63,739 nucleotides of DNA from Elusimicrobiaceae bacterium (GTDB lineage Bacteria > Elusimicrobiota > Elusimicrobia > Elusimicrobiales > Elusimicrobiaceae), in NCBI GenBank assembly GCA_017520185.1, contig JAFXGO010000007.1:1-63739 (forward strand), given 5' to 3'. How positions within the stretch are numbered: the stretch's first letter is position 1; each line of letters begins with the position of its first letter. The translations under genes were made by a program, and so were the position numbers. The notes beneath the pieces were generated by a model. The model saw nothing but the letters and a program-made list of their open reading frames with translations, had not been told where the DNA came from and ran no database searches. Below are positions 1 to 63,739 of the stretch, one piece after another.

Positions 1-1
1 A

Positions 2-2452
2 GCAGCTTTTGCCTTGAAACAAGCGCAGACGAAGATGTACTGGCAAAGAGCAGGCATGCCGATTATTGGCACGCTCAAAAATGCATGGGGAACATTAACA
101 GAAGGCAATTACCTCTATAACATTGCCCCGATCCGCTTTGCTAGAAATAAATATTATGCTCAACATAAAGCGTCTGCTGGCAGTGTAGCGGAAACCGTTA
201 AAGCGTGGACTCCTCAAGAGATTGCAGTTCGTAATTTGGCCAAAGGTTTTGTTTTTAACACCGGCAAAGGAATTAAGGGTTTTGTAAACCGCATGTTAGG
301 CCGCGAGAGCGACCCTATCTTGGCCGGGCTTCAAACGCAGATCGAAAAAGTTTTATTGGCTCGTATGCCCGGAGCGAAGGCTTTAGGCATTCGCCCGCAC
401 AGTTCTTTCCTTAACAGGGTGGAGGCTCATTATGCCGCCAAAAAATATACAAAAGTAGCCAAAGCCTTATTGTTGGAAGCAAAGAAAGAGGCGTTGCAAG
501 AGTATATTGCTACCTATGGTGAAGCGTTTGAACTTTTCTATAAAGATCAAAATTTTGTTAATATCTATTTACAAAAAATAGAAGATTCTTTGGCTGCTTC
601 TTCCGCCTTACCTCAGGAAATTAAGACAACGGTATTAAGCCAAATGTCTGCCAATTTCCAAAATAGCAGCACTTTGCATGTGCCGGTTTATAACGAAAAA
701 AACAACTTGGTAGGAACTTTGCCTGTAGAACGTCCGGCAGGAATGAAAATCAGCAACAACCAATCCTACTATATTGTTTATTCTCTGAAGAAAGAAGGTT
801 ATGTGGGGGAAATGTTCTTTTGGGAAGGGGCAAAAGGAGAGAAAGCCTTTACTACCGGTAAGCAAGTATTAGTTCGTTCGGATATTCCCTTAGAAATAAC
901 AAAGAACCAAGTAGTTCGCGCCTCCTCTTTCGGATTAAAGAAAGCGGCAGAAGGGTTGTTGATGATTAACAACCGCGTTTGGCCGATGTTTGCTTTGTAC
1001 TTGTTAGCAGGTATGGGCAACGTCACCACCGTTATTGCCACTTTTGCAAAAGATTCTTTTACTTTGAGCAATACGGAAATGTATTTGATGGGTGGTGTTT
1101 CCTCTGTTGTCATGGGTATTATCAGTCTTTTTGCAGGGGTATTGCAAAATAGATGGATGTTTACTAAAAAAGACGGCAAAATAGTATATAACGAAAAAAG
1201 AGGGCGTTTGCTTACCACCAATATTGGTTTGGTGTCTGCCGTAATAGCCTTTGTCTTGCCTTGGGCAGGAGGTATGGGTGGACTTATGGGAGAGGCCTTC
1301 CTCTATAAGAAATATTTATTATTTGCCTCCTTCTTCTTGTTGGGTATTTCCGGTGCATTTTTGGACGTATCTATGAAGCCTACATTGATGGCGGTCAGCC
1401 CTCGCGGTGTATACCAAGATCGCGTAGGAAGCCTTAGCGTCTTTAAACAAATCGTCGGTAATGCTTCCAATTATATTGTTCCGCCGTTGGCTATGGCTGT
1501 TGCCATGTTTATTGGCACACAATGGGACTGGACGATTTTCTTCCCCTTATATACCGGCATGAGTATTGGTATTGCCGGGCTGTATAACATCTTCAAAATG
1601 AAAGAGCAGACTTTGGCGGAAAAAGAACCGACCAGTCCTAAAGAAATGTTATCCATTAAGAAAATGTTTAAAGAATTAACCGGAAAAGAGAAATATAATA
1701 AGTTAATTCGTCGAGGTGTTGCTGCGGTGGCTTTCCACGGGGCCAACATGAGTATTTTTGGTATGTTTGTTAACAACTTGATGAAAGACCATTATGATGC
1801 CTTTAGTATTACGCAGTTGTATAATGCAGATACGGGTGGCGGCATATTTAACATGTTAGCTCAAACATGGGAAGTAATGTCTTCTTCTTGGTTAGGGCAA
1901 TCTATGCTTTACTTTACCGTTCCTATCATCGTTGGTCGTGTGTTAGGTACCAAATTAATGAAGAATGAAAGCAATTTCTTCGGATTAATGGGAAAAATAA
2001 GCGGTGGTACTTTGTTAAAAATCAGCATTGCTTTGGTAGCGGCAGGTATTGCTTTGGTGAATGCTCCTTTATGGAGTCTGCAAGTGGCAGGGGTGGTCTC
2101 TTTGGCCTTAGGTTTGACCAATATCTCTCCCATTATTACCGGATATTTAACAGATCAAACGCGCAAAACCTCTGATGCGGTCTCTGCCTTAATGTCAGGA
2201 TCATCCATTCTGTCCTTTACCATTAGCACGATTTTTGGTGTAATTTTGGATGTTGTATCCGGTGGATCTTTCCTCTATTCGTGGGCACCGTTTCTGATAC
2301 CGACTTTCTTGTCGATATACTTATACCAATTCGGTAGCGTAATGAATAAAAGATCTTTAGAAACGACGGAAGAAGAACTGAAGGAAATCTTGAAGAAAAA
2401 AGAAGCTGAAACAGCAGTTAAACAAAAGAACGATACTGCCGAAACTCATTAA
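2..2452 (+). CDS. MFS-like transporter with long N-terminal extension (5' partial)
   Basis: The reading frame is open to the first base of the window and the residues before the first TTG (AAFAL) look like the end of a signal peptide, so the true start lies upstream. About 315 residues of soluble sequence come first, followed by roughly 12 hydrophobic segments beginning near nt 965 (WPMFALYLLAGMGN) and ending near nt 2320. A charged cytoplasmic loop sits in the middle, as between TM6 and TM7 of major facilitator transporters, and the C-terminus is Lys/Glu-rich. The membrane half fits an MFS permease; the substrate cannot be read. The long, probably extracytoplasmic N-terminal region is not part of the standard MFS fold (about 400-450 residues). 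It ends at a terminator shared with the convergent PHP gene. Confidence 0.6.
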   Translation, partial: AAFALKQAQTKMYWQRAGMPIIGTLKNAWGTLTEGNYLYNIAPIRFARNKYYAQHKASAGSVAETVKAWTPQEIAVRNLAKGFVFNTGKGIKGFVNRMLGRESDPILAGLQTQIEKVLLARMPGAKALGIRPHSSFLNRVEAHYAAKKYTKVAKALLLEAKKEALQEYIATYGEAFELFYKDQNFVNIYLQKIEDSLAASSALPQEIKTTVLSQMSANFQNSSTLHVPVYNEKNNLVGTLPVERPAGMKISNNQSYYIVYSLKKEGYVGEMFFWEGAKGEKAFTTGKQVLVRSDIPLEITKNQVVRASSFGLKKAAEGLLMINNRVWPMFALYLLAGMGNVTTVIATFAKDSFTLSNTEMYLMGGVSSVVMGIISLFAGVLQNRWMFTKKDGKIVYNEKRGRLLTTNIGLVSAVIAFVLPWAGGMGGLMGEAFLYKKYLLFASFFLLGISGAFLDVSMKPTLMAVSPRGVYQDRVGSLSVFKQIVGNASNYIVPPLAMAVAMFIGTQWDWTIFFPLYTGMSIGIAGLYNIFKMKEQTLAEKEPTSPKEMLSIKKMFKELTGKEKYNKLIRRGVAAVAFHGANMSIFGMFVNNLMKDHYDAFSITQLYNADTGGGIFNMLAQTWEVMSSSWLGQSMLYFTVPIIVGRVLGTKLMKNESNFFGLMGKISGGTLLKISIALVAAGIALVNAPLWSLQVAGVVSLALGLTNISPIITGYLTDQTRKTSDAVSALMSGSSILSFTISTIFGVILDVVSGGSFLYSWAPFLIPTFLSIYLYQFGSVMNKRSLETTEEELKEILKKKEAETAVKQKNDTAETH

Positions 2453-2461
2453 TCCATAAAT

Positions 2462-2487
2462 AAAATTCCGGCTTAGGCCGGAATTTT
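2462..2487. terminator. Bidirectional Rho-independent terminator
   Basis: An 11-bp perfect inverted repeat (AAAATTCCGGC / GCCGGAATTTT, loop TTAG) carries T-runs on both sides. It lies between the convergent transporter and PHP phosphoesterase genes and overlaps the stop codon of the latter. Confidence 0.85.
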
Positions 2488-3301
2488 ATTTGTCTAAAAG
2501 TTTTCGTAATAATCTATCAGAATAAGGAATGGGAATATTCATGCCCAAAGAAGTAATCCTGCCGGCATGAGGGCCATGATAATCTGATCCGCCTGTGGCA
2601 AATAAATCATATTTTCGGGCGATTTTAAGGAGTTCTTGTTTTAATGTATAACTGTGTGAAGGATAAAAAACTTCCAGCCCGTCTAGTCCTGCCTCTTTCC
2701 ATGCCGGAAAATTCCATACCTCTTGCACCAGTCCCGGATGTGCCATAACAGCCATACCTCCGGCTTTTATAATTTGAATAATCGCTTCTATTACACTGAC
2801 TCCTGCGGAAGGAACATAGCCTACTTGACCGGGAATTAAAAATTTGCGAAAACCCTCCTGACGAGAGGGAACAATCTTTTTCTTTTTTAAGGCATCAGCC
2901 ACATGCGCTCTGGAAACGGTGTTAGGGGCTAAGGAAAAAACATCTTCTTCCGTCAAATCTACGCCGCTAGCGGCAATTTGCCGAATAATTTGTCGAATGC
3001 GGTTTTGTCTGTTTTGGCGATTTTGGGCTAAAAAATCTTGAAAATCTTTATTATGAATATCAATATTGTAGCCTAAGAAGTGAAGGTGGTCGTGGTCTCG
3101 AGTGCTGATTTCTACTGCCGGCACAAAATCTAACGCTCTTTTTTGACAAGCTGCTTGAGCAGCAGGTACTCCGTCAGTAGTGTCGTGATCGGCTAATGCG
3201 AACAGTTTTACCCCCGCTTTCCACGCCTCATAAGACACATCTTCCGGAGAAGATGTGCCATCTGAGAAAAAGGAATGGGTGTGTAAATCTGCCTTTAGCA
3301 T
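2486..3301 (-). CDS. PHP-domain phosphoesterase
   Basis: This 271-residue protein opens with the PHP metal-binding signature DLHTHSFFSDG, followed by ALADHDTTDG, the ExxTR-type segment VEISTRDHDHLHFLGY, MAHPGL, and TGGSDYHGPHAG near the C-terminus, which are the His/Asp ligands of a trinuclear metal site. The size and domain order resemble the YciV/RNase AM and 3',5'-nucleoside bisphosphate phosphatase group. The likely job is hydrolysis of nucleotide or RNA phosphoesters in the cytoplasm; the exact substrate is inferred from family only. Its start codon touches the stop of the upstream NifU-like gene, so the two are co-transcribed. Confidence 0.8.
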   Translation of the reverse strand: MLKADLHTHSFFSDGTSSPEDVSYEAWKAGVKLFALADHDTTDGVPAAQAACQKRALDFVPAVEISTRDHDHLHFLGYNIDIHNKDFQDFLAQNRQNRQNRIRQIIRQIAASGVDLTEEDVFSLAPNTVSRAHVADALKKKKIVPSRQEGFRKFLIPGQVGYVPSAGVSVIEAIIQIIKAGGMAVMAHPGLVQEVWNFPAWKEAGLDGLEVFYPSHSYTLKQELLKIARKYDLFATGGSDYHGPHAGRITSLGMNIPIPYSDRLLRKLLDK

Positions 3302-3525
3302 TATACGCGTTCAACGGCAGTGACACCGGGTACTACTTCTTTAATTTTGCGTTCTACTACGGCTTTTAACGTCATTTGAGCAGCCGGGCAACCGCCACAA
3401 CGTCCGCGAAGGCCTACCGTCACAATACCGGTTTTTTCATCTACACCGATTAACTGAATGTCACCCCCATCGGATTGCAAAATAGGGCGGATTTGTTCTA
3501 TTACGGCTTCTACTTGTTCTTTCAT
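3301..3525 (-). CDS. NifU C-terminal domain (Nfu-type) Fe-S carrier
   Basis: The 74 residues consist of a single NifU C-terminal domain: IRPILQSDGGDIQL, then the cluster-binding RCGGCPAAQMT with a CxxC pair, and the end of the domain at VPGVTAVE. Such stand-alone Nfu proteins accept [4Fe-4S] clusters and hand them to apo-enzymes. A Shine-Dalgarno GGAGAAA lies 5 nt upstream of the ATG and a TATAAT box on the minus strand (3555-3560) probably drives the pair with the PHP gene. HemW in this window is an obvious potential client, but no link is shown by the sequence. Confidence 0.85.
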   Translation of the reverse strand: MKEQVEAVIEQIRPILQSDGGDIQLIGVDEKTGIVTVGLRGRCGGCPAAQMTLKAVVERKIKEVVPGVTAVERV

Positions 3526-3618
3526 AGTTATTTCTCCAAATCAAGATTTCTTTTATTATATCTTTTTTCTGTTTGTTTCAGGCATAGAGATATCTATTGC
3601 AAAAACAGCCCCAATATT

Positions 3619-3627
3619 TGCTATACT
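3619..3627 (+). promoter_or_regulatory. Extended -10 promoter for the SH3 protein
   Basis: TGCTATACT is a TGn-extended -10 element (hexamer 3622-3627). The best -35 candidate, TTGCAA at 3597-3602, is 19 nt away, so the extended -10 is the stronger part. The gene begins at 3673 behind AAGGAGA. Confidence 0.55.
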
Positions 3628-3672
3628 TTTTGGTGAAGAGATATGTAGTTATTATTAAGGAGAAACTTTGCT

Positions 3673-4140
3673 ATGAAAAAAATGGTAGCTCTTGCCTTGA
3701 TGTTTTGTTTTGTTTCCGCGCCGGTTTTTGCTCAAAAATATGCCAGCGTTAATACGACTAAAGCCAACATTCGCACTTGTGCCGGTACGAAATGTGCGGT
3801 AAAATGGTATGCGTGGAAATATACCCCTGTTATTATGGTGAAAGCCAGCGATGACAAACAATGGGTATTGATCAAAGATTTTGAAGGTTTTAACGGCTGG
3901 ATTTCCGCTTCCTTGCTTAGCCCCAATGGTGCTATGTCTGCTAAAGTGGATTTGAACGTGCGCAAAGGACCCGGCGTCAGCAACGAAATCGTCTGCACTG
4001 TAGAAAAAGGATATACCTTTAAATATTTGTCCAAAAAAGGCTCTTGGATTGAAGTAGAAGATGCTCCTGAAAATGCCAAAGAAGGCAAATGTCATGGATG
4101 GATCTATAACCAAAATTTGTGGGGTTTCTTTAAACAATAA
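3673..4140 (+). CDS. Secreted protein with two SH3b-like domains
   Basis: A 155-residue protein with a clear signal peptide (MKKMVALALMFCF...SAPVFA, cleavage before QKY). Two bacterial SH3 units follow, the first around residues 22-85 (VNTTKANIRTCAGTKCAVKW, ending in the GWIS motif) and the second around 92-150 (VDLNVRKGPGVSNEIVC..., ending GWIYNQNLWGFF). The RxGPGxSN segment and the terminal GW(I/V) are typical of SH3_3/SH3b domains, which bind peptidoglycan or mediate periplasmic contacts. AAGGAGA sits 8 nt before the ATG. No catalytic domain is present. Confidence 0.8.
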   Translation: MKKMVALALMFCFVSAPVFAQKYASVNTTKANIRTCAGTKCAVKWYAWKYTPVIMVKASDDKQWVLIKDFEGFNGWISASLLSPNGAMSAKVDLNVRKGPGVSNEIVCTVEKGYTFKYLSKKGSWIEVEDAPENAKEGKCHGWIYNQNLWGFFKQ

Positions 4141-4149
4141 GCCTCTGCC

Positions 4150-4179
4150 TTGCTTTGTGTCTTTGTAAAAAGATACAAT
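4150..4179 (+). promoter_or_regulatory. Promoter placing the start site on the ATG at 4186
   Basis: TTGCTT (4150-4155), an 18-nt spacer and TACAAT (4174-4179). Counting 7 nt from the last -10 base gives 4186, the A of the ATG. No Shine-Dalgarno sequence fits, so the transcript is predicted leaderless. Confidence 0.45.
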
Positions 4180-4185
4180 ATAAGT

Positions 4186-4656
4186 ATGAAGAAAATTTTA
4201 GTCCTTATAACCGTAGTAAGTGTTGTAGCTTGCGCTTTTTGTGCGATGCGTAAGGTGCGTGAAGCTCGTTTCCACGTGACGGGAACGGTGACCGTGCCGG
4301 CGCGCTTGGCCAAAGTGGCGGAAACGGATAATAATTCCTGCACGATTATCGTGAAAAACGCCGCCGATGTGCCTGTAGCCATTAAACGCGTAGTTAATCC
4401 GAAATTTCCGTTGCAGTTTCAATTGGAAGAAGAAGATTTGTTGGCTACCACTTTAGAAGGGGATTTAAAATTAGAAGTACAAATCAACAGTCATGGCAAA
4501 TTGGGTGTCATTAAAGAAGGCGATATTTTTGGCTCAGCTTCCAAAACTATCAAATCTAATGCAAAAGATGTTATCGTTCAAGCAGATAAAATGACCGGTA
4601 TGCCCAGACTAGCGCGTAATGCACGGGGTAATTTTTTCCGAACAGCCGCGCGTTAA
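4186..4656 (+). CDS. Hypothetical membrane-anchored or exported protein
   Basis: I do not recognise this 156-residue protein. The start is placed at the MKKILVL codon because only that start gives a proper hydrophobic N-terminal segment (about residues 3-20, VACAFCAM); 12 further in-frame codons upstream have no export-like features. The rest is a basic, beta-rich domain with TVTVPARLAKVAETDNNSC and NGHGKLGVIKEGDIFG-like stretches, and an Arg-rich end. It has its own predicted promoter and a strong terminator downstream, so it is a single-gene unit. Confidence 0.65.
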   Translation: MKKILVLITVVSVVACAFCAMRKVREARFHVTGTVTVPARLAKVAETDNNSCTIIVKNAADVPVAIKRVVNPKFPLQFQLEEEDLLATTLEGDLKLEVQINSHGKLGVIKEGDIFGSASKTIKSNAKDVIVQADKMTGMPRLARNARGNFFRTAAR

Positions 4657-4672
4657 ACAAAAAAGCAATTTT

Positions 4673-4699
4673 AAACCCGCCTTTTACGGCGGGTTTTTT
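4673..4699 (+). terminator. Rho-independent terminator
   Basis: AAACCCGCC, loop TTTTAC, GGCGGGTTT followed by further T residues, immediately after the exported-protein gene. Confidence 0.85.
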
Positions 4700-4728
4700 A
4701 ATCTCTGTTTTGGAAAAATATAAAAATC

Positions 4729-4757
4729 TTGACGAGCGTGTTAATAAAACGCACAAT
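4729..4757 (+). promoter_or_regulatory. Sigma70-type promoter
   Basis: TTGACG (4729-4734), 17-nt spacer, CACAAT (4752-4757). It lies between the preceding terminator and the gene at 4786, whose Shine-Dalgarno is AAGGGGAAAT. Confidence 0.5.
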
Positions 4758-4785
4758 GAAGTAAAATCTTTATGCAAGGGGAAAT

Positions 4786-5424
4786 ATGTCTAAAATTTGG
4801 TTATTTTGTTTTTTGTTTTTTCTCTCTCCGTTTTTGCCGGCTCAGGAAAATACAATTTTGGGGCAAGAAGACGTGTGGAAGGCTTTTCAGCAATACAACC
4901 CGGTTTCTTTGCAGAAAGCCTCGTTGTTTCCTGAATATGATGCTTTGTTGCGGCAGGTGGCGTCTTCTTTCTCTGCGCCACGTACATTGGAAAATGAGGT
5001 GGAATTAATTGCTTTGGTTAAGAACTTTGACAATTCCATCATTCTTCACTCCATAGGGCAAGAATATGCAGAATCCAAAACATGGCAAATAGCGTCTGGA
5101 ACGATGCCGTCTGCCGTACAAGAAGAAAAAATGTTTCAGGATTTGATAGGGGTGGTGGAATCTCTTTTTAAAAACACATTGGAAGTTAAGAAAATACAAA
5201 TATCTCTCTATAAAGAAAAAATAAAAGAAGTTAAAAAACAACAAGAACTTTTGCCTCAAGATAAAAAAGAGCAAATTGAAAATATAAAAGAGGAAATAAA
5301 AAAAGTGAAAAAAGAGATAAAAGAACTTCGAAAAAATAATAAACAAAAAATCCGAGATACCGCTCAAAAATACTTTTCAGATATTAAATCCTCTTACCAA
5401 ACAGAGCAAAAAATTTATTTTTAA
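4786..5424 (+). CDS. Exported coiled-coil protein of unknown function
   Basis: A 212-residue protein with an N-terminal signal peptide (MSKIWLFCFLFFLSPFLPAQ) and a mostly helical body. From about residue 135 onward it is dominated by Lys and Glu in heptad-like order (KEKIKEVKKQQELL, EQIENIKEEIKKVKKEIKEL), which predicts a long coiled coil. The N-terminal half has no family I can name. It is monocistronic, with a consensus-like promoter and a long A+T-rich gap before secA. It could be a periplasmic spacer or scaffold; no enzymatic motif is visible. Confidence 0.6.
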   Translation: MSKIWLFCFLFFLSPFLPAQENTILGQEDVWKAFQQYNPVSLQKASLFPEYDALLRQVASSFSAPRTLENEVELIALVKNFDNSIILHSIGQEYAESKTWQIASGTMPSAVQEEKMFQDLIGVVESLFKNTLEVKKIQISLYKEKIKEVKKQQELLPQDKKEQIENIKEEIKKVKKEIKELRKNNKQKIRDTAQKYFSDIKSSYQTEQKIYF

Positions 5425-5520
5425 AAGAAAAATAATATAGCCAAAAAATATATTTCTTGATCCGAAAAGGCCCATTAAGCAAGAAATGAGGTTTAATTTG
5501 GCAAAATTTGCGGGTAAAAG

Positions 5521-5550
5521 TTGCAGTTTGCTTGCATAAATTGATTTAAT
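5521..5550 (+). promoter_or_regulatory. Candidate promoter of the secA operon
   Basis: TTGCAG (5521-5526), 18-nt spacer, TTTAAT (5545-5550), giving a leader of about 45 nt to the secA ATG with AAAGGAA upstream of it. The 177-nt gap before secA otherwise shows only A+T-rich sequence. Confidence 0.4.
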
Positions 5551-5601
5551 GTAAGAGTAGGAGATTCTAAAGACAATTTTTAATTTTTTAAAGGAATTTT
5601 T

Positions 5602-8199
5602 ATGATCAGATTAGTAATAGATAAAGTATTTGGTACCAAAAGCGAACGCGACCTCAAAAAAATCCAACATTATGTAGATCAAGCAAATGCTTTTTCAAAC
5701 ACGATAGAATCTCTTTCCGATGAGCAACTTAAAGACAAGACGCAAGAATTTAAAAACAGACTCTCTGCCGGCGAAACATTAGACGATATTTTGCCGGAGG
5801 CTTTTGCCGTAGTAAGAGAGGCGGCCAAACGTGTAATCGGATTAAGACCGTATGATGTGCAATTTTTAGGCGGTATTGTACTGCATCAAGGTAAAATTGC
5901 TGAAATGGGTACCGGTGAAGGAAAAACCTTAGTGGCTGTTTTGCCCTCCTATTTAAATGCTTTAACGGGCAAAGGGGTGCATGTTGTCACCGTAAACGAT
6001 TATTTGGCCCGCCGTGACCGTCAATGGATGGGCCCTATTCATGAATTTTTAGGTCTTACTGTTGGTTATATCAATCACGATATGCCCAATCATGAAAGAC
6101 GTGAGATGTATGCCAAAGATATCACTTACGTCACGAACAATGAATTAGGTTTTGACTATTTGCGTGATAACATGGTTATTACTAAAGAAGAAAGAGTCTT
6201 GCGCCCATTAAATTATTGTATCGTAGACGAAGTAGATTCTATTTTAATTGACGAAGCCCGCACGCCTTTGATTATCTCCGGTCCGTCAGAGCAAAGCACC
6301 GATAAATACTATATCGTAAACCGTTTGATTCCTTCTTTGAAAGTTCGTTTAATTACCGAAAATGATGAAGTAAAAGCCAAATACGAACAAATTGATTTAG
6401 CAGCCGGTTATGACGGGATTGTAGATGAAAAAAATCATACGGCCACTTTGACGGAAAGTGGTATTGCTAAGGCAGAAAAATTTTTAAACGTCACCAATTT
6501 GTATGATGATGTGCAATCTGAATGGGTGCACCATATTAACCAAGCCTTGCGCGCGCATCACTTGTACGAAAAAGATGTAGATTATGTGGTAAAAGATGGT
6601 GAAGTGGTGATTGTGGACGAATTTACGGGGCGTTTGATGCCGGGCCGTCGTTGGAGTGACGGTTTGCATCAATCGGTGGAAGCAAAAGAAGGCCTGCAAA
6701 TAAAAGAAGAGAACCAAACTTTGGCCACCATTACCTTCCAAAATTTCTTTAAATTATATCAAAAACTTTCTGGTATGACGGGTACCGCCATGACGGAAGC
6801 CAATGAGTTTTGGCAAATTTATAAATTAGACGTGGTGGAAATCCGCCCGAATCGTCCCTCCAAAAGACAAGATTTTCCGGATTTGGTCTTTTTAACGGAA
6901 AAAGATAAGTTTAATGCTATCGTGGCAGAAATTGAAGAATTGTGGAAACACGGTGCACCGGTGTTGGTGGGTACGCGTTCTATCGAAAAATCTGAAAAGT
7001 TGGGGCATATGCTTCGTGCCAAAGGCATTCCGCATAAAGTATTGAATGCTAAATATCATGAAATGGAAGCCCAAATCATTAGCCAAGCCGGCCGCAAAGG
7101 AGCAGTCACGATTGCAACCAACATGGCCGGACGCGGTACGGATATTGTATTGGGCGGAAGTCCGGCCGATAAAGCCGAGCAAGAATATGTCGTTAATCAG
7201 GGCGGGTTGCATGTAATTGGTACAGAAAGACACGAAAGCCGCCGCATTGATAATCAGTTGCGCGGTCGTTGTGCCCGTCAGGGAGATCCGGGTTGTTCCC
7301 GCTTTTACATCTCTTTGGAAGATGAACTGATGCGTTTGTTTGCCAATACGGTTAAGATCAGTTCTATTTTAAGTACGTTGGGTATGAAAGAAGGAGAGGC
7401 GATAGAATCTCGTCTGATGAGCCGCCAGATTGAAGGGGCTCAGCGTATGGTGGAAGGGCATAACTTTGATATCCGTAAACATTTGTTGGATTATGACAAA
7501 GTGATGAACCAGCAACGTACGGCTATTTATGGCTTGCGCAATGCTATCTTAGACGGGGAAGACATGACCAACACCGTTTTGCGCATGATTGAAGAAGTTG
7601 TGGAAGAAATTGTTGGTACGTATTTCTTCCCGCGTGATTTGGCAAAATGTAATTTTGAAACACTTAACATTACCTTGCGTTCATTATTCCCGCATGCATT
7701 TGATTATAATGAACAAAACACCAAAGATAAAACGCAGGAGACTTTGGTTGTTGAAATCTTGGCTATCGTTGAAAAATTATATCATCAAAGAGCCGACGTT
7801 TTTGCTTCTCAGAATGTCAATTTTGCGGAATTGGAACGCATGCTTTTGCTTCAAATTATTGACAATGCCTGGAAGCAAAATTTGTATGAGTTGGACCAAT
7901 TAAAAAGCAGTGTCAGTTTGCGTGGATATGCACAGAAAGATCCTTTGATTGAGTATCAAAAAGAAGCCTACAAACTGTATGCTGCCATGATGAATAAAGT
8001 GCGTGATTTGATGGTGGGTTATATTTTCCGCTTGCAGTTGCCACCGGTGCGGCAAGCTGTTTCTGCCAATAAGCAGAAAAGCCCTGCTGCTAAAAAATCC
8101 TCCGCACAAGAAGATTCTTCTTATAAAATAGGGAGAAACGATCCTTGTCCTTGCGGAAGCGGTAAAAAATATAAAAAATGTTGTGGAGTGGAAAAATGA
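5602..8199 (+). CDS. secA: SecA, preprotein translocase ATPase
   Basis: At 865 residues this is a full-length SecA, the cytoplasmic motor that pushes unfolded preproteins through SecYEG. The first nucleotide-binding fold has MGTGEGKT (about residue 103) and the DEVDSILIDEARTPL Walker B region (about 208). The preprotein cross-linking domain and second fold follow (VTIATNMAGRGTDI, GRCARQGDPG). The extreme C-terminus is the zinc/SecB-binding tail CPCGSGKKYKKCC (about 849-861). A Shine-Dalgarno AAAGGAA precedes the ATG. It heads a seven-gene operon through mscL; its stop overlaps the next start. Confidence 0.97.
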   Translation: MIRLVIDKVFGTKSERDLKKIQHYVDQANAFSNTIESLSDEQLKDKTQEFKNRLSAGETLDDILPEAFAVVREAAKRVIGLRPYDVQFLGGIVLHQGKIAEMGTGEGKTLVAVLPSYLNALTGKGVHVVTVNDYLARRDRQWMGPIHEFLGLTVGYINHDMPNHERREMYAKDITYVTNNELGFDYLRDNMVITKEERVLRPLNYCIVDEVDSILIDEARTPLIISGPSEQSTDKYYIVNRLIPSLKVRLITENDEVKAKYEQIDLAAGYDGIVDEKNHTATLTESGIAKAEKFLNVTNLYDDVQSEWVHHINQALRAHHLYEKDVDYVVKDGEVVIVDEFTGRLMPGRRWSDGLHQSVEAKEGLQIKEENQTLATITFQNFFKLYQKLSGMTGTAMTEANEFWQIYKLDVVEIRPNRPSKRQDFPDLVFLTEKDKFNAIVAEIEELWKHGAPVLVGTRSIEKSEKLGHMLRAKGIPHKVLNAKYHEMEAQIISQAGRKGAVTIATNMAGRGTDIVLGGSPADKAEQEYVVNQGGLHVIGTERHESRRIDNQLRGRCARQGDPGCSRFYISLEDELMRLFANTVKISSILSTLGMKEGEAIESRLMSRQIEGAQRMVEGHNFDIRKHLLDYDKVMNQQRTAIYGLRNAILDGEDMTNTVLRMIEEVVEEIVGTYFFPRDLAKCNFETLNITLRSLFPHAFDYNEQNTKDKTQETLVVEILAIVEKLYHQRADVFASQNVNFAELERMLLLQIIDNAWKQNLYELDQLKSSVSLRGYAQKDPLIEYQKEAYKLYAAMMNKVRDLMVGYIFRLQLPPVRQAVSANKQKSPAAKKSSAQEDSSYKIGRNDPCPCGSGKKYKKCCGVEK

Positions 8200-8648
8200 A
8201 AAAAGTAAAAGGAGTTCTTTTGTTGATTTGTTCCATAGCTGCTATTTTATTAGCGCTTACTTTCTATTCTCGTCGTAGCACAATAGAGGTGGAAATGCCT
8301 TTGCTGACCAAGTCTATGGTGGACGAAAGATTGAAAGAAATGGAAAAGAGCGAAAAGCGCCGCCAAACGGCACAAGAGGCTCATCGTCGGGCAGAATTGG
8401 AAGAGCGTTTGATTTCTTGCCAAACGGATGAAGATTGTATCATCGTGGATAAAGATCCTTGTGGTTGTTTAAAAGGACCGGAAGGAGTGACGGCTATTAA
8501 TGCCACCATGACGATGGAGTTTTCTAAAATGATGGAATCTTTGTTTGCTAAGGCTACATCTTGTCCTTCGGTGGGATCTTCTGAGAGAGAATGTTCCGCT
8601 ACGGCTCGTCCTGCCTGTGTAAAAAATTCCTGTAAAATTGTTTATTAG
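8196..8648 (+). CDS. Membrane-anchored Cys-containing hypothetical protein
   Basis: This 150-residue protein starts at the ATG that overlaps the secA stop (ATGA); earlier in-frame codons belong to secA. It has one N-terminal membrane segment (about residues 6-25) and then a charged helix (RLKEMEKSEKRRQTAQEAHRR). A C-terminal domain carries six or more cysteines: SCQTDEDC, PCGC, SCPS, REC, ACVKNSC. The spacing CxxDxDC and the final ACVKNSC recall small extracytoplasmic disulfide domains. The topology suggests the Cys domain faces the periplasm. I do not recognise a named family. Translational coupling to secA and lnt hints at an envelope role. Confidence 0.7.
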   Translation: MKKVKGVLLLICSIAAILLALTFYSRRSTIEVEMPLLTKSMVDERLKEMEKSEKRRQTAQEAHRRAELEERLISCQTDEDCIIVDKDPCGCLKGPEGVTAINATMTMEFSKMMESLFAKATSCPSVGSSERECSATARPACVKNSCKIVY

Positions 8649-8656
8649 GTAGTGCA

Positions 8657-10267
8657 ATGAGTCCGATTCGTCGTCAATTTTTAACTGAACAAAAAGCCGA
8701 AAAAGAGTCTGTCTCTTTTTTGGCTTTTTTTGTAAAAAAATTATTATTTGTTTTGTTTTTGTTGCTCTGTACAGTATCTTCTGCCCTTTTATTCAAATAT
8801 GCTTATCCTCAACATTCTTATAGCCTTTTAGCATGGTTGGCCTTGTCTCCGTTTGTCTGTGCTTTGATACGCTTAAAATCTTTTTGGAGTTCTGTTTTCT
8901 ACTCGTGGTTAACGGGAACTTGTGTCTATGCCGGTTTGTATTATTGGGTGTATGTCACTTGTGTAGAAGGTGGCGGGCTCAGTGTGCCGATGGGCGTTTT
9001 TTGTTGGATAGGTTTGAGTTTTATAATGGCTGTTCAATTTGCTATTTTTGGCGGAAGTTGTTTTTATCTAAAAAAAATAAAAAGCCTTTTTGCCATATTA
9101 GCGGCATTAGGGTGGGCTGCTTTGGAATGGGCTCATGAAATGTTGGCCACTTATTCGTTGGGGTTTCCGTGGTTTTCTTTGGGTTATTCTCAATGGAATT
9201 TGCCTCAAGTTATTCAGATTGCCTCGTTTACAGGTACAACAGGTATCAGTGCATTAATCGCTTTTTGTTCCGTTAGTGTTGGGCAAGCCTTTGCCATGCC
9301 CCAACTAAAACGCGGTATTATGCAAATGTTTTTGGCAGCGGCTGTTTTTTTGGCAACGTATGGATACGGTGCATATGTATTGGCCCAACCGCAACCTCGC
9401 TCTCTTTTGCGTTTGCAGGCCGCTCTGATGCAACCCAATATTGATCAATACAAAAAATGGAGTTCTGAGTTTGAACAGGAAATAATGGATACGATTGCTC
9501 AAATGGGTGCAGAGTTGGAAGGGAAAAATTTAATGCTTACCATATGGCCCGAAAGTGTAAGTCCGGGACCTGTGCAAGAAGAACCTTATTTTTCCCTGTT
9601 TAACGATTTGGCTCAGTTTTCCGGAGCTTGGCAATTAGTGGGTAGTAATCGCCAAGAAGGGCAACAACAATATGTCAGTGCCTTTATGTTTTCCACGCAA
9701 GAGGAATTCCCTTTTTATGATAAAGTACATTTGGTTCCTTTTGGAGAATATATCCCCTTTCGAAATATAATCCAACGGCTTTTCCCACAGATAGAAATAT
9801 TGGGTGCTTTGGGCTCTTTTCAAAAGGGAAAATGGGACCAGCCTTTGTTGGCCGTTTCGCAAATTCCTTTCGGAACCACCATTTGTTATGAGTCTATCTT
9901 TTCTTCCCGTTGGAGAAGTCAGGCTCGTGCTGGGGCCAAGTTTTTTGTAAATATTACCAATGATGCGTGGTTTTTTGATACAGATGCTCCCTATCAACAC
10001 TTAGCGATTTCTGTGTTAAGAGCAGCCGAACTGGGGGTGCCTGTATTGCGCGCGGCTAATACCGGCATTTCTGCGGTTATTTCTGCCAAAGGTCAAATTT
10101 TATCCCGTACACAATTAAATACAAGAGATATTTTGTGGGCAGGAGTGCCGCTTGCTCTTAGCATGGAAGAAACTTTTTACACGCGTTGGGGAGATTGGTT
10201 CCCATGGGTCTGCGCTGCTATTTACTTTACTATTTTACTTTCGGTGATGGTTTTTTCTTATGAATAA
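8657..10267 (+). CDS. lnt: Apolipoprotein N-acyltransferase
   Basis: A 536-residue inner-membrane protein with about six N-terminal transmembrane segments, a periplasmic nitrilase (CN-hydrolase) domain, and a last membrane segment ([17 protein letters not shown]). The Glu-Lys-Cys triad can be assigned to E299 in WPESVSPG, K356 in [14 protein letters not shown] and C410 in TTICYESIF. The enzyme adds the third acyl chain to the N-terminal Cys of lipoproteins. Its presence fits a diderm and the several lipoproteins in this window. It overlaps prfB by 8 nt. Confidence 0.95.
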
Positions 10268-11378
10268 TATTGAATTTAAAGATATAGAAAATATGCTTGG
10301 TATTTTAACGGAGCGTATCCAAAAAATCGGCCAAATGGAAAATATTCCTGCTAAAGAAAAAGAGTTGGCCTCTGTGCAATCTTTAGCGTCGGAACCCGAT
10401 TTTTGGGAGGATAACCAAAAAGCTAAAACCATTACCCAAAAAATAGACAGTTTGAAAAATGCAATAGAAACTTACGTCTGTTTGGTAAAGCAGTTGGAAG
10501 ATAACCAAACTTTGTATGAACTCTCTCGCGAAATGCAAGATGAAAAAGAATTACCTGTCTTAGATGCCGCATTAAAAGAACTTGAAAAACAAGTTGAAAA
10601 AAAAGAATTTGAAATTACCTTATCTCATCCACATGACAAATTAAGGGCTATTTTGACTATTCATGCCGGAGCCGGCGGTACGGAATCTTGTGATTGGGCG
10701 CAAATGTTGTTGCGCATGTACACTCGCTGGGCCGAACAGCATAATATGAAAATATCCATCACAGATGTTCTGCCGGGAGAAGAAGCCGGTATCAAAAATG
10801 CATCTATTATTGTAGAAGGCCCGTACGCTTACGGATATTTAAAAGGGGAGAACGGAGTGCACCGCTTGGTGCGCGTATCTCCTTTTGATGCCAATGCCCG
10901 CAGACATACTTCTTTTGCATCGGTAGACGTTTTGCCGGATATAGAAGATGAAATTAATATTGAAATTCCGGAAAAAGACATTGAGTTGGAAACCAGCCGC
11001 GCTGGTGGACACGGCGGTCAAAATGTAAACAAAGTAGAAAGCGCCGTTCGTCTGTTGCATAAACCGACCGGAATCGTAGTCTCTTGCCGTATTGAACGAA
11101 GTCAATTACAAAACCGCCAAACCGCTATGAAGATGTTAAAAGCTCGTTTATATGAAATGGAATTAGATAAAAAACGCGCTGAGGCGGAAAAACGTTATGG
11201 ACAGAAAGGGGAGATTGCGTGGGGTCATCAGATCCGTTCCTATGTATTTATGCCTTATCAATTAGCCAAAGATTTGAGAAGCGGTTATGAAAGCGCCAAT
11301 ATCACAGCCGTTATGGACGGAGATTTGGATCCTTTTATTTTTGCTTACTTACGTTATGAGGCAGAGCGAAAAATATGA
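10260..11378 (+). CDS. prfB: Peptide chain release factor 2
   Basis: The 372 residues include the RF2-specific stop-codon recognition tripeptide SPF (about 207-209, [14 protein letters not shown]) and the catalytic GGQ (about 251-253, [16 protein letters not shown]), so it releases chains at UGA and UAA. In many bacteria prfB needs a programmed +1 frameshift at an early UGA; here the frame is uninterrupted from the ATG, so that autoregulatory shift is absent. The start lies inside the end of lnt (ATGAATAA), indicating translational coupling. Confidence 0.95.
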
Positions 11379-12466
11379 GCGGTCTATACCTGCATATTCC
11401 TTTTTGCCGTCAAAAATGCCACTACTGTGACTTTGTTTCTTTTGCTTGTAAAGAAGAATTAATAGACTCTTACTTATGTGCTTTAGATACGGAGGCCTCT
11501 TTATTTGGTCAACAAACATTTGACACTCTCTATATCGGCGGGGGAACACCTAGTATTTTATCGGTTAATCAATTAGATGTATTGTGTGAGATTGTTAGCC
11601 GGCATTTTGCTCCTATTTCTTCTTTTTCAGAAAGTACCGTAGAGGCCAATCCGGAAAGTTTAACACCGGAAAAATTAAAACTCTTAAAGCAACTTGGAAT
11701 AAATCGTTTGAGTTTAGGCCTGCAAAGCATGAATGATTATGTGCTCAAGCGTATTGGCCGTGTGCACGATGTCAATACTTTTTTAGCTGTTTATAATCAT
11801 GCCCGTCAGGTTGGTTTTGAAAATATCAGTATAGATTTGATAGCCGGTTTGCCGGAACAAAGTGAACAAGATTTCTTAACAGGTTTAAAGCAAGTTTTGG
11901 ATTTGAAACCACAACACCTTTCCGTTTATGGTTTGCAGATAGAAGAAGCAACCCCTTTTGCTACGGCAGGTGTAAAAGTAGACGACGAACTGTTGCGTAA
12001 AGAGTTGGAACAAGTACATTTTATTTTACATGAGGCGGGGTTTGTTCATTATGAGATTTCCAATTTTGCGCTTCCGAATTTTGAAAGCAGGCACAATTTG
12101 GCTTATTGGAAAAATCAAGAATATTTAGGGCTGGGGCCATCGGCAGCGTCTTATCAAAAAGGCCAAAGATACAGTAATACCTCTGACTTGAGGGAATATT
12201 TGCGTTGTATGCGTTTTGGAAAACCGGCGGTTGAATTTTCCGAAAAATTAACCGGCAAGGCCAAAGAAGGTGAGGCAATTATGTTGGGGTTAAGAATGTT
12301 GGAAGGGGTGCATTTAACGCCTCATCAACAGGCGCTTTTTTCTGACGAGATAGAAGATATTTGCCAGCGTGGTCTTGTGACTTTGGAAGATGATTTACTA
12401 AAATTAACTTTTGAGGGAATGTTTTTGGCTAATCAGGCCTTCATGGCTTTTGTGGGACCGTTTTAG
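11375..12466 (+). CDS. hemW: HemW-like radical SAM protein
   Basis: A 363-residue radical SAM enzyme. The N-terminus [20 protein letters not shown] has the CxxxCxxC cluster motif at C11, C15 and C18, followed by [17 protein letters not shown] and a winged-helix-like C-terminus. This is the HemN/HemW family; the short N-terminus beginning with LYLHIPFC is typical of HemW, a heme chaperone, rather than coproporphyrinogen dehydrogenase. Its ATG overlaps the prfB stop by 4 nt. Confidence 0.88.
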
Positions 12467-12469
12467 GGT

Positions 12470-13189
12470 ATGAAAATTACTTCTTACCGTACGAAAATTT
12501 TTAAAGAAAATGAGGATTTATATTCCTTTATTCTTCGTTATATTGCCCAATTAAAAGAAAAGGATATTTTGGTCATTTCCTCTAAAATTATCAGTTTGTG
12601 GAAGGGCTTATCTGTGCCGTATGGTAGCTTGGCCCAAAAAGAGGCTTTGATTTGTAAAGAAAGCCAAGCCTGCTTGAAAACAAAATTAGCATGGTTGACC
12701 ATCAAGTCCGGTATGGTGATGACTAATGCCGGTATAGATGAATCTAACGCCAACGGAAAGTGGCTGCTTTTGCCGGAAGATTTATATGCTTGTGCTGCAG
12801 AAATAAGAAAGGCTCTTTGCAAAATTTATCGTATTAAGAAACTAGGGGTTATTATTACTGACAGTATGATTTTACCCCTTCGAAGCGGCGTAATAGGTGC
12901 TGCTTGCGGATATGCCGGCTTTAAAGGTACACGTGACGAGAGAGGTAAGCAAGATATTTTTGGCAAACCCTTATCTGTGACGCAGGTAAACCTGGCCGAT
13001 GCTTTGGCAGCAGCGGCAGCGCTGAACATGGGGGAAAGAAATGAAAGAAGACCTCTTTGTAAAATAGAAGATGCCCCTGTGTTTTTTATATCAAAAACAA
13101 ACCCGTCGGAAATGATTTATCCGCCGGATCAAGATTTGTACGCACCGTTGTTTCAAGCGGTCGGACTAATAAAAAGGAGAAAAAAATGA
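12470..13189 (+). CDS. CofE-like (F420:gamma-glutamyl ligase family) protein
   Basis: The 239 residues resemble the F420-0:L-glutamate ligase (CofE/FbiB N-terminal) fold. Visible features are KDILVISSKIISLWKG near the start, the central VMTNAGIDESNANG, and GVIITDSMILPLRSGVIGAACGYAGF with its DS...R and G-rich loop, then the end region ADALAAAAALNMGE. In F420 producers the enzyme adds glutamates to coenzyme F420, but many bacteria without F420 genes carry stand-alone members whose substrate is unknown. No other F420 genes lie in this window. It sits 3 nt after hemW and overlaps mscL by 4 nt. Confidence 0.7.
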   Translation: MKITSYRTKIFKENEDLYSFILRYIAQLKEKDILVISSKIISLWKGLSVPYGSLAQKEALICKESQACLKTKLAWLTIKSGMVMTNAGIDESNANGKWLLLPEDLYACAAEIRKALCKIYRIKKLGVIITDSMILPLRSGVIGAACGYAGFKGTRDERGKQDIFGKPLSVTQVNLADALAAAAALNMGERNERRPLCKIEDAPVFFISKTNPSEMIYPPDQDLYAPLFQAVGLIKRRKK

Positions 13190-13647
13190 TTAAAAATGTG
13201 CTAAGTGAGTTTAAGAAATTTGTGATGCGCGGTAATGTCATTGATATGGCCGTCGGTATCATTATTGGTGGAGCCTTCACCAAAATTGTCAATTCCATGG
13301 TTTCGGATATTTTGATGCCGCCTTTGGGATTGTTGCTGGGGAAAGTAGATTTTTCTAACTGGTTTGTTGTGTTGAAACAAGGTGCGACCGAAGGCCCCTA
13401 TGCTTCTTTGTCAGTAGCGCAAGCGGCCGGAGCCACCACGTTAAACATTGGTAATTGTTTAAATTCTATTATCAGCTTTTTAATTGTTGCGGCTTGTATT
13501 TTCTTCTTGATTAAAATGATTAATAAGTTAAATACTCCTAAAGAAGCAGCACCGGCTCCCGTCACTACCAAAAAATGCCCTTACTGCTGCAGCGAAATAG
13601 CATTAGAAGCGGTACGTTGTCCGCATTGTACTTCTGAGGTAAAATAG
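13186..13647 (+). CDS. mscL: Large-conductance mechanosensitive channel with C-terminal zinc ribbon
   Basis: A 153-residue MscL homopentamer subunit. TM1 (NVIDMAVGIIIGGAFTKIVNS) with the gate-lining glycines, a periplasmic loop, and TM2 (ISFLIVAACIFFLIKMIN) are all present. The usual helical bundle is followed by KKCPYCCSEIALEAVRCPHC, a four-Cys zinc ribbon. MscL with such a tail is known in several Gram-negative lineages. AAGGAGAAAAAA precedes the ATG. It is the last gene of the secA operon, directly before a strong terminator. Confidence 0.93.
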   Translation: MIKNVLSEFKKFVMRGNVIDMAVGIIIGGAFTKIVNSMVSDILMPPLGLLLGKVDFSNWFVVLKQGATEGPYASLSVAQAAGATTLNIGNCLNSIISFLIVAACIFFLIKMINKLNTPKEAAPAPVTTKKCPYCCSEIALEAVRCPHCTSEVK

Positions 13648-13652
13648 TTTTT

Positions 13653-13685
13653 AAAAAAGCACAAGAAAAAATCTTGTGCTTTTTT
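13653..13685 (+). terminator. Rho-independent terminator of the secA operon
   Basis: A 14-bp perfect inverted repeat (AAAAAAGCACAAGA / TCTTGTGCTTTTTT, 5-nt loop). The T-run runs straight into the extended -10 of the next gene. Confidence 0.9.
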
Positions 13686-13693
13686 GTTAAAAT
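13685..13693 (+). promoter_or_regulatory. Extended -10 promoter of the GDPD gene
   Basis: TGTTAAAAT (hexamer 13688-13693). The predicted start site is 13700, exactly the A of the ATG, and there is no Shine-Dalgarno, so a leaderless mRNA is predicted. The element overlaps the T-run of the upstream terminator. Confidence 0.5.
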
Positions 13694-13699
13694 AAAATT

Positions 13700-14494
13700 A
13701 TGAGAATCTTTGCACATAGAGGCGCTAGTGCTTTTGCTCCTGCCAATTCTTTGGCAGCTTTTGCCAAAGCACGCGAAATGGGATGTGTTTGTTATGAATT
13801 GGATGTCCATTTGAGTAAAGATGGGCATTTAGTGATTCATCATGACTATAATTTGGGGTCTGATACCACTTGTAATCGTGATATCAAAGACGTCACTTTA
13901 GAAGATTTGAAACAGAGCCGTTTAGTGCATTCTTTTGACCCGTCTATCGTGGAACGTCCGCCATTGCTGCATGAAGTGTTGCCTGTGGTGGTGGAAGAAT
14001 TGGAACTTTTAAATATTGAAATTAAAAACGACGACAATGTTTATCCGGGCATAGAAGAAGTGTTGTGGCGACAGTTAAATTTATTTGGTCCGGAAGCATT
14101 GACCAAAATTTTCTTTTCCAGTTTTGATTATCCTACTTTACAGCGTTTGCGCAAAATAGCGCCTGCCGCACAAATCAGTCTGTTAACTCGTCTTTTTGAA
14201 CCGCAAAAAGCCCGCAATTTAGATGCTTGCAGCGTGCACATGAATAAAACCCGTATTACAAAAGAAGTGGTAGATTTGTGTCATGCGGAAGGGAGGGAAG
14301 TGTTTGTTTACACGGTCAATGACCAATACACTATGCACTCGTTGGAACGAATAGGTGTAGATGGTATTTTTACCGATACTCCCAACCTCTTTATAGAGAA
14401 GAAAAATTCTTTACCGGAAGAATTGATTAAAAAGTATACACCAATACAGTTGTCTAAGCAAACTCAAACTGCATTAAAAAAGCCCGCCATATAA
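13700..14494 (+). CDS. Glycerophosphodiester phosphodiesterase
   Basis: A 264-residue GDPD-family TIM barrel. HRGAS (residues 5-9), the ExD pair in CYELDVHLSKDG, the catalytic HH in VIHHDYNL, and NIEIKND form the metal and acid-base site. The C-terminal VNDQYTMHSLERIGVDGIFTDTP is the usual closing strand. It hydrolyses glycerophosphodiesters to glycerol-3-phosphate and an alcohol. No signal peptide is present, so it is cytoplasmic (UgpQ-like). Its stop codon falls in the loop of the downstream terminator hairpin. Confidence 0.9.
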   Translation: MRIFAHRGASAFAPANSLAAFAKAREMGCVCYELDVHLSKDGHLVIHHDYNLGSDTTCNRDIKDVTLEDLKQSRLVHSFDPSIVERPPLLHEVLPVVVEELELLNIEIKNDDNVYPGIEEVLWRQLNLFGPEALTKIFFSSFDYPTLQRLRKIAPAAQISLLTRLFEPQKARNLDACSVHMNKTRITKEVVDLCHAEGREVFVYTVNDQYTMHSLERIGVDGIFTDTPNLFIEKKNSLPEELIKKYTPIQLSKQTQTALKKPAI

Positions 14495-14507
14495 GGCGGG
14501 CTTTTTA
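14476..14507. terminator. Bidirectional terminator
   Basis: AAAAAAGCCCGCC, loop ATATAA, GGCGGGCTTTTT. It serves the GDPD gene on the plus strand and the lipoprotein gene on the minus strand; the GDPD stop codon lies in the loop. Confidence 0.88.
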
Positions 14508-14513
14508 AAAGGA

Positions 14514-14954
14514 TTAATAATCAAACTCACTGTCTGAATAACTGTCGTAGCTTGAGCTGTTTTCAGAACCGGTGTCTGCAGCCGGTGCGGCGGCGGCTCC
14601 TGCATAATATTGTTCCGGTGAGTATCTGCGCGGTCTTTCCCACAAACGTTTGGTGTTTTTATAATCTCTTTCGCTGGGTTCACCGGGTACCATCGGCTGA
14701 GTTCTGTCATCAAAGAAGTAAACATTTTTTTGCGTTTCAGGTTGGACTTCAAAGATGTAATTAGACTCAGATGCCGGTTTAGCCTCACGACGTTCGGCAT
14801 AGGCCTGTTTGTCTAAATCTTCCAAATAATCTTCTTCGGTTAAATAAATTTTTTTCCGGTTGTAATTATCATCTTGCTTTTTTGAATTACCGGCACAAGC
14901 GGTTAAGCTGAAACATACTGCGACACAAAAAACAAAGTAAAACAATTTTTTCAT
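14514..14954 (-). CDS. Lipoprotein of unknown function
   Basis: 146 residues with a type II signal peptide (MKKLFYFVFCVAVCFSLTAC, lipobox LTAC). The mature part is low-complexity and charged (KKQDDNYNRKKIYLTEEDYLEDLDK), contains a QPETQKNVYFFDDRTQPM segment, and ends in an Asp/Ser/Tyr-rich tail (SSSYDSYSDSEFDY). It is probably unstructured. It follows folD by 9 nt with AAGGAGAGA as ribosome site and is co-transcribed with it. Confidence 0.75.
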   Translation of the reverse strand: MKKLFYFVFCVAVCFSLTACAGNSKKQDDNYNRKKIYLTEEDYLEDLDKQAYAERREAKPASESNYIFEVQPETQKNVYFFDDRTQPMVPGEPSERDYKNTKRLWERPRRYSPEQYYAGAAAAPAADTGSENSSSYDSYSDSEFDY

Positions 14955-14963
14955 AATCTCTCC

Positions 14964-15830
14964 TTAAAGTTTCCTCTCTCCTGATAATATAATGTTTTCC
15001 AGCAAACATGCAAGCGTAATAGGGCCTACCCCTCCGGGTACGGGAGAAACGCGGCAGCCTTGTTGTGTAAGTTCTTGCCATTTTGCATCTCCGCACAAGT
15101 TTCCGTTTGCATCTAAATTGGTAGCAATATCTATTACAGTGCTATTGGGGGGAGTGTTGTGTCCCGACAATAATCCGGCCTTCCCCACCGCACTGCAAAT
15201 TAATTGGCAATTTTGCAGAGATGTTTTTAGATCGGTTGTAAAACTATGGCACAGTTTTACGGTCGCATTTCGGCAACTTAATAAATGGGCTAAGGGTCTT
15301 CCGACAGTGGAAGAACGACCGATAACAGCCGTTTCTATGCCTTGCAGAGAAATTTTGTGATAATCTAACAAATGCAAAACGGCCATAGCGGTACAAGGAA
15401 CGAATGTATTTAAGTTTTTCACTTCTTCCCATGTCTTACACAAAAATAAATTCCCCAAAGAAATATTAGACATACCGTCAATATCTTTTTCGGGAGCGAT
15501 AAAATGAGCGTAGTTGCTTTCTGCTAGAGCCTGCGGTAAAGGGCGCGCAATTAACAGAGCATCAATGTCAGGGGCTAGGGAGTTTTTTTGCAAAAGGTCC
15601 AAAAATTGCGGAACAGAAGTGTTTTTATTCACTTCGTGCACATAGGCTTTCACCCCTAATTTTTCAGCGGCCTGTACTTCTTTTTTTAAATACACATAAG
15701 CCCCATAGTCTTCTGTAGAACCGATAGCACACAGAGTGATGGGCCTTTTTAAACAATTTTGTACTCGTTCAGCTCTTTGAGCTAAACTTGCGCGTAATTG
15801 GGTAGCAAAAGTTTTTCCTTCTAAAATCAT
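14964..15830 (-). CDS. folD: Bifunctional methylene-THF dehydrogenase/cyclohydrolase
   Basis: A 288-residue FolD. The catalytic-lysine motif YVYLKKE (YxxxK), PEKDIDGMS, the NADP-binding VIGRSSTVGRP, and PVPGGVGPIT are all in place. One departure stands out: the usual LVQLPLP loop reads LIARPLP, so the highly conserved Gln (Q98 in E. coli FolD), implicated in the cyclohydrolase step, is Ala and the following Leu is Arg. The enzyme interconverts methylene-, methenyl- and formyl-tetrahydrofolate. The promoter places the transcription start on the ATG itself. Confidence 0.92.
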   Translation of the reverse strand: MILEGKTFATQLRASLAQRAERVQNCLKRPITLCAIGSTEDYGAYVYLKKEVQAAEKLGVKAYVHEVNKNTSVPQFLDLLQKNSLAPDIDALLIARPLPQALAESNYAHFIAPEKDIDGMSNISLGNLFLCKTWEEVKNLNTFVPCTAMAVLHLLDYHKISLQGIETAVIGRSSTVGRPLAHLLSCRNATVKLCHSFTTDLKTSLQNCQLICSAVGKAGLLSGHNTPPNSTVIDIATNLDANGNLCGDAKWQELTQQGCRVSPVPGGVGPITLACLLENIILSGERKL

Positions 15831-15836
15831 AATTAT

Positions 15837-15845
15837 ATGATATCA
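15837..15845 (-). promoter_or_regulatory. Extended -10 promoter of folD
   Basis: On the minus strand the element reads TGATATCAT (hexamer 15837-15842), with ATAATT and then the ATG at 15830. The start site 7 nt past the hexamer is the A of the ATG and no ribosome site is present, so folD is predicted leaderless. An alternative TATAAT at 15832-15837 would start inside the gene. Confidence 0.45.
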
Positions 15846-15919
15846 AATTTGTATAGATACATTCAGAGCTCTGCTAAAATCCGGCTTTAGAAAAGAACGC
15901 TGGCGCAAATAAGACTCTC

Positions 15920-15948
15920 CTGACAAATAGCGCGTGGAATGATAAAAT
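15920..15948 (+). promoter_or_regulatory. Strong promoter of the PIN-ispDF-cysS-dnaJ operon
   Basis: CTGACA (15920-15925), 17-nt spacer ending in TGA, TAAAAT (15943-15948); both -35 and extended -10 are good. The leader of about 55 nt contains an 8-bp inverted repeat (ATACATAC / GTATGTAT). Confidence 0.65.
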
Positions 15949-16009
15949 ATATACATACTTTTATTTTCTTAACCGGTATGTATGGTGTGCCGGATTTATG
16001 GAGGAGAGA

Positions 16010-16954
16010 ATGCCCATTTGGATTTTTCGTTTTTCAACCTTAATCGCATTTCCGTTTTTAACGTATGACTTTATTGATAAAAACCCCGTTTATTTGGTGG
16101 GCGGTCTGCTATGTGCGCTGATTGTTATTATTGCCGAAGCCGTATTTAAACGCTTACGCTTAATTAAAATAATGATTGCCTGCTCCGGTTTTTTACTTGG
16201 TTATTTGCTTTTTGCATTTACGGAATATGCTGTAATCAATTTTTCTGCCGGTTATGAATCTTGGTGGGGAGATTATAGCCGCTATACGGAAATAGGCCTG
16301 ATTATTTTTGGTGTATTGGCCTGCTTGTTTAAATCTCGTGACTTAGAAGGTCTTTCTTATAAAGGGCATCATTTGAAGATTGCCGATGTGAGTGCTTTGA
16401 TGGACGGTCGTATTGTAGACTTGTGTGAAATCAACTTTCTTTCAGGGGTAATTGTGTTGCCGGTTTTTGTGTTGGAACAACTCAATAAAATGGCTGCTTC
16501 CAAAGACCCGTTGGAAAGAGCAAAAGGTCGTCGTGGCTTAGATGTGGCCAGCAGATTGCAGGAACTGAAAGAAATTTCCGTTCGTATGACTTCTAAAACC
16601 CCCAAAGCCGAAAACGATACGGAAAGAATTATCAAATTGGCCAAAAGTTTAGATGCCGAAGTAGTCACTTTAGATTTTAATGCCAATAAAATAGGCTCTT
16701 TGTATGATGTCATTGTATTGAACGTAGCAGACTTGGCTACCGCTTTAAAGCCGGTAGTTTTGCCCGGAGAAACCATGTCTTTATTTATCATGAAAGACGG
16801 TAAAGAAAAAGAGCAGGGTATCGGTTATTTAGACGATGGAACAATGGTCGTTGTGGAAGATGGCCGTAAACACATCGGTAAACGTACGGAAGTGTCTGTT
16901 TATTCCATCTTGCAAACCTCTTCCGGTCGTATGATTTTTGCCAAAGTAAAGTAG
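16010..16954 (+). CDS. PIN/TRAM-domain membrane protein (YacL-like)
   Basis: I take the start at 16010 because GGAGGAGA lies just upstream; an ATG at 15998 has no ribosome site. The 314-residue protein has about four N-terminal membrane segments. A PIN nuclease-like domain follows (KIADVSALMDGRIVDLCE, ERAKGRRGLD, VVTLDFNANKIGSLYDV with its acidic residues). The C-terminal TRAM domain ends in YSILQTSSGRMIFAK. This is the PilT-N/YacL architecture; members are thought to act on RNA at the membrane, but their targets are unsettled. Confidence 0.85.
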   Translation: MPIWIFRFSTLIAFPFLTYDFIDKNPVYLVGGLLCALIVIIAEAVFKRLRLIKIMIACSGFLLGYLLFAFTEYAVINFSAGYESWWGDYSRYTEIGLIIFGVLACLFKSRDLEGLSYKGHHLKIADVSALMDGRIVDLCEINFLSGVIVLPVFVLEQLNKMAASKDPLERAKGRRGLDVASRLQELKEISVRMTSKTPKAENDTERIIKLAKSLDAEVVTLDFNANKIGSLYDVIVLNVADLATALKPVVLPGETMSLFIMKDGKEKEQGIGYLDDGTMVVVEDGRKHIGKRTEVSVYSILQTSSGRMIFAKVK

Positions 16955-16955
16955 T

Positions 16956-18104
16956 ATGGAAGAAAAATTAACCTATGCCGGCGCAGTAATTGTAGCCGGT
17001 GGACTTGGAAAAAGAATGGGGCGCCCCAAGCAACTATTGCCTTTGGCGGGCAAGCCTGTGTTGGTCCGTTCGGTAGAGGCTTTTAAAAAAATTCCCTTTG
17101 TTAAACAAATCGTTGTTGTCACTTCCGCAGAAAATCGAGAATTTTTGAAGAAATATTTTTCTGATTTGATTTATGCTTTACCGGGTCAAACGCGTTTGGC
17201 CTCCGTGATGAGTGGAGTGGCGGCTTTGGACCCTAAAATCCAAGCCATTGCCGTACATGATGGGGCAAGACCGCTGGTGGATCCTTTAGCCGCTCAAAAA
17301 TGCTTATTAAGAGGATTTTGGGAAGAAGCGGCCGTTCTGGCTGTTCCTGTAAAAGATACCGTCAAACAAGTACGCAACGGACAAGTGCAACAAACTTTGC
17401 AGAGAGATTCTTTGTGGGCGGCGCAAACCCCGCAATGTTATCGGGCCAATGTGTTGCGTAAAGCCTTAGAACGGTTTGGGCATTTTCAAGATGCAACGGA
17501 CGAATCTCAATTAGTGGAACGTTTGGGTGTTAGTGTAAAAATAGAAATGTCCGATTATAAAAATTTGAAGATTACTACGCCTGAAGATTTGGTGATGGCG
17601 GAGGTCTTTTTGCAAGGAGGAATGCAAGTGCGTACCGGTTTTGGATTTGATTTACATCGTATGGTAGAAGGACGTAAATTTATTATCGGCGGGATAGAAA
17701 TCCCCCATAGCAAAGGTTTTTTGGGACATAGCGATGGAGATGTCGTGTTGCATGCCATTTGCGATGCGATGCTGGGCGCTTTATGCTTGGGCGAAATCGG
17801 ATTGCTGTTTCCTCCTTCTGATCCCAGCATAGAAGGCATTGACAGTAAAGAAATTGCTAAAAAAGTATTAAAAATCGTTCGCCAATATCCGGCTACGCTG
17901 CAACATATTGACGCCACTCTTATTACGCAAGAGCCTAAAATCAGCCCGCATTATGAGGCGGTGCGCAAATCTTTGGCGAAAATTTTTGAAATAGATGAAA
18001 AAAATATTAGTTTCAAATCTAAAAGTCACGAGCATGTAGGCGAAATTGGGCGCGGAGAAGCCGCCATGTGCCATGCGGTGGCTACTTTGAAATTGGGAGC
18101 GTAA
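16956..18104 (+). CDS. ispDF: IspD-IspF fusion of the MEP isoprenoid pathway
   Basis: 382 residues in two domains. Residues 1 to about 222 are IspD, the CDP-ME synthase (VAGGLGKRMGRPKQLLPLAGKP, VHDGARPLV, QTPQCY, DATDESQLVERLG). From about 225 the IspF domain begins (RTGFGFDLHRM, IGGIEIPHSKGFLGHSDGDV, the EIGRGEAAM end), with its zinc and CDP-binding Asp/His residues. It catalyses the third and fifth MEP steps; the intervening kinase IspE is not in the window. Such fusions are known from alphaproteobacteria, Campylobacter and others. It follows the PIN gene by 1 nt. Confidence 0.95.
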   Translation: MEEKLTYAGAVIVAGGLGKRMGRPKQLLPLAGKPVLVRSVEAFKKIPFVKQIVVVTSAENREFLKKYFSDLIYALPGQTRLASVMSGVAALDPKIQAIAVHDGARPLVDPLAAQKCLLRGFWEEAAVLAVPVKDTVKQVRNGQVQQTLQRDSLWAAQTPQCYRANVLRKALERFGHFQDATDESQLVERLGVSVKIEMSDYKNLKITTPEDLVMAEVFLQGGMQVRTGFGFDLHRMVEGRKFIIGGIEIPHSKGFLGHSDGDVVLHAICDAMLGALCLGEIGLLFPPSDPSIEGIDSKEIAKKVLKIVRQYPATLQHIDATLITQEPKISPHYEAVRKSLAKIFEIDEKNISFKSKSHEHVGEIGRGEAAMCHAVATLKLGA

Positions 18105-18106
18105 AA

Positions 18107-18709
18107 ATGCAAAAAAGCCTTTTCTCTTGTTTGTTGGTGTTTTTCTTTTTAAGTGCGTGCAGCAGTGTGGATTATACCGCTCGCAAAAAATTTTCAGGTA
18201 TTGATTATTCCGCTTATGAAAATCCGACTCCTGTTGTGCCTGCCGAGAACGAAGATTTTATCGGTTCTTTGCCAGACCCCAGCGTTTTGGAGGAAGGATC
18301 GGAATCCTCCGCGCAAAGCGAGTCTGAGGAGTTTCCTTCAGAAGATGAGGATTTTACTTCGGAAGAAATCGCCGCGTCTTACGGGCGTTATACGGATGTG
18401 ACGGTGGTGGCGGCTGCCAAACGGGTGAAATTAGGAAGTACCGCTAATTCTAAAAATATGGCCCTGTTCCAAAAAGCATTGGACGCCGCATATAAAAAAG
18501 CCTTGCGCACCTATCGTCCTGCCGGATTTACTTATTCTATTGCCAGTGTCGGTGCCGTTAATCCGCTCTCGGATATCGAGGTGAGTTGTATTTTGTCTGA
18601 ACAAGCCGCCAACGAAATAGGCCAACCGACCTGTAATCTCTTTTTCCAAACCATTATTACTCAATATAATAATTTGCTCAGAGAGGCCCAAGAAAATGCA
18701 GCTTTATAA
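18107..18709 (+). CDS. Lipoprotein of unknown function
   Basis: The start at MQKSLFSCLLVFFFLSAC gives a lipoprotein signal peptide with lipobox LSAC; codons upstream in frame belong to ispDF. The 200 residues then show an acidic Ser/Glu-rich linker (about residues 60-95) and a folded C-terminal region (AAKRVKLGSTANSKNMALFQKALD..., ASVGAVNPLSDIEVSCILSEQAAN). No family recognised. It overlaps the cysS start by 14 nt, so translation is coupled to a housekeeping gene. Confidence 0.78.
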   Translation: MQKSLFSCLLVFFFLSACSSVDYTARKKFSGIDYSAYENPTPVVPAENEDFIGSLPDPSVLEEGSESSAQSESEEFPSEDEDFTSEEIAASYGRYTDVTVVAAAKRVKLGSTANSKNMALFQKALDAAYKKALRTYRPAGFTYSIASVGAVNPLSDIEVSCILSEQAANEIGQPTCNLFFQTIITQYNNLLREAQENAAL

Positions 18710-20093
18710 TAGTGAAAATAGACAAAAAGTAGCATTTACTCCGTTAGATGCCGCACAAGTGACGATGTATTGTTGCGGTCCTACCGTATATAATTTTGCT
18801 CATATCGGTAATATGCGCACCTATATTTTTGAAGATTTATTAGGCCGCACCATTCGTTTGCGCTATCCATTAAAACACGTAATGAATGTGACGGATGTGG
18901 GGCACTTGGTGTCCGACGCTGATGATGGTGAAGATAAGATGGAATTAGGGGCTGCACGCGAAGGGAAAAGCGCATGGGATATTGCTAAATTTTACGAAGA
19001 GAAATTCTTTGAAGATTATGACGCTTTGCATTGTACTCGTCCTACGGTCATCAGCCGCGCCACGCAACATATTAAAGAAATGATTGCTTTGGTAAAAACA
19101 TTGGAAGAAAAAGGCTTTACCTATCGCACCTCTGATGGGATTTATTACGATACGTCTAAATTTCCGCGCTATGATGTCTTAGTCGGCCGCAGCCGCTTGG
19201 AAGGTTTGAAAGGTGGCGCGCGCGTGGAAATGAGCGATGAAAAGAGAAACCCGACAGATTTTGCCTTGTGGAAATTCTCTCCCAAAGACAAGCAACGCCA
19301 AATGGAATGGGACAGCCCTTGGGGTATCGGTTTTCCGGGTTGGCACGTGGAATGCTCTGCTATGGCGATGAAATATTTAGGCAAAACGATTGATATCCAT
19401 TGTGGCGGTATTGATCACGTGTCTGTGCATCATACCAATGAAATTGCCCAAAGCGAAGCCGCTACGGGCCAGAAATACGTGAATTATTGGGTGCATGGAG
19501 AGTTCTTGGTTTTGCGTGCCGGCAAAATGTCTAAATCCGGAGGTACTTTTGTCACTTTGCAGACTTTGCGTGATAAAGGATATGATCCGCTGGATTACCG
19601 CTATTTGTGTTTGACGGCACATTATCGCACTCAATTGGAATTTACGTATGAATCTTTGGATTCTGCCCGCAAAAGTCTGCAAACTTTGCGCAAAGAAGCA
19701 TTAAAAGCGGTCGAAGTGTCCCAAAGACAGCAAAGTGTAATTACAGACCGTTTGAATGTCACTCAAGCCAAATTTCAAGCCGCTATGGAAGATGATTTAA
19801 ATGCCCCTAAGGCTTTGGCCATTGTGTGGGAAACTGTGCGCGGTGCCGAATTGAATGCGGCGGAAAAAGTGGAGTTTTTGAAATTTGCCGATGGAGTTCT
19901 CTCTTTGGACTTATTCCGTGAGGAAGAAAAAGAGGAGTCTTTGCCGGCCGAAGTAGAAGAAATTTTGCAGGCTCGTGCCGCTGCGCGCGCAGCCAAAGAT
20001 TATAAAAAATCTGATGAACTACGCGATGCTTTGCGTGCGGCCGGTTATGCGGTTAAAGATACACCGCAAGGCCAACAAGTAGAAAAAATATAA
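18696..20093 (+). CDS. cysS: Cysteinyl-tRNA synthetase
   Basis: A 465-residue class I synthetase. CCGPTVYNFAHIGNMRTY contains the zinc-ligand Cys and the HIGH-type motif (HIGN); WHVECSAM and HCGGIDHVSVHHTNE supply the remaining zinc ligands; GKMSKSGG is the KMSKS loop near residue 276. The helical anticodon-binding region follows. It attaches cysteine to tRNA-Cys. It starts inside the upstream lipoprotein gene. Confidence 0.97.
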   Translation: MQLYNSENRQKVAFTPLDAAQVTMYCCGPTVYNFAHIGNMRTYIFEDLLGRTIRLRYPLKHVMNVTDVGHLVSDADDGEDKMELGAAREGKSAWDIAKFYEEKFFEDYDALHCTRPTVISRATQHIKEMIALVKTLEEKGFTYRTSDGIYYDTSKFPRYDVLVGRSRLEGLKGGARVEMSDEKRNPTDFALWKFSPKDKQRQMEWDSPWGIGFPGWHVECSAMAMKYLGKTIDIHCGGIDHVSVHHTNEIAQSEAATGQKYVNYWVHGEFLVLRAGKMSKSGGTFVTLQTLRDKGYDPLDYRYLCLTAHYRTQLEFTYESLDSARKSLQTLRKEALKAVEVSQRQQSVITDRLNVTQAKFQAAMEDDLNAPKALAIVWETVRGAELNAAEKVEFLKFADGVLSLDLFREEEKEESLPAEVEEILQARAAARAAKDYKKSDELRDALRAAGYAVKDTPQGQQVEKI

Positions 20094-20110
20094 GTTGATT
20101 TGGTTGGTAT

Positions 20111-21214
20111 ATGAAAGAAGATTATTATCAAGTTTTAGGCGTTTCTCGCAACGCCAGCGAAAGCGAAATTAAAACTGCCTACCGTCGTGCTGCGATGAAA
20201 TGTCATCCGGACCGTTGTCCCGGAGATAAAGATGCTGAGGAACGGTTTAAAAAAGTAAATGAGGCTTTTACCGTTTTGTCTGATCCGCAGAAAAAACAGA
20301 TGTATGATCAATATGGTCACGACGGTGTAAATGCCGGTGCCGGTGGTTTTGGCGGATTTAATGCTTCCGGCTTTTCAGATGTGGGCGATATTTTCGGCTC
20401 TGTGTTTGGAGATATCTTTGGCGGAGGTTTTGGTGGCCGCAGCAGTGGCAAACCCCGCGCTCAACGTGGCGAAGATTTAAAAGTAGATGTAGAGTTGACC
20501 TTAGAGCAAGCCTATGAAGGCATGGAAAAAGAAGTTTCGTACCATCGGGTAGAGCGTTGTAATGCCTGTGACGGCTCCGGTGCAGAAGAGGGAAGCTCGG
20601 TCAAGACTTGCCGTTCTTGCGGCGGACGCGGAAGCGTGGTCTATCAGCAAGGGTTTTTTAGCATGAGACAAACTTGTCCCGATTGTGGCGGTAAAGGAAC
20701 TGTGGTGGAAAAGCCTTGCAAAAAATGTCGTGGCAGCGGTGTGGAACGTGTGAAAGAAAATATTACGGTCAAAATTCCGTCCGGTGTGCGTACAGGGGTC
20801 ACTTTACGTGTGTCTAATGGCGGCGATATCGGCACCAATGGTGGCGGCTACGGGGATTTGTATGTAGAAATGCACGTTAAAGAGCATAAGATTTTCAGAC
20901 GTGATGGAGACAACTTGGTCATGGATGCCAAAATCACCTATCCTCAAGCTGTTTTGGGAGGCAGTATCAAAGTGCCCACTATTGAGGGGAAAGAAGTGGA
21001 AGTGCAAATCCCGAAAGGTACCCAATTTGCAGATGTATTGAAAATGCAAGGTTGCGGTATGCCGAAATTAGGGAAAAAAGGTTTTGGAGACTTATTGGTC
21101 AATGTGAAAATAGAAGTCCCCAAAAAAACCACCTCCCGTCAAAAGGAACTCTTGGAAGAATTGGCCAAAGAAACAGGCGGGAAAAAAAGTTTGTTTGAAA
21201 AATTGTTTGATTAA
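20111..21214 (+). CDS. dnaJ: Chaperone DnaJ
   Basis: A 367-residue type I DnaJ. J domain with HPD at residues 32-34 (KCHPDR), Gly/Phe-rich linker ([21 protein letters not shown]), and the zinc domain with four CxxCxGxG repeats ([32 protein letters not shown]). The C-terminal substrate-binding domains complete it. It stimulates DnaK ATPase and binds unfolded proteins. DnaK and GrpE are not adjacent, which differs from the common hrcA-grpE-dnaK-dnaJ order. Confidence 0.96.
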
Positions 21215-21215
21215 C

Positions 21216-21242
21216 AAAACCCCCACTGAATGTGGGGGTTTT
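21216..21242. terminator. Bidirectional terminator between dnaJ and lepA
   Basis: AAAACCCCCAC, loop TGAAT, GTGGGGGTTTT, with T-runs on both strands; serves two convergent operons. Confidence 0.9.
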
Positions 21243-21245
21243 TAT

Positions 21246-23075
21246 TTATTCTTCGTCAATCTTTAGCATGGCAACAAAGGCTTCTTGCGGAATGTTTAAA
21301 CTGCCGATGCTCTTCATGCGTTTTTTACCCTCTTTCTGCTTTTCGAGCAATTTTCGTTTGCGGGTAATATCACCGCCGTAGCATTTGGCGATTACGTCTT
21401 TGCGGAAGGCAGGAATGGTTTCACGCGCAATCACTTTGCCATTGATTGCTGCTTGTACGGCCACTTCAAACTGCTGGCGGCCGATTAACTCTTTTAATTT
21501 GGCGCACAAGGCGCGGCCTTGTGTTTGGGCTTTGTCTTTATGTACGACCACAGACAAGGCATCCACCGGTGTACCGTGTAGCAGAATTTCCATTAATACC
21601 ACATTGGAACTGCGGAAACCGGCCACTTCATAATCAAAAGAGGCGTATCCTTTAGATACGGATTTGAGTTTGTTGTAAAAATCAATGACCATTTCCCCCA
21701 TAGGCATTTCATACTTAATGATCACGCGCTGATTAGACAAATGGTCCATGCTCATATAAGTGCCGCGTTTTTCTTTCAGCAAGGTCATCACTCCGTCCAT
21801 AAATTCAACGGGAGTGACGATAGTGATGTGAATAACGGGCTCTTTGATATCAATAATGTCTCCATGCGGAGGAAAATTGGCCGGATTATCGATAATTTTG
21901 TATCCCGGATCGTCCGGAGCATCGGGCAAAGCTGCCAACTCTTGCGGGTGATTTTTGCGTGAGGTAAATTTGACGTGATACACTACGTTGGGAGAAGTGG
22001 CAATTAAGGACAAATTAAACTCTCGCTCCAAACGTTCTTTTACAATCTCAATATGCAAAATCCCCATGAAACCCAAGCGGAACCCAAACCCCAAGGCTTT
22101 GGAAGTTTCACTTTGATAATGGAAAGAAGAATCAGATAAATTTAATTTTTCCAATGCCGTACGTAAGAGAGGGAAGTCTGTTGTTTCTACAGGGAATATA
22201 CTGGCAAAAACAACCGGCTTGGCATCTTCATATCCCGGCAAAGGCTCTTTGGCCGGATTTTCGGCTAAAGTAATGGTATCACCCACTTTTACTTGGTGAA
22301 TATCTTTGATGCCGGCTACTAAGTATCCCACTTCTCCGGCACTTAAAGATTGCCCTTTATGCAATTGTTTGGGGGTCATGAATCCCACTTCTTCGGTTTT
22401 GTAAGAAGCCCCAGAAGCCATAAAACGGATATTTTGACCTGTTTTAATTGTTCCGTCCACAATGCGGATATACATAATTACTCCGCGGAAGGGATCGTAA
22501 AAAGAGTCAAAAATCAAGGCGCGCAGCGGTGCTTTCGGGTCTCCTTGAGGGGCGGGTACATCTTCAATAATACGATCTAATAGATGTTCAATACCTGCAC
22601 CGGTTTTGGCACTGACGCGCTCTGCTTCAATGGGGTCGTGCAAAATATCCCATAATTGCTCCTCAGAAGCATCGGCATCGGATTGGGATAGATCCACCTT
22701 GTTCATTACCGGAATAACCTTTAAACCAAGACTTTGGGCCAAATGCGCATGGGCTACAGTCTGCGCCTCTACCCCTTGAGAGGCATCTACCAACAACAAC
22801 ACCCCTTCACAAGCGCGCAAAGAACGGGCCACTTCATAAGAAAAGTCCACGTGTCCCGGAGTGTCGATAAGGTTTAAAATGTAGTCTTTGTATTGGATAC
22901 GGACCGCTTTGGCTTTGATGGTGATGCCGCGTTCGCGCTCCAAGTCCATACCGTCAAGCAGTTGGGCTTGCATTTTGCGTTTGGGTACAGTGCCCGTATC
23001 TTCCAAAATTCTGTCTGAAAGGGTGGTTTTGCCGTGGTCAATGTGGGCCACGATTGAAAAATTACGAATCTTCAT
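21246..23075 (-). CDS. lepA: Elongation factor 4 (LepA)
   Basis: A 609-residue translational GTPase with AHIDHGKTT (G1), RERGITIKA (G2), DTPGHVDF (G3) and NKVDL (G4), domains II and III, and the LepA-specific C-terminal domain (RKDVIAKCYGGDITRKRKLLEKQKEGKKRM). EF-4 binds stalled ribosomes and can back-translocate tRNAs. It is the last gene of the PTS operon and overlaps the end of the EI gene by 14 nt. Confidence 0.97.
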   Translation of the reverse strand: MKIRNFSIVAHIDHGKTTLSDRILEDTGTVPKRKMQAQLLDGMDLERERGITIKAKAVRIQYKDYILNLIDTPGHVDFSYEVARSLRACEGVLLLVDASQGVEAQTVAHAHLAQSLGLKVIPVMNKVDLSQSDADASEEQLWDILHDPIEAERVSAKTGAGIEHLLDRIIEDVPAPQGDPKAPLRALIFDSFYDPFRGVIMYIRIVDGTIKTGQNIRFMASGASYKTEEVGFMTPKQLHKGQSLSAGEVGYLVAGIKDIHQVKVGDTITLAENPAKEPLPGYEDAKPVVFASIFPVETTDFPLLRTALEKLNLSDSSFHYQSETSKALGFGFRLGFMGILHIEIVKERLEREFNLSLIATSPNVVYHVKFTSRKNHPQELAALPDAPDDPGYKIIDNPANFPPHGDIIDIKEPVIHITIVTPVEFMDGVMTLLKEKRGTYMSMDHLSNQRVIIKYEMPMGEMVIDFYNKLKSVSKGYASFDYEVAGFRSSNVVLMEILLHGTPVDALSVVVHKDKAQTQGRALCAKLKELIGRQQFEVAVQAAINGKVIARETIPAFRKDVIAKCYGGDITRKRKLLEKQKEGKKRMKSIGSLNIPQEAFVAMLKIDEE

Positions 23076-24804
23076 CTTGTGTTAACTCTTCTACCAAACG
23101 CCGTATATCTTCTGAATTGGTGGCTAACAATGTAGCTTGGGCGGCGTCTGAACAGGTTTCAAATTTTAAATTACGAATGCGGTTTTTAATACGTAAATAC
23201 ATACGCGGCGGAACCGATAAAATATCCGTTCCTAATCCGAGTAGCAAAGGCACCATTTTTGTATCGGAGGCTATTTCTCCGCAAATGCTTACTTCCTTGC
23301 CGCGTTGGTGGGCGGTTTGGATAATTTGGTGAATGGTGCGCATGACGGCCGGGTGGCAAGGGTCATACATATGGGCCACTTCCGGATTGACGCGATCTAC
23401 CGCAATTAAATATTGTATCAAGTCATTGGTGCCTATGGAAAGGAAATCCAAATCATGAATCATGCTGTCTAGGGCAATAGCAGCAGAAGGGACCTCTATC
23501 ATAGCACCTAAGGCAATGCGGTTAACGGGTTTTTTTCCTTCTTTTTCAAAATCTGCCAAAACTTGATTTAAAGCATCTTTTACATGCCACACTTCTTCCA
23601 CGCAGGAAATCATCGGAATCATGATTTTTACTTGTGCCGGAACTTCGCAAGCCGTACGCACAATAGCGCGTAATTGTGTGAACATCAAATCGGGGTTTTT
23701 TAAAAACAATCGAATTCCGCGACAACCCATAAAAGGGTTGTTGTCTTTATCAAACTCATCTAACGGAAAAATGGGCATTTTGTCTGCGCCTAAATCTGCC
23801 AGTCGTATGGTGACGGGACGGCGGTCAAACATTTTGGCAGTAGCCAAATAAGCGCGATATTGTTCTTCTTCCGTAGGTGGCTGAGGAATATCCATGTATA
23901 AAAATTCTGTCCTCAAAAGGCCTAACCCGTCGGTAATAAGTTTTTTATTGTCTTTGGTATAAGTTCGCGGGTCAAAATTGACCATGAGTTTGAAATTCTT
24001 TCCATCAGACGTGACGGTTGGCAACGGATTTATTGTCTGTAGCAAAGATTCTGCTTTTTTAAATTCGCGTTGCGCTTTTTTATAAAGAGATAAAGTGTGC
24101 TTGTCCGGATTAATAATTAAGAGGCCGTTTTCGCCGTCTACAATAACGGTATCGCCATCTTTGGTGTTGCGCAGTGCATTGGACAAACCAACCACTGCCG
24201 GCAATTTTAAACTTTGGGCCAAAATGGCGGTGTGGCTTGTTTTGCCGCCCAAATCCGTACAGAAAGCAATAATTTGATTTTCTTGTAAATTGATCGTGTC
24301 GGAAGGAAATAAATCATGCGCAATCAATACAGAAGGGCGTTTAACAGAAGATAAAAAAGCCGCTTTTCCCTCCACCAAATTGTTAGCCAAACGCTTGCCG
24401 ACATCAAAAATATCATTGCGACGTTCTTGGAAAAACTTATCTTCAATTTTAGAAAAAGAATCAGAAATTTCTTTTAAGGTTAAAAATACAGCCGCTTGAG
24501 CAGACATATGCTCTTTTTTGATTTTGGCGGTAGCGGCATCTTTGAGCATAGGATCTTGCAACAACATCTTATGCATGGACATTAAGTTGGCATATTCTGC
24601 TCCTAAAGTTTCACGCAGGCGTTGTTCGCAAAGGTCTAAATCTGCTTGGGTTTTTTCTATGGCTTTGGCAAATTTAACAAGTTCCGCTTTTACTTCCGTC
24701 ACATCAATATACTGATTCCCTACAGCAAAATCAGCCGTAGGTAATAGTACTGCTGGACCAATGGCCACTCCTGGGCTAGCAGCCACCCCTGTAATAACAA
24801 ACAT
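23062..24804 (-). CDS. ptsI: PTS enzyme I
   Basis: A 580-residue phosphoenolpyruvate-protein phosphotransferase. The swivelling His domain has GGKTSHTAILAQSLKLPAVVG with the phosphoacceptor His. The PEP-binding barrel shows LRTEFLYMD, GCRGIRLFL, IGTNDLIQY and the catalytic Cys region VSICGEIASD. It moves phosphate from PEP to HPr, which is encoded directly upstream with no gap. Confidence 0.97.
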   Translation of the reverse strand: MFVITGVAASPGVAIGPAVLLPTADFAVGNQYIDVTEVKAELVKFAKAIEKTQADLDLCEQRLRETLGAEYANLMSMHKMLLQDPMLKDAATAKIKKEHMSAQAAVFLTLKEISDSFSKIEDKFFQERRNDIFDVGKRLANNLVEGKAAFLSSVKRPSVLIAHDLFPSDTINLQENQIIAFCTDLGGKTSHTAILAQSLKLPAVVGLSNALRNTKDGDTVIVDGENGLLIINPDKHTLSLYKKAQREFKKAESLLQTINPLPTVTSDGKNFKLMVNFDPRTYTKDNKKLITDGLGLLRTEFLYMDIPQPPTEEEQYRAYLATAKMFDRRPVTIRLADLGADKMPIFPLDEFDKDNNPFMGCRGIRLFLKNPDLMFTQLRAIVRTACEVPAQVKIMIPMISCVEEVWHVKDALNQVLADFEKEGKKPVNRIALGAMIEVPSAAIALDSMIHDLDFLSIGTNDLIQYLIAVDRVNPEVAHMYDPCHPAVMRTIHQIIQTAHQRGKEVSICGEIASDTKMVPLLLGLGTDILSVPPRMYLRIKNRIRNLKFETCSDAAQATLLATNSEDIRRLVEELTQDEDS

Positions 24805-25074
24805 TTAAAACTCCTCGTTAAAATTGCTGGCAAATAAATCTTTAAGGGCTTGACAGGCTGCTTGTTCGTCTTCCCCATCAAATTTAAGATGCAACGTAGA
24901 TCCATATTCGGCTGCCAACATCAAAACCCCCATAATGCTTTTGGCATTGGTTTCGATTTGGTCTTTAGTAATAGAAATATTGCAAGAAAAGCCGGAGGCT
25001 GTTTCCACTACTTGAGCAGCCGGTCTGGCGTGCAGACCTAAACGATTTGTTATTTGGATATCCGTTGTAATCAC
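24805..25074 (-). CDS. ptsH: HPr phosphocarrier protein
   Basis: 89 residues with both regulatory sites: the EI-dependent His in NRLGLHARPAA and the HPr-kinase Ser in NAKSIMGVLML. Retention of the Ser fits with hprK in the same operon, so HPr here can be a transport intermediate and a kinase target. Confidence 0.96.
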   Translation of the reverse strand: MITTDIQITNRLGLHARPAAQVVETASGFSCNISITKDQIETNAKSIMGVLMLAAEYGSTLHLKFDGEDEQAACQALKDLFASNFNEEF

Positions 25075-25089
25075 TGTACAAAAACCCCT

Positions 25090-25908
25090 TTAAAATAAAC
25101 ATACGATGGTAAAAATTACCACAGCCGATAAATATAGATAAATATTCGGAATGCGCAACCGCCGCGTAATAAAAGAGATAATGACACAGAAAATAACCAG
25201 CAAGGCTTGCGCAAAAAAGTTTACTCCCACTTGAATTTTGCCAAAGTAGTGATAAACACCAAACAAAATAAGCCCTACGGAAAAGAAAATTCCCAATCGT
25301 TTGGCTTTGTAAATGGTACGATTCCAATCAAAGCGAGTTAAGCCAAAGCAAGAAGATTCATCGCTATCATACCCGATTTTAATCCCTTCCCAACGTACAA
25401 AAAGGGCAATGGCATTGTAGACTAAAAAGGACATGATGCCAGCTGAAAAAGCCTCAAAATAAGAAATATCTTGCAGGTGTTCTGTTTCAAAGAAATTCAC
25501 ACCCAATAGCATCCAAATAAATAAAGCCATCAACAATGTCAGCGGTTTTAGTGTTCCCCAAAACAATCGGTCTCCAATGGAGGCTGCCGTAATAGAAAGA
25601 CCCCTTCTGGCACCGTTCCATTCTGCCACTTGTTCTTTATACTCTGTCACAGATTGTGCTTTGGAAACATTTTCTTCTTGTTTGGCCATTGCACCATAGC
25701 AGAAAGAAGCCATAACCGGATGCGTGTTAAAAGTTTCTAAATAACGCGATAACACAGTGGGCATCATTTCAGGATCATATTGATAAAGCTTTCGTAAAAA
25801 AGGAACCATTACAAAAGCAAATCCTAAATTTTGATATTTCACAAAATTCCAACCGGCTTGTAGGAAGAAAGAACGAAAAAACATATTAAATCTAATCCAA
25901 AAAGACAT
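25090..25908 (-). CDS. PTS mannose-family IID component
   Basis: A 272-residue membrane protein of the EIID-Man family. FFLQAGWNFVKYQNLGFAFVMVPFLRKLY near the N-terminus and FNTHPVMASFCYGAMAKQEE are family hallmarks, and C-terminal hydrophobic segments anchor it. With IIC it forms the sugar channel. Gene order IIA-IIB-IIC-IID is complete, so a functional transporter rather than a purely regulatory PTS is expected. The sugar is undetermined. Confidence 0.88.
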   Translation of the reverse strand: MSFWIRFNMFFRSFFLQAGWNFVKYQNLGFAFVMVPFLRKLYQYDPEMMPTVLSRYLETFNTHPVMASFCYGAMAKQEENVSKAQSVTEYKEQVAEWNGARRGLSITAASIGDRLFWGTLKPLTLLMALFIWMLLGVNFFETEHLQDISYFEAFSAGIMSFLVYNAIALFVRWEGIKIGYDSDESSCFGLTRFDWNRTIYKAKRLGIFFSVGLILFGVYHYFGKIQVGVNFFAQALLVIFCVIISFITRRLRIPNIYLYLSAVVIFTIVCLF

Positions 25909-25911
25909 TTT

Positions 25912-26517
25912 CTACCTCGTTTTTAACCGGAAAAGCGGAATTAATGTGGCCAGCCCTATCCAGGGCACTGCCATGTAGGCTAGTTGGAAAGCAAAGTGCA
26001 TTTGTGCCGGTATATACGGGAATATCCAAAATACCAATTGCGCGCTTAACCAAGCAGCCGCTGAGAGAAAAATAAAAGTCATCAAAAAAGATAACAACAA
26101 AGACAACGAAACCGTCTTCCATAAATCGTTTGGATTTTTTCCTATCTTGGTTTCTAAAAATACCAACCATCTAAAACGAGTTTTGCGCAGTAAAGTATCA
26201 AACAACGAGTAGAGCAAAGCTAACAAAACACCTAAAAAGAAACCAAAATATAATTCAATACCCAAAGAATGTAAGATAATGGGTATTACCACAGCCACTA
26301 CTCCGCTGGGAGGAATAATCCCTCCGAGAGGAGAAATGTCCAGAAATAGCAATTCGGCAAAAATCCCTACTTGTACTCCGGCCATTAAGTCTCCGGCGCA
26401 GAGGCCAAATAACGGACCTGCAATGATAGGACGCGAAACGAGCGTTTGGAATGCATACGTGACATCTAATTCCAAAACGGAGGCCAATAGGCACAATAAA
26501 ATAATGGTTGTTGTCAT
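25912..26517 (-). CDS. PTS mannose-family IIC component (short)
   Basis: A 201-residue multi-span membrane protein. SRPIIAGPLFGLCAGDLMAG and FAELLFLDISPLGGIIPPSG match the EIIC-Man signature that lines the sugar path. Typical members have about 250-270 residues, so this one is compact at the C-terminus. It overlaps IIB by 4 nt and precedes IID by 3 nt. Confidence 0.82.
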   Translation of the reverse strand: MTTTIILLCLLASVLELDVTYAFQTLVSRPIIAGPLFGLCAGDLMAGVQVGIFAELLFLDISPLGGIIPPSGVVAVVIPIILHSLGIELYFGFFLGVLLALLYSLFDTLLRKTRFRWLVFLETKIGKNPNDLWKTVSLSLLLSFLMTFIFLSAAAWLSAQLVFWIFPYIPAQMHFAFQLAYMAVPWIGLATLIPLFRLKTR

Positions 26518-26978
26518 AAAATATCTTTAACGGAAAAAGATTTAGAGCTAGGCACTGCTCTGGTTTCAATGTCTATTCCCAAATCATTTAATATGCGCAA
26601 AGTTCGTTTATCTTCTTCATTTAAAAAAACATTTTCTGCCATTTTATGCGCCCCTTCTTTAAAATGCATACCGCCGATATTTAAAGAAGCAATCTGCAGA
26701 CCGTCTTCTAGCAAAGGGTTTAAATCTTGCAAAGAGCCCAACAGAAGCAAAATACGTTTGTCGGAGCTGTTCATATAGCTTACGCAACAAGACGGCTCCA
26801 AAACAGCCAGCTCGTACTCAAACGGGAGCGATAAGCGCAAAAGGTTTTTATTTAAGTGGCAATTGTTATCTTTCGGACAAGGAATTACCACTTCATCAAT
26901 ATTTAACTCAGGCAACCATGCTTGCACCACTTGTCCGTGTATCAAACGATCATCTACCCGAGCAAAAACAATCGGCAT
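26514..26978 (-). CDS. PTS mannose/sorbose-family IIB component
   Basis: 154 residues starting MPIVFARVDDRLIHGQVVQAW, the EIIB-Man signature with the phosphorylated His in DDRLIHGQV. Cytoplasmic; passes phosphate from IIA to the sugar during uptake through IIC/IID. Confidence 0.92.
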   Translation of the reverse strand: MPIVFARVDDRLIHGQVVQAWLPELNIDEVVIPCPKDNNCHLNKNLLRLSLPFEYELAVLEPSCCVSYMNSSDKRILLLLGSLQDLNPLLEDGLQIASLNIGGMHFKEGAHKMAENVFLNEEDKRTLRILNDLGIDIETRAVPSSKSFSVKDIL

Positions 26979-26979
26979 A

Positions 26980-27384
26980 TTATAGTCCTTTAATCAAAAG
27001 TTCCGTAGCATTGATAACGGCGCGTTTGCCGTCAGCTTCGATTTTTTCTGCTAATTCTTTTACCGTTAATTTTTTGCGGCTATTAAGTGCCGTAAGCAAC
27101 ATGCTTAAGTTCAGTCCGGTAATTACATAGCACTTAGCGTAATCTTTCGTAGCGGTTAAGGCAATATTGGTTGCACTTCCGCCAAAAATATCCGTCAGTA
27201 CGATGGCGCCTTGTTCGGCATCGGCCAACAAAGTTTTTAATTCATTGGCTCCCTGCTCAATAGAACTGGAGGTGGTGACGGACAAAGTTTCTACTCCTTC
27301 GGTTGTTTTACCTAAAATTTGGTCAGCTGTTTCCAGCAAGTGTTTGGCTAAATTTGCATGTGTCACTAAAATGAGTTTTACCAT
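26980..27384 (-). CDS. PTS mannose-family IIA component
   Basis: 134 residues of the EIIA-Man fold. LILVTHANLAKHLLETADQ carries the phosphoacceptor His at residue 9, and VLTDIFGGSATNIAL is the conserved dimer and active-site loop. It receives phosphate from HPr. It overlaps nothing and lies 2 nt before IIB and 2 nt after rapZ. Confidence 0.92.
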   Translation of the reverse strand: MVKLILVTHANLAKHLLETADQILGKTTEGVETLSVTTSSSIEQGANELKTLLADAEQGAIVLTDIFGGSATNIALTATKDYAKCYVITGLNLSMLLTALNSRKKLTVKELAEKIEADGKRAVINATELLIKGL

Positions 27385-27386
27385 AA

Positions 27387-28241
27387 TTATAATCCTATAT
27401 CCCTATGAAATTCTGAGGCATTGATTCCCTGCTTTTTCAGTGTTTCTGCCAGTTGATGTGCCATAAACACGCTGCGGTGCTTTCCGCCGGTACATCCCAT
27501 GGCAATGGTTAAATAACTTTTCCCCTCTTTAATATATTTGGGTATAAGATATTTAATCAAATCTGCTATTTTGTCGGCAAATTCTTGTGATTCTTTAAAG
27601 GATAAAATATAGTTTTGCACTTCTTTGTCCAGGCCCGTTTTCTCCTTCAATTCTTTTACATAATAGGGGTTGGGTAAAAAGCGCACATCCATAACAATAT
27701 CGGTATCCTTTAAAATGCCGTTTTTAAAACCGAAAGAAACAACCGAAATTTGCATTTCTCCTTCTTTTTTAATTTCTAATAGTGCAGAAATCTTTTCTTT
27801 CAGTTCGCCTAGTTTTAAATCCGTAGTGTCAATCACCTTGTCTGCTGCTGCTTTGATAGGGCCTAAAAAATCATGTTCCTGAGCAATAGCAGCAGCCAAT
27901 TTTTTCTGGATAGGATGTTTGTGCTTGGTTTCGGAGAAACGACGGATTAAGCATTCGTCCGAAGCATCTAAAAATACTACTTTAGAAGTGAAATCTTCCC
28001 TTGTCACCTTCTTAAGCATAGCCGGTAATTGGCGCAAACGCTCCCCTTCTCTTACGTCCATACCTAAGGCCACATTTTGCAGTTCTGGCCTTTCTTTTAC
28101 ATATTCGGCAAATTGATTAAATAAAGCCAAAGGCAAATTATCCACGCAGTAAAAACCAAAATCCCCGAAGATTTTTAATACTTGAGATTTGCCGGCACCA
28201 CTCATGCCTGTAATAATGAAAAGTTTACGCTTTTGGTTCAT
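27387..28241 (-). CDS. rapZ: RapZ/YvcJ-family nucleotide-binding protein
   Basis: A 284-residue protein with Walker A GMSGAGKS at the N-terminus, [11 protein letters not shown], and the conserved C-terminal domain ([37 protein letters not shown]). In E. coli RapZ adapts RNase E to a small RNA controlling amino-sugar synthesis; in Firmicutes YvcJ is a nucleotide-binding regulator. Its place between hprK and the PTS genes is a common arrangement. It overlaps hprK by 17 nt. Confidence 0.93.
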
Positions 28242-29181
28242 TCTTTTTTACCTTTGTCGTACGGTTTAACACTTTTTGTGTAAACTGTTGTGCGGTGAAA
28301 ATACCTTGTTGTTTGAGCTGCTGGTTTAGCACAGCCACCTCTAAAAGTACGGCCAGGTTTCTTCCCGGCGTGACAGGAATAGTTAAAGAGGGGATTTCTA
28401 TGCCCAAAATTTCCGTTGTCTTTTGTTCTACACCCAAACGGTCAATGTTTTTGACGGGGGGAGTTAATTCCACCACCATATCAATGGAGGTTTCGTCTAA
28501 GGTGGATTGCACTCCAAACAGAAGTTCGATATCCAAAATTCCTAATCCGCGCACTTCCATATAATGCTTAAGCATTTCCGGACAAGAGCCTACCAAATAC
28601 CTTCCCCATCGTTTTTGTACTTCTACCACGTCATCAGCCACCAAAATATGGCCGCGCTTAATCATCTCTAATGCACATTCGCTTTTGCCGATTCCGGCCT
28701 CACCTTTAATGAGTACACCGCTTCCGCTGACGTTAAGCAATACCCCATGTAAATGCGTGACGGGGGATAATTTTTCATCTAAGAAACGGGAAAATTCCGC
28801 CACAAAGGCAGAAGATTCCATCGTGGTTTTCAGTACAGGGACATCTGAGGCCAAACAAGCCTTTTTAATAGCCGGCATAGGGTCCAAATCTGCCGCCATA
28901 ATAATACATGGCACATTTCCTTTGCCCAACATTTTGATAATGTGGGCCTTTAATGCGGCTTGTTTTTGCTTGGTACAAAAAGCATACTCGCCCCGTCCGA
29001 ACACTTGGATAGAGTTGGCTCTAAAGAGATCCATGTGTCCGCACAGCGCAAGACCCGGGCGATTAACGCTCGGAGAAGTGATTTCTCTGTTAATATAGCG
29101 TTTGCCGCAAACCAACTCCAAGTGAAGGGACTTCACTTGGAGTAGTTCGCTAACATGCACGGATTTTGTAAACTGCTGCAC
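28225..29181 (-). CDS. hprK: HPr kinase/phosphorylase
   Basis: 318 residues. The C-terminal catalytic domain has Walker [15 protein letters not shown] (about residues 158-166), [11 protein letters not shown], and the HprK signature [15 protein letters not shown]. The N-terminal domain is the usual DRTGG-like lobe. It phosphorylates and dephosphorylates HPr on Ser in response to metabolites. Here the substrate HPr and a full EIIMan complex share the transcript. Confidence 0.95.
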
Positions 29182-29192
29182 CGCTTAAACCC

Positions 29193-29744
29193 TTATTTCT
29201 TTTTAATCGGTTTGATTAAACCGTAGGTGCCGTCCAAACGTTTGAAAATCAAGTTGATTTGTTTGGAGTCTTCATCTAAAAACATCCAGAAAGAATAGCC
29301 CAAGCGTTCCATTTCGTAAGCGGCATCTTCCGGATTCATGGGAGTCACTTCTACTTGTTTGATGACGGAAAATTTTACGTCGGTCGTCGGCAAAAGAATA
29401 TTGTCGCTAAAAGTGGCAATTTCTTCCACTACGGCTGCTTTTTTGGCAGTACGTTTGGTTTTGGTTTTTTCTTTTGCTTTTTTCATTTGCGCTTCTGCTT
29501 TGGTAGCGGCAGCGTCAATGGCTTTGTAAAGATCGGTTTCCACAGCGGTGGCAGAGATGTTGTTTTTGCTGCCGGTGTGAATTACAATTTCGGCACGTTG
29601 GTTGATTTTCTTTTCTACAGAGAGCAACACTTGTGCCCAGACGATATGATCAAAATTTTTCTCCATTTTGCTGACGCGGGTCTGCACGAATTGTTTAATG
29701 GCAGGCGTCAGTTTAATATTTTTAGCGGTAACTTTAATTTCCAT
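29193..29744 (-). CDS. hpf: Ribosome hibernation promoting factor, long form
   Basis: 183 residues: an N-terminal HPF/YfiA domain (VTAKNIKLTPAIKQFVQTRVSKMEKNFDHI), a Lys/Ala-rich linker, and the C-terminal dimerisation domain (PEDAAYEMERLGYSFWMFLDEDSKQINLIFKRLDGTYGLI). Long HPF joins 70S ribosomes into inactive 100S dimers in stationary phase. First gene of the operon, with GGAGG upstream and a hairpin at the mRNA 5' end. Confidence 0.95.
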   Translation of the reverse strand: MEIKVTAKNIKLTPAIKQFVQTRVSKMEKNFDHIVWAQVLLSVEKKINQRAEIVIHTGSKNNISATAVETDLYKAIDAAATKAEAQMKKAKEKTKTKRTAKKAAVVEEIATFSDNILLPTTDVKFSVIKQVEVTPMNPEDAAYEMERLGYSFWMFLDEDSKQINLIFKRLDGTYGLIKPIKKK

Positions 29745-29759
29745 ATATTCCTCCGTGTA

Positions 29760-29786
29760 GTCTAAAACGGGGTGACCCGTATAGAC
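29760..29786 (-). promoter_or_regulatory. Stem-loop at the 5' end of the hpf operon mRNA
   Basis: Minus-strand sequence GTCTA-T-ACGGG-TCAC-CCCGT-TT-TAGAC folds into a hairpin with a 5-bp GC core. The predicted start site (about 29781) leaves at least the core hairpin as the first thing in the RNA, ending about 7 nt before GGAGG. Confidence 0.55.
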
Positions 29787-29787
29787 A

Positions 29788-29816
29788 TTTAAACATTAAT
29801 ACTCTGTCGGTGTCAA
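29788..29816 (-). promoter_or_regulatory. Promoter of the hpf-hprK-PTS-lepA operon
   Basis: On the minus strand a perfect TTGACA (29816-29811), 17-nt spacer, TTTAAA (29793-29788). Confidence 0.65.
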
Positions 29817-30036
29817 CGACGTTTTCAGGTGAAAAAAAGGATTAGTTTTTTGATACATTCCTTGAAGTGCGCTTGAATAGGCCGTTGGCAGGGCTAGTCC
29901 TCCTCGTAAAAGAATTTTTCAGTCGGTATTTAATTATAAGGGGAAAAGCGGCAAAAAACAAGAGAGAAACAGGAAAATTTGATGGAACTTTTTCTTTTTG
30001 TCTGTTGAAACAGGAAGATTGTGAAAACAAACCATA
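29817..30036. other. Intergenic stretch without a supported gene
   Basis: About 220 nt between the hpf promoter and the candidate RNA gene. A 62-codon minus-strand frame exists (29842-30030) but has no ribosome site and no recognisable sequence. CTTGAAGTGCG and GCTTGAAT form a short imperfect direct repeat near 29862. I see nothing else. Confidence 0.5.
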
Positions 30037-30166
30037 AAAAAAGAACTAGGTAGATGGACGCACCTCCCCATCATCGTACCACATATAAGAGCTCTTTATA
30101 TGCCCCGGCAGTCCTGTGCGCAGGCTACAAATATATAGCCTTTTTTCTGCAGTTTACCCAGTTCCT
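30037..30166 (-). ncRNA. Candidate structured small RNA, about 130 nt
   Basis: On the minus strand the predicted RNA begins AGGAACTGGGTA and ends TACCTAGTTCTT plus a T7 run (30042-30036). These ends pair over 12 bp (allowing G-U), forming a closing stem. Inside are GGCTA/TAGCC (8-nt loop), CATATAA/TTATATG around a GAGCTC palindrome loop, and GATGG/CCATC with a loop containing GGAGGTG. A promoter (30173-30201) puts the start exactly at the first base of the closing stem. No protein frame spans it. It does not contain recognisable SRP, tmRNA or RNase P core motifs; a 6S-like RNA is possible but unproven. Confidence 0.55.
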
Positions 30167-30172
30167 ATAAAT

Positions 30173-30201
30173 AGTATAAGTAATAAAAGATTTGCCGTCG
30201 A
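30173..30201 (-). promoter_or_regulatory. Promoter of the candidate small RNA
   Basis: Minus strand TCGACG (30201-30196), 17-nt spacer, TATACT (30178-30173). Start predicted at 30166. It lies just past the stop of the phosphoesterase gene. Confidence 0.55.
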
Positions 30202-30213
30202 TAAGATAAAATT

Positions 30214-30957
30214 TTACATTCCCAACCCCAGACTGTCTATCAAAAAAGTAGGCAGACCGGCTGCGCGCATTTTTTCTTGAGTTTTGGTGTAGTCGTAAGC
30301 CTCGCGCAGGAAACGGAAGGTGTTTGTTTTTGTATCCCAAATGCCAAAGGAAGCGCGGGAATCGTTATCGCGCGGTTTCCCAACAGAACCGGGATTTACT
30401 ACATAGCGTAAAATGGGGTGAAAATTAACGGAGGCTTCTTTGTGCACCACCGACACATGACAAATGTTCTCGTCTCCTTCCATGTAAAAAGGCAAATGCG
30501 TATGCCCTACAAAAAGCACCTGACCTTCCCATAAAGAATAAGCAGTGCGATATTGGCTGCAGTTAGCGAAATATTCTTTAATTGGGTCCATCGGGGTACC
30601 ATGAACAATAGTGAAATTTTTGCCGCGATGGATTTCCGGCAAGAAAGATACGCAACGGATAGAGCGGGAGGTTAATTGGTTTTCAGTCCAATCCAATACT
30701 TGCAGTGCTTCAAAATTAAAATACATGCGAAGTTCAGGGTGGGTGAAAACGGCATCATGATTACCTAAGACGCCTACCGCTAAACCTTCCTCTTTTAACT
30801 TGTGATATTTTTGGATGCACTTTTCGGGGTCGGGACCATAGCCGATTAAATCTCCGCAGAAAATATATTTTTCCGCACCTTCGGCTTTTAGGCGTTTTAG
30901 AGCCGCATTAAAGGCTTCTAAATTGCCATGAATATCAGAAAGAACCCCGTATTTCAT
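30214..30957 (-). CDS. Calcineurin-like metallophosphoesterase
   Basis: A 247-residue two-metal phosphoesterase. SDIHGNLEAF (DxH), FCGDLIGYGPDP (GDxxGYG), LGNHDAVF (GNHD), VHGTPMDP and FVGHTHLPF (GHTH), with NPGSVGKPRD near the end, cover all metal ligands. The GYGPDP and NPGSVGxPR motifs match the YfcE/ApaH-like group of small phosphodiesterases. Substrate undetermined. Its ATG overlaps the smc stop by one base. Confidence 0.88.
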   Translation of the reverse strand: MKYGVLSDIHGNLEAFNAALKRLKAEGAEKYIFCGDLIGYGPDPEKCIQKYHKLKEEGLAVGVLGNHDAVFTHPELRMYFNFEALQVLDWTENQLTSRSIRCVSFLPEIHRGKNFTIVHGTPMDPIKEYFANCSQYRTAYSLWEGQVLFVGHTHLPFYMEGDENICHVSVVHKEASVNFHPILRYVVNPGSVGKPRDNDSRASFGIWDTKTNTFRFLREAYDYTKTQEKMRAAGLPTFLIDSLGLGM

Positions 30958-33900
30958 TAGCGGACCGCCACAGATTCTACTTGCTCTTTTTTGGCAGCGT
31001 CTGCTCTATCTGCCAAGTTCACAGACATCGTTTTGGATACACCGCTTTCTTCCATGGTAATGCCATAAAGACGGCGTGCGGCTTCCATCGTGCGTTTGTT
31101 GTGTGTGACAACGATAAACTGCGTAGAGGCTGAGAATTCTTTGATAAGGTTTACAAAGCGTTCCACGTTCGCTTCGTCCAAAGCGGCATCGGCCTCGTCC
31201 ATAATGCAGAACGGAGAAGGATTATGAGTAAAGAACGCAAACAATAAAGACAGAGCCGTCAATGTTTTTTCACCGCCGGACATAGAAGATATGTTTAACA
31301 GTTTTTTACCGGGAGGTTGTGCATAAATTTCAATGCCGGTTTCCAACAAGTTTTCAGGGTCGGTCAGCACCAAATCACACTCTCCGCCGCGGAACAAAGA
31401 TTGGTATGTGTTCTTGAAATGCATCTTTACCTGTTCAAAAGTGTATTGAAAATTATCCCGCGTGGTGACATTGATTTTGTGAATGGCGGAACGCAAATCT
31501 TTTTTGGCTTCTTCCAAATCTTGGATTTGTGATTTTAGGAAAGTATGTCGTTGGTTTAATGCATCATATTCTTCCGGTGCTGTCATGTTTACTGCGCCCA
31601 TATTTTCAATGCGTTTACGCATCATTTTTACGCGTTCGTAGTCCACCTCTTTATCGCCAAAGTTCATTTGGGCTTCTTCGGGGGTGATGTTCCAATTTTC
31701 AAATAAATTGTTTACTACAGTGGTGCGTTGGCGTCTTGCATTGGCTAATGCATTTTCCAAATCATTTTGTTTGATATGAAGTTCGCTTAAAGTTTTTTTG
31801 TTGTTATTAAGCGCGGTCATTTTTTCATCAAACTCTTTCTTTAATGCTTCTAAAGATTGGCGCAATTTATACTCGTCTGTTTCCAATTTGGCCAGCAAGT
31901 CCCTTTCTGTAGAAAGTTTGGCTTGAGTGGAGAGTTTTTCCTCAGCCAAAGCCTGTAAACGGGCATTGGCATTTTTGGCAGCTTCGGCACGCTTTCCTTC
32001 ATTTTGCAGCAAGGTATTATATTCAAATTCGGTGGATTTTAAATCTACTTCCACATTGTTTTTGCGGATTTTTAACTCATACAAAGAGCCGTTTAAGTTG
32101 TTCAAACGTACTTTAGATTCTTCCGTTTGTTTTTGCAATTCTGCTTTTTGTGTTTTTAGAAGTTCAGTTTTATTTTTGATTTCTTCTTGTTGTTGCAATA
32201 AAGACTGTAAATCCGCCTGCAATTTCTGTACATTTTGTTTGCGGTTTTCTACACGCAACATTAATTGACGTTTTTGTTCCGCCATACGTGCCAAAACCTC
32301 TTGCGCTTGTTTGAGTTCTCTTTCTTTGGCAGACAGTTCTCCCTGTACCGCCCCTACCGCGACGGCCGCTTCCTGAGAGGCACTTCTTAACGTGCGCAAG
32401 GTTTCTTCGGCTTTGGTTAATTGTTCGTAGTTGGCAATAATTTCTTTTGAAATTTTTTCTTCAGTTTCTATTTTTTGAGTCAGGGATTCTTGGGCGGATT
32501 CTTCTTCTCCCCAATAGGCTTCCGGTGCAGACATACCGGCAGCACCGGCACTTAAGAAAAAATCACTTTGTACGGTGTCTCCTTCTTGAGCCTGATAAGA
32601 ACCGACTAACAAGAAGATCAGATTTTCCAACTCGGGAGCAAATTTTAAGTCTTTGATCAAAGAGCCGGTAGGTTTGGCAGCAGCGGGTACTTTATTTAAT
32701 AAGATAAATTTACAACGGGCTTTGCCGTGTTCTTTTAACTTGGCCACCGCCTCTTGAGCGGCATTTTCATGATCACACAAAACGGCATCTAAATATTTGC
32801 CAAAAGACTCCTCTACCGCTGTTGCCAAAGAGGCCGGATATTTTAAGGCTTTGCGCAAGGTTCCTCTGACGCCGTCAATTTTTACTTGCGAAACCAAATT
32901 GACACCCACCCAATAGGGATTATTTTTTCCTTGCGTGCGAATCATTTCCAACTTGGCATTTAAGGCGGCTTTTTCAGATTTTAAAGCAGAAAGTTGTTCA
33001 TTTAATAAGGAGCGTTTTTGTTGTAAATCTTTCAGCAACACTTCCTGTTGCGTAATTTGCTCCTTTGCTTCTTGGGCGATTTTTTGCTGGCTTTGCAGTT
33101 TGGTGCGGATTTCTTCTATTAATTTTTGAATATCTTCTACTCCGCTGCCTGCTTGGCTGTTTTTTTCTAAAGTAATTAAATCTTCGTTTTCACGCTGTAC
33201 ATTGGCTTGCTCTAACGAAATTTTGTTTTGGCATTCCATTTGGCTTTGTACAAGGCGCATCAAATCATTGCTGGCGCGTTGGATTTGAATATCGCTTTGG
33301 CGCAGTTGTTGTTCTTGTTGTTGGGCTTTGGCAAATTCTTCGTTATATTGTTTTTGTAAAGGATCCAACTGACTATCCAACTCCGCCAATTGCGTTTTGA
33401 GTTTGCTGATGGCAGGGGCAATTTCTTTCAGGCGGTTTTGGCCTCGTTCGGATTCGTTGCCGGCGGCGGTTAACTGAGCCGTAAATTCTGTGGTTAAATT
33501 GTCGCAGTTTTTAATGGCCCCTTCCAAAAGACCCACTTGATATTTGCTGGCTGCGATTTTTTCATTAAAATCGGCCATCTCTTTTTGTTTGTGGGTTAAA
33601 TTTAAGTCCATGGCGGCCGTTTGCCCTTCCTGAGCGGAAATTTGATTTTCCAAATCTTTGCACCGGCTGAGCACCGGCTCTAATTCACCACCATGTTTGG
33701 CAATTAAGCCATCGGCTTCTTTAATAGAGCATAAAGAGATAGCAATTTCACTTTCTTTTAGTTCTTCTCTGTATTTTTGATACAACCGCGCTTTGCGTGC
33801 TTCGGCATCTAACTTTTTAATTTGTTCGGAAATCAAAGCCACCGTATCGGATAAGCGTGCTAAGTCTAAATCGACACGTTCCAAACGGCGGATACATTCC

Positions 33901-34424
33901 TCCCGTTTGGATTTGTATTTAGAAACTCCGGCCACTTCTTCAAACATTTCGCGGCGTTGCTCCGGCGTAGCGGAAAGCACACTTTCTACACCGCCCTGAT
34001 CGATGATGGCATATCCTTCACCGCCGATACCGGTATCTAAAAACAAATCACGAATATCGCGCAAGCGACATTGTACCTTGTTTAAATAATACTCACTTTC
34101 TCCGGAGCGAAAAATTTTGCGCGTGACAGTAATTTCATTAAAATCTAAAGGTAAATTGCGCGTGGAGTTGTCAAAAATCATGCTCACTTGCGCCATGTTT
34201 AAAGGAGCGCGTTTAGCAGTACCATTAAAAATGATATCCACCATAGAGGCCGAACGCAACGCCTTCCAACTCATTTCCCCAATAGTCCAGCGTACAGAAT
34301 CAATCACGTTTGATTTGCCACAACCGTTAGGTCCTACCACGCAGGTGATGCCTGGCTCAAAATCCAGACGTACTTTATCGGCAAAAGATTTAAATCCAAC
34401 GATTTCTATGGCTTTTAGATACAT
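30957..34424 (-). CDS. smc: Chromosome segregation protein SMC
   Basis: I place the start at 34424, at MYLKAIEIVGFKSFADK, the conserved SMC N-terminus, with GAGGA upstream; a longer frame to 34649 is non-coding leader. The 1155 residues have Walker A GPNGCGKSN, a long coiled coil, the hinge (about residues 510-640, NPYWVGVNLVSQVKIDGVRG), a second coiled coil, the LSGG-type signature NISSMSGGEKTLTALSLLFA and Walker B PFCIMDEADAALDEANV. SMC condenses and segregates chromosomes with ScpA/B, which are not in the window. Confidence 0.96.
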   Translation of the reverse strand: MYLKAIEIVGFKSFADKVRLDFEPGITCVVGPNGCGKSNVIDSVRWTIGEMSWKALRSASMVDIIFNGTAKRAPLNMAQVSMIFDNSTRNLPLDFNEITVTRKIFRSGESEYYLNKVQCRLRDIRDLFLDTGIGGEGYAIIDQGGVESVLSATPEQRREMFEEVAGVSKYKSKREECIRRLERVDLDLARLSDTVALISEQIKKLDAEARKARLYQKYREELKESEIAISLCSIKEADGLIAKHGGELEPVLSRCKDLENQISAQEGQTAAMDLNLTHKQKEMADFNEKIAASKYQVGLLEGAIKNCDNLTTEFTAQLTAAGNESERGQNRLKEIAPAISKLKTQLAELDSQLDPLQKQYNEEFAKAQQQEQQLRQSDIQIQRASNDLMRLVQSQMECQNKISLEQANVQRENEDLITLEKNSQAGSGVEDIQKLIEEIRTKLQSQQKIAQEAKEQITQQEVLLKDLQQKRSLLNEQLSALKSEKAALNAKLEMIRTQGKNNPYWVGVNLVSQVKIDGVRGTLRKALKYPASLATAVEESFGKYLDAVLCDHENAAQEAVAKLKEHGKARCKFILLNKVPAAAKPTGSLIKDLKFAPELENLIFLLVGSYQAQEGDTVQSDFFLSAGAAGMSAPEAYWGEEESAQESLTQKIETEEKISKEIIANYEQLTKAEETLRTLRSASQEAAVAVGAVQGELSAKERELKQAQEVLARMAEQKRQLMLRVENRKQNVQKLQADLQSLLQQQEEIKNKTELLKTQKAELQKQTEESKVRLNNLNGSLYELKIRKNNVEVDLKSTEFEYNTLLQNEGKRAEAAKNANARLQALAEEKLSTQAKLSTERDLLAKLETDEYKLRQSLEALKKEFDEKMTALNNNKKTLSELHIKQNDLENALANARRQRTTVVNNLFENWNITPEEAQMNFGDKEVDYERVKMMRKRIENMGAVNMTAPEEYDALNQRHTFLKSQIQDLEEAKKDLRSAIHKINVTTRDNFQYTFEQVKMHFKNTYQSLFRGGECDLVLTDPENLLETGIEIYAQPPGKKLLNISSMSGGEKTLTALSLLFAFFTHNPSPFCIMDEADAALDEANVERFVNLIKEFSASTQFIVVTHNKRTMEAARRLYGITMEESGVSKTMSVNLADRADAAKKEQVESVAVR

Positions 34425-34455
34425 GATAATCCTCTTTTGTGGGGTATATATAAGT

Positions 34456-34464
34456 ATTATAACA
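34456..34464 (-). promoter_or_regulatory. Extended -10 promoter of smc
   Basis: Minus strand TGTTATAAT (hexamer 34461-34456), a perfect -10 with TGn extension and weak -35, giving a leader of about 25 nt to the ATG at 34424. Confidence 0.6.
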
Positions 34465-34533
34465 TTTAACGCGTGTACGAAAATGAGTAAAATTTCCGTC
34501 GATAACTCGACGAAAGACAACTTTGTTTTTCTA

Positions 34534-34545
34534 TGTACGCGTACA
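34534..34545. repeat. 12-bp perfect palindrome
   Basis: TGTACGCGTACA, in the 324-nt gap between smc and the small repeat protein. It could be an operator or part of an RNA hairpin (flanked by TTTC / GAAA). A second hairpin, CGTCGA-TAAC-TCGACG, lies at about 34498-34513. Confidence 0.45.
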
Positions 34546-34567
34546 GAAAGTCGGTTAACAAAAAAAA

Positions 34568-34586
34568 CCTCGAGGAGCCATCGAGG
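34568..34586 (-). terminator. Terminator-like hairpin
   Basis: CCTCGA / TCGAGG with a 7-nt loop, followed on the minus strand by a run of eight T residues. What transcript it would end is unclear, since no minus-strand gene lies between it and 34749; it may limit antisense transcription towards smc. Confidence 0.5.
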
Positions 34587-34595
34587 AAAAAAACA

Positions 34596-34624
34596 CTTGC
34601 AAAAGCGAGTAATATTTATTAGAC
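34596..34624 (+). promoter_or_regulatory. Candidate promoter of the small repeat protein
   Basis: TTGCAA (34596-34601), 17-nt spacer, TAGACT (34619-34624). The implied leader of about 118 nt contains CTTTCGC...GCGTGAAAG enclosing ATCG-TT-CGAT, then a T7 run, which could act as an attenuator. Confidence 0.4.
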
Positions 34625-34748
34625 TTTTTCGGTAAGGGACTTCGGACATTTCTTTCGCCTAAAAGATCGTTCGATGCGTGAAAGATAAAAAATTTTTTTA
34701 TTTCCGGCCCCTGCAATAAAAGAAGATTCCTGAAGGAGGAACATTCAA

Positions 34749-34970
34749 ATGCCTACAGTATTGAAAATCGGTATAGAACGCGAAAAAGGTTTCTTGTACT
34801 ATGTTGACAAAGATGGCGACGTGGCCCGTGTACAAATGGCCCGCGGCGGCAAAAAAGGCGGTAAACCCAAAAAAGTAGAAAAAACCGGCATCAAAAAAGA
34901 AAAAGGATATCTCTATTACGTAGATAAGAAAGGGGATATCTCCAGAGCCAAAATGATTAACGCCAAATAA
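34749..34970 (+). CDS. Small basic protein of two tandem repeats
   Basis: The 73 residues are two copies of one unit: LKIGIEREKGFLYYVDKDGD-VARVQMARG (about 5-33) and KTGIKKEKGYLYYVDKKGD-ISRAKM (about 45-70), joined by a Lys/Gly linker (KKGGKPKKVEK). The near-perfect ribosome site GAAGGAGGAAC, its own terminator and compact basic nature suggest an abundant protein. Similar G-K-x-KGYLY-x-DK-GD units are known to me only as uncharacterised; nucleic-acid or ribosome binding is a guess from charge. Confidence 0.75.
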   Translation: MPTVLKIGIEREKGFLYYVDKDGDVARVQMARGGKKGGKPKKVEKTGIKKEKGYLYYVDKKGDISRAKMINAK

Positions 34971-34982
34971 GGTACCAATTAT

Positions 34983-35010
34983 AAAAAACCCCGCATCAGC
35001 GGGGTTTTTT
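34983..35010 (+). terminator. Rho-independent terminator
   Basis: AAAAAACCCCGC, loop ATCA, GCGGGGTTTTTT directly after the small repeat protein. Confidence 0.9.
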
Positions 35011-35325
35011 ATTATAGGCTTAACAGGTAGTAGCGCGGATATATGCCTGTTTCCCGTTGGAAAAAAATGGGATATCTCTTAATTTTTCTGTTAAATTTTT
35101 CTATTGGGAAAATTTAATAAAAAAGGGTTTTAGACATGAAAAAATGTTTAAACGTAATGTCGGCAGCAAACAGAAAATATTGCAAGTAGATATAGCCAAA
35201 GACAGACAAGGCCACAAAATTTATTTATACTCAGAAATAAAAGAAACTCCAACTAGAGAGTCCCCATCCTCAACGGTAAGGCAACGCAGCTGTCTTGTGC
35301 GCAAGGATTTATTGCTTGTTCGTTT
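35011..35325. other. Intergenic stretch with a doubtful ORF
   Basis: A plus-strand frame of 96 codons (35057-35347, TTG start) and an overlapping 81-codon minus-strand frame exist. Neither has a convincing ribosome site; the plus frame stops inside the loop of the 35327 hairpin and the minus frame runs through the tRNA gene. The stretch beside a tRNA gene may be degraded sequence. I do not call a gene. Confidence 0.4.
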
Positions 35326-35326
35326 A

Positions 35327-35364
35327 AATAAATATACCCACTCGTAAGAGTGGGTATATTTATT
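35327..35364. terminator. Long bidirectional hairpin terminator
   Basis: A 17-bp perfect inverted repeat (AATAAATATACCCACTC / GAGTGGGTATATTTATT, loop GTAA), 4 nt after the 3' end of the tRNA gene on the minus strand. Confidence 0.75.
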
Positions 35365-35368
35365 CAAA

Positions 35369-35444
35369 TGGTGGACCCGACAAGGATCGAACTTGCGACC
35401 TCCTGCATGCCATGCAGGCGCTCTCCCAGCTGAGCTACGGGCCC
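35369..35444 (-). tRNA. tRNA-Ala (GGC)
   Basis: On the minus strand the 76-nt sequence starts GGGCCCGTAGCTCAGCTGGG. The acceptor GGGCCCG pairs with CGGGTCC, the anticodon stem is CCTGC/GCAGG with loop ATGGCAT giving anticodon GGC, the T arm contains GTTCGATCC, and CCA is encoded. Confidence 0.95.
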
Positions 35445-35456
35445 GTCTATGTATAT

Positions 35457-35465
35457 AGTATAGCA
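35457..35465 (-). promoter_or_regulatory. Extended -10 promoter of tRNA-Ala
   Basis: Minus strand TGCTATACT (hexamer 35462-35457), about 12 nt upstream of the mature tRNA 5' end; a TTTTCA 17 nt further up is a possible -35. Confidence 0.6.
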
Positions 35466-35568
35466 ATTTTTTTTCAGTTTGAAAAGTTTTTTTTGCTACA
35501 CCGATAAATTTTCAAAACTAACTACATTTATTTTACCATTTTTTTTTAAATAAGAAAAGGGGCAAAAG

Positions 35569-35596
35569 AAAACCCCGAGTTTTCACTCGGGGTTTT
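35569..35596 (-). terminator. Terminator of the PPi-PFK gene
   Basis: AAAACCCCGAGT, loop TTTC, ACTCGGGGTTTT, 17 nt past the stop codon. Confidence 0.88.
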
Positions 35597-35613
35597 AAAC
35601 AGTCTAAAAAGAC

Positions 35614-37302
35614 TTATTTTTTGTTGCCGCGTTCAAAGGCTAAGGTGCACGTCACCATATCAGTCACTTCAGCAGGTCCGAATAATTGAATCGGCCCGGG
35701 GAAGAAGTAAGACTCACTCATAGCCCACAATTCGCGTTTTTTGGCGAATTGTTTAAACGGTTCACCATTTAATTCCACTAAGGCTTTGCGGATAACCGGT
35801 TTTTCTTTACCTTTGCGACGTTCGATGTTCATCATCATGGTCAAAGGTACGCCACCACATTCCCAAGATTGGGGTTTGCGGGTCAACTTGCGTACGGAAG
35901 ACAGATAACCGCTGCAACCGTTTAAGGCCAATACGGCAGCATTAAAGCCTAAGGCATAGGTGTAGTTGGCATCAAAGGTGGAAGGAGCGCCACAGCGGCC
36001 TTCATAACCGAAGAAGTGAGTAATACTGTTGAATTTGCCCGCGAATTTTTTGGCTTTTTTCATATCAGCCAATTTGGTGCGCAACATTTCAATGAGCAAT
36101 TTTTCCGTTTCAATCAAAGAAACCTGTACATTGCCGTGCGGATCGCGGTCCAACATAAGTTGAGAAGCAATGCCGGCCGGCAAAGATTTCATCAAAGTGG
36201 CCAATTTGGCCGGTAATTTGGAAATGATGAATTCTTTCTTTTCCCCAATACCGTTCATTTTGCTCAGTTCGGCTTCGTGGTCAGCCAATAAATCGTTTAA
36301 GGCAGCGATTAAGGCCTTCATTTCAGGAATAAACTCAATCAAGCCTTCCGGCACTAGCACCACACCGAAGTTCTTGCCATTTTTGGCACGAGCAGCGATG
36401 ATGCCGGCCAAGTAATCAATGATTTGTTTTAAAGTCATTTTTTTGGCTAAGACTTCTTCGCCTACCAACGTAATGTTCGGGTGAGTTTTGTGGGCGACTT
36501 CCAGTGTGATGTGGGAAGCGCTGCGGCCCATCAAACGTACAAAGTGCCAATATTTTTGAGCGGAGTTAACGTCGCGGCAGATGTTGCCCACGAGTTCGGC
36601 ATAAATTTTGGTGGCCGTATCAAAACCGAAAGAAGTTTCAATTTTGTCATTTTTCAAGTCGCCGTCAATGGTTTTGGGTACACCGATTACATTAATGTTG
36701 GAGCCGTTTTGTTTGAAATATTCAGCCAAGACGCCGGCATTGGTGTTGGAGTCATCTCCACCGACAATGACCAAAGCGTCCACTTTGTTTTTCTTCAAAG
36801 TTTCTAAGGCTTGGGCTAATTGTTCTTCGGTTTCAATTTTGGTGCGACCGGATTGAATGAGGTCAAAACCACCGGTGTTGCGATATTCTTCCATGAGTTT
36901 GGGGGTGATTTCTTTCCATTGGGCTTGCAAAATACCGCTGGGGCCGCCTAAAAAGCCGTAAAGTTTATTTTTGGCGTTGGCTTTTTTAAGTCCGTCCAAC
37001 AAACCGGCAATAACGTTGTGACCGCCGGGGGCTTGACCGCCGGAAAGTACAACGGCTGCTTTGATGGCTTTTTTGCCGATGGCGGGGTTAGAACCTTTTA
37101 CAAAGGTAATTTCAGGCATACCGTAAGTGTTGGGGAACATCTTTTTTACGGTAGCTTGATCAGCGACGCTTTGTGTGGCTTTGCCGGTTTTGGTTTTGAC
37201 AAAGCAGGCGCCTTTTTTCAAAATTTCGGGCAACACCGGTTTGAATTTGCAGCGGTGTTGTTGTAATACAGAACAAGTAGGGGTCTTGTTAGTTTTAGCC
37301 AT
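35614..37302 (-). CDS. pfp: PPi-dependent 6-phosphofructokinase
   Basis: A 562-residue enzyme of the long PFP type. VLSGGQAPGGHNVI is the phosphate-binding start, and GGDDSNTNA with the second Asp plus PKTIDGDLKND with Lys are the residues that select pyrophosphate over ATP. GFDTATKIYAELVGN, RLMGRSASHITLEV and GYEGRC complete the active site. It reversibly makes fructose-1,6-bisphosphate using PPi, saving ATP in fermenters. Single gene with its own promoter and terminator, a sign of high expression. Confidence 0.94.
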   Translation of the reverse strand: MAKTNKTPTCSVLQQHRCKFKPVLPEILKKGACFVKTKTGKATQSVADQATVKKMFPNTYGMPEITFVKGSNPAIGKKAIKAAVVLSGGQAPGGHNVIAGLLDGLKKANAKNKLYGFLGGPSGILQAQWKEITPKLMEEYRNTGGFDLIQSGRTKIETEEQLAQALETLKKNKVDALVIVGGDDSNTNAGVLAEYFKQNGSNINVIGVPKTIDGDLKNDKIETSFGFDTATKIYAELVGNICRDVNSAQKYWHFVRLMGRSASHITLEVAHKTHPNITLVGEEVLAKKMTLKQIIDYLAGIIAARAKNGKNFGVVLVPEGLIEFIPEMKALIAALNDLLADHEAELSKMNGIGEKKEFIISKLPAKLATLMKSLPAGIASQLMLDRDPHGNVQVSLIETEKLLIEMLRTKLADMKKAKKFAGKFNSITHFFGYEGRCGAPSTFDANYTYALGFNAAVLALNGCSGYLSSVRKLTRKPQSWECGGVPLTMMMNIERRKGKEKPVIRKALVELNGEPFKQFAKKRELWAMSESYFFPGPIQLFGPAEVTDMVTCTLAFERGNKK

Positions 37303-37337
37303 TATTATCTCCTATGAGAATAGAAAATTACCTAATC

Positions 37338-37346
37338 ATTATAGCA
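37338..37346 (-). promoter_or_regulatory. Extended -10 promoter of pfp
   Basis: Minus strand TGCTATAAT (hexamer 37343-37338), a perfect -10 with TGn. The gene has TAGGAGATAATA before its ATG. Confidence 0.65.
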
Positions 37347-37370
37347 AACTCCGTACGCGTGGAAAAATAA

Positions 37371-37400
37371 AAAACCCGGCCTTGCAAAAGGTCGGGTTTT
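37371..37400 (-). terminator. Terminator of the autotransporter gene
   Basis: AAAACCCGGCCTT, loop GCAA, AAGGTCGGGTTTT (one G-T pair), just past the stop at 37414 and 25 nt upstream of the pfp -10. Confidence 0.85.
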
Positions 37401-37413
37401 AAATCATACCAGA

Positions 37414-40400
37414 TTAAAACATATAACGAAGTTTTAAAGAACCGGTATTGGAGTTGTAATCTTGGCGGAAGCTACCGTCGTAAGAGAGTACGACTTCCAC
37501 GTTATCAGATACCAAGGCCGCTACGGATAATCCCGCTTCGAAAGACAAGCGGTGCAAGCGTTCGCCATTTACATCATAAGCGGTTCCGTTGGGCAAGGAT
37601 ACACGGCTGGAAACATTGTCACTCAAGAAGTCATAAGCCAAGCCTAAGTTCAAAGCCGGTCTGATTTTAATATCCTCGAACATAGATTCCTGTTGCACTT
37701 GTACACCTAATACAGCGGTTAAATAATCATCTTTTTCGGAAGATACATATTGGTCAACGGAATCTTTGTAGCCTGCTTGTTGGGTGTTTGTATAGCGTAA
37801 ACCAAACAAGGGGATAATTTCTTCGCTTAATTCATAACCGGCGGTTAAATTAGCAGAATAGGATTTTAGATGATAATCTGCGTTTACCTCATTTCCGGCT
37901 ACATCTTTGTCTTCTTCATATTTGGAATCGCCGTAGTTCAAGGCCGCTTGCACGAAGAAGTTGCTCGGGCGATATTGACCGTAGAGGAAGAAGTTGTCTC
38001 CCAAAACGCGGTCATGGCGATCTAAAGAAGACACATTGGTATGCAAGTAGGCATAACCTAAACCAACGGTCCAATCTTCGGAGATTTGCGTGTCTACACC
38101 AAAGGCCAAACCGGTGCTTCTGCCGGTAAAGGCGGAGGCGTCAGCCGTACCTTCTTTGTGAGATTTGTTGAGCAAACCTTGGGCCCATACGGAGTAGTTG
38201 GTGCCATCGGCATAGTAGCTGTTGTTGCCAAAAGCATAAGTGCGTACGGAACCGTTGGCAGCATTATTCAAGCGGCTATTGATAGCAGAGAACAGCTGAT
38301 TGACAGCGGAGGTTTGCACCGCTTGTTTGGCAGCAGCTTGTTCCGGCGCCAAAGCCGTGGTGGCTTGTACGGCAACTTGAACGTCGGTTTGTGCCAATTG
38401 GTTAATGGTTTGAGCCATTTGGTTGGCAGCATCAGAACCTAAATCAGAAGAAGAAGTGAAAGCGGTAATAACGGATAAGTTGTTAGTATTACCACCGGCG
38501 CTTTCAATAGCGGCCGTTTGTTCTTCTTGAGATTTACGAATAGCGGTTACTTCATTGGTGGTGTTGTCAAAAGATACATCGTATAAGGCGTTGGTAACAT
38601 CGGCCATGGCAAAGGTACCGTTGTTGACGGCCGTGCCATTGGTTAATTTTTGGGTTACTTGGTCTGCGGTGGCAAAATCCGTAGATACGGTAACGATTAA
38701 GTTGGCCGTATCGTTTTGCGTTTCACCGACGGAAATGGTATCGGCTTTTAAATTGCCCATGCTGTCGCTGGCTAAAGTAACACCCAAGGTGCTGCCATTG
38801 GCAAAAGCAATGGAGCCTGCTTCAATGGAGGCCAAGCCCAAATTTACGGTTGCCCCGTCAGTTACATTGACAATACCCGTACCGGTAATACCTCCGTCAA
38901 AAGAGGTCGTGCCGCCGAGGTTTAAAGTGCCGATGTTGTGAATATCATTGGCCACGCCGCCTGCAGTGTTACCCGTGAAGGTGTTGCTGCCGGCCAAGGT
39001 TAAAACGGAAGCATTGTAAATAGCGCCGCCCAGGCCGTTAGCGGTATTGCCCGTGAACGTGCTGCCGGCAATATAAGCAGAACCGTCAGCCGTGTTGCTA
39101 TTGTAAAAGTTGTTCCAAACGGCACCGCCGTCTCCATCAGCCGTATTGCCGGTGAAGGTGCTGTCGGTGATGTCTAATTTTGCGGCAGCATTTACGGCAG
39201 GGGCATTTTCGTCGCGGGTGGCAATGGCACCGCCCACGGAGGAAGAGTGGTTGGTGTTAAAGGTAGAACCGGCAATGGTTACTTTGCCTTCGGCTCCTAA
39301 GAATAAAGCACCGCCACCGCCTCTGTTGTCATTGGCGTTTCCTAACACTTGGTTGTCGGTAAAAGTTACATTGCTTACATTGGCTAAAGTCATTAAAGAA
39401 GCCGCACCACCGGCTGCATCTTCGGCCGTAGCGGTATCGGTAGCCGTGGCGGTATTGCCGGTAAACGTAGAGTTGCTTAAAGTTAATTGAGTGGCATTTT
39501 TACCTAGGTACAAAGCGCCGCCGGATACATCTTCGCCTTCTACTTTGTTAGCGGTGAAGGTGGCATCGGAAATGGTGCTGGTACCTTGCAAGAATAAAGC
39601 ACCGCCCCAGTCTGATTCGTTACCCGTAAAGGAAACGCCTTTTTCAATGGTTAAAGTGCCATTATTGTAAATAGCACCACCGTCATAATTGTCGGTGTTT
39701 ACTTTGTTACCAGAGAAAACAGTTCCTTCGGCAACAATTAAAGTGCCGTTATTGTAAATGGCACCGCCAGCAGTAGCCGCCGTATTGGTGTTGAAAGAGC
39801 CTTCTTCTATTCTAATTTTACCGTTTGTGTCATTGTAGATAGCACCGCCGGTAGAGGCAGAGTTTCCGGTAAAAACAGAATCATCAATATCTACATAACC
39901 CGGAGTTTCTACGCTGTTGTAGAAAGAGTTGTAAATTGCACCGCCTTTGCCGTTGGCAATATTGCCGGTGAAAGAAGTTTCTTCGATATCCAAGGTGGCA
40001 TCAATATTGCTGGCAGGAGGTTCGCTGCGGGTGGCAATAGCACCACCATCGGTAGCAGAAGTGTTGGTATTGAAGAAAGAATCTTCAATTTCTACTTTTC
40101 CCTCGGCACCGATAAACATCGCACCGCCGCCGCCGTTACCGAGGTTGACGGAAGAAACGGTTTTGTTGCCCGTAAAAGTAACATTTTCCAAATTCGCTTT
40201 TTTCAGCAAAGCCACAGCACCGCCGGCGGCATCTTCGGCAGAGGTCGCGTTAGTAGCGGTATTGTTGGTGAAAGACGAATTGGTTAAAGTCAAGGATTGA
40301 GCGTTTTTGCTCAGATAAAGAGCACCGCCGCCGTAATCGCCCACTACGGAGTTAGAATCAAAAGTGGCATCATTAATGGTGTTGGTGCCTTTTAAGAACA

Positions 40401-40731
40401 AGGCACCACCGGCGCCGCCTGTATAATTAACGGTATTGTTGTTAAAAGAGGCACCATCGACGGTTAAAGTTCCGGCGTTATTGATGGCAGCCCCATCGTC
40501 AATGGAAGAGGAGTTGTTGGCAAAAGAAGCGTCTCCCGTCACTTTCAACGTACCGGTATTGGTCACATAGTAAGCACCGTCGGTTTGGTTGGAAGTGGTG
40601 GCTGAGTCCGCTGAGGTTACCGTCTTTTCTCCATCGGTTATGGTTTCTAATGCGTAGCTAGGGATAGCATATGCGCAGAGCAAACTGGCACTTAAAATCA
40701 AGGCCAGTGTTTTGTGCAAAAACTGTTGCAT
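37414..40731 (-). CDS. Autotransporter adhesin with duplicated beta-helix passenger
   Basis: Start taken at 40731 (MQQFLHKTLALILSAS), because AGGAGA lies 8 nt upstream of it; an ATG 8 codons earlier has none. The 1105 residues comprise a signal peptide ending SYA, a passenger of GGAIYN/FTGNTA-type right-handed beta-helix repeats (to about residue 600), a helical linker, and a C-terminal barrel (about 830-1105, WAQGLLNKSHKEG to terminal RYMF). The passenger contains a large module present twice (about residues 109-296 and 376-566). Expected on the outer surface via type V secretion. Repeats resemble Chlamydia Pmp-like GGAI/FxxN units. Confidence 0.88.
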   Translation of the reverse strand: MQQFLHKTLALILSASLLCAYAIPSYALETITDGEKTVTSADSATTSNQTDGAYYVTNTGTLKVTGDASFANNSSSIDDGAAINNAGTLTVDGASFNNNTVNYTGGAGGALFLKGTNTINDATFDSNSVVGDYGGGALYLSKNAQSLTLTNSSFTNNTATNATSAEDAAGGAVALLKKANLENVTFTGNKTVSSVNLGNGGGGAMFIGAEGKVEIEDSFFNTNTSATDGGAIATRSEPPASNIDATLDIEETSFTGNIANGKGGAIYNSFYNSVETPGYVDIDDSVFTGNSASTGGAIYNDTNGKIRIEEGSFNTNTAATAGGAIYNNGTLIVAEGTVFSGNKVNTDNYDGGAIYNNGTLTIEKGVSFTGNESDWGGALFLQGTSTISDATFTANKVEGEDVSGGALYLGKNATQLTLSNSTFTGNTATATDTATAEDAAGGAASLMTLANVSNVTFTDNQVLGNANDNRGGGGALFLGAEGKVTIAGSTFNTNHSSSVGGAIATRDENAPAVNAAAKLDITDSTFTGNTADGDGGAVWNNFYNSNTADGSAYIAGSTFTGNTANGLGGAIYNASVLTLAGSNTFTGNTAGGVANDIHNIGTLNLGGTTSFDGGITGTGIVNVTDGATVNLGLASIEAGSIAFANGSTLGVTLASDSMGNLKADTISVGETQNDTANLIVTVSTDFATADQVTQKLTNGTAVNNGTFAMADVTNALYDVSFDNTTNEVTAIRKSQEEQTAAIESAGGNTNNLSVITAFTSSSDLGSDAANQMAQTINQLAQTDVQVAVQATTALAPEQAAAKQAVQTSAVNQLFSAINSRLNNAANGSVRTYAFGNNSYYADGTNYSVWAQGLLNKSHKEGTADASAFTGRSTGLAFGVDTQISEDWTVGLGYAYLHTNVSSLDRHDRVLGDNFFLYGQYRPSNFFVQAALNYGDSKYEEDKDVAGNEVNADYHLKSYSANLTAGYELSEEIIPLFGLRYTNTQQAGYKDSVDQYVSSEKDDYLTAVLGVQVQQESMFEDIKIRPALNLGLAYDFLSDNVSSRVSLPNGTAYDVNGERLHRLSFEAGLSVAALVSDNVEVVLSYDGSFRQDYNSNTGSLKLRYMF

Positions 40732-40843
40732 CAAGTATCTCTCCTGTGTAAACAAAATATGCCTCTTATTTTTGGAGATAAGAGGCCTCCTACAGATACT
40801 TAATTTATACTATATTTTGGTGAGGAAGACAAATGTTTTTTGG

Positions 40844-41650
40844 TTAGAAAAAACGATTCATCTCTTGCATTTGTCTGCCTTTTTCTTCCGTATAAGAGAG
40901 ATAGTGTCGGTTGTTTTTCAGTTTGTGTAAATCTTTAGATTTGATTTCCAACCAAGAGCCTCCTTTTGTGAAAAAGGATTTTAAAGATAAGACAACTCTT
41001 TTGGGGGCAAAAGAAAAACCTAGATAAGAAATTTTTTGATTTTCCAGTAGTTGTTCTATGTTGTTTTGTGTCATCGGCGGTGGTAAAAAAGGATAGTGTT
41101 TAATAATTTCTTTTTCTAATTCTTGCGTAGTAGAGTGCAAAAAATCACTCTTGGGCATAAAAACAGAACAATCTTGGTAATAATTGGGATTTTCTCTTAA
41201 TTTTTCTTTTATGAAATAAACTTGCCAAAAAACAGCCACATATTCGTCAGACACCGTTATCGGCCAAGAAAAATTGTTTTTCTTTCCGAAAGAGCCATCT
41301 CTGGCGTGGCAGAGTTCATGCAGATAAACGGGGGCAAAACATTTGGCTAAAAGATGTGTGGCATCGGGTTGGTGTCCGTAATAGGCAAGCCATTTTTTGA
41401 GTGGTTTTTTAAAAATAAATATTTTATCTTTTTCTTTTTTATATTCAGCTAAGGCCCCCGTCTTTTGACCAGACAAAAACAAAGGATATATGGATTGTGA
41501 TAAAGAAACAGGCAAAGAATCTACACTCTTAATCTCTTGTTCTAAAAGAGGTGGCAACAGGCAAAGAATTTGCTTTGCATCTTTTTTGAAACTTGCCCAC
41601 AAAGCCGAAGAAAGAAAAATAAGGAGGGTAAACAGAAACAGTTTTTTCAT
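40844..41650 (-). CDS. Secreted protein with HELCH zinc-protease-like motif
   Basis: A 268-residue protein with signal peptide (MKKLFLFTLLIFLSSALWA). The centre has APVYLHELCHARDGSFG, in which HELCH fits the HExxH zinc-binding consensus of metallopeptidases, and 20-25 residues later SDEYVAVFWQVYF offers a Glu as a possible third ligand. No family is recognised and it has not been shown to cleave anything. The rest is basic with Lys-rich helices. It lies alone between the autotransporter and the Nudix gene. A lysin, peptidase or degenerate relative are all possible. Confidence 0.65.
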   Translation of the reverse strand: MKKLFLFTLLIFLSSALWASFKKDAKQILCLLPPLLEQEIKSVDSLPVSLSQSIYPLFLSGQKTGALAEYKKEKDKIFIFKKPLKKWLAYYGHQPDATHLLAKCFAPVYLHELCHARDGSFGKKNNFSWPITVSDEYVAVFWQVYFIKEKLRENPNYYQDCSVFMPKSDFLHSTTQELEKEIIKHYPFLPPPMTQNNIEQLLENQKISYLGFSFAPKRVVLSLKSFFTKGGSWLEIKSKDLHKLKNNRHYLSYTEEKGRQMQEMNRFF

Positions 41651-41709
41651 GCTTTATTGTATCAAAAACAATACGCCAAGAGATTTCTCTTGGCGTATTT
41701 AAGCAGGGT

Positions 41710-42252
41710 TTATTTTTCCGTCAAATTGCGGTATAACAGCAAAGCAATTAATGTTTTGGCATCTTGGATTTTTCCGTTTTTAATCATTTGATAAACTTTT
41801 TTTAACGGAAATTTTTTGACGTTTACAAATTCGTCTTCATCTAAGTTCTGTTGGGCTTTTTTAAGACCGCGCGCCAAATAAATATGCAAATCTTCATTGG
41901 AGAATGCATTGCTGGGGTTGAAAACGCAAAGTTTTTTCCATTGGCTGGCTTTTAAGCCGGCTTCTTGTTCCAATTCGGCTTTGGCACAAGTTAAGTAGGT
42001 TTGATCATCTTCTCTTTTGCCGGCAGGCAATTCCCAAGTGGTACGGCCAATAGGGTAGCGGTACTGCTCTACCAAATAAACACAATCGTCTTCTATGGGT
42101 AAAACCGCGCTGGCCCCTTTGTGTACCAAATACACGCGAGAGGCAGTTTTTCCGTTGATCAGTTGTACAGTGTCGCAGTTAAAATTTACTACGCCTGTAT
42201 AGAGGGTTTTCGAAGAAAGCCTGGTTTCTTTTAATTTACTATAATGTGACAT
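41710..42252 (-). CDS. Nudix-family protein with degenerate catalytic box
   Basis: The 180 residues follow the ADP-ribose pyrophosphatase (NudF-like) plan: VYLVEQYRYPIGRTTWELPAGKRED, then the box. Aligned to GX5EX7REUXEEXGU, the box reads G-KREDD-Q-TYLTCAK-AELEQEAGL: the first Glu is Gln, Arg is Ala, and the first Glu of the EE pair is Gln, while two Glu remain. This may reduce or alter activity. The predicted promoter makes the mRNA leaderless. Confidence 0.75.
   Translation of the reverse strand: MSHYSKLKETRLSSKTLYTGVVNFNCDTVQLINGKTASRVYLVHKGASAVLPIEDDCVYLVEQYRYPIGRTTWELPAGKREDDQTYLTCAKAELEQEAGLKASQWKKLCVFNPSNAFSNEDLHIYLARGLKKAQQNLDEDEFVNVKKFPLKKVYQMIKNGKIQDAKTLIALLLYRNLTEK
42240..42245 (+). 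promoter_or_regulatory. Candidate -10 of dnaE
   Basis: Perfect TATAAT about 38 nt before the dnaE ATG, within the 5' end of the divergent Nudix gene; the -35 is not clear. TATAAA at 42263-42268 is an alternative. Confidence 0.35.
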
Positions 42253-42258
42253 AAGATT

Positions 42259-42287
42259 ATCTTATAAAAAAGAGCCCTAAATATGAA
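42259..42287 (-). promoter_or_regulatory. Promoter of the Nudix gene, start at the ATG
   Basis: Minus strand TTCATA (42287-42282), 17-nt spacer, TAAGAT (42264-42259), then AATCTT and the ATG at 42252. No ribosome site, so leaderless is predicted. It overlaps the start of dnaE. Confidence 0.35.
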
Positions 42288-45200
42288 AGAATTTGTTCAC
42301 TTGCATAATCATTCGGAATATTCCTTGTTAGACGGTATGTTGCGCGTTTCTGAGAAACATAAGCCATCTCGCTTTTTGCGTGGACTGGCCGAAAGCGGTG
42401 TAAAAGCAATGGCAATTACCGATCATGGCAATATGTATGGCTCTTTGGATTTTTATGAATGTGCCAATGCGGCAGGGTTAAAGCCGATTGTCGGTTGTGA
42501 AGTTTATATTACTGAAGGAAATCACACGGAGAAAGACAAATCCCGTACGGGGCATTTAACACTGCTGGCTAAAAATCATCAGGGTTATTTAAACTTGATG
42601 AAACTAAATTCTCATGCTTGGGTGGACGGATTTTATTATCATCCTCGTATTGATAAAGAACTATTGGCAAAATATTCGGACGGATTGATAGCACTGTCCG
42701 GTTGTTTAAAAGGATTTTTAGCCCAAGACGTGTTGCATAAGTCTTTTGAGCAGGCCTGCGCCTTAGCCCAACAATATGAGGATATTATGGGCAAGGGCAA
42801 TTATTATATTGAGCTCATGGACCATGGTATCCGCGAAGAGCAGGAAGCCTTGCCCATTTTAAAAGAAGTGGCTAAAAAACTAGGCATTAAAACGGTAGCC
42901 ACTAATGATTGTCACTATGAAAAGAAAGAAGATTGGCAAGCGCACGACGTAAACCTTTGTATTTCTACCGGCAAAACATTGGCAGACCCCAACCGTTTAA
43001 AAATGACTACACATGAATTGTATTTTAAGTCTGCTGAAGAAATGTATGATCTTTTTGCTCATACGCCGGAATCTTTAACCAATACATTAGAAGTGGCGGA
43101 AAAATGTAATTTGGTTTTTCCAAAGCATGGCTTTATCTTGCCGAATTTTGATATTCCTCCCCAATATCCCAATACCGCAGAGTATTTTAAGGCACTTTGT
43201 CGGGAAGGCTTAAACCGAAAAATGAAGGGCAATGTGCCACCGGAATATATCAAACAATTGGAGTATGAGTTTGATGTAATCATTAAAATGGGATTTGACT
43301 GTTATTTTTTGATTGTGCAGGATTTTATTAATTGGGCTCGTACAAATGGTATCCCTATAGGGCCGGGGCGTGGCTCCGGTGCGGGCAGTATTGTGGCATA
43401 TAGTTTAGATATTACGCGTGTAGACCCCATTCAAAGCAAATTGCTGTTTGAACGTTTCTTAAATCCGGATCGTGTCAGTATGCCGGATTTGGATATTGAT
43501 ATGTCGGATACGGGACGCGAGCGCGTGATAGATTACGTGCGTAATAAATACGGAAAAGATAAAGTTTCTCAAATTATTACGTTCGGTACCATGAAAGCCA
43601 AGTTGGCCTTGCGTGATGTGGCTCGTGTAATGGGTATCAGCGTGTCGGAAACAAACCGCGTAGCTAAGATGATTCCCAATGATCCCAAAATTACGTTAGA
43701 CGGAGCGTTGGAAGATATTAAAGAACTTCAAACGGAAATTAATAATAACCCTACTTCCAAACAACTTTTTGATATGGCGCGCAAAATTGAAGGGTTAAAA
43801 CGTCATACAGGTATCCATGCGGCAGGAGTTTTGATTACGCGTGATCCGGTGGCGGAATATATTCCGTTGGCCCGTGCCAAAGATGGCTCTGTCACCACTC
43901 AGTTTGAAGGGGAACCTTGCTCTAACTTGGGATTACTGAAGATGGACTTTTTGGGTTTGAGAACGCTGACAGTTATTGATAATGCTGAAAAGATGATTCG
44001 CGCACGCCATAACCCCGAGTTTGATATTAATACCATCCCGTTGGATGACAAAAAAACCTATGAGTTGCTTTGTGCTTGCCAAACATTGGGTATATTCCAA
44101 TTAGAAAGTGGCGGCATGCGTGATTTGATTAAAAAACTTCAACCCACCCAATTTAGTGATATTTCTGCTTTGGTGGCTTTGTATCGTCCCGGTCCGATGG
44201 AATCTGGCATGATGGATATGTTTGTTCGTCGTAAAAGCGGGCAGGAAAAAATCACTTATGAAACCCCCTTATTAGAAGATCTGCTCAAAGATACCTACGG
44301 TTGTATGGTATATCAAGAACAAATCATGCAAATTTCCAAAACATTAGGCGGTTTTACTCCCGGAGAAGCCGATACTCTGCGTAAAGCGATGGGTAAAAAG
44401 AAGTTGGACGTTATGGAAGCCTTCGGTAAGAAATTTGTGGAAGGGGCTAAATTACATAAAATTCCGGAGAAAGTATCTAGCCGTTTGTATGAACAAATGA
44501 AAGCCTTTGCCGGCTACGGTTTTAATAAATCTCACTCTTATGCTTATGCGTTGGTTTCTTATCAGACGGCCTATCTGAAGGCAAATTATCCCATTGAATT
44601 TATGTGTGCTGCATTAACCAACGAAATTGGGCATAATGCCATCGGCTCTGATGATAAGGAAAATAAGATAGCCACGTATTTGGAAGAAGCCAAAAAGATG
44701 GGGTTTGAGATTTTGCCTCCTAATATAAACAAATCTCAACCGGAGTTTGCCGTAGAGACCAAAGATGGTAAAGAATGCATCCGCTACGCGTTGGAAGCAG
44801 TGAAAAATGCCGGTACGGAAGGGTGTGTTTCTATTGCTGCCGAAGCTGCCAAAAAACCGTTTGAATCTTTAGAAGATTTGTGTGCGCGTATTGATTTGTT
44901 TCAAGCTAATAAAAAGACGATTGAAAGTTTGGTAAAAGCAGGGGCGATGGATTGCTTAATGCCGGATCAAGAACCACAGCAGGCACGCGCCACTTTGTTG
45001 TCCCAAATAGATGAAGTAGTGGATACGGCCCATTTAATTGCTAAGGAAAAAGAAAATTCTACCGCCAGTTTGTTCGGCGATGATTTTTCTTCCGTTATGA
45101 GTTTGAAAAAAACGGAAAAGAAAGACGTAGCACCTTTAACACAGAGTGAATTGTTAAGTTATGAAAAAGAAGTGATGGGGATTTATTTTAGCGGACATCC

Positions 45201-45777
45201 TATTGCGAAATATCATAATTATTTAAGCCGTCTAAATTGTGTGACAATACAAGATATTTTGGAGGGAAAAGCCTCCGGCAATTTAAATGTAATCGGGATT
45301 GTCACCCGTATGAAAAAACGCCAAAATAAGCGCAAAGAAGAATGGGCACAATTTGTAATAGAAGATTGTACGGGATCTATCATGGTAAATGCTTTTTCTC
45401 GCACTTGGGGACAAGTGGGGCATAAAATAATGCCTAATTCTATAGCCTTCTTTTCCGGAGAAGTGCGCGTAGATGATGAAAGTGCCCGCGTGGAAATAAA
45501 CCTGCAAGATGTAGGCAGCGTGACGGAATTGATTGCAAATATGGCCAAACAATTGACCATTCGTCTCACGTCTTCTTATTCTCAGGCCAACCTGCAAAAG
45601 TTAAAGGCTTATTTAGAAGCGGCAAAAGGTGTCACCAAAGTATATTTGGAAGTTCCTTCTAAAGCAGACCCTTCCAAAATACATCGCATTCGTACTGATA
45701 AATCTATTATGATACATCGCGGATTATTGGAACATTTGGAAAATACGTTGGGCAATGAAGCATGGAGTTTCCAATAG
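42283..45777 (+). CDS. dnaE: DNA polymerase III alpha subunit
   Basis: A 1164-residue C-family replicative polymerase of the DnaE1 type. The PHP domain leads (HLHNHSEYSLLDGMLRV, AITDHGNMYG). The polymerase core shows GPGRGSGAGSIVAY, the catalytic MPDLDIDMSDTGRERV and KRHTGIHAAGV. GYGFNKSHSYAYALVSYQTAY leads to the HhH region, and an OB fold (VIGIVTRMKKRQNKRKEEWAQFVIED) closes it. No clear Shine-Dalgarno sequence is present. Confidence 0.96.
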   Translation: MKEFVHLHNHSEYSLLDGMLRVSEKHKPSRFLRGLAESGVKAMAITDHGNMYGSLDFYECANAAGLKPIVGCEVYITEGNHTEKDKSRTGHLTLLAKNHQGYLNLMKLNSHAWVDGFYYHPRIDKELLAKYSDGLIALSGCLKGFLAQDVLHKSFEQACALAQQYEDIMGKGNYYIELMDHGIREEQEALPILKEVAKKLGIKTVATNDCHYEKKEDWQAHDVNLCISTGKTLADPNRLKMTTHELYFKSAEEMYDLFAHTPESLTNTLEVAEKCNLVFPKHGFILPNFDIPPQYPNTAEYFKALCREGLNRKMKGNVPPEYIKQLEYEFDVIIKMGFDCYFLIVQDFINWARTNGIPIGPGRGSGAGSIVAYSLDITRVDPIQSKLLFERFLNPDRVSMPDLDIDMSDTGRERVIDYVRNKYGKDKVSQIITFGTMKAKLALRDVARVMGISVSETNRVAKMIPNDPKITLDGALEDIKELQTEINNNPTSKQLFDMARKIEGLKRHTGIHAAGVLITRDPVAEYIPLARAKDGSVTTQFEGEPCSNLGLLKMDFLGLRTLTVIDNAEKMIRARHNPEFDINTIPLDDKKTYELLCACQTLGIFQLESGGMRDLIKKLQPTQFSDISALVALYRPGPMESGMMDMFVRRKSGQEKITYETPLLEDLLKDTYGCMVYQEQIMQISKTLGGFTPGEADTLRKAMGKKKLDVMEAFGKKFVEGAKLHKIPEKVSSRLYEQMKAFAGYGFNKSHSYAYALVSYQTAYLKANYPIEFMCAALTNEIGHNAIGSDDKENKIATYLEEAKKMGFEILPPNINKSQPEFAVETKDGKECIRYALEAVKNAGTEGCVSIAAEAAKKPFESLEDLCARIDLFQANKKTIESLVKAGAMDCLMPDQEPQQARATLLSQIDEVVDTAHLIAKEKENSTASLFGDDFSSVMSLKKTEKKDVAPLTQSELLSYEKEVMGIYFSGHPIAKYHNYLSRLNCVTIQDILEGKASGNLNVIGIVTRMKKRQNKRKEEWAQFVIEDCTGSIMVNAFSRTWGQVGHKIMPNSIAFFSGEVRVDDESARVEINLQDVGSVTELIANMAKQLTIRLTSSYSQANLQKLKAYLEAAKGVTKVYLEVPSKADPSKIHRIRTDKSIMIHRGLLEHLENTLGNEAWSFQ

Positions 45778-45805
45778 AAAGCATAATTGTCAAAATATGC
45801 TTTTT
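45778..45805 (+). terminator. Terminator of dnaE
   Basis: AAAGCATA, 10-nt loop, TATGCTTT followed by TT, immediately after the stop. It overlaps the -35 and spacer of the next promoter. Confidence 0.65.
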
Positions 45806-45815
45806 ATGTTAGTAT
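45787..45815 (+). promoter_or_regulatory. Strong promoter of the surface-glycan operon
   Basis: TTGTCA (45787-45792), 17-nt spacer ending in TGT, TAGTAT (45810-45815), so both -35 and extended -10 are present. The -35 lies in the loop of the dnaE terminator. Confidence 0.65.
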
Positions 45816-45841
45816 TTATTTTATATTAGAAACCAATAGAA

Positions 45842-45881
45842 AGAGCCTATATCCTTTTTAAAAAAGATAGAAAAAGGCTCT
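45842..45881 (+). promoter_or_regulatory. Leader hairpin of the glycan operon
   Basis: AGAGCCT (45842-45848) pairs with AGGCTCT (45875-45881) around TATCCTTTTT/AAAAAAGATA, giving a long imperfect stem in a leader of about 76 nt. It ends about 16 nt before the first ATG and lacks a T-run, so it looks like a stability or translation element rather than a terminator. Confidence 0.45.
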
Positions 45882-45897
45882 ATGAGAGGCAGAAAAA

Positions 45898-46677
45898 ATG
45901 AAAGTATTATTGTTGGCCGGTGGATTAGGAACTCGCTTAGGAGAAGAAACTTCCCTTCGCCCCAAACCGATGGTAGAAATCGGTGGTTATCCCATTTTGT
46001 GGCATATTATGAAATTATATACCCATTATGGTTTTACTGATTTTGTAGTTTTGTGTGGTTATAAAAGTGAAGTTATTAAAGAATATTTTTTGAACTATTA
46101 TACCAACAACTCCGACGTGACAATTGATTTTTCCAATAATGAAATAGATATTCATCGCAACCGTTGTGAGCCTTGGAAGGTGACCATGCTTTATACCGGC
46201 CGCGATGCGATGACAGGTTCCCGCATTCGTCAGGCGCGTCATTATGTGGGTAAAAACCCCTTTATGTTGACTTATGGTGACGGTGTAGCCGATGTGAACA
46301 TTAAAAAATTATTGGAATGTCATGAAAAATCCGGCAAGTTGGCTACTTTGACGGCAGTACAACCTTCGGGCCGTTTTGGTGCCTTAAACATAGAGAAAGA
46401 CGGCGGTATTTCTCGCTTTCAAGAAAAACCGCGCGGAGATGGCTCTTGGGTTAATGGCGGATTTTTTGTGTGTCAACCGGAAGTCTTTGATTATATTCCG
46501 GAAGGAAATGATGTTATTTGGGAAAGAGCGCCTTTGATGGCTTTGGCCAATGATGGTCAACTCAACTCTTATAAACATGACGGCTTTTGGCATCCGATGG
46601 ATACCCTAAAAGATAAGTTAGACTTAAATGCCATGTGGGAAAAAGGCAATGCCCCTTGGAAAGTGTGGGGAGAGTAA
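45898..46677 (+). CDS. rfbF: Glucose-1-phosphate cytidylyltransferase
   Basis: 259 residues of the RfbF family: LLAGGLGTRLGEETSLRPKPMVEIGGYPILWHIMK (nucleotide-binding start), TYGDGVADVN, RFQEKPRGDGSWVNGGFFV and WHPMDTLKDKLDLNAMW at the end. It makes CDP-glucose from CTP and glucose-1-phosphate, the entry to CDP-6-deoxyhexoses of O-antigens. First gene of the glycan operon. Confidence 0.95.
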   Translation: MKVLLLAGGLGTRLGEETSLRPKPMVEIGGYPILWHIMKLYTHYGFTDFVVLCGYKSEVIKEYFLNYYTNNSDVTIDFSNNEIDIHRNRCEPWKVTMLYTGRDAMTGSRIRQARHYVGKNPFMLTYGDGVADVNIKKLLECHEKSGKLATLTAVQPSGRFGALNIEKDGGISRFQEKPRGDGSWVNGGFFVCQPEVFDYIPEGNDVIWERAPLMALANDGQLNSYKHDGFWHPMDTLKDKLDLNAMWEKGNAPWKVWGE

Positions 46678-46679
46678 GT

Positions 46680-47582
46680 ATGTCGGCTGACAAAAGAGTT
46701 TTGATTACGGGCGGTACGGGCTTTATCGGCCGTCAGGTAGTATCTCAACTGCTAGCCAAAGGATACGAAGTACATTGCTTGGTCTATCCTCCTTTTGCTG
46801 CGGAACAAGCCGGATTGGTTCAGCATGAAATGAACTTGATGGATACGGTCGCTGTCGGCCGTTTTTTAGCAGAATATAAGTTTGAAAATTTAATTCATTT
46901 GGCTTGGTATGTAGGGAAAGGATGTCATGGCTCTGATTTAAATTTGGATTGGACGGTGGCTACCTTAAATTTACTTAAATTCTTTAAGGAGAACGGCGGT
47001 AAAAAGTTTTTGGGTGCAGGAACGATTTCAGAATATGAATATAAATATGGTTTCTTTACAGAAGACATGACTCCTACTGATCCGCGCACCATGTATGGAA
47101 ATAGCAAAAATGCCATTTTTAATATTGCTAAAGTTTTTTGCAAACAAAACAATATTGAGTTCAAATGGCCTCGCATTTTTAATTTATACGGCCCCAATGA
47201 AAAGCCGCAACGTTTGATGCCTTCAGTCATTCTTTCTTGTTTAAAAGGAGAAGACGTAAAAGTCAGCGACTGTTTGAAATTTCAAGATTATTTGCATGTA
47301 GAAGATACCGCCAGCGGCATTGTCACTGTATTTGAAGGCAATGTACAAGGAGCGGTGAATATTTGCTCGGCAAAGCCGGTACAACTACGATATATCGTGG
47401 AAAAAATAGCACAGTTAACTGATTTTAAAGGCAAGATTTTGTGGGGGGCTATCCCTGCTGCTTTTGGCGATGAAGTCGTGGTTGGCAATAACGCCAAACT
47501 GCTTTCTTTAGGCTGGAAACCTAAATATAACTTAGAAGAAGGATTATTACAAACTATTAATTGGTGGAAGGAGACTCTATAA
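46680..47582 (+). CDS. NAD-dependent sugar epimerase/reductase
   Basis: The start at MSADKRVLITGGTGF gives a normal 300-residue extended SDR; earlier codons overlap rfbF. It has the TGGTGFIG cofactor loop and catalytic MYGNSK (YxxxK), and PRIFNLYGPNEKPQ. Between rfbF and rfbG it is the likely reductase or epimerase acting on CDP-4-keto-6-deoxyglucose, as CDP-abequose or CDP-paratose synthase do. Since no rfbH (3-dehydrase) is here, a 6-deoxy rather than 3,6-dideoxy product is inferred. Confidence 0.85.
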   Translation: MSADKRVLITGGTGFIGRQVVSQLLAKGYEVHCLVYPPFAAEQAGLVQHEMNLMDTVAVGRFLAEYKFENLIHLAWYVGKGCHGSDLNLDWTVATLNLLKFFKENGGKKFLGAGTISEYEYKYGFFTEDMTPTDPRTMYGNSKNAIFNIAKVFCKQNNIEFKWPRIFNLYGPNEKPQRLMPSVILSCLKGEDVKVSDCLKFQDYLHVEDTASGIVTVFEGNVQGAVNICSAKPVQLRYIVEKIAQLTDFKGKILWGAIPAAFGDEVVVGNNAKLLSLGWKPKYNLEEGLLQTINWWKETL

Positions 47583-48664
47583 TGGACACGTTTAATAATG
47601 TTTATCAAGGTAAAACAATTTTGGTGACGGGCCATACCGGTTTTAAAGGATCTTGGCTTTCTATTTGGTTAACCGCTTTGGGAGCCAATGTAGTAGGCTA
47701 TGCTTTAGATCCTTATTCTAATAGAAGCAACTATTGTGCCTCTCACTTAAAAGAGCGTTTGTTTGCCGATGAACGTGGAGACGTGCGTGATAGCGTGCGC
47801 TTGGAAGAAGTCATCGCAAAATATAAACCTTCCATGATTTTTCATTTGGCGGCTCAAGCCTTAGTGCGTACTTCTTATGATTATCCCAAAGAAACCTATG
47901 AAACAAACTTAATGGGTTCTTTAAACGTGTTGGAAGCCGTACGTAAATTTGATTTTATTAAACAAGTTATCATGATTACCTCTGATAAATGCTACGAAAA
48001 TGTAGAACAAATTTGGGGTTATCGTGAAACGGACCGTATGGGCGGATACGACCCTTATTCTTCTTCTAAAGGTTGTGCTGAATTGATGATTGCATCTTGG
48101 CGCAATTCTTATTTTAATCCCAAAGATTATGCTAAACACGGTAAAGCCATTGCTAGTGTGCGTGCCGGGAATGTAATCGGTGGCGGTGATTGGAGTGATA
48201 ACCGCTTAATTCCCGATTGTATCCGCTATATTGAAGAAGGAAAAGATATTGAAATCCGCAGTCCGCACGCTACCAGACCGTGGGAACACGTGATGGAGCC
48301 TCTTTCCGGTTATTTGAAAGTAGGAGAAAAATTGGTGGAAGATCCGGTCACTTACAGCACAGGCTTTAACTTTGGGCCTCAAATCGAAAGCAATCGCACT
48401 GTCTGGGAAGTGGTGGAAAAAGTGGTGTCTTATTACGGAAAAGGGAAAGTGGTAGATAAATCTCAACCCGGTGCCGTACATGAAAACACATTACTTAGTT
48501 TGGATGTGACGAAAGCCTACCGCATGTTGGATAAATGGCATGCTCGTTTATCTTTTGATGAAGCCATTGAGTTTACGGTAGATTGGTATAAAGAAGCCTT
48601 GACTAATCAAGATATGTGGGATTATTGTGTAAAACAAATCCAAGCCCACAATAGCAAAAAGTAA
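47582..48664 (+). CDS. rfbG: CDP-glucose 4,6-dehydratase
   Basis: Start set at 47582 (MDTFNNVYQGKTILVTGHTGFKG). 360 residues of the RfbG-type SDR: VTGHTGFKGSWLS, HLAAQALVRTSYDYPKETY, YDPYSSSKGCAEL (YxxxK), and WEHVMEPLSGYL. It removes water from CDP-glucose to give CDP-4-keto-6-deoxyglucose. Its ATG overlaps the stop of the upstream reductase. Confidence 0.94.
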   Translation: MDTFNNVYQGKTILVTGHTGFKGSWLSIWLTALGANVVGYALDPYSNRSNYCASHLKERLFADERGDVRDSVRLEEVIAKYKPSMIFHLAAQALVRTSYDYPKETYETNLMGSLNVLEAVRKFDFIKQVIMITSDKCYENVEQIWGYRETDRMGGYDPYSSSKGCAELMIASWRNSYFNPKDYAKHGKAIASVRAGNVIGGGDWSDNRLIPDCIRYIEEGKDIEIRSPHATRPWEHVMEPLSGYLKVGEKLVEDPVTYSTGFNFGPQIESNRTVWEVVEKVVSYYGKGKVVDKSQPGAVHENTLLSLDVTKAYRMLDKWHARLSFDEAIEFTVDWYKEALTNQDMWDYCVKQIQAHNSKK

Positions 48665-48668
48665 TTTT

Positions 48669-49931
48669 ATGTCCCAAACGGTTATTTTAGGAAGCGGCGT
48701 GGCGGGTTTGTCCGCCGCTTTCCATTTACAAAAGAAAAATAAATCCGTCTGTATCTATGAAAAAGACGGAGATTGGGGCGGTCTGTGCGGAAACTTCAGT
48801 ATAGATGGGTTTCGTTTTGACCGCTTTGTCCATTTTACATTTACAGATGACCCTTACATAAAGGGATTGTTTGAAAAGTCTTCTGCTTTGTATGAGCATC
48901 CGCCCGTTTCCAGCAATTATTATCAAGGTTGTTGGTTAAAACATCCCGCTCAAAATAACTTGGCCCCGCTTCCTTCTGAAGAAAAAACCAAAATTATTTT
49001 AGATTTTGTCAGTCGCCCTCATCAAGAAATAGCAGAAATTCAAAATTATGAGCAGTGGCTCCGCGTGCAGTACGGGCACTATTTTGCGGAGAATTTTCCT
49101 TTCAGATATACTCGTAAATATTGGGGCTTGGAACCGAAAGATTTGGAAACGAAATGGGTAGGAAGCCGCATGCATTCTCCTGATTTGGAGCAAGTATTAA
49201 AAGGTGCTTTTAGTGAGCAGAAAGAGAATTTCTATTACACCAAATATATGCGCTATCCCAAAAAAGGCGGATTTAGATCTATTTTGGATACTTGTCGCGA
49301 AGGGTTGGATATCCGTTTTAACAAAGAAGTGGTGAAAATAGACACTAAAGCAAAGAAAATCACTTTCCAAGACGGGTCATGTGCTTCCTACGAACGTTTA
49401 ATTTCCAGCTTGCCTTTACCGGAAATGGCTCGTTTGGTGCAGGATATGCCGGAAAATGTGAAAAAAGCTGCCGCTTCTTTACACAATACGTGCGGATACA
49501 TGGTGTCTTTGGGTTTTAAACGACCCGATGTAGCCAAGCATTTATGGTTTTATATTTATGATGAAGATATACCGCCTGCTCGGGTCTATTCGCCTAATTT
49601 AAAATCACCCGATAATGTGCCGGCGGGGTGCAGCTCTTTGCAGGCGGAAATCTTTTTTGATTGCCACTCGCCTATTCCTCCGGCAGAAGAAGTATTGGAA
49701 AAAACAATTGATAAACTGGTAGAGATGGGCCTTTTTGAAAAAGAAGAAATTGTGGTTAAAGATATTCGTTTTGAAAAATACGCCAATATTACTTTTGACC
49801 ATGATATTTACAAAAATCGGCAGATAGTATTGGATTATTTGGCGCAGGTGGGCATAGAGAGCATTGGCCGGTTTGGCCGTTGGGAATATTTTTGGTCTCA
49901 CCAAGCCTTTGAAAGCGGAAAAAATGTATAA
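48669..49931 (+). CDS. FAD-dependent oxidoreductase of glycan clusters
   Basis: A 420-residue flavoprotein with the GxGxxG dinucleotide motif VILGSGVAGLSAAFHLQKKN, EKDGDWGGLCGNF, and DGFRFDRFVHFTF. The C-terminal FAD segment is IGRFGRWEYFWSHQAFESG. It belongs with amine-oxidase/UDP-galactopyranose-mutase-like proteins. Two readings fit: a redox enzyme, or a mutase that turns a CDP-6-deoxypyranose into a furanose. Position directly after the CDP-sugar genes favours a sugar-nucleotide role. Confidence 0.75.
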   Translation: MSQTVILGSGVAGLSAAFHLQKKNKSVCIYEKDGDWGGLCGNFSIDGFRFDRFVHFTFTDDPYIKGLFEKSSALYEHPPVSSNYYQGCWLKHPAQNNLAPLPSEEKTKIILDFVSRPHQEIAEIQNYEQWLRVQYGHYFAENFPFRYTRKYWGLEPKDLETKWVGSRMHSPDLEQVLKGAFSEQKENFYYTKYMRYPKKGGFRSILDTCREGLDIRFNKEVVKIDTKAKKITFQDGSCASYERLISSLPLPEMARLVQDMPENVKKAAASLHNTCGYMVSLGFKRPDVAKHLWFYIYDEDIPPARVYSPNLKSPDNVPAGCSSLQAEIFFDCHSPIPPAEEVLEKTIDKLVEMGLFEKEEIVVKDIRFEKYANITFDHDIYKNRQIVLDYLAQVGIESIGRFGRWEYFWSHQAFESGKNV

Positions 49932-49944
49932 AAAGTAATCTCCT

Positions 49945-50781
49945 ATGAAAATGAAAATTTTTAGCAAAGAAAAACAGGGATTTTATTCCGTCTATAAAAT
50001 ATTGGGAATTAAAATAAAAATTTTTAGTTTGAAACGTTTTTTGAAAAAACAGACACAGTTTTTTGAACAAACGGAAAAACTTGCACAGGAGATTATTAAT
50101 CTTAAAACAATGATTCGTGTGCAAACGGTTCACTCGGCATCTTTTGCGCCCTATCAGAATAAACATTTAGGGCAAACAATTACGTTAATTGCTTCTGGTC
50201 CTTCTGTTAAGCAGTTTAAGCCTTTTATAAAAGATTCAGTGTACGTTGCTGTTAATAACTCTTGTAGTTATGATCAGGTGGATTTTGATTATCTTTTTTT
50301 ACAAGAGCAACACCATGATGCTCAAAAAAATGTAATTGCCAATAAATATAAAGGTAAAAAGTGTCAAAAATTTTATGGAATCCTTCCGGAAAACAGGTTA
50401 AAAACCGTTTATCCATATATAAAACTTATTCCTCAAGGGGATATTAAAGACCAAACGATAAAACGTTATTATTTGGAAGACAAAGTATCCCATCAATTTG
50501 CATCAGATTTAATTACACAACCCATCGGTGATTTTCAAGGGACTGTTTTTTCTGCCATGCAATTCATTTTTTGGACGCATCCCAAAACCATTTATTTGGT
50601 GGGTTGTGATTGTGGAACGGGAAATTTTACCGGGACGATGGCAGGGGATTGTTCTGTTCAAAAAGATTCTTGGATTGCCCTTAAAAAATGGGCGGAGGAA
50701 ACTTATCCCGACGTGGAAATTATATCTGTAAATCCTGTGGGGTTAAAAGGACTTTTTAAAGATTTGTATCAGGAGAAATAG
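49945..50781 (+). CDS. Glycan-cluster protein with GPS motif (DUF115/sialyltransferase-like)
   Basis: The 278 residues open with a basic stretch (YSVYKILGIKIKIFSLKRF) common on gut-bacterial transferases. The core begins TITLIASGPSVKQFKPF followed by VYVAVNNSC, a pattern of DUF115 and sialyltransferase-like proteins (nucleotide-sugar pocket). The C-terminus has IYLVGCDCGTGNFTG and EIISVNPVGLKGLFKDLY. The gene next door makes a CMP-sugar, so a CMP-sugar transferase is a fair guess, not shown. Markedly A+T-rich. A broken paralogue of its last 80 residues lies after the next gene. Confidence 0.55.
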   Translation: MKMKIFSKEKQGFYSVYKILGIKIKIFSLKRFLKKQTQFFEQTEKLAQEIINLKTMIRVQTVHSASFAPYQNKHLGQTITLIASGPSVKQFKPFIKDSVYVAVNNSCSYDQVDFDYLFLQEQHHDAQKNVIANKYKGKKCQKFYGILPENRLKTVYPYIKLIPQGDIKDQTIKRYYLEDKVSHQFASDLITQPIGDFQGTVFSAMQFIFWTHPKTIYLVGCDCGTGNFTGTMAGDCSVQKDSWIALKKWAEETYPDVEIISVNPVGLKGLFKDLYQEK

Positions 50782-50782
50782 T

Positions 50783-51442
50783 ATGGAAGTGACGGCAGTA
50801 GTAGTGGCGCGGAAAGGATCTAAAAGAATCCCTAATAAATCTTTGCTCAGAGTAGGCGGAGAGAGTTTGATTGAAAGAAAAATAAAGCAACTTCTTTCAT
50901 GCAAAAATATTAATAGAGTTGTGTTTGGTTCGGATTCTCCAGAAATGTTGGAGATTGCGAAGTGTGCCGGAGCGGAAACAGTAAAAAGACCAGACTATTA
51001 CTGTGATGAAGAACAGGCAACAGCCAATGATATGATTGCGAATATGTGTTCTCTTTTTTCAACGGATGTAGTGGCATGGACTCACTGTACAAATCCGTTG
51101 ATATCCTCTGCTACTTATGATAAAGCTGTAGAAGTTTATAAGCAAAATCTTCCTCAATACGATTCTTTGGTGTCTGTTTTTCCCTTGAGAGAGCATTTGT
51201 GGAAAGATGGGAATCCTTTTAATTATAATCCTTATCTCGCTACACATACTTTAGCAAAAGATTTGGACCCACTATATATGCAAGATGGGGGCATTTTTAT
51301 TCAGTCGTACAAAAATATGAAAGAAAATTCGTATTTTTTTGGAAAGAAGCCCTATTTGTTTGAAATACCCAAAGATGAATTTTTAGACATCAATACCAAC
51401 AGGGATTATTTGCTCGCCAAAATGATTATAGAGAATATTTAA
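50783..51442 (+). CDS. CMP-acid-sugar (acylneuraminate-type) cytidylyltransferase
   Basis: 219 residues: VVVARKGSKRIPNKSL is the CTP-binding signature of NeuA/KdsB-type enzymes, followed by VVFGSDSPEMLEIAK, DVVAWTHCTNPLIS and DINTNRDYLLA with the metal-binding Asp. It should activate a nonulosonic or related acid sugar as CMP-sugar. No nonulosonate synthase genes are in the window, so they must lie elsewhere or the substrate differs. A+T-rich. Confidence 0.82.
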   Translation: MEVTAVVVARKGSKRIPNKSLLRVGGESLIERKIKQLLSCKNINRVVFGSDSPEMLEIAKCAGAETVKRPDYYCDEEQATANDMIANMCSLFSTDVVAWTHCTNPLISSATYDKAVEVYKQNLPQYDSLVSVFPLREHLWKDGNPFNYNPYLATHTLAKDLDPLYMQDGGIFIQSYKNMKENSYFFGKKPYLFEIPKDEFLDINTNRDYLLAKMIIENI

Positions 51443-51678
51443 TCGGATTGGATACGGCTAATTGTGGTCATTATGCCGGAGATAAGAATACGTATTTTGT
51501 GGATCAGATGATGGCCGGGTATCACCAATTTAAAGAGTATGCCCGTATTTATTATCCGGATGTGTATATTGTTTCGGTCAATCCGGTGAGTTTAAGAGGT
51601 TTGTTTGAAGACGTTTACACAAAAGATTTTTTAGATGCTCATCCGGAAATAGAAAAAGAAAATTTAAAAATATTATAA
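51436..51678 (+). pseudogene. 3' remnant of a paralogue of the gene at 49945
   Basis: The frame YLIGLDTANCGHYAG ... YYPDVYIVSVNPVSLRGLFEDVY matches the end of the 49945 product, YLVGCDCGTGNFTG ... TYPDVEIISVNPVGLKGLFKDLY. The N-terminal 200 residues are missing; the only start available is TTG at 51448 and homology begins before it, inside the last codons of the cytidylyltransferase gene in another frame. It is therefore a truncated gene whose 5' part was replaced. The DNA of the two copies is well diverged, so they are not a recent duplicate. Confidence 0.7.
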
Positions 51679-51698
51679 ACATTAAAAAAGGAAAATAT

Positions 51699-53834
51699 AT
51701 GTCAAAATTAGAAGCAATTTCTCCTATTTTTAAGAATGCTCCCTTTGTATTTGGTATGAGCAGTAGTAATCAATATGTCCCGTACTTGTCAGTTTATCTC
51801 AAATCTATTATAGATAATGCAAAAGAGAAAAATTATTACGATATTGTAGTTTTTGAGAGTGATATTTCCGATGAAAATAAGGAAAAGTTGAAGTCTCTTG
51901 CAACCTCAAAAAATATTTCTATTCGTTTTTATAATTTGCAAAAAACATTTGATACTAAGTTGCACATAGCTGCTTCTTATTTTGCTCCACAATGTTATTA
52001 TCGCTTAGCGTGTGGAGAAGTTTTTAGAAAATATAAGAGAGCTTTGTTTACGGATATAGATTTGGTTTGCATTCAAGATCTTTTTCAAGTTTTTAATGTA
52101 GATATAGGAGATGCCCCTATTGCTGCCTGCGAAGAGGTGCTTTGGGCTGAAGAAAATAGAAAAGAGAAAGTTTATGGAGATTGGAGCGTTTCTGAGTATT
52201 TAAAAAAACTAGGTTCTCCTAGTATATACTATAATACTGGCTTAATTCTTATTAATCCAGAAAAATTTAATCAAATAGCCCCTTTCTCATTATTGTTAGA
52301 AGAGTCTAAAAAGGAACGATTTATTTGTCAGGAACAAGATGTTTTAAACAAAGTGTTTAAAGATAAATTTTTTACTTTATCTTTAAAATATAATTTCGAG
52401 ATCATTAACACTATTTTTAACGGAAAAAATAAAACATTTCAAGATTATTCGGAAAAGATAGACTCTGCAGTGATGTATCATTTTTTAGCTGCTAAAAAAG
52501 TATGGTTTTATCCTGGTTTACCAAAAGGATATGTGTGGTGGTCGTATGCTAGAAAAACACCTTTTTATGATAAAATTTTTGCTGATCTTATTGAAAGGCA
52601 AAAACCACTTGCTTTTAAAGAGGAAATGAAACTTAAAATAAAATATAATCGGTATCGTTTTCTTTCTCTTGTTTCTTTTGGAAAAAGAAAAATGAGATAT
52701 CATGAAAAAGCCAATTTTATTGAAGAAGAGTTTTTTCCTAAAAAAAAGGTTGAAATCAGAGAAATGGAAAATGTTTGCGATTTTTTAGAGCCCGCTTTCT
52801 CTGAAAACAAAGTGGCAATTGCAATGAGTTGTTCTAATGAATATGCACCTTATTTATCAGTTTGTTTGGAATCTATTAAAATTAATTCTTCCTCTCAAAA
52901 AAAATACGATATTGTAGTGTTTGAACGTTCCATTACGCAAGATAACAAAAAGAAACTCTTAGCACAAATTCAAGGGTTGGGAAATTTTTCGCTTCGCTTT
53001 GTGAATCCAACGGCTTTGTTAAAAGAATATAACCTTACTTATCCAGCTAATTATGCTTTGGAGTGCTTTTTTCGGTTGACATCTCCGTTGATACTGAAAA
53101 ATTATTCCAAAATTATTTTTACGGATGTAGATTTAGTTTTACAAGCAGATATCAGTGTTTTAGCAAACGAAGATTTGCAAGGATATCCTTTCGGCGCTTG
53201 TAAAGATTTAATGTGGGGAGCTTTCTTAAATTGTCAAGAAAGTGACTGGGCGCAATATGCCCAAGAAGTTCTACATTTAAAAGAACCTTTCCGTTATTAT
53301 AATACAGGTGTTTTATTGCTGGATGTAAAAACTTTTAATGAAAAAGAATACTCTAAGAAAATGTTGGAATTTGTCAGTAAAAATAAATTTAGAATTTTGG
53401 AACAAGACGGTTTAAATGCATTTTTTCAGACGGGAATTAAATATCTTGATACTGCTTGGAACGTGCCGACTTCGGGTGGTATATATAAGCATTTGGTTTC
53501 TCTCATGCCGTCTGAATTTTTTGAGCAGTATTTAAAGGATAAGAGCAATCCATTTATTATACATTTTGCTGGAGAAAGTAAGCCTTGGTTCTCTCCTAAA
53601 GATGATATGGCAGATCTCTGGTGGAATTATGCAAAAAAAACACCTTTTTATGAAGATCTAATGTTGAGTTTGCAAGAACACCAAAGAGATCTTTCTGGTG
53701 GAGAAAAAGTTGTTTTTTATTTCAAATATCGTTTATATAAGATTTTAAGCATGCTGACGTCTTCTGAGAAAAAAAGTATATATAAGACAAAAGCGCAAGA
53801 ATATAAGCGGAAACTTAAAATTAAAAAGAAATAA
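51699..53834 (+). CDS. Tandem GT8-family glycosyltransferase (two fused domains)
   Basis: 711 residues containing two complete GT8 units. The first (about 17-320) has SVYLKSIIDNAKEKNYYDIVV, ALFTDIDLVCIQDL with the DxD motif, YYNTGLILINPEKF and HFLAAKKVWFYPG. The second (about 370-690) repeats these: YDIVVFERSITQDN, IIFTDVDLVLQAD, YYNTGVLLLDVKTF, HFAGESKPWFSP. Both keep the metal-binding DxD, so both may be active. GT8 enzymes move glucose or galactose in LPS cores. Each unit ends in the same RY/KY...LS...basic tail. A ribosome site AAAGGAAAA precedes the ATG. Confidence 0.88.
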   Translation: MSKLEAISPIFKNAPFVFGMSSSNQYVPYLSVYLKSIIDNAKEKNYYDIVVFESDISDENKEKLKSLATSKNISIRFYNLQKTFDTKLHIAASYFAPQCYYRLACGEVFRKYKRALFTDIDLVCIQDLFQVFNVDIGDAPIAACEEVLWAEENRKEKVYGDWSVSEYLKKLGSPSIYYNTGLILINPEKFNQIAPFSLLLEESKKERFICQEQDVLNKVFKDKFFTLSLKYNFEIINTIFNGKNKTFQDYSEKIDSAVMYHFLAAKKVWFYPGLPKGYVWWSYARKTPFYDKIFADLIERQKPLAFKEEMKLKIKYNRYRFLSLVSFGKRKMRYHEKANFIEEEFFPKKKVEIREMENVCDFLEPAFSENKVAIAMSCSNEYAPYLSVCLESIKINSSSQKKYDIVVFERSITQDNKKKLLAQIQGLGNFSLRFVNPTALLKEYNLTYPANYALECFFRLTSPLILKNYSKIIFTDVDLVLQADISVLANEDLQGYPFGACKDLMWGAFLNCQESDWAQYAQEVLHLKEPFRYYNTGVLLLDVKTFNEKEYSKKMLEFVSKNKFRILEQDGLNAFFQTGIKYLDTAWNVPTSGGIYKHLVSLMPSEFFEQYLKDKSNPFIIHFAGESKPWFSPKDDMADLWWNYAKKTPFYEDLMLSLQEHQRDLSGGEKVVFYFKYRLYKILSMLTSSEKKSIYKTKAQEYKRKLKIKKK

Positions 53835-54787
53835 TGAGTGTTTTAAACATCAAAATCCTAATTGTACATCGGGAATTACGCGGCGTGGTTAAAAATAGCA
53901 TTTTATGCCCCATTCAAACGGGGTGTGCCCATGCTGCGGTTCTCTTGCCGGATATGCTGCGTGATAATGAAGGCGAGAATATTTCTAAAGATAATCCGCG
54001 CTATTGCGAATTGACGGCGCATTATTGGGCATGGAAAAATCAGGATAAATTGGAAAATCCCGATTATGTGGGTTTAATGCATAATCGTCGACATTTTGTT
54101 TTTGATGAAAATATTCCTATTCCATCTACCAAAGCAACGTGGATGCCAGATTCTCCTTTTTATATTTATCCTCCTATTACAAGTGATTATCTAAAACATG
54201 TGTCCGAAGATAAAATTAAGCCCTACTTTCCGCAGTACGATTGTATGGTGATCAAAGGATATCAGGAGCCTAAAATTTCTTTTGGCAAAAGGATTACCAG
54301 AAGTTTTGGTTTAGAAAATCCGGAAATTTTTGATGTTTTTGCAAATGTTCTGCGCGAAAAATACCCTTCTTATTCTTCCGAATTAAATGAATTTTGGCAA
54401 GGGGATAAACAGTATCTTTGCAATATGTTTGTGATGAAAAAAGAATTGTTTGATGAGTACTCTTCTTTTTTGTTTGGCGTGTTGGGCGAAGTGGATAAAA
54501 GGGTGGATTCGGCTCGTTTTACAGGATCCAAACTTCGCTTTTTAGGCTATTTGGGGGAATATTTACTGACGATATTTATAATGAAATTGAAGAAAAATTC
54601 TTCCATTAAAATAATAGAAGTAAATGGTGCTTATTTTGAGGAAAAATATAATTCCAAAGAACAAGGGAAACTATGCCGGTATGCCCTGTTAAGCCTGTTG
54701 CCTTTTGGAAACAGAAGAAAAGTGTATCTTCAAAAGTATGAACTGTTAAAAGCCAAACTTCATGTACTTAAGACATTCCGGTATTAA
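53834..54787 (+). CDS. DUF4422-type putative glycosyltransferase
   Basis: 317 residues with the DUF4422 core: RYCELTAHYWAWKN, then DYVGLMHNRRHFVFDE, DCMVIKGY and LCNMFVMKKELFDEYSSFLFGVL. This family is frequent in capsule and O-antigen clusters and is predicted to transfer sugars; the substrate is unknown. Its tail, LCRYALLSLLPFGNRRKVYLQKY, matches those on the GT8 units. The ATG overlaps the stop of the GT8 gene by one base. Confidence 0.78.
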   Translation: MSVLNIKILIVHRELRGVVKNSILCPIQTGCAHAAVLLPDMLRDNEGENISKDNPRYCELTAHYWAWKNQDKLENPDYVGLMHNRRHFVFDENIPIPSTKATWMPDSPFYIYPPITSDYLKHVSEDKIKPYFPQYDCMVIKGYQEPKISFGKRITRSFGLENPEIFDVFANVLREKYPSYSSELNEFWQGDKQYLCNMFVMKKELFDEYSSFLFGVLGEVDKRVDSARFTGSKLRFLGYLGEYLLTIFIMKLKKNSSIKIIEVNGAYFEEKYNSKEQGKLCRYALLSLLPFGNRRKVYLQKYELLKAKLHVLKTFRY

Positions 54788-54798
54788 TACAAAATTTT

Positions 54799-56403
54799 AT
54801 GACTATCAAAAATATTCTTCTTTTTTTGTTTTGTATTGTAGTTGGAGGCTTAATTAGCCTTTGGCTGGGGCAAGATATTGGCTTTGATATCAATAACTAT
54901 CACCTATATATTCCCTATGCTTTTTTGCATGGCAGACTGTTTACCGATATTATAGCGGCAGGACCTGTGCATACTTTCTTTAATCCTTTGCCGGACATTC
55001 CTTTCTTTTTATTATTTTATTACTTAAATGATTGGCCTAAAGTGACCGGTTTTTTGTTGGGGGGATATTACGGCATTTTCTTGTTTGCCTTGTTTAAATG
55101 GGTTCCGTTGGTACTACAGGGCAACCGTTGTCAGGATAAATGCTTGCAATGGATAACGGTTTTTTTTGCAGCTACCGGCATGGCTGCTTTCTTGCAGGTG
55201 GGGCATTCAAGCAATGAAGAACTGATGGGATTTTTGGCAGTATTAGCGGCTTATTTGATTTTTCGCGGAACAGATGAGAAATTACATTTTAATTTGAAAA
55301 ATATTTTATGGGCGGCTTTTTGGGCTTCACTTGCCACAGGTCTTAAACACACTGCCGCACCGGCTGCTATCGGGATAGGAACGGCTTGTTTGTTCTTACT
55401 GATTAAAAATAAATCTTCCTACAAGCAATACTTTTATGTGATAGGAGCGGCGTTGGGTGGATTTTTATTAACAGATGGATATTTCTTGTGGGAAAAGTAC
55501 GATAAACTGCAAAATCCTCTTTTTCCTTTTTTTAATCATATTTTTCATTCTCCTTTTTATCCGAATGAGGCACTAGCTAACAGTTCATATGTACCTGACG
55601 GTTGGAAAGAATGGTTGTTTTTGCCTTTTTTGAGAGTGACATGGTTTAATAATTGGGACTATGTGGTAGACTTTCGGTTAATATTGGGGTTAACCTCAGT
55701 TGTTTTGCTGATTATAGGCGGTTTGTTTTATATTAAAAAACGCCCCCTCTCTAAAACATATGCTTTACTTCTTTGTTTTTTTATCGGGACATATGTTCCT
55801 TGGGTTATCTTGTTTGGGAATTTGCGCTACGGGATTTTTTTAGAGGTTTTATCCTCGCTATTGTTTGTTTTTCTTTTGCGTCGATTTTTATCTGCTAAGT
55901 TTGTGTGTGTGATAGTAGTAGGTATTTTGTTTTTGTCGGCTTTTACTCCATTTCCCCGATTTCCTAGAACACCCTATAAACACAAAAATATCTTGTTTTC
56001 TCAATCTGTTTCGATGGAAAAAAACAGTTTGGTGGTGGTGGTGGGGCACATCTCATTTGTTATTCCTTTTCTTGATCCTAGTGCCAAATATATAGGTGGA
56101 GTGATTTTGACTAAAGAGTTTTTAGATACTGATCAGGGGACACTGAACTATGTATGTCCACTGCAATATTTAGATTATCAACATTTTTTTAATCCGCGCA
56201 TATATGAAACTATCCAAAACCATCAAGGTGCTATTTATATATTGATGCCCTCTTTAAGTTGGTTGATGAGCGAGCCTTTTTGGAAAACATACGGTCTGAC
56301 GCCGCCTACATCATGCCAATTACTACAGACAAACATTAGACCTAACAGAATTTATCCGGGTGATATCGCTTTGTGTAGGGTGGAAAAAATTGTTAAGAAC
56401 TAA
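54799..56403 (+). CDS. Polytopic membrane protein of the glycan cluster
   Basis: A 534-residue integral membrane protein with about ten hydrophobic segments. The early loop LGQDIGFDINNYHLYIPYAFLHGR resembles the first periplasmic loop of GT-C-fold transferases with its Asp and Tyr/His. SLATGLKHTAAPAAIGIG follows, and a soluble C-terminal part (about 430-534) is periplasmic or cytoplasmic. A polyprenyl-phosphate-dependent glycosyltransferase or ligase is the likeliest role; a flippase or polymerase is less so. Last gene of the operon; no terminator before the convergent NagZ gene is visible. Confidence 0.6.
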   Translation: MTIKNILLFLFCIVVGGLISLWLGQDIGFDINNYHLYIPYAFLHGRLFTDIIAAGPVHTFFNPLPDIPFFLLFYYLNDWPKVTGFLLGGYYGIFLFALFKWVPLVLQGNRCQDKCLQWITVFFAATGMAAFLQVGHSSNEELMGFLAVLAAYLIFRGTDEKLHFNLKNILWAAFWASLATGLKHTAAPAAIGIGTACLFLLIKNKSSYKQYFYVIGAALGGFLLTDGYFLWEKYDKLQNPLFPFFNHIFHSPFYPNEALANSSYVPDGWKEWLFLPFLRVTWFNNWDYVVDFRLILGLTSVVLLIIGGLFYIKKRPLSKTYALLLCFFIGTYVPWVILFGNLRYGIFLEVLSSLLFVFLLRRFLSAKFVCVIVVGILFLSAFTPFPRFPRTPYKHKNILFSQSVSMEKNSLVVVVGHISFVIPFLDPSAKYIGGVILTKEFLDTDQGTLNYVCPLQYLDYQHFFNPRIYETIQNHQGAIYILMPSLSWLMSEPFWKTYGLTPPTSCQLLQTNIRPNRIYPGDIALCRVEKIVKN

Positions 56404-56405
56404 AA

Positions 56406-57449
56406 CTATTTTTTTCGTTTTAATAAGTTCTTTCGTTTTTGAAATCTTTTAATATATCGAGGGTCTATTTGTCGGATTTGTTTTTCCATAAATTTTGTAG
56501 ATCGGTGAAAAGGGAAAAAGGGCATCACCACATCGGCTCCCGCTGCTAAAGCCTGGTTCATACGCTCTCCTACAGTATTAGAATTAGGACCGCCTGCTGC
56601 CGCCATATTAAGTGCGTCTGTAATAATAAGTCCTTTAAACTCCAACGATTCTTTAGCAAATTTATAAAAAGCAGGAGAAAAAGTGGATATATTGTGTTTA
56701 TCAATTGAAATAAAAAACATGTGGGAAGGCATTAAACAACCATACTGGCGGGCTTTTTCAAAGGCGAATACAGAATTTTTTTGAATGGTTTTTATATCAT
56801 CATGTACAGCGGGAGATATAAAATGCGGATCTGCAAATGTGACAACTCCGGGAAAATGTTTATAACAAGGTGTCGCCCCTCCTTTGTCTAATCCTTCGGC
56901 AAACGCATCTGCTAAGGCTTTAGTAATTTTAGGGTCAGTGGAATAATATCGGTTTCGCACCGGAATATTTTCAGTATATGGCACATCAGCTGTTGGAGCA
57001 AAAGCCACATCTATGCTTAGTTTTTTTAATAGTTTTCCTGTTCGTTCTCCTTCCAGTTTCGCTTGTAAAATAGCGTGCTCTAAATTTTGCTTTGCCAAAT
57101 CCCCGTATTTTTGAGCAGCAGGGCTTTGAAAGTCGGGTTCGAAGTTTTTTAAACGATTTACCGGTCCTCCTTCTTGATCTAAAAAGAAAAGAAAGTCGTT
57201 TCTTTTCAACACTTCTTCCAGTTCCTTTCTAAGTTGGGGTGGATGCATGCCCTGATGCAAAGGAACGCTAAGTAAAAATCCATAAGGATTAATCCGTTTG
57301 AAAAACTCTTTGCTATCATCGGTTAAAGGATATTGATTGATTAGTAAAATTACAGGCATTACATCTTGCTTCGGTGCTTTAAAAGAAAAACAAGCCCACA
57401 CAAGAATCACCGGTAGCATCAGTGCTAGGAAAAATTTAATTTTTTTCAT
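56406..57449 (-). CDS. GH3-family beta-N-acetylhexosaminidase-like lipoprotein (NagZ-like)
   Basis: 347 residues of the NagZ fold. FFLDQEGGPVNRLKNF is the sugar-binding motif, and LIITDALNM supplies the nucleophile Asp. The usual KHFPGHGDTxxDSH loop reads YKHFPGVVTFADPHF: KHFPG and the final His remain but GHG and the DS pair are altered. An N-terminal segment ending VWAC could be a lipobox, placing the enzyme on a periplasmic membrane face rather than in the cytoplasm as in E. coli. No ribosome site is evident. Confidence 0.82.
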   Translation of the reverse strand: MKKIKFFLALMLPVILVWACFSFKAPKQDVMPVILLINQYPLTDDSKEFFKRINPYGFLLSVPLHQGMHPPQLRKELEEVLKRNDFLFFLDQEGGPVNRLKNFEPDFQSPAAQKYGDLAKQNLEHAILQAKLEGERTGKLLKKLSIDVAFAPTADVPYTENIPVRNRYYSTDPKITKALADAFAEGLDKGGATPCYKHFPGVVTFADPHFISPAVHDDIKTIQKNSVFAFEKARQYGCLMPSHMFFISIDKHNISTFSPAFYKFAKESLEFKGLIITDALNMAAAGGPNSNTVGERMNQALAAGADVVMPFFPFHRSTKFMEKQIRQIDPRYIKRFQKRKNLLKRKK

Positions 57450-57466
57450 TTAATTTTAGTCAAACA

Positions 57467-57494
57467 AACGACCGTTTCATAGGAAACGGTCGTT
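57467..57494 (-). terminator. Terminator-type hairpin after the pilin-like gene
   Basis: AACGACCGTTTC, loop ATAG, GAAACGGTCGTT, a 12-bp perfect stem 24 nt past the pilin-like stop and before the NagZ-like start. It lacks a strong T-run. Confidence 0.65.
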
Positions 57495-57517
57495 ATTTAG
57501 GAATATTATTTTTATTC

Positions 57518-58972
57518 TCACCATCCGCAAGCGGTTGCTCCGCCACATCCATATGCTCCGCAGGCGTCTAAAGCCCCACAACCAGTCAGCCCGCACGCAC
57601 CTGCTCCTCCACAATAGGTATCTTCGACCGCCGGACAAGTAGAAAGCGTTCCTACGGACCCTGCCCCTCCGGCGTTACTACAAATATAGCCTGATATGGA
57701 GTTGTAACCCTTTTCCGTACAAGTTGCTGTTTGTGCAGAGCCTTCGTCACGATAGCATTCATACTGAAGCTCGCCAGCATATCCGCTTTGACTACAATCA
57801 GACTTCACATAAATATAAGACTGTCCCATGTAAGTTTCAGACTTCAACGTCCCTATACACTTAAATGTAGAGCATACATAGTCTTGAAAAGTTCCCCGCC
57901 AGCAATCAACATTTCTGTCGTAGCAAGTATAAGAGTTGGGAGAGCTATAATAAGAACACTCCGTGTCGGAGACAGATGTGGAGGCGGAACTTGGAACACA
58001 ACCAATTCTCCCTGAACTTTCTGCGCAGTATTCATATGCCTTCGCTACACTGTCACATCTTCCTAGATTAATGCTAGATCCACTGGTTTCTATTTTTCTA
58101 CCACACGAGTATCCACACGTCTTAACATGTTTAGGCAAATAAACCCCAGAACTTAATACAATAAAAGTTGCTTTTGTTGGAGTACCACTGCCACCACCGC
58201 CGCCACCGCTGCTGCAACGACTACAATCGGATGTATTCCAGACCTCTTTCCATGCTCTTTGTTCGCCGGTGCCTTGACATTGCCACTGTGTTTTGGCTGT
58301 TCCACTACAATACTTACTGTCATATGAGCTGCAAGCTTTTGTTTGTGTTGTTGTGGGTTGTGTTTGGCAATTTCCTACCCATTCTTCATGCCATTTTCCA
58401 TCTCGGCAACTGATGACGGTAGTTTCTGTTCCGCATCCTTCGATGCAATTTCTTGTAGAAACGGCTGGTTTTTCTTCTGGAGGACAACCCGCCGGTGGTG
58501 GTGGATTTAAATCAGGAGGAACAACTTCAGATGCGCATTCATAGCCTACTTCAATCTCTCCTAAATCTTTGCATAAAGGATAGTCTTTATTTAGTTTTTC
58601 GCATTCCTCTCCTTCACAACAGATGCGTCCGTCCCTGTAAGAGGGGATGCTTAAAGTGTAGTTGTATTTGCCTTTGCTGGAAGCCAAAATACCCACACCG
58701 CCATCTATTTGTGAATAAGAATAATTCTTAGACTCTGTTTGAGGAATAATATCCTTTAATTCAGCTAAATCAGCTAAATAAGGTTTGTCTAATAAACAGC
58801 GTTTTTCCTGTTCGGTACGTACGGCAGCCATCAATTCTTCTGCTTCCGTTGTTTTTTGTGTTTCCAATACTTTGCTAAACTTCGGTACGGCGACGGCAGC
58901 CAAAACACCCAGCACCATGACCACGATTAGAAGTTCAGTCAAAGTAAAGGCCTTCTTTTTCTTTAACTTCAT
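57518..58972 (-). CDS. Large Cys-rich type IV pilin-like protein
   Basis: Start at 58972 (MKLKKKKAFTLTELLIV), with AGGAGG upstream; a longer frame lacks one. The 484 residues begin with a prepilin leader and N-methylation motif, with Ala instead of Gly at -1 and Glu at +5. A normal pilin head ends near residue 165. The rest is unusual: about 37 Cys by my count, a Pro linker (PPDLNPPPPAG), a Gly linker (GGGGGG), and a tail of an 11-residue repeat CGxxxACGxxG (57521-57613). Major pilins are about 150 residues. It probably forms or decorates a surface fibre; it could also be a disulfide-stabilised adhesin. Confidence 0.8.
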   Translation of the reverse strand: MKLKKKKAFTLTELLIVVMVLGVLAAVAVPKFSKVLETQKTTEAEELMAAVRTEQEKRCLLDKPYLADLAELKDIIPQTESKNYSYSQIDGGVGILASSKGKYNYTLSIPSYRDGRICCEGEECEKLNKDYPLCKDLGEIEVGYECASEVVPPDLNPPPPAGCPPEEKPAVSTRNCIEGCGTETTVISCRDGKWHEEWVGNCQTQPTTTQTKACSSYDSKYCSGTAKTQWQCQGTGEQRAWKEVWNTSDCSRCSSGGGGGGSGTPTKATFIVLSSGVYLPKHVKTCGYSCGRKIETSGSSINLGRCDSVAKAYEYCAESSGRIGCVPSSASTSVSDTECSYYSSPNSYTCYDRNVDCWRGTFQDYVCSTFKCIGTLKSETYMGQSYIYVKSDCSQSGYAGELQYECYRDEGSAQTATCTEKGYNSISGYICSNAGGAGSVGTLSTCPAVEDTYCGGAGACGLTGCGALDACGAYGCGGATACGW

Positions 58973-59024
58973 GGCAATCCTCCTAAAATAAAATTCATCT
59001 GGAATAAAAGAAAACAACAAACCA

Positions 59025-59046
59025 CTTCCCAATAGACTATGGGAAG
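59025..59046 (-). promoter_or_regulatory. 5' leader hairpin of the pilin-like gene
   Basis: CTTCCCA / TGGGAAG with an 8-nt loop, near the predicted 5' end (about 59056) of an 84-nt leader. Confidence 0.5.
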
Positions 59047-59062
59047 AGAACCCTTCTCTCAT

Positions 59063-59090
59063 AGTATAAAAAGCCTTTTAAATAAGTCAA
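59063..59090 (-). promoter_or_regulatory. Promoter of the pilin-like gene
   Basis: Minus strand TTGACT (59090-59085), 16-nt spacer, TATACT (59068-59063). Confidence 0.65.
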
Positions 59091-59202
59091 GGAAAAAATA
59101 GAGATGAAAACATAAAATAAAAAGAGAACTAATGTTTTAAAGCTAGGAATGCAATTTATCAATTAGTTTTGCGTAAAAATCCTTCTAATCCAAAATCTGA
59201 TA
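59091..59202. other. Divergent intergenic spacer
   Basis: A+T-rich spacer between divergent promoters of the pilin-like and choloylglycine-hydrolase genes. No gene or clear regulator site is visible. Confidence 0.5.
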
Positions 59203-59231
59203 TTCACAAAAGGCTTTTATTTCTTCATACT
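59203..59231 (+). promoter_or_regulatory. Candidate promoter of the choloylglycine-hydrolase gene
   Basis: TTCACA (59203-59208), 17-nt spacer, CATACT (59226-59231). Confidence 0.45.
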
Positions 59232-59283
59232 AAAACAGGGGGGAGAGCGGCAACACTATATTTACCCGCTCTTAGAAAGAAGT

Positions 59284-60378
59284 ATGAAAAAACTAACTGC
59301 CTTATTGGCCGCGGCAACGTTTACTGCTGCGGCAGTTTCTCCGGCTTCGGCCTGTACGGGAATTTCTTTGACCGCCAAAGACGGCACACGTATCCAAGCA
59401 CGCACAATTGAGTGGAGCGGATATGATTTAAACGCGAAATTGGCCGTTTGGCCGCGCGGGGTGAAAAAAACGTCCTATACGCCTGAGGGAAAAAATGGCC
59501 TGAGTTGGATCACCCGCTACGGAGTGGTGGGGGCTACTACTGTAATGGACGAATTTATCACAGAAGGGATTAATGAAAAAGGTCTTTCGGCGGGTATTTT
59601 CTTCTTTTCGCACTATGGAAGTTTGGCTCCGTATAATCCTAAAAAAGCCAAAAAATCAGTGAGTGATGCAGAGCTTGTCCCATGGATACTTACTAATTTT
59701 GCCACAGTAGAGGAAGTGTTAAAAAATCTTAAGAAGATAGATATTATTCCTATCGCAAAACCGGACGAAAACGGCAATTACAACACCGGCCATTGGCGCA
59801 TTGCAGATGCCAGCGGGCGAAGTGTAGTGTTGGAAATTACCCATAAAGGGGAACGTAAAATCTATGAAAACAAAGTGGGCGTGCTGACTAATTCTCCGGA
59901 TTTTGCTTGGCATTTGGGCAATTTAAACAATTACATCAATCTTATGCCGGGCACTGTGGCGGAAAAAACATTCGGTGGGGCTGATTTATTTTCGTTGGGT
60001 TCCGGTTCGGCTCTCTTAGGTATACCGGGGGATTTTACACCTCCGTCTCGTTTTGTAAGGGCATTTTTTTGGTTGCATGGCTCTCGCACACCTATAGATA
60101 AATACGGGGCTATTACACAGGCTTTTCATATCTTAAATGCGTTTGATATCCCTATAGGGGCAGAGTTTGCTCCGGATCAACAAATTCCGGCTATACCCAG
60201 TGCAACACAGGTGACGTGTGTCAGCGATACCAGCGATCCTGCTTTTTATTATCGCACCATGTACAACTCTCAAATTCGCAAAGTAGATTTAACCAAAATC
60301 GACTTTACGAAAGTTCCTTATACGGTGACGTCGTTGGACGAAGAAGCAAAAGAACAAATAAAAGAGCGTAGTTTTTAG
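59284..60378 (+). CDS. Choloylglycine hydrolase/penicillin V acylase-family Ntn hydrolase
   Basis: 364 residues with a signal peptide (LLAAATFTAAAVSPASA) cut just before CTGISL, so the mature protein would begin with the catalytic nucleophile Cys, as in Gram-negative members. RTIEWS has the conserved Arg and an acidic residue (Glu where bile-salt hydrolases have Asp). VLTNSPDFAWHL gives the Asn and PPSRFVRAFF the Arg of the active site. The substrate could be bile-salt amides, penicillin V or acyl-homoserine lactones; the sequence does not decide. Periplasmic or secreted. Confidence 0.88.
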   Translation: MKKLTALLAAATFTAAAVSPASACTGISLTAKDGTRIQARTIEWSGYDLNAKLAVWPRGVKKTSYTPEGKNGLSWITRYGVVGATTVMDEFITEGINEKGLSAGIFFFSHYGSLAPYNPKKAKKSVSDAELVPWILTNFATVEEVLKNLKKIDIIPIAKPDENGNYNTGHWRIADASGRSVVLEITHKGERKIYENKVGVLTNSPDFAWHLGNLNNYINLMPGTVAEKTFGGADLFSLGSGSALLGIPGDFTPPSRFVRAFFWLHGSRTPIDKYGAITQAFHILNAFDIPIGAEFAPDQQIPAIPSATQVTCVSDTSDPAFYYRTMYNSQIRKVDLTKIDFTKVPYTVTSLDEEAKEQIKERSF

Positions 60379-60390
60379 AAATAACGATGA

Positions 60391-60419
60391 AAAAGGCCCT
60401 TTCTTCGGAGAGGGCCTTT
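60391..60419 (+). terminator. Terminator after the hydrolase gene
   Basis: AAAGGCCCT / AGGGCCTTT with a 10-nt TTCTTCGGAG loop, 13 nt past the stop. Confidence 0.75.
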
Positions 60420-60455
60420 ATATTTACTTCATTTTTAAGATTAAAATGGTTTTTA

Positions 60456-60461
60456 TATAAT
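60456..60461 (+). promoter_or_regulatory. -10 element of the lipoprotein gene
   Basis: Perfect TATAAT; -35 poor (TTTTTA at 60432-60437). The gene follows at 60493 behind TGGAGA. Confidence 0.5.
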
Positions 60462-60492
60462 CTAATTAGAATCATTGAATCTGGAGAAAAAG

Positions 60493-61098
60493 ATGAAAAA
60501 GTTATTTGTATTGCTCTTGGGGGTAAATTTTTTATTTGGTTGTTCTCACTTTTATTTAAACGAGGCAATGACAGCGCAAAACAAAGGGTTTGAAGACAGA
60601 TTGCCTAATTTAGAAGTAGTTTTTTTAAATGAAGAATCTTTAGAAAATTTCACGCTCGATACCGTTTTTATCCCGCAAGATGAGCCTATGGCCAAAAAAT
60701 TTTACCATGAAGTAAAAACAAACTTAATTAGTGAAGGAGAGAAAAAGGGATATCTGGTATTGCTCCCCTTGATGAATATCTCACGTAATGGAGCCTCTTT
60801 ATACACACTTTTGTCAGTGGTGACATTGGGTATTTCAGCGGCTTTAGGCTTGCCGCTTACTACGTATGGAAGTTTTACCGATTTAGAATTAAATGTACTT
60901 AATCTCAAAGGCGAATTAATAAAAAAATATACTTCGCAATCTTTTGTTCAAAACAAAGTAGGTTTTTACTATGGAGGGTGCAATAGCGCTAGCAATTGTT
61001 ATACTAAATCTTCTTGGGATTGCTATGAAATAGCCTTAGATAACATTATTAGAAAAGTTTACAGAGATAGAGAATATTTAAGAAAAAAATTAAATTAA
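60493..61098 (+). CDS. Lipoprotein of unknown function
   Basis: Start chosen at MKKLFVLLLGVNFLFGC, a lipoprotein signal peptide with lipobox LFGC. The 201-residue protein continues with a globular domain (EVVFLNEESLENFTLDTVF, VLLPLMNISRNGASLY), a hydrophobic stretch (LLSVVTLGISAALGLPL) that could re-enter the membrane, and a four-Cys patch (YGGCNSASNCYTKSSWDC). Unknown family. Probably on the periplasmic membrane face. Single gene. Confidence 0.72.
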   Translation: MKKLFVLLLGVNFLFGCSHFYLNEAMTAQNKGFEDRLPNLEVVFLNEESLENFTLDTVFIPQDEPMAKKFYHEVKTNLISEGEKKGYLVLLPLMNISRNGASLYTLLSVVTLGISAALGLPLTTYGSFTDLELNVLNLKGELIKKYTSQSFVQNKVGFYYGGCNSASNCYTKSSWDCYEIALDNIIRKVYRDREYLRKKLN

Positions 61099-61120
61099 AA
61101 ACTTTATATAACCCCCCAGC

Positions 61121-61146
61121 CAGGCTGAGGGGGTTTGTAAATTTGT
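61121..61146. terminator. Bidirectional terminator
   Basis: ACCCCCC and GGGGGTTT enclosing AGCC-A-GGCT, between the lipoprotein and the convergent barrel gene. Confidence 0.75.
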
Positions 61147-61156
61147 CAATATAATT

Positions 61157-61840
61157 TTATAATTTAAAACCTATCTTTATTAAAGCGGAAATGCTTGTGA
61201 CATAATCTCCGCTACATTTAAAAACGCCGTATCTGGCCTCAATACCGGTTAAGAAACCGGATCCTAAATCATATTCCAACCCTAGACCGCTGTAAGCGTA
61301 AACGCCTCGTCCTAGTGTTTTATCTTCTTTAAACTCATGCTCATAACCGGGGATAATAAGAGAATGTGCCGTGTACTCTGTAGATTGGTTTTTTTGCATA
61401 TAACCAAAACCGAAGGGAAGATAAACTCTGGCTCTATCGTTAGGATTTAAGTTTGCACGCAAGGCAAGAAGAATTGCAAAAGTATCATGGTAGTTGTCGT
61501 CTTTTTCAACATAAAAATTAGGGCTATCATACTCCCTTCCGTAGGGTAAAGGATCACCTTTAATGCCTCCGCTGCCAAAGATACCTTCCAATCCTACGTG
61601 AAAATTTTCGTCTACTGCATAAAGACCACGTATGTTCATCACAAAAGCACTTTTTTTCAAATTAGTCTCTGAAGCACCGGTAGCAAAAAAGGTCCCCCCT
61701 AAACCAATATCAAACATTAAGTTGCCGGAGTTTATTCCGAAAGAATGGGTATTTTTCTCAAAAGAACGGTTTGCCGTATAAGAAAAAGCTGAAGAAATAC
61801 AAAAAAGCACAAAGAAGAAAAGCAGGAGTAATTTTTTCAT
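61157..61840 (-). CDS. Outer-membrane beta-barrel protein (OmpW/OMP_b-brl type)
   Basis: 227 residues with a signal peptide (MKKLLLLFFFVLFCISSAFS) and alternating hydrophobic strands (SAFVMNIRGLYAVDENFHVGLEGIFG, ARVYLPFGFGYMQ, YAYSGLGLEYDLGSGFLTGIEARYGVF), ending in hydrophobic ALIKIGFKL. An eight-strand small barrel is likely. TATACT at 61882-61877 on the minus strand is a good -10. Role (porin, receptor or structural) unknown. Confidence 0.75.
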   Translation of the reverse strand: MKKLLLLFFFVLFCISSAFSYTANRSFEKNTHSFGINSGNLMFDIGLGGTFFATGASETNLKKSAFVMNIRGLYAVDENFHVGLEGIFGSGGIKGDPLPYGREYDSPNFYVEKDDNYHDTFAILLALRANLNPNDRARVYLPFGFGYMQKNQSTEYTAHSLIIPGYEHEFKEDKTLGRGVYAYSGLGLEYDLGSGFLTGIEARYGVFKCSGDYVTSISALIKIGFKL

Positions 61841-61876
61841 AAATATCCCTCGAAAATTGGAAGATTGTTATCACAT

Positions 61877-61882
61877 AGTATA
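61877..61882 (-). promoter_or_regulatory. -10 element of the barrel-protein gene
   Basis: Minus-strand TATACT about 37 nt before the ATG; no good -35 seen. The RBS is CGAGGGAT. Confidence 0.4.
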
Positions 61883-61982
61883 GTAAATTAGCCAAGTATT
61901 TGTATGCAAAACAGTATCTGTCTTTTGAGAATAAAATCAGATTATATATATATTGCAGTTTTTTGAAACTCTTTATAAATTT

Positions 61983-62213
61983 TTATCTGAGGAAGAGTGT
62001 TTTTTCTTCTAAAGTTTTGTTATATAGCGAAAGAGAAATAATGGCATAATAAGGATGTGCCTCTGAATTTTTCACCTCCAAAAAACCTATACGAGGCCAC
62101 TTTTCTGTTATTTTTGCTAAATCTGCTGGGTAATATGTAAACGAAATAATTATTCTCTCCGTCAATATACTGTCGTAAGAGCAGGTTAGAATAGGGTTAT
62201 GACAACACTCTTT
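61983..62213 (-). pseudogene. Possible gene remnant
   Basis: A minus-strand frame of about 77 codons, closed by a TAG at its upstream end (near 62210). It reads KKECCHNPILTC...ERIIISFTYYPADLAKITEKWPRIGFLEVKNSEAHPYYAII and has no ATG start or ribosome site; a TTG at 62165 is the only start. The composition is protein-like, so this may be the 3' end of a decayed gene. Function unknown. Confidence 0.35.
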
Positions 62214-62310
62214 TTTCTACTTCCTTAATGCTTATTCTGACATCCTTTATTCAACATAATTATTCCTCTTAAGCAGATGTAATATACCGAGCAAAAACAT
62301 CCCTTTTTAT
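62214..62310. other. A+T-rich gap
   Basis: No gene, terminator or regulator site seen between the remnant and the DnaB-like gene. The whole 61841-62310 stretch holds only the remnant and the barrel-gene promoter. Confidence 0.5.
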
Positions 62311-63339
62311 TTATCTGTTTTGCAAAGCAGATTTAACAAAATCTTCCGGTAAATCGTTGTCTATTCTATCCATTTGACTTAAAAGAAGCACGGGAACATC
62401 AAGAGTTTTCGCCATTTGCTTCAACAAAGATACAATTTTAGCCAATTCCTCCTTTCGTAGGAGTTTGGTGGGCCCTTGCCCTTGCCTAATAAGTTGCAAG
62501 TAATCAATGATAATCAATTTCAGTTCTTTGCCCTGCTTTTGTAAGTTTTCAGCTAGTTCTTTGGAACGGGAAAATATCTCTCCCGCAAGAATACCAACCG
62601 AGTCATCAATAAAAAAGGGACTTTTCGTCAATTTTTGCATCTCACGCATGACCTTTTTATACTCTTGAGGATTTAAAGAGCCGTTTATCAATTTATTAAT
62701 CTCCACTCGTGAAGATATAGCAAGTAATTTATTAAAAATAGCCTCTCTTGGTAATTCTAGCGAGAATAATGCTGTTGCCAACCCACCTTGGACGCATACA
62801 TGGTGTAGTATATTAAGAGCGAAAGAAGTTTTTCCCTTAAAGGGACGACTGGCCAAAAGGGTGACTTCTCCTTTCTTTAAACCACCTGTTATCTTATCTA
62901 TTTGCTCAAAACCGCTGGAAATGGGATCCGTTTTCCTCTTAGTATTTGCAAAGGATTTTTCTTCTTTATCTTCCGATACAGACTTTTCAACATCTTCTTT
63001 TATTTTGATATATTGGCATAAATTAAACATCCACCAACCATTTTTCCTTTTGATGGTCTGAAGTACGGTAGAGGAATCCGCCATCATTTCGCTAATCTTT
63101 CCGAGAAAAAGCAAAATTTCCATTTGGCTTGGACAATGCGTAAAATGCGTACTGTATTTTCCGGAAAGCAGATTGCAATACTTTCTTTCGCTTTTTCCCA
63201 AAACTTCGCCGGAGAACAACCATAAATCTACCGATTTATCTTCCAAACAAAATTGATGTATTTTGGTTGCTAAATCTATGGGGCTGGAATTATAATTGTT
63301 TTTTCTTGTATGAAAAGCTGCTGTTGTATTGTACTCCAT
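62311..63339 (-). CDS. DnaB-like ATPase lacking the helicase C-terminal end
   Basis: 342 residues with AGGAGAGAAG before the ATG. From about residue 140 it follows the RecA-like core of DnaB: GFEQIDKITGGLKKGEVTLLASRPFKGKTSFAL (Walker A with Phe-Lys where DnaB has Gly-x), SLELPREAIFNKLLAI, FFIDDSVGI, LIIIDYLQLI (Walker B), LLLSQMDR. It then stops, without the arginine-finger and loader regions of DnaB (about 450 residues). The first 130 residues are not the DnaB N-domain and carry several Cys. Likely a phage- or element-derived paralogue, not the main replicative helicase. Confidence 0.75.
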   Translation of the reverse strand: MEYNTTAAFHTRKNNYNSSPIDLATKIHQFCLEDKSVDLWLFSGEVLGKSERKYCNLLSGKYSTHFTHCPSQMEILLFLGKISEMMADSSTVLQTIKRKNGWWMFNLCQYIKIKEDVEKSVSEDKEEKSFANTKRKTDPISSGFEQIDKITGGLKKGEVTLLASRPFKGKTSFALNILHHVCVQGGLATALFSLELPREAIFNKLLAISSRVEINKLINGSLNPQEYKKVMREMQKLTKSPFFIDDSVGILAGEIFSRSKELAENLQKQGKELKLIIIDYLQLIRQGQGPTKLLRKEELAKIVSLLKQMAKTLDVPVLLLSQMDRIDNDLPEDFVKSALQNR

Positions 63340-63351
63340 ACTTCTCTCCTA

Positions 63352-63585
63352 CTATTCATAATCCTTCATATCATTAACTTTATTGCCTTGTTTGTCATAA
63401 ACATCTACTAAAGAGAAAACAAGTTTCATCGGCAATACATGATTTTGATTGGTACCTGTTAATCTTACCTCTCTATCATTTACTTTCTTTAATGTATATT
63501 CTCCACCTTCCGAATCCACCACTTTACCGATATTATCCCAACTGAAACTGGCCTTTACTTTTAATTCATTTTTGTTTGTTTTCAT
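63352..63585 (-). CDS. Small hypothetical protein
   Basis: 77 residues, no signal peptide: KVKASFSWDNIGKVVDSEGGEYTLKK... LPMKLVFSLVDVYDKQGNKV. Beta-rich and soluble; not recognised. It lies 12 nt upstream of the DnaB-like gene and shares its direction, so the two are probably co-expressed. No ribosome site is clear. Confidence 0.55.
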   Translation of the reverse strand: MKTNKNELKVKASFSWDNIGKVVDSEGGEYTLKKVNDREVRLTGTNQNHVLPMKLVFSLVDVYDKQGNKVNDMKDYE

Positions 63586-63598
63586 AGATTATCAAGGT

Positions 63599-63616
63599 CC
63601 CGAGGCAAACCTCGGG
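63599..63616 (-). terminator. Hairpin after the zinc-ribbon gene
   Basis: CCCGAGG / CCTCGGG with a 4-nt loop, 11 nt past the zinc-ribbon stop; no T-run. Confidence 0.4.
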
Positions 63617-63627
63617 GCATTTTCCCT

Positions 63628-63738
63628 CTATTTTTTAAATAAAGAACCACCGCAAGACGGGCATTTATAGCCGCTGGGCGGGAAGGAATAAACAAACACT
63701 TGTCTGCATTTCATACATTCATATCTTTCATCTGCCAT
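63628..63738 (-). CDS. Small zinc-ribbon protein
   Basis: A 36-residue frame, MADERYECMKCRQVF... YKCPSCGGSLFKK, with two CxxC knuckles (ECMKC and CPSC), an FmdB/rubredoxin-like zinc ribbon. The ATG is one base from the window edge, so an earlier start cannot be excluded. It heads the accessory gene group with the 77-residue protein and the DnaB-like ATPase. Confidence 0.6.
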   Translation of the reverse strand: MADERYECMKCRQVFVYSFPPSGYKCPSCGGSLFKK

Positions 63739-63739
63739 A

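What the first reader, a model, noticed from the sequence alone, without database searches (positions are those of the whole stretch)
30037..30201. Unassigned structured RNA gene with its own promoter between smc and hpf operons
The predicted start site falls on the first base of a 12-bp stem that closes the whole 130-nt molecule, and the last base pairs run into a T7 tail. Three more hairpins sit inside; one loop shows GGAGGTG (SD-like) and another the self-complementary GAGCTC. No protein is encoded. It does not show the core sequence of SRP RNA, tmRNA or RNase P, so it could be a 6S-like or lineage-specific regulatory RNA.
Basis: partly seen in the sequence, partly recalled or inferred. Interest (0 to 1): 0.65.

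Follow-up and report, generated by a model that had tools for sequence, protein, structure and literature searches.

The report
Stray RNA partner of phage toxin
A 125-nucleotide folded RNA gene in this bacterial chromosome is a lone copy of an RNA that phages carry back-to-back against a toxin-like domain of one of their proteins, most likely as an RNA antidote; similar paired RNAs sit at the end of every MuF_C toxin domain examined, including in E. coli prophages, and no RNA family library lists them.

Summary
The structured RNA is real, on the minus strand (RNA 30165-30036; -10 TATACT, -35 TCGACG, 7-U tail). It matches no Rfam family (not 6S). The same genome holds a 96% identical copy in a temperate phage contig (C2); a diverged copy lies in another species' phage. 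Across these, P1, P3 and a pseudoknot (30120-30116 with 30063-30059) are kept by compensatory changes. Both phage copies sit convergently at the stop codon of a virion-region protein with a conserved N-terminus and a swappable toxin-like C-terminus; in 149 genomes of the order, RNA and that C-terminus occur in the same two genomes. The pattern is general: 10 of 11 convergent promoter-stem-T cassettes at ORF ends in five phage regions follow such C-termini, and all 13 MuF_C domains found, including IMG/VR contigs and an E. coli phage, carry one within about 10 nt of the domain end. RNA alleles match C-terminus alleles; toxin-less copies recur in E. coli P4-like elements. Best reading: RNA antidotes to phage-delivered toxin domains, the window copy being an orphan. 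Pairing is shown; toxicity and neutralisation are inferred and untested.

The parts
30173..30201 (-). promoter: -35 TCGACG (30201-30196), 17-nt spacer, -10 TATACT (30178-30173)
   Evidence: the -10 and +1 region TATACTATTTATAGG is identical in the phage copy and in the G067 cassette at the same host locus
30036..30165 (-). the RNA, about 125 nt plus U7 tail
   Evidence: fold z -2.44; CM R1 152.7 bits; homologues at G000:C2 and G073:C6
30155..30165 (-). P1 closing stem, 5' arm
   Evidence: pairs kept through double changes in G073 at several positions
30043..30052 (-). P1 closing stem, 3' arm, followed by T7 (30042-30036)
30123..30140 (-). P2 hairpin GGCUAU...GUAGCC (absent or reduced in G073)
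30081..30103 (-). P3 hairpin with invariant loop AAGAGCUC
   Evidence: two compensatory pairs between G000 and G073
30053..30072 (-). P4 hairpin GAUGG-GGAGGUGCGU-CCAUC, invariant stem
30116..30120 (-). pseudoknot strand CGCAC, pairs with GUGCG 30063-30059 in the P4 loop
   Evidence: CGCAC:GUGCG becomes CUCGC:GCGAG in G073; 2 of 5 pairs change on both sides
30059..30063 (-). pseudoknot strand GUGCG in the P4 loop
30025..30178 (-). segment shared with the phage copy G000:C2:19616-19770 (96% identity)

Best explanation
The RNA is a stand-alone (orphan) chromosomal copy of a phage-borne antidote RNA. In phages of this host each variable toxin-like C-terminal domain of virion-region proteins is followed, on the opposite strand and overlapping or abutting its 3' end, by a small structured RNA gene with its own constitutive-type promoter and terminator. 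The proposed working: the RNA is made all the time in a lysogen (and at once from injected DNA), folds into a closed, pseudoknotted shape and binds its own toxin domain, probably as a decoy occluding an RNase-type active site, so that the producing or lysogenic cell survives. The window's cell has acquired the RNA without the toxin, probably by recombination at the -10/+1 region, giving protection against toxin domains brought in by this phage type. Shown: RNA structure, promoter/terminator signals, phage copies, convergent pairing, allele matching, recurrence of toxin-less copies. Inferred: that the C-terminus is toxic, that the RNA neutralises it, and that it does so by direct binding.
For: 96% identical copy in phage contig C2 that carries portal, head, tail and integrase genes and a 141-bp identical attachment-like stretch in the host chromosome. 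Second phage copy in G073 with compensatory P1, P3 and pseudoknot changes. C-terminal type 1 and the RNA occur in the same two of 149 genomes. Other C-termini of the same protein (weak LPD3) have other RNAs in the same convergent place, and RNA alleles track C-terminus alleles, including displaced C-terminus plus RNA modules in G070. Ten of eleven convergent cassettes at 117 ORF ends follow toxin-type C-termini. All 13 MuF_C domains, found by protein search only, have the cassette at the domain end. Toxin-less copies in E. coli P4-like elements, one beside a restriction-modification pair, with a compensatory change in the core hairpin. MuF_C and PBECR are described as BECR-fold predicted RNases packaged and injected (PMC5512222; PMC5576092).
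Against: No expression, toxicity or binding data. C-terminal type 1 has no Pfam, NCBIfam, PADLOC, PHROGs or PDB match and its single-sequence AlphaFold model is poor (pLDDT 53), so its RNase nature is only suggested by an invariant His and a C-terminal Thr-Ser. The window copy is recent and could be functionless. Only three sequences support the long RNA's covariation, two of them near-identical. MuF toxins are elsewhere proposed to have small protein immunity ORFs (PMC5576092).
Confidence: 0.62

Rival explanations
1. Type I-like antisense control: the RNA base-pairs with the late phage mRNA over the 3' end of the toxin gene and lowers its expression; the RNA's fold is secondary. The orphan would pair in trans with incoming phage mRNA.
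For: The gene is always convergent with, and often overlaps, the toxin 3' end, so in phages it is perfectly complementary to the read-through mRNA; the window copy is still 96% complementary.
Against: Fold conserved by compensatory changes, pseudoknot included; an E. coli toxin-less copy changed both sides of the core hairpin, which costs complementarity but keeps the fold; it covers sequence at or after the stop codon or in inter-domain linkers, not start sites; it could not stop a toxin delivered as protein.
Confidence: 0.17
2. The window copy is a neutral passenger: a fragment of phage DNA captured by recombination, transcribed or not, without a role in the host, whatever the RNA does in the phage.
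For: Present in one of 66 species of the genus at this locus; weaker -35 box than the phage copy.
Against: The transferred piece begins at the -10 box and ends after the terminator; of the differences from the phage copy, the two in stems keep pairing as G-U; a different cassette-like RNA sits at the same locus in G067; toxin-less copies recur in E. coli.
Confidence: 0.13
3. The RNA is a cofactor or packaged component of the virion protein (chaperone, scaffold or guide) rather than an antidote.
For: One-to-one matching of RNA and domain alleles and a self-complementary loop GAGCUC that could dimerise.
Against: Toxin-less copies in chromosomes and satellites make little sense for a virion cofactor; own constitutive-type promoter opposite to the late genes.
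Confidence: 0.05
4. 6S-like or other host regulatory RNA.
For: Closing stem, own promoter, intergenic position.
Against: No Rfam match; absent from the relatives; phage copies with a toxin-gene link.
Confidence: 0.02

Closest known systems
Type III toxin-antitoxin systems (ToxIN, CptIN, TenpIN)
   Same: A structured, pseudoknotted non-coding RNA paired with a (predicted) endoribonuclease; proposed direct neutralisation
   Different: Single copy, not tandem repeats; convergent and downstream, not upstream in one operon; own promoter; toxin is a domain of a phage virion-region protein with no detected match to ToxN/CptN/TenpN
MuF polymorphic toxins of temperate phages and polyvalent proteins (PMC5576092, PMC5512222)
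   Same: Same protein world: phage head-region proteins with swappable C-terminal toxin domains, MuF_C/PBECR/LPD domains, proposed injection with the DNA
   Different: Immunity there is proposed to be a small downstream protein ORF; here the partner is a convergent structured RNA; the passages found in those papers mention no such RNA
Orphan immunity genes of CDI/Rhs polymorphic toxin systems
   Same: Displaced toxin-module/antidote pairs and antidotes without toxin
   Different: Antidote is RNA, not protein; toxin is phage-borne
Type I toxin-antitoxin antisense RNAs (e.g. SR6/yonT, RalA/RalR)
   Same: Convergent or antisense RNA overlapping a toxin gene on a prophage
   Different: Fold conserved by compensation; overlaps the 3' end only of a large virion-type protein or a domain inside it; toxin-less copies with diverged sequence

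Membership tests
Type III toxin-antitoxin | antitoxin RNA gene is an array of tandem nucleotide repeats | tested here: not met
   single-copy RNA in window, C2, G073; feature from PMC5086642
Type III toxin-antitoxin | RNA upstream of the toxin in one operon from one promoter, separated by a terminator | tested here: not met
   convergent, downstream, own promoter
Type III toxin-antitoxin | antitoxin RNA forms a pseudoknot | tested here: met
   covarying 5-bp pseudoknot, three sequences only
Type III toxin-antitoxin | toxin is an endoribonuclease inhibited by RNA binding | not testable with these tools
   needs biochemistry; C-terminus unmatched in libraries
MuF polymorphic toxin | variable C-terminal toxin domain on a conserved phage head-module N-terminus | tested here: inconclusive
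   7 proteins share residues 1-109 and have two C-terminus classes, but C2's N-terminus is not MuF by Pfam
MuF polymorphic toxin | small protein immunity ORF downstream | tested here: not met
   the gaps after the genes hold the RNA cassette and no ORF of note
6S RNA | match to the 6S covariance model | tested here: not met
Type I toxin-antitoxin | RNA acts by antisense pairing to toxin mRNA | tested here: inconclusive
   complementary by position, but fold covaries
raiA motif RNA (near hpf/raiA) | match to the Rfam model | tested here: not met
   no hit at gathering or E<=10

The most novel reading that the evidence does not exclude
A general immunity principle not described before: phages that deliver polymorphic nuclease-type toxin domains with their virions encode, antisense at the end of each domain (even inside multi-domain ORFs), a small structured RNA that neutralises that domain; bacteria and phage satellites keep stray copies of these RNAs as protection.
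Probability: 0.55. Interest if true: 0.95.

Novelty: categorically new. Interest (0 to 1): 0.86.

Why it matters
Polymorphic toxins are known to be countered by proteins; an RNA antidote encoded on the back strand of each toxin domain would be a different way of making and spreading immunity, would explain how large multi-domain phage proteins can carry many toxin domains without neighbouring immunity genes, and would assign a role to a widespread set of unannotated RNAs, including copies in over a hundred sequenced E. coli genomes that can be tested at once.

Tried and rejected
Attachment site of phage C2 inside the RNA: rejected, the attachment-like 141-bp identity lies at the end of a ribonucleotide-reductase-like gene on contig C9. 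Mobile MITE-like element: the shared segment starts at the -10 box and ends past the terminator, not at the inverted repeat. IMG/VR motif hit L105: a coincidence inside coding sequence. CM hits in G060 and G123: coding, 22 bits. Short BLAST hits in G003, G005, G031, G057, G066: promoter-like or coding matches. G079 promoter-pattern hit: an ordinary gene promoter. Exact-pattern and protein searches of IMG/VR and INPHARED for the long RNA or its partner: nothing. AlphaFold on a single C-terminus: low confidence, so no fold search was made. Phage Mu gene F region was fetched but not analysed for an antisense RNA.

Full report
WHAT IS THERE. The window (contig C7 of genome G000, 1.4 Mb, genus of 66 species; a relative's record is titled Elusimicrobiales) has a minus-strand RNA gene between a calcineurin-like phosphoesterase (30214-30957) and hpf (29193-29744). 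On the minus strand it folds better than shuffles (z -2.44); on the plus strand it does not. A -35/-10 pair TCGACG-17-TATACT precedes an 11-pair closing stem P1 that ends in T7. No Rfam family matches at the gathering score or convincingly at E<=10.

A SECOND COPY IN A PHAGE. The same genome holds a 96% identical copy (149 of 155) on contig C2. C2 (29,838 bp) encodes an integrase, portal, major head and tail proteins and shares a 141-bp identical stretch, at the end of a ribonucleotide-reductase-like reading frame, with chromosomal contig C9, as expected of an attachment site; so the phage belongs to this host and does not integrate at the RNA. The shared RNA segment runs from the -10 box to just past the terminator.

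A THIRD, DIVERGED COPY AND THE STRUCTURE. A search of all 66 genomes of the genus gave one more true homologue, in G073:C6. Aligned by hand-checked columns, all 11 P1 pairs of the host copy are kept in G073 although most positions differ, P3 is kept with two double changes around an invariant AAGAGCUC loop, P4 is invariant, and a pseudoknot CGCAC:GUGCG (30120-30116 with 30063-30059) becomes CUCGC:GCGAG. Of the differences between window and phage copy, the two that fall in stems keep the pair as G-U. A covariance model from the three finds the same three places at 153, 153 and 109 bits in 149 genomes of the order, and otherwise only 22-bit chance hits in coding sequence.

THE PARTNER. In both phages the RNA lies on the opposite strand at the stop codon of the same gene (overlapping it by about 12 nt in C2, 8 nt past it in G073). 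The protein has a conserved N-terminus (about residues 1-109) and a variable C-terminus. C-terminal type 1 occurs in exactly the two genomes that have the RNA. The other copies of the protein in G007, G005, G028, G073 and G070 carry type 2 C-termini (weak, below-cut-off LPD3 matches) and, in the same convergent place, different short RNAs with the same promoter type, a closing stem and a T run. RNA alleles follow C-terminus alleles: identical GGGAUACC... RNA with '...EHINKINK' (G007, G073), GGAACAC... with '...GIDISKL' (G028, G070), GGCGCCC... with '...GIKIPK' (G005, G070). G070 shows a row of displaced C-terminus plus RNA modules behind a broken N-terminus, the arrangement known from polymorphic toxins.

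GENERALITY. A promoter pattern from these cassettes (TGAC-N16-19-TAYACTATNNNTAGG) occurs ten times in 66 genomes and never in its reversed control. Eight hits are known cassettes, one is an ordinary promoter, and one led to a giant ORF in G088 with three MuF_C domains, each carrying an antisense cassette at its end. A scanner for promoter, closing stem and T run found few hits in shuffled sequence (0-2 per region); among 117 ORFs of five phage regions 11 have a convergent cassette within 40 nt of the stop, ten of them after toxin-type C-termini (type 1, type 2/LPD3-like, LPD3, LPD13) and one weak. As an independent test MuF_C (PF18819) was searched by protein profile: all nine domains in six genomes of three genera and two families have the cassette with its 3' end 0-6 nt from the domain end (two of the nine are near-duplicates between G005 and G088). 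Three IMG/VR contigs found by protein motif only and E. coli phage PhiR5_2 (MuF_C confirmed) also have it (two of the IMG/VR ones were read by eye because their -10 boxes are weaker than the scanner allows). Several of these RNAs share a core GGGCAAUUGGAGCCC, and ten of twenty consensus pairs show changes on both sides (that set is small and mixes close relatives). Rfam has no family at these places.

TOXIN-LESS COPIES. In 5,426 E. coli genomes the PhiR5_2-type RNA body is found in 117. Some copies lie in the polyvalent 'LPD38' ORF, but most listed ones lie in no annotated gene: those inspected are in P4-like elements with primase, SSB, ProQ/FinO-like and PerC-like genes, once next to a cytosine methylase and restriction endonuclease. 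They have their own TTGCTC-16-TATAAT promoter, closing stem and U run, and one has a compensatory change in the core hairpin (GGGC/GCCC to UGGC/GCCA). This parallels the window. At the window's own locus, G067 carries another cassette-type RNA with the same TATACTATTTATAGG start, while G032 and G024 have none.

HOW IT MOST LIKELY WORKS. Published work describes MuF_C/PBECR domains as BECR-fold predicted RNases that are packaged and injected (PMC5512222) and MuF toxins as polymorphic toxins of temperate phages needing immunity, suggested there to be small proteins (PMC5576092). The simplest account of one RNA per toxin domain, matched alleles, conserved fold, a constitutive-type promoter independent of late genes, and toxin-less copies in chromosomes and satellites is that the RNA neutralises its domain, probably by binding it as a decoy as type III antitoxins do. 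Steps shown: structure, pairing, allele matching, orphan copies. Steps inferred: toxicity, neutralisation, direct binding, protection of the window's host. Antisense control is the main rival; the compensated changes in toxin-less copies and the location over 3' ends and linkers speak against it but do not exclude it.

COMPARISON. Type III toxin-antitoxin defining features of tandem repeats and upstream operon position (PMC5086642) are not met; pseudoknot is met; RNase inhibition is untested. No paper found in the open library describes RNA partners of MuF_C, PBECR or LPD domains; the library lacks most subscription journals and all preprints, so prior description elsewhere cannot be excluded.

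Noticed in passing
L045/L046 (G073:C6) 39386-39286 and 40211-40152, minus strand: Two further convergent RNA cassettes, 101 and 60 nt, at the stops of a MuF-LPD13 ORF and an LPD3 ORF in the G073 phage.
   Followed up: partly
G000:C2 24198-24113, minus strand: A second cassette in the window host's own phage, antisense near the end of the 914-aa polyvalent-type ORF (GCCCTTGACTGCC...AAGGGCC T6).
   Followed up: no
G067:C5:30849-30946 and G024:C99:66925-66987: Related short cassette-like RNAs (GGUUCCUACUU(G/U)GUGUAGGGUAAGUCC core) in host intergenic regions, one at the window's locus; partner toxin unknown.
   Followed up: partly
short RNAs of type 2 C-termini (L050, L051, L053, L054): Hairpin loops read CUACAAC, CUGAACA, CUUGAUC, CUUGAAU; they begin with C-U like tRNA anticodon loops, which would fit decoys of anticodon nucleases. 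Only four RNAs, not tested.
   Followed up: no
L121, L122, L123 (E. coli): Toxin-less RNA copies in P4-like elements, downstream of PerC-like and ProQ/FinO-like genes.
   Followed up: partly
L045 4182-4268: SAM riboswitch next to the G073 phage region (Rfam RF00162).
   Followed up: no
window 59053-58948, minus strand: Another promoter plus closing-stem plus T-run scanner hit (TTGACT-16-TATACT), overlapping a possible gene start; probably chance.
   Followed up: no
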